Shown in pieces: positions 1 to 8,922 of a stretch of DNA of 8,922 nt. The position numbers and the translations under genes were made by a program. The stretch lies in NCBI GenBank assembly GCA_001797815.1, contig MGQK01000067.1, positions 32,786-41,707 of the forward strand. The letters run 5' to 3'. The notes beneath the pieces are model-generated. The model was given only the letters and a program-made list of their open reading frames with translations. It was not told where the DNA came from and did no database searches. This DNA comes from Deltaproteobacteria bacterium RBG_13_61_14. GTDB taxonomy: Bacteria; RBG-13-61-14. Numbering within the stretch: the stretch's first letter is position 1; every line of letters begins with the position of its first letter.

Positions 1-1
1 C

Positions 2-922
<921 letters not shown>

Positions 923-930
923 CGCCAACT

Positions 931-2580
931 ATGCGCTTCCTCCGGTTTTCCGCTATCCTTATCTCCATGATCGCCGCCGGCCCACTCCGCGCGGCCGAGC
1001 CGGCCTCGCTGGTGCTGAAAAACGCCAACGTCATCACCCTGGACGAAAAGCGCCCGGCCGCCTCGGCCGTGGCCGTGCGGGGCGAGACCATCGTCTATGT
1101 CGGAGACGACGCGGGCGCGCAAGCCTTCCTCGGCCCGAAGACCGAAGTCCTGGACCTTGCCGGCAAGACCGTGATCCCGGGTTTCAACGACGTGCACGTG
1201 CACGCGCTGCCCGGCGGGCTCTTTTACCTGGAGCCCAACCTCTGGGGCAAGAGTTGCGAGGAGATCGTGGCGGTGGTGGCGGAGGAGGTGAAGAAAGCCA
1301 GGCCGGGCGAGATCATCACCGCCAACTCCTGGGACTACCCGACCTGTCCGAACCCGCACCGGAAACTCTTGGACCCGGTCTCGCGTCAGAACCCGGTGGT
1401 GCTCACCCAGTTCTCCGGCCACGCCTGTTGGGTGAACTCGGCCATGCTCAAGAAGCTGGGTTACACCGCCAAGACCCAAGACCCGGAGGGCGGCAAGATT
1501 GACCGCGACCCGGAGGGCACGCCCACCGGCATCCTCCGCGACAAGGCCGCTTTCCCGGCCCAGGCCCGGGCGCTCTTGCTGGTGAAAAAGGAGAAGCGGG
1601 AAGCGGCGCTGGAAGAAGCGCTGCGCCTCTTCCGGGAGAACGGCATCACCTCGGTGCAGGACAACACCTGGGACCCGCGCACGCTCGCGCTCTTGCGCCA
1701 ACTCCAAAAGGAGGGCAGACTCACCTGCCGGTTCACTTGCTGGTCTTACGCCGGCTATTCCATCGGACCCCAGCTGATGAAGCTCGGCCGCTATGATGAC
1801 CCCTGGATCCGGCCCGGGCCCTGGAAGCTCTATGCCGACGGCGCTTTTTCCACCCGCACCGGCTGGATGACGGAAGCTTATGCCGGCGAGCCGGACAACT
1901 TCGGCCTGCCCATGATGACGCCGGCCCGGCTCGCGGCTTTTTACCTGAAGGCGGCCAAGCAGAAAAAGCAGATCGCCATGCACGCGATCGGCGACCGGGC
2001 CGCTCATGAAGTTTTGAATGCAGTGGAAAAAAGCGCGGCCCGCTATCCCCAGGCGCGGCAGTTGCGGCACCGGATCGAGCACGCCCAGATCATGCTGCCC
2101 GAGGATATCCCGCGCCTGGCCCGGCTGGGCGTGGTGGCCGCGATCCAGCCCTTTGCCGCGAGCCAGCCGCAAAAGGACCTGGACATCCTGGGACCGGAGC
2201 GGGCGCGGATCGCTTATCCCTACCGCTCGCTCCAGGATGCCGGCGTGCCCATTGCACTCGGCTCGGACCTGCCGGCGGAGGTGGACTTTCAACCGCTTCT
2301 GAATATCTATTACGCGGTGACCCGGAAGAACAAGGCCGGCGACCAGGGCCCGCTCAACCCCCGGGAATGCTTGACCGTGGAGCAGGCGCTCCGGGCCTAC
2401 ACGCTCGGCTCAGCCTATGCCGAGTTCATGGAGGACAAGAAAGGCTCGATCGAGGTCGGTAAGCTCGCTGACTTCGCGGTGCTCTCGGCTGACCCGCTTT
2501 CCGTGGAACCTGCCGCGATCAAGGATGTCCAGGTCGAAATAACGATCGTCGGCGGCCAGGTGGTCTCTCGCCAGCAATAA
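931..2580 (+). CDS. Exported metal-dependent amidohydrolase, YtcJ-like (amidohydrolase 3 family)
   Basis: Predicted hydrolase of amide or related C-N bonds, 549 aa, probably acting outside the cytoplasm; the substrate cannot be named. I chose the ATG at 931 because it opens a clean signal peptide: MRFLR, a hydrophobic stretch FSAILISMIAAG, and a likely cleavage near LRA/AEP at residues 20-24. The frame stays open to 880 inside icd, but those residues are polar and would bury the signal. The start of the mature region (LVLKNANVITLD) is the small beta-sandwich typical of the superfamily. Metal-site motifs are HVH (His89, His91), KLYADG (Lys299 may be the carboxylated bridging lysine), MHAIGD (His351), RHRIEHAQ (His380, His384) and LGSD (Asp446). 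The C-terminus (KKGSIEVGKLADFAVL) closes the sandwich. The length matches YtcJ-like proteins (about 530-560 aa). No good Shine-Dalgarno precedes 931, so translation may be coupled to the icd stop 8 nt upstream. A palindromic repeat begins on its stop codon. Confidence 0.9.
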   Translation: MRFLRFSAILISMIAAGPLRAAEPASLVLKNANVITLDEKRPAASAVAVRGETIVYVGDDAGAQAFLGPKTEVLDLAGKTVIPGFNDVHVHALPGGLFYLEPNLWGKSCEEIVAVVAEEVKKARPGEIITANSWDYPTCPNPHRKLLDPVSRQNPVVLTQFSGHACWVNSAMLKKLGYTAKTQDPEGGKIDRDPEGTPTGILRDKAAFPAQARALLLVKKEKREAALEEALRLFRENGITSVQDNTWDPRTLALLRQLQKEGRLTCRFTCWSYAGYSIGPQLMKLGRYDDPWIRPGPWKLYADGAFSTRTGWMTEAYAGEPDNFGLPMMTPARLAAFYLKAAKQKKQIAMHAIGDRAAHEVLNAVEKSAARYPQARQLRHRIEHAQIMLPEDIPRLARLGVVAAIQPFAASQPQKDLDILGPERARIAYPYRSLQDAGVPIALGSDLPAEVDFQPLLNIYYAVTRKNKAGDQGPLNPRECLTVEQALRAYTLGSAYAEFMEDKKGSIEVGKLADFAVLSADPLSVEPAAIKDVQVEITIVGGQVVSRQQ

Positions 2581-2630
2581 AAAATAGGTGGCTGTCCCTA
2601 TTTTTCTATTTTTCCTATTTTTCTATTTTT
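2579..2630 (+). repeat. Palindromic repeat copy 1 with CTATTTTT tandem tail
   Basis: A 26-nt inverted repeat (2580-2605) has 9-bp arms AAAAATAGG and CCTATTTTT around TGGCTGTC. It runs straight into four copies of CTATTTTT (2598-2605, 2606-2613, 2615-2622, 2623-2630, with one extra C at 2614). The first A's belong to the TAA stop of the amidohydrolase gene. The hairpin plus T-rich tail could work as a weak terminator, but the stem is mostly A/T. A near-identical copy in the same orientation lies at 4252-4284. The motif resembles short palindromes I associate with IS200-like or REP transposase neighbourhoods; no transposase is present here. Confidence 0.85.
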
Positions 2631-2670
2631 CGGGGTTTCCAGGATTAAGTTTTATTGCCGAATTAGATGC

Positions 2671-2677
2671 AAAGGAG
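2671..2677 (+). promoter_or_regulatory. Ribosome binding site of the exported alpha/beta-hydrolase
   Basis: AAAGGAG ends 12 nt before the ATG at 2690. The spacing is longer than ideal, but it is the only good Shine-Dalgarno upstream and supports this start. No convincing sigma70 promoter was found between the repeat and this site. Confidence 0.7.
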
Positions 2678-2689
2678 TAGAGAAAGTAT

Positions 2690-3913
2690 ATGAAGCTGAA
2701 AAACCGGCTCCAGACCCTGTTGACTATGGTCGCGTTGGCCCTCAGTGTCGGCCCGGCGGCGAGGGCGGCGACGAAAACGATCGCGCCGGACGGACCGCGG
2801 CCGGTGGGAGCGAGGGTGATGCATGTGAGCATTGCCGGCCAGATCCGGCCGCTCCTGGTCTGGTATCCGGCCGACGCTTCCGCACGGGGCCGGGCCCCGA
2901 TCTTATACAGCACCGGCCTCTTGGGCTGGGCCGTTGCCGACGCCGAGCCGGATCGCGCGGCCCCTCCTTGCCCTCTGATTATTTTTTCTCACGGCATGGG
3001 CGGATGCGCGGCCCAGCACGTATTCATCAACGAGAACCTGGCCAGCTTCGGCTACGTGGTCATCGCCCCCGATCACCAGGAAGCGCAGATGTGCCATATC
3101 GAGGGCAAGCCGGAAATAGGCGCGACCCGGCTGACCTGGTCGGTGCTGACCAACCGCTTCAACCTTTCCCAGGTGGTGTTCGACCTCTTTGGCGGCATGA
3201 TGAAGGAGCGGGGCTACGATTTTTCCTACCGGCCGGCCGAGATCAAGGCCGTGATTGACTTCGCGCTGGCGCAAAACCAGGACCCGGACTCCTTCCTCCA
3301 CGGCCGGATTGACCCGGAAAAGATCGGGATGGCCGGCCACTCCCTGGGCGGCTACACCACCCTCATGGTCGGCGGCATGCCCTTCTCTTGCGGGGAATCG
3401 CCCCCGCCGGAGGAAGATTGCCGGCTGGACCACCTCACGCTCGATCGCCTGCCCAATCCCTGCTGCTTCGACTACGTGCGCCAGGCCGGGCCGTTCGGAT
3501 TCCGCGATCCCCGGGTCAAGGCCCTTCTGGTCCTGAGCCCCGCGGTCATGTTCCCGGACCTGCCCCGCGCGGCCGCCGAACTCAAACTGCCGATCATGCT
3601 GATCAGCGGGGCGGATAAAAACTTCGAGGTCCCCTGGGCCCCGGTGCAGACCATCTATGACCACGCGCCCCGGCCCAAATACCTCATCCGTCTTCGGCAG
3701 ACCGACCACATGACCGCCGCGGACTCGACCTTGAACCTGAGCCTCGCCCGGCTCTTCCTGCCCGGGTTCCGGACCCACTTCGCGGACAAGGCCCAGGCTT
3801 ACCAGGAGTATTCCGCGGCCTTTTTCAACCTGCACCTCAAGGGCGAAGCCCCGAAGGATAACGTCCTGATCCGACCCCTAAACCGTTTCGTGGAGATCTG
3901 GTCGGACCAATGA
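2690..3913 (+). CDS. Exported alpha/beta-hydrolase (dienelactone hydrolase/PAF-acetylhydrolase-like)
   Basis: Predicted secreted serine esterase or lipase, 407 aa; the substrate is unknown. Residues 1-26 form a signal peptide: MKLKNR, the hydrophobic LLTMVALALSVG, and cleavage near AARA/ATK. The core fold shows the oxyanion segment FSHGMGG (His101), the nucleophile elbow AGHSLGGY (Ser218), LISGADKNF with the likely acid Asp309, and QTDHMT with the likely catalytic His340. Order and spacing fit COG4188-type predicted dienelactone hydrolases and bacterial PAF-acetylhydrolase relatives. Between the nucleophile and acid, a cap-like insert holds four cysteines (234, 244, 258, 259), plausible disulfide partners in an exported protein. 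The gene is monocistronic in appearance: a repeat precedes it and a 527-nt gene-poor region follows. It lies between two same-orientation copies of a palindromic repeat, so movement or exchange of this segment is possible. Codon use looks like that of its neighbours. Confidence 0.88.
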   Translation: MKLKNRLQTLLTMVALALSVGPAARAATKTIAPDGPRPVGARVMHVSIAGQIRPLLVWYPADASARGRAPILYSTGLLGWAVADAEPDRAAPPCPLIIFSHGMGGCAAQHVFINENLASFGYVVIAPDHQEAQMCHIEGKPEIGATRLTWSVLTNRFNLSQVVFDLFGGMMKERGYDFSYRPAEIKAVIDFALAQNQDPDSFLHGRIDPEKIGMAGHSLGGYTTLMVGGMPFSCGESPPPEEDCRLDHLTLDRLPNPCCFDYVRQAGPFGFRDPRVKALLVLSPAVMFPDLPRAAAELKLPIMLISGADKNFEVPWAPVQTIYDHAPRPKYLIRLRQTDHMTAADSTLNLSLARLFLPGFRTHFADKAQAYQEYSAAFFNLHLKGEAPKDNVLIRPLNRFVEIWSDQ

Positions 3914-4072
3914 AGGAATCCCACCGGGCTGATGGGATCGAAGCTTCAGGGCGTGTTGCCTAAATGCCGAAGGGCCGTTTGTTAGGGTCAACCGGCCGGT
4001 CGCCCCTGCCACGCAACCCGCTGATATTAAAAGGGGCAGTTATTCTGGTATGGATGAAAAGGGTTAATAAAT

Positions 4073-4189
4073 CCGTAAACGTGAACATTGCCGTGAACGT
4101 GAATGAAATCGATTGGCGGTTGGCAGTTGGCGGAAAGCAAGAAAGTAGCCGCGACCGCGCTTCGGTCGCGGAATGGCAGGTCGCAGGTC
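4073..4189. repeat. Cluster of 7-bp tandem repeats
   Basis: Three short tandem families sit close together. CCGTAAACGTGAA (4073-4085) and CCGTGAACGTGAA (4091-4103) form an 18-nt-period pair built around CGTGAAC. TTGGCGG, TTGGCAG, TTGGCGG are consecutive at 4113-4133. GCAGGTC occurs twice at 4176-4189. The unit is always seven bases. The CGTGAAC unit reappears as a triplet at 4416-4436. Confidence 0.75.
4149..4171. repeat. GC-rich perfect hairpin, REP-like
   Basis: CCGCGACCG and CGGTCGCGG form a perfect 9-bp stem around the loop CGCTT. No T-tract follows, so it is not a standard intrinsic terminator. It resembles a REP-type extragenic palindrome; no second copy was found in the window. Confidence 0.6.
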
Positions 4190-4251
4190 AAAGATCGGAT
4201 CAAAAAGATTGATCCACCAAGAACACGAAAGCAAACAAAGAAGCCACCGGA

Positions 4252-4284
4252 AAAAATAGGTGACTGTCCCTATTTTCCTATTTT
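4252..4284 (+). repeat. Palindromic repeat copy 2
   Basis: AAAAATAGG, then TGACTGTC, then CCTATTTT (4269-4276), followed by a second CCTATTTT (4277-4284). It matches copy 1 (2580-2605) except for G to A in the loop and a shorter T run, and has the same orientation. The two copies start 1,672 nt apart and bracket the alpha/beta-hydrolase gene. A MetH-like coding remnant begins about 10 nt after this copy. Confidence 0.85.
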
Positions 4285-4293
4285 CCCCACATC

Positions 4294-4398
4294 GCCCGGG
4301 GCCTGGTCGGAAGAGCCTCGGAAGAATGGAACCTGAGCCGGCCCGATGCCATCCGGGCCATCCATGCCGACTATTTCGCCGCCGGCGTCGCGGCTACC
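4294..4398 (+). pseudogene. Remnant of a homocysteine S-methyltransferase (MetH-type N-terminal domain) gene
   Basis: The frame starting at 4294 reads ARGLVGRASEEWNL and continues SRPDAIRAIHADYFAAG. This is the early part of the homocysteine-binding TIM barrel of methionine synthase and related methyltransferases, where family members carry ARGL, E-x-WNL, RP, a run of A-I-H, and YxxAGAD followed by TNTFG. After the AAG at 4386 similarity fades: VAAT could be the shrunken remains of the following strand, and the TNTFG motif is missing. The frame ends at the stop 4432-4434. There is no start codon, no upstream half of the domain (no DGAMGT motif) and nothing downstream. This is therefore a fragment of about 35 codons, not a gene. 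Its left edge lies just beyond repeat copy 2, which suggests truncation by insertion or recombination. Family recognition is from memory of the motif. Confidence 0.7.
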
Positions 4399-4415
4399 TT
4401 CTTCTTTCCGCCCTT

Positions 4416-4436
4416 CGTGAACCGCGAACCGTGAAC
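4416..4436. repeat. CGTGAAC 7-bp tandem, three units
   Basis: CGTGAAC, CGCGAAC, CGTGAAC run without gaps and end 5 nt before the acyl-CoA synthetase stop codon. The same heptamer is found at 4080-4086 and 4092-4098. Confidence 0.75.
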
Positions 4437-4440
4437 CTCT

Positions 4441-6195
4441 TCACTTCTGCATCCGCTTCTTGCGCTCCAGGTAAAGCGGGTCCGCCTCTTGCAGCTCCCG
4501 GCGCATGACCTTGCCCACCATGCTCTTGGGCAGGTTATCGCGGAACTCGACCAGCTTGGGCACCTTGTAATGGGTCATGTTCTCCTTGCACCAGGCGGCC
4601 AGTTCCTTCTCGGTCAGCTTGCCCTTGCCCTCATCGCGCAGGACCACCCAGACCTTGATCAGCTCGCCCGAATCCGGGTCCGGGATTCCGGCCGCGGCCA
4701 CCTCGCTGACCAGCGGATGCCCGCCCACCAGTTCTTCCACCTCCTTGGGGTACACCGAGTAGCCCCGCACCTTGATCAACTGCTTCTTGCGGTCCTTGAT
4801 CACGATCTGGCCGTCCTCGTCCATGTAGCCGATGTCGCCGGTGCGGAAGTAGCGCTTGCCCTGAAATTCCACAAAGTGGTCCCGGTTCTCCTCGGGCTTG
4901 TTCAGGTAGCCCTTCATCACCTGCGGCCCGGCCACGCAGATCTCGCCCACCGCGTTCTCGCCAACGCCCAGATCCCTGGTGCCGGTCTCCGAGTCCAGGA
5001 TGTGCCACTCGGTGCCGGGCATGGGGAAGCCGATGGTGCCGATCTTGCGCTTGCCCCAGAAGTTGCCGGCCGAAGTTACCGGCGAGGTCTCGGTCAGCCC
5101 GTAACCCTCGCTGAGCTTGGCCCCGGTGCGTTTTTCAAAGGCCTCCTGCACCGGCCGGTGGAGCGGCCCGGCGCCGGAGACGCAGAGGGCGAGCTTGCCC
5201 ATGATGTTGTATTTCTCCAGGTCGGGGAACTCGGCCAGCCGCTTGAACAGGATCTCGGCGCCCGGGTAAGAGGTCGCGTCCTTCGGGGCGATGGCGGCGA
5301 TGGTCTCCACCAGCTCCCTGACCTCGGGCGGTCGGGGGAAGAGCATCATCCAGCCGCCCATGCGGAGGGTGATGTTCATCACGCAGGTCATGGCAAAGGA
5401 ATGAAAGAGCGGGAGCACGCCCACGGTGCAATAGCCGGGCTTGATCTTGTAGAGCCAGGCCGCGGTCTGGTTGGCGTTGCTGACCAGGTTGAAGTGGGTC
5501 AGCTCCGCGGCCTTGGGCAGCCCGGTGGTGCCGCCGGTCATGATATAGGTGGCCACGTCGCTCTGCGGGTCCATTTTGACTTCAGGCACGTTGGGGCTGG
5601 TGCCCAGCAGGTCCATGAACTGGAGCGCGCCCTTGACCTCGGCCGAGGGGATCTTTTTGAGCAGCTTGCCCAGGGTGCGCTTGGGCCAGGGCAGCAGGTC
5701 GGCGACGTTGGTGGAGATGACTTTCTGGATCTTGCTCTGCCCGAGGATCGGCTCGATCTGGCCGGCGTAGAGCGAGTCCAGGGTAAGGAGGGTGGTGGCG
5801 TCGGTGGCCTTGAGCTGGTGCAGGAGCTCGCCCGGCTTGTAGGTGGGGTTCATGCCCGAGGCGATCAGCCCCAAGCGCTGGCAGGCGTAATAGGCGATCA
5901 CGTATTGGAAGCTGTTGGGGAGCAGGAACGCGACCACGTCGCCTTTCTTCAGGCCCAGCTTGTGGAGCCCGGTGGCAAAGGACTCGACGTAGCCGGCAAG
6001 CTCGCGGTAGGTCATGAACTTGCCCAGGAACCATACCGCCTTCATGTCCCCGAACTTTTTGACCGATTCGAGGAGCATGTCGCCCAGGCTGATCTGGGGG
6101 AACTCCATGTTCTTGGGCACCTCGTCCGGCCAGCCCGACTCTTTGCGGAACCATATATTGGACTCATCCACGAACCACGGATTTTTCGCAGCCAT
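4441..6195 (-). CDS. Long-chain acyl-CoA synthetase (AMP-forming fatty acid-CoA ligase)
   Basis: Activates a fatty acid to acyl-CoA through an acyl-adenylate, using ATP and CoA; FadD-like, 584 aa, cytoplasmic or at the inner membrane face. Motifs in order are YIMTGGTTGLPK (ATP P-loop, residues 217-228), GYGLTETSP (364-372), YFRTGDIGYMDEDG (Asp454 binds the ribose), KDRKKQLIKVRGYSVYP (hinge and CoA-side region) and PKSMVGKVMRREL with the catalytic A10 lysine Lys562. The C-terminal domain is complete. The start at 6195 gives MAAKNPW and has AAGGAGG 5 nt upstream. An in-frame ATG at 6238-6240 exists, but it abuts the -10 box and would lie ahead of the transcript start. Chain length is inferred from overall resemblance; a shorter or aromatic acyl substrate is possible. 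It is divergent from rtcA and convergent with the hydrolase block. Confidence 0.93.
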   Translation of the reverse strand: MAAKNPWFVDESNIWFRKESGWPDEVPKNMEFPQISLGDMLLESVKKFGDMKAVWFLGKFMTYRELAGYVESFATGLHKLGLKKGDVVAFLLPNSFQYVIAYYACQRLGLIASGMNPTYKPGELLHQLKATDATTLLTLDSLYAGQIEPILGQSKIQKVISTNVADLLPWPKRTLGKLLKKIPSAEVKGALQFMDLLGTSPNVPEVKMDPQSDVATYIMTGGTTGLPKAAELTHFNLVSNANQTAAWLYKIKPGYCTVGVLPLFHSFAMTCVMNITLRMGGWMMLFPRPPEVRELVETIAAIAPKDATSYPGAEILFKRLAEFPDLEKYNIMGKLALCVSGAGPLHRPVQEAFEKRTGAKLSEGYGLTETSPVTSAGNFWGKRKIGTIGFPMPGTEWHILDSETGTRDLGVGENAVGEICVAGPQVMKGYLNKPEENRDHFVEFQGKRYFRTGDIGYMDEDGQIVIKDRKKQLIKVRGYSVYPKEVEELVGGHPLVSEVAAAGIPDPDSGELIKVWVVLRDEGKGKLTEKELAAWCKENMTHYKVPKLVEFRDNLPKSMVGKVMRRELQEADPLYLERKKRMQK

Positions 6196-6200
6196 GCTTT

Positions 6201-6207
6201 CCTCCTT
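6201..6207 (-). promoter_or_regulatory. Shine-Dalgarno deciding the ligase start
   Basis: On the minus strand AAGGAGG ends 5 nt before the ATG at 6195. It selects this codon over the in-frame upstream ATG at 6240, which has no such site. Confidence 0.85.
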
Positions 6208-6240
6208 GCCCAGAAAAAGGGTGGAAATAACTACAGTCAT

Positions 6241-6269
6241 AATCTAACGAGATCATCGGGCGCTGTCAA
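6241..6269 (-). promoter_or_regulatory. Sigma70-like promoter of the acyl-CoA synthetase gene
   Basis: On the minus strand a consensus -35 TTGACA (6269-6264) is followed by a 17-nt spacer and the -10 TAGATT (6246-6241). Transcription should begin near 6234, giving a leader of about 39 nt. No FadR-type operator was recognised. Confidence 0.7.
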
Positions 6270-6289
6270 TGGCGGAGGAATGCCAACGC

Positions 6290-6318
6290 TTGCCTCGCCC
6301 CGGCCAATCGAGTAAAAT
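6290..6318 (+). promoter_or_regulatory. Sigma70-like promoter of rtcA
   Basis: TTGCCT (6290-6295) as -35, a 17-nt spacer, and TAAAAT (6313-6318) as -10. The start of transcription would be near 6325, about 26 nt before the ATG. The -35 boxes of this and the opposing ligase promoter are separated by 20 nt (6270-6289). In E. coli rtc genes use sigma54 with RtcR; no GG-N10-GC sigma54 element was recognised here. Confidence 0.55.
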
Positions 6319-6350
6319 TATTCTTCATCCTCGCAGAACCCAAAAACCCA

Positions 6351-7388
6351 ATGGCCCTGATCGAAATTGACGGCAGTTTCGGCGAGGGCGGCGGCCAGAT
6401 CCTCCGCACCGCCCTCAGCTTGAGCGCGATCACCGGCGCGCCCTTTCACATCTTCAACCTCCGCAAGGGCCGGGCCAAGCCCGGGCTAAAGCGCCAGCAC
6501 CTGGCCTGCGTCAAAGCCGCCGGCGAAATCACCTCGGCCTTTTGCCAGGGCGCGGAGCTGGGTTCCCTGGAACTTCACTTCGAGCCAAAAGCCATCCGGT
6601 TCGGCTCTTACTCCTTTGCCATCGGCACCGCCGGCTCCACCACCCTGCTCTTGCAGACCATCCTCCCGATTCTGGCAATGGCGGCCGAGCCTTCGCAAGT
6701 CATTCTCCACGGCGGCACCCACAACCCCATGGCCCCGCCGGTGGATTACCTGCTTGAGGTCTTCCGGCCGGCCGTGGCCGGCCTGGGGATAAATTTTGAC
6801 CTGGAACTGATTCAGCATGGTTTCTATCCCAAAGGCGGGGGCTCGATTCGCGCTCGGGTGCAACCCTGGCCGGAGCGGGATCTGGCCTTCGAACAAACCC
6901 GGCTTGGGGACTGGGGCGAGCCTTTAGCCTCGGTGCTCCTGGCCAACCTTCCGGCCAGCGTGGCCGAGCGGGAGCAGAAGGAACTGGCGCGGGCGCTCCG
7001 GATTCCGCTGGACCGGATCGAGATCCAGGTCCTGCCCGGAGAGGTGGGCCCGGGCAATGCGGTAATGGTCCGCTTTCAGGCCGAGGGCCGCACCGTGCTG
7101 TTCACCGCGTTCGGGGAGAAGCACAAGCGCGCGGAGATCGTAGCCAAGGAAGCGGCGCGGGAAGCCAAGCTCTTTGCCCGCTCGCGCGCGCCGGTGGACC
7201 ATCACCTGGCCGACCAGATCCTGCTCTACCTGGCCCTGGGCCGGGGCGGAAGGTTCCTGACCGATGCCGTCACCGAGCACGCCCGCACCAACCTGGAGGT
7301 GATCCGCCAATTCCTGCCGCTGAATTCCTCGTTCTCTTCCCTGCGGCCGGACCTCTGGGAAGTCCGCCTCGAAGTCGAAAAATCTTGA
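6351..7388 (+). CDS. rtcA: RNA 3'-terminal phosphate cyclase
   Basis: Converts an RNA 3'-phosphate to a 2',3'-cyclic phosphate using ATP, through enzyme-AMP and RNA-AMP intermediates; cytoplasmic RNA end repair or processing. The 345-aa length is close to the 338 aa of E. coli RtcA. The N-terminus shows IDGSFGEGGGQILRTALSLS (residues 6-25), the family signature with Glu12. It continues with NLRKGRAKPGLKRQH (36-50), GTAGSTTLLLQT, the family-specific GGTHNPMAPPVDYL, and FYPKGGG. The C-terminal motif DAVTEHARTNLEVI places His310 at the position of the adenylated E. coli His309. All key segments are present, so it is likely active; the separate EPSP-synthase-like relative Rcl1 lacks this histidine. 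No Shine-Dalgarno is evident before the ATG. Neither rtcB nor the regulator rtcR is in the window. A foldback repeat begins at the last base of its stop codon. Confidence 0.95.
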   Translation: MALIEIDGSFGEGGGQILRTALSLSAITGAPFHIFNLRKGRAKPGLKRQHLACVKAAGEITSAFCQGAELGSLELHFEPKAIRFGSYSFAIGTAGSTTLLLQTILPILAMAAEPSQVILHGGTHNPMAPPVDYLLEVFRPAVAGLGINFDLELIQHGFYPKGGGSIRARVQPWPERDLAFEQTRLGDWGEPLASVLLANLPASVAEREQKELARALRIPLDRIEIQVLPGEVGPGNAVMVRFQAEGRTVLFTAFGEKHKRAEIVAKEAAREAKLFARSRAPVDHHLADQILLYLALGRGGRFLTDAVTEHARTNLEVIRQFLPLNSSFSSLRPDLWEVRLEVEKS

Positions 7389-7535
7389 ACCACAGAGACA
7401 CAGAGAGCACAGAGAAAGATTATCTTGGGTTTCTGAGCTGCGCTGCCCGCAGCAGAGTGGCTCGAATCTCTGGGCAGTTTCTTTGAGCGAAATTAACTCC
7501 TTTTTCACTCCGTGCTCTCTGTGTGCTCTGTGTTT
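7388..7535. repeat. Foldback element with CACAGAG-type inverted arms
   Basis: The left arm at 7388-7418 reads AACCACAGAGACACAGAGAG then CACAGAGAAAG. The right arm at 7502-7535 is its imperfect reverse complement (its complement reads AAACACAGAGCACACAGAGA then GCACGGAG). About 83 nt lie between them, with a small internal hairpin GCTGCG/CGCAGC (7437-7453). No open frame of note lies inside. The element touches the rtcA stop codon. It looks like a miniature non-coding element; as RNA it would form a long imperfect stem that could end or protect the rtcA transcript. Confidence 0.75.
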
Positions 7536-7556
7536 GATCTTCTTTTTCCTCCCCTG

Positions 7557-7631
7557 GTCAAAAATTTGACATTTCGCTCAATCCTGGTAAATTGAATTTA
7601 GGTCAATTTTGACCCTGGCGCAGGATTGAGC
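7557..7631. promoter_or_regulatory. Promoter-like pair flanked by two related dyads and an 11-bp inverted repeat
   Basis: A -35 TTGACA (7566-7571), a 16-nt spacer and a -10 TAAATT (7588-7593) predict transcription from about 7600 toward the lipoprotein gene. Dyad one is GTCAAA-AA-TTTGAC (7557-7570), over the -35. Dyad two is GGTCAA-TT-TTGACC (7601-7614), at the start site. The half-sites are alike and the centres are 44 nt apart, as expected for two operator sites of one dimeric regulator. A perfect 11-bp inverted repeat GCTCAATCCTG (7576-7586) and CAGGATTGAGC (7621-7631) encloses dyad two. A further 7-bp dyad AAATTGA/TCAATTT (7589-7609) overlaps it. The dyads are direct observations; promoter and operator roles are inferred. 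Confidence 0.45.
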
Positions 7632-7640
7632 CAGCCCAAG

Positions 7641-7703
7641 TTGAGGGAGCAACGCGAACCTTGAAAGGAGGTTCGAGGGACCTACGCTCCCTCGAAAAGT
7701 TTC
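7641..7703 (+). promoter_or_regulatory. Structured translation-initiation leader with mutually exclusive hairpins
   Basis: AAAGGAGG (7664-7671) is the only strong Shine-Dalgarno, yet it ends 32 nt before the ATG at 7704. A perfect 9-bp hairpin, TTCGAGGGA (7672-7680) with TCCCTCGAA (7688-7696), fills that gap and would leave only 7 unpaired nt between itself and the ATG. A competing hairpin, CGAACCT (7655-7661) with AGGTTCG (7669-7675), pairs half of the Shine-Dalgarno. It can nest inside a third helix, TTGAGGGAGC (7641-7650) with 7686-7695 (one G-U pair). The third helix and the 9-bp hairpin use the same bases and cannot coexist. This gives a plausible open and a closed state. A REP-like palindromic repeat is the alternative explanation. 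Confidence 0.5.
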
Positions 7704-8525
7704 ATGAAACAATTGATCGTGACGATTCTGGCGCTCGGCCTGCTCGGCGCTTGTGCGCCCCGGCAGCAACGCGCCCTGGAAAAGGCCGTCCGTCAAAATC
7801 CTGACTCGGCTGCCGCTCACCTGGCGCTGGGCCGCTACTGCTTCCAGACCGGCCAGTATGATGGCGCGCTGGAACACTACCGCTCCGCGGTGAGCCTGGC
7901 CCCGGCCGACCCGGCCGGCCGCAGCGAATACGGCCACCTGCTTTACTTCACCTGTCATTATGATGATGCGCTGGTGCAATACCGGATGGCCCTGATGCAG
8001 AACCCCGAAGATCCACGGCTGCACCTCTGGCTCGGCAACCTCTACGGCTTTTTAGCCCGCGACCGGGAAGCCGAGGCCGAATACCTCTGGCTGGCCCGAG
8101 AGGACCCGAAGGATCCCGAGCCTTACCTGATGCTGGGCAGCCTCTACGGCGCCAGCCGCAACTGGGGCCAGGCCGCCCTGGCCTATCGCCAGGCCATTGC
8201 CCGAAGCCCGCGGGATAAGTCGCTCTGGATGATTTTGGGTAATACCTATGCCGCGGCCGGACAAGCTCCGGAGGCGGAGTCGGCCTACCGGAGCGCGCTC
8301 GCTCTCGACCCGGAGAATGCCGAGGCCTGGACCTGCCTGGGCCAGCTTCACTTGTCCATGCGGGATTGGAAGGAAGCCTCGGCGGACTTTACCGCGGCGC
8401 TGCTGGCCGATCCCAAGCGCGCCGACGCCAAGCAGGGTTTAGCCCTGGCCCTGACCAAGCTCCAGGACCAGGCCCAGGGAAGAGTCCGCACCGGCCAGGC
8501 CGAAAGACCGAGCGCCGGATTCTGA
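7704..8525 (+). CDS. TPR-repeat lipoprotein
   Basis: A 273-aa membrane-anchored tetratricopeptide protein, probably a protein-protein interaction scaffold in the envelope; partner unknown. The signal is short, MKQLIVTILALGLLGAC, with a lipobox LGAC and lipidated Cys17. Residue +2 is Ala, which in the E. coli rule favours outer-membrane sorting. After a single helix (21-33) come six TPR units of exactly 34 residues each (34-67, 68-101, 102-135, 136-169, 170-203, 204-237). All end in Pro, and most have Gly at position 10 and the Tyr/Phe and Ala positions of the family. A polar tail follows (238-273). The start is fixed by the lipoprotein signal. The gene follows a 315-nt structured intergenic region and is convergent, 20 nt apart, with the DUF169 gene. 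PilF/NlpI-type or outer-membrane assembly roles are possible but not shown. Confidence 0.88.
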   Translation: MKQLIVTILALGLLGACAPRQQRALEKAVRQNPDSAAAHLALGRYCFQTGQYDGALEHYRSAVSLAPADPAGRSEYGHLLYFTCHYDDALVQYRMALMQNPEDPRLHLWLGNLYGFLARDREAEAEYLWLAREDPKDPEPYLMLGSLYGASRNWGQAALAYRQAIARSPRDKSLWMILGNTYAAAGQAPEAESAYRSALALDPENAEAWTCLGQLHLSMRDWKEASADFTAALLADPKRADAKQGLALALTKLQDQAQGRVRTGQAERPSAGF

Positions 8526-8545
8526 GAGTCGCAGAAGGGACCGAG

Positions 8546-8922
8546 CTATTCGCTGCTGGTAATTTGCTTCCAGGTCTGCCGCTCGAGGAAGCTCCCGGCC
8601 ACATTGGCTTCCATCTCCTGGAACCGTGCGAAGGGCATGGCAAAGGTCATCAGGTTTTTGCCCAGTTGACGGTTGATGCTGACCCGGGCCGAGAGGTCGG
8701 TCAGGCCCACGACCGCCCGGGGCTGATCCGACCGGGCTTCGCGGTAAGCGAAAATGCCCACGGTCTGGCACCCGGCGCCATAGGGGATGACCACGTTCTC
8801 CATGTCGTCCCGGTCGTAATTGGCCAACACCACCAGGGCGGAAAGCTGGTCCGGGTTGACAAAGAAGATGACCACCTGGGGAATTTCCCGGGCCAGGTCC
8901 ACTTCCTTAAGCGGCTTGAAGA
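8546..8922 (-). CDS. DUF169 family protein, 5'-truncated by the window
   Basis: The last 124 residues or so of a protein whose frame remains open to the right edge; the true start is outside the window, and an internal GTG at 8900-8902 is not it because the reading frame continues upstream with FKPLKE. The visible segment has PQVVIFFVNPDQLSALVVLA, then NYDRDD, VVIPYGAGCQTVGIF (a conserved Gly-Ala-Gly-Cys), RAVVGLTDLSAR and NLMTFAMPFARFQEMEANV, ending FLERQTWKQITSSE. This is the C-terminal half of DUF169 (COG2043), a family with no firmly established reaction, common in anaerobes and archaea. No membrane segment is visible. It converges with the lipoprotein gene with 20 nt between the stop codons and no evident terminator in the gap. 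Confidence 0.82.
   Translation of the reverse strand, partial: FKPLKEVDLAREIPQVVIFFVNPDQLSALVVLANYDRDDMENVVIPYGAGCQTVGIFAYREARSDQPRAVVGLTDLSARVSINRQLGKNLMTFAMPFARFQEMEANVAGSFLERQTWKQITSSE

Follow-up and report, generated by a model that had tools for sequence, protein, structure and literature searches.

How might translation begin at a gene whose strong Shine-Dalgarno (SD)-like sequence lies far upstream of its start codon? This question is raised by a leader in the intergenic stretch 7389–7703, between rtcA and a gene for a TPR-repeat lipoprotein, in a window (the whole stretch of DNA analysed here, 8,922 nt) that originates from a 4.74-Mb draft assembly. The first-pass annotation had read this leader as a two-state translational switch, with a spacer hairpin that bridges SD and ATG in one state and a nested, competing fold in the other. 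The elements concerned are the following:

6351–7388: rtcA (RNA 3′-terminal phosphate cyclase), the gene upstream of the leader
7566–7593, forward strand: predicted sigma-70-like promoter (TTGACA, 16 nt, TAAATT) from a consensus scan
7641–7650, forward strand: 5′ arm UUGAGGGAGC of the outer closing helix, pairing with 7686–7695 in the minimum-free-energy fold
7655–7675, forward strand: inner hairpin CGAACCUU-GAAAG-GAGGUUCG, in which the GAGG half of the SD is paired (pair probability ~0.91)
7664–7671, forward strand: SD-like AAAGGAGG, read from the sequence, 32 nt upstream of the ATG at 7704
7672–7696, forward strand: perfect 9-bp spacer hairpin, arms TTCGAGGGA (7672–7680) and TCCCTCGAA (7688–7696), a possible bridge
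7686–7695, forward strand: 3′ arm used by outer helix and bridging hairpin alike, from an inverted-repeat listing and folding
7704–8525, forward strand: gene for the TPR-repeat lipoprotein, 273 aa, N-terminus MKQLIVTILALGLLGAC, a signal peptide with lipobox

The ATG at 7704 is well supported because the lipoprotein signal is a textbook one and the upstream frame is closed (by direct reading, it ends at TGA 7662–7664) and offers no other start codon. The best protein matches to the lipoprotein are generic TPR proteins (21–39% identity), and every match to an NCBIfam model fell under the cut-off. The start codon itself sits inside a 12-bp palindrome (GTTTCATGAAAC, 7699–7710).

Much of the geometry in the first-pass annotation stood up. 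Reading the sequence confirmed the coordinates of the distant SD and found no ATG, GTG or TTG at a spacing of 4–12 nt from it. The perfect hairpin invoked to shorten the gap is likewise present; it has a 7-nt loop (CCUACGC) and would leave 7 nt to the ATG. Shuffling the 32-nt spacer 200,000 times gave a perfect 9-bp hairpin in 59 cases, and shuffling the 104-nt leader 20,000 times gave one in 52; this rarity argues that a spacer hairpin at that spot is not noise. The two helices said to nest together and shut out the bridge, an outer one of 10 pairs (7641–7650/7686–7695; one G–U, central pair probabilities at least 0.99) and an inner one of 8 pairs (7655–7662/7668–7675; one G–U), form the predicted minimum fold and mask the GAGG half of the SD. 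The outer helix does exclude the bridge, but the inner one is excluded only in part, a remnant of 5 bp being compatible with bridging. Near-copies at 7640–7655 (GTTGAGGGAGCAACGC) and 7671–7687 (GTTCGAGGGACCTACGC) can either of them pair with GCTCCCTCGAA at 7686–7696, and because these two 5′ partners share one 3′ arm, the outer helix and the bridge cannot coexist.

Which of the competing folds would a native transcript adopt? The predicted promoter agrees with the consensus at 10 of 12 positions, carries a TG before its −10 element and places the transcript start near 7600; the scan gave three promoter-like sites in the window versus 1.6 expected, and none between 7600 and 7660; a match alone is no proof. 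With a start near 7600 from the nearest promoter-like site, the leader would thus be closed. The closed fold compares with the bridge-forced one at −27.7 versus −22.5 kcal/mol for 7635–7720, −42.7 versus −37.6 kcal/mol for 7600–7720, and −42.2 versus −35.5 kcal/mol for 7600–7700. A gap of 5–7 kcal/mol means that the two near-equal minima anticipated for a switch do not exist. In agreement, the bridge probability did not exceed 0.003 with 5′ ends anywhere from 7595 to 7642, that is, as long as the outer 5′ arm was kept, at most 0.001 in the full leader, and at most 0.05 across 5 to 75 °C. The fold was nearly constant over this temperature range, and an RNA thermometer was rejected.

Accessibility of the SD followed the inner helix. 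Within 7600–7720, GAGG was unpaired with a probability of ~0.09–0.095 and the AUG with 0.93; the longer folds 7600–7760 and 7600–7990, which include more coding sequence, predict a paired AUG. Even with the bridge forced, GAGG remained paired in the 5-bp remnant of the inner helix, so the proposed open state leaves the SD unexposed. Likewise, for 5′ ends at 7648–7656, from which the outer 5′ arm is gone, the bridge reached 0.88–0.96 with GAGG 95% paired. Only 5′ ends from about 7660 onward combined a bridge probability of ~1.0 with a free SD (~0.95 at 7660–7662; 0.44 at 7664). Clearing 7694–7719 alone would cost 3.3 kcal/mol, and opening both SD and AUG with the bridge in place ~12.1 kcal/mol, as compared to ~−13.2 kcal/mol for the SD:anti-SD duplex if a standard anti-SD is assumed (the assembly lacks the 16S 3′ end).

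How unusual is such a leader in its own genome? We sampled 769 kb of stretches from the same genome, with a home-made, conservative gene calling that makes the start statistics approximate. SD cores peaked 6–8 nt before starts, indicating that SDs are in use in this genome. Of 274 defined ATG starts, 69 were preceded by a properly spaced strong SD (in a stricter set, 25 of 85) and 15 had a distant SD only; the TPR lipoprotein start alone among these 15 had a spacer stem exceeding 6 bp. The sample holds 25 intergenic copies of AAAGGAGG, ~15 of them 4–9 nt before the ATG of an open frame. Perfect hairpins numbered 70 in 235 kb of intergenic DNA, 13 of 273 ATG starts (5%) had a perfect stem of 8 bp or more in the 45 nt upstream, and 22 of 140 intergenic perfect hairpins (16%, both strands counted) had a 5′ competitor able to form 8 or more pairs. 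In stability, the leader ranked 34th among 273 starts and 16th after GC correction (z −1.7). Under independence, a far SD and a stem should coincide about 0.7 times in the sample (13 × 15/273); demanding that the hairpin abut the SD should, by rough inference, make this several-fold rarer, with about one or fewer cases in the whole genome. The layout is uncommon, yet within the yield of a hairpin-rich genome, and the combination is near genome-wide chance. On the likelier reading, that of an everyday folded leader, it can serve as a worked base rate: such a genome gives layouts of this kind without any switch.

With moderate confidence, we consider the best explanation to be a structured 5′ leader of an ordinary kind, its SD partly sequestered. 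A transcript from near 7600 would fold into a stable nested hairpin (7641–7695) that takes up GAGG, half of the strong SD-like sequence, and would leave the AUG just 3′ of the stem free, as predicted for short transcripts. Low translation of the TPR lipoprotein would be the likely outcome, with initiation occurring either without an SD, which appears common in this genome, or on those occasions when the stem is opened by a ribosome or another factor, so that the 9-bp hairpin can bridge SD and AUG. The leader elements, fold energies and frequency of SD-less starts come from sequence and computation; the promoter, the low translation and the initiation route are what we infer. The closed-fold energies, the low bridge probability (at most 0.003), the mostly paired GAGG and free AUG within 7600–7720, the 3.3 kcal/mol cost of clearing 7694–7719, the small share of well-spaced SDs, the commonness of hairpins and of competing partners, and the unexceptional stability tend to favor this explanation. 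Against it, the strong 8-mer, when intergenic in this genome, is usually a working SD, and the 9-bp hairpin fills the gap exactly, down to 7 nt, the only such case among the 15 far-SD starts. Moreover, the predicted pairing with the anti-SD could cover the cost of opening, and the AUG is predicted to be paired in the longer folds.

A rival explanation is that the leader is a split ribosome-binding site like those of phage T4 genes 25 and 38, in which the 9-bp hairpin of the leader would join SD and AUG at initiation, driven by the ribosome or by a short transcript and with no regulated switch. The T4 parallel drawn by the first-pass annotation is genuine, albeit for bridging alone: spacer structures cut the SD–AUG spacing from 27 to 11 nt in gene 25 and from 22 to 5 nt in gene 38, and the bridges are backed by reporters, probing and conservation (Nivinskas 1999, Malys and Nivinskas 2009, as summarised in PMC3014915, the only account of split sites that our literature search returned). 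The leader shares with these genes the overlong gap (32 nt here), the lack of a normally spaced start codon and a hairpin that would reduce the spacing (to 7 nt). Unlike in T4, the bridge is outcompeted by a more stable fold, the SD is half paired and no conservation was found; the spacer hairpin is the adopted fold with a free SD only for 5′ ends from about 7660 onward. Since ~−13.2 kcal/mol could pay for ~12.1 kcal/mol, a ribosome might drive bridged initiation, and transcripts beginning at or after 7660 should bridge almost fully with GAGG ~0.95 free (0.44 at 7664). Set against this are the lack of promoter-like sites between 7600 and 7660, a bridge probability of at most 0.001 in the full leader, and an anti-SD that is unreadable in this assembly. 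We regard a split site as unlikely, bridging being a live minority option and the two-state switch scoring low. Were bridging true, the arrangement of genes 25 and 38 would also exist in a bacterial chromosomal gene, there with a built-in off state. The fuller version of this proposal—a chromosomal, hairpin-bridged split site shut by the nested competing fold and opened when the 5′ end is truncated, a ribosome invades or a trans factor acts—appears quite improbable.

As modelled, the native leader resembles another class of T4 leaders more closely than the bridging type, namely the sequestering hairpins of gene e, soc, 49 and I-TevI (PMC3014915). As in those, the SD lies in a helix of the long transcript and would become free in a shorter one without the 5′ arm; unlike in those, only half of the SD is paired, and no second promoter for a short transcript was found. 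SD-independent initiation at unstructured starts, the subject of PMC3121790, offers a further comparison: most defined starts in our sample have no well-spaced strong SD, and the AUG studied here is predicted to be open in short transcripts; the difference is that this leader also carries a strong SD-like octamer.

Could a trans-acting signal flip the closed into the bridged fold? Conceivable agents are CsrA or another protein, small RNAs, and ribosomes translating a short upstream frame: the genome has two csrA genes, a TTG-started frame ending at TGA 7662–7664 could place ribosomes on the 5′ arms, and the near-repeats (7640–7655 and 7671–7687) make the outer and bridging helices mutually exclusive. 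However, a switch calls for one fold that exposes and another that hides the SD, and here the folds lie 5–7 kcal/mol apart with GAGG paired in both, exposure occurring only when the inner 5′ arm is removed as well. The TTG frame has no preceding SD, 16% of the intergenic hairpins in the sample have a competing partner, and no conserved leader was detected. Besides, the window matched no Rfam family at the gathering threshold and thus contains no ligand-binding domain of a known kind. The two-state control claimed by the first-pass annotation has accordingly fared poorly, and we find regulation of this sort quite improbable. Another improbable account gives the palindromes no translational role: they would act at the DNA level, with GAGGGA/TCCCTC as operator half-sites, or be neutral, and the SD-like octamer would be incidental. 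The stretch 7389–7703 is indeed rich in inverted repeats (a CACAGAG element, 7556–7571, 7601–7614 and 7576–7586/7621–7631), and ~10 of the 25 intergenic AAAGGAGG copies lie away from SD distance. Conversely, the palindrome occurs once in the genome, so that no regulon of such sites is seen, and the octamer is within the leader of a real gene.

The same single occurrence settles what the hairpin is not. Allowing up to three mismatches, the spacer palindrome has one copy in the 4.74-Mb genome, and its own locus is the sole match of the 151-nt leader. Hence, although it resembles a REP in being a perfect intergenic hairpin, it is no REP or other repeated palindrome, a possibility that the first-pass annotation had named as fatal to its reading. 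An intrinsic terminator was ruled out as well, for no T-run follows the hairpin. Among 60 relatives, no DNA match to the leader was found, nor an orthologous leader in these or in three genomes of the phylum. RtcA orthologues are present in both relatives of the phylum, with the downstream lipoprotein absent from the flank seen. Within the order, the TPR lipoprotein nearest to this one (L009, 29% identity) carries GAGGGGG just before its ATG, at a normal distance; as its orthology is uncertain, it was left uncounted.

Further repeats surround the leader. A dispersed element with CACAGAG-type inverted ends (7387–7535) begins at the rtcA stop codon and has 44 matches in the genome; its facing end pairs are mostly 88–139 bp and sometimes 560–1770 bp apart in the sample, giving it a MITE-like character with a variable interior. 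The related palindromes GGTCAAAAATTTGACA (7556–7571) and GGTCAATTTTGACC (7601–7614) flank the predicted promoter, 44 bp from centre to centre, and are possible operators; their GGTCAA-TTTGAC pattern has six matches genome-wide and thus points to no clear regulon. Two perfect 11-bp inverted repeats (7576–7586/7621–7631 and 7483–7493/7571–7581) share the promoter segment ATTTCGCTCAATCCTG. Elsewhere in the genome (L131:426–1737), the end of a sigma-factor-like frame is followed by a tandem duplication in the order flgM-like/csrA/flgM-like/csrA, with FlgM and CsrA assigned by Pfam and 467 of 569 aligned columns identical between the duplicated units.
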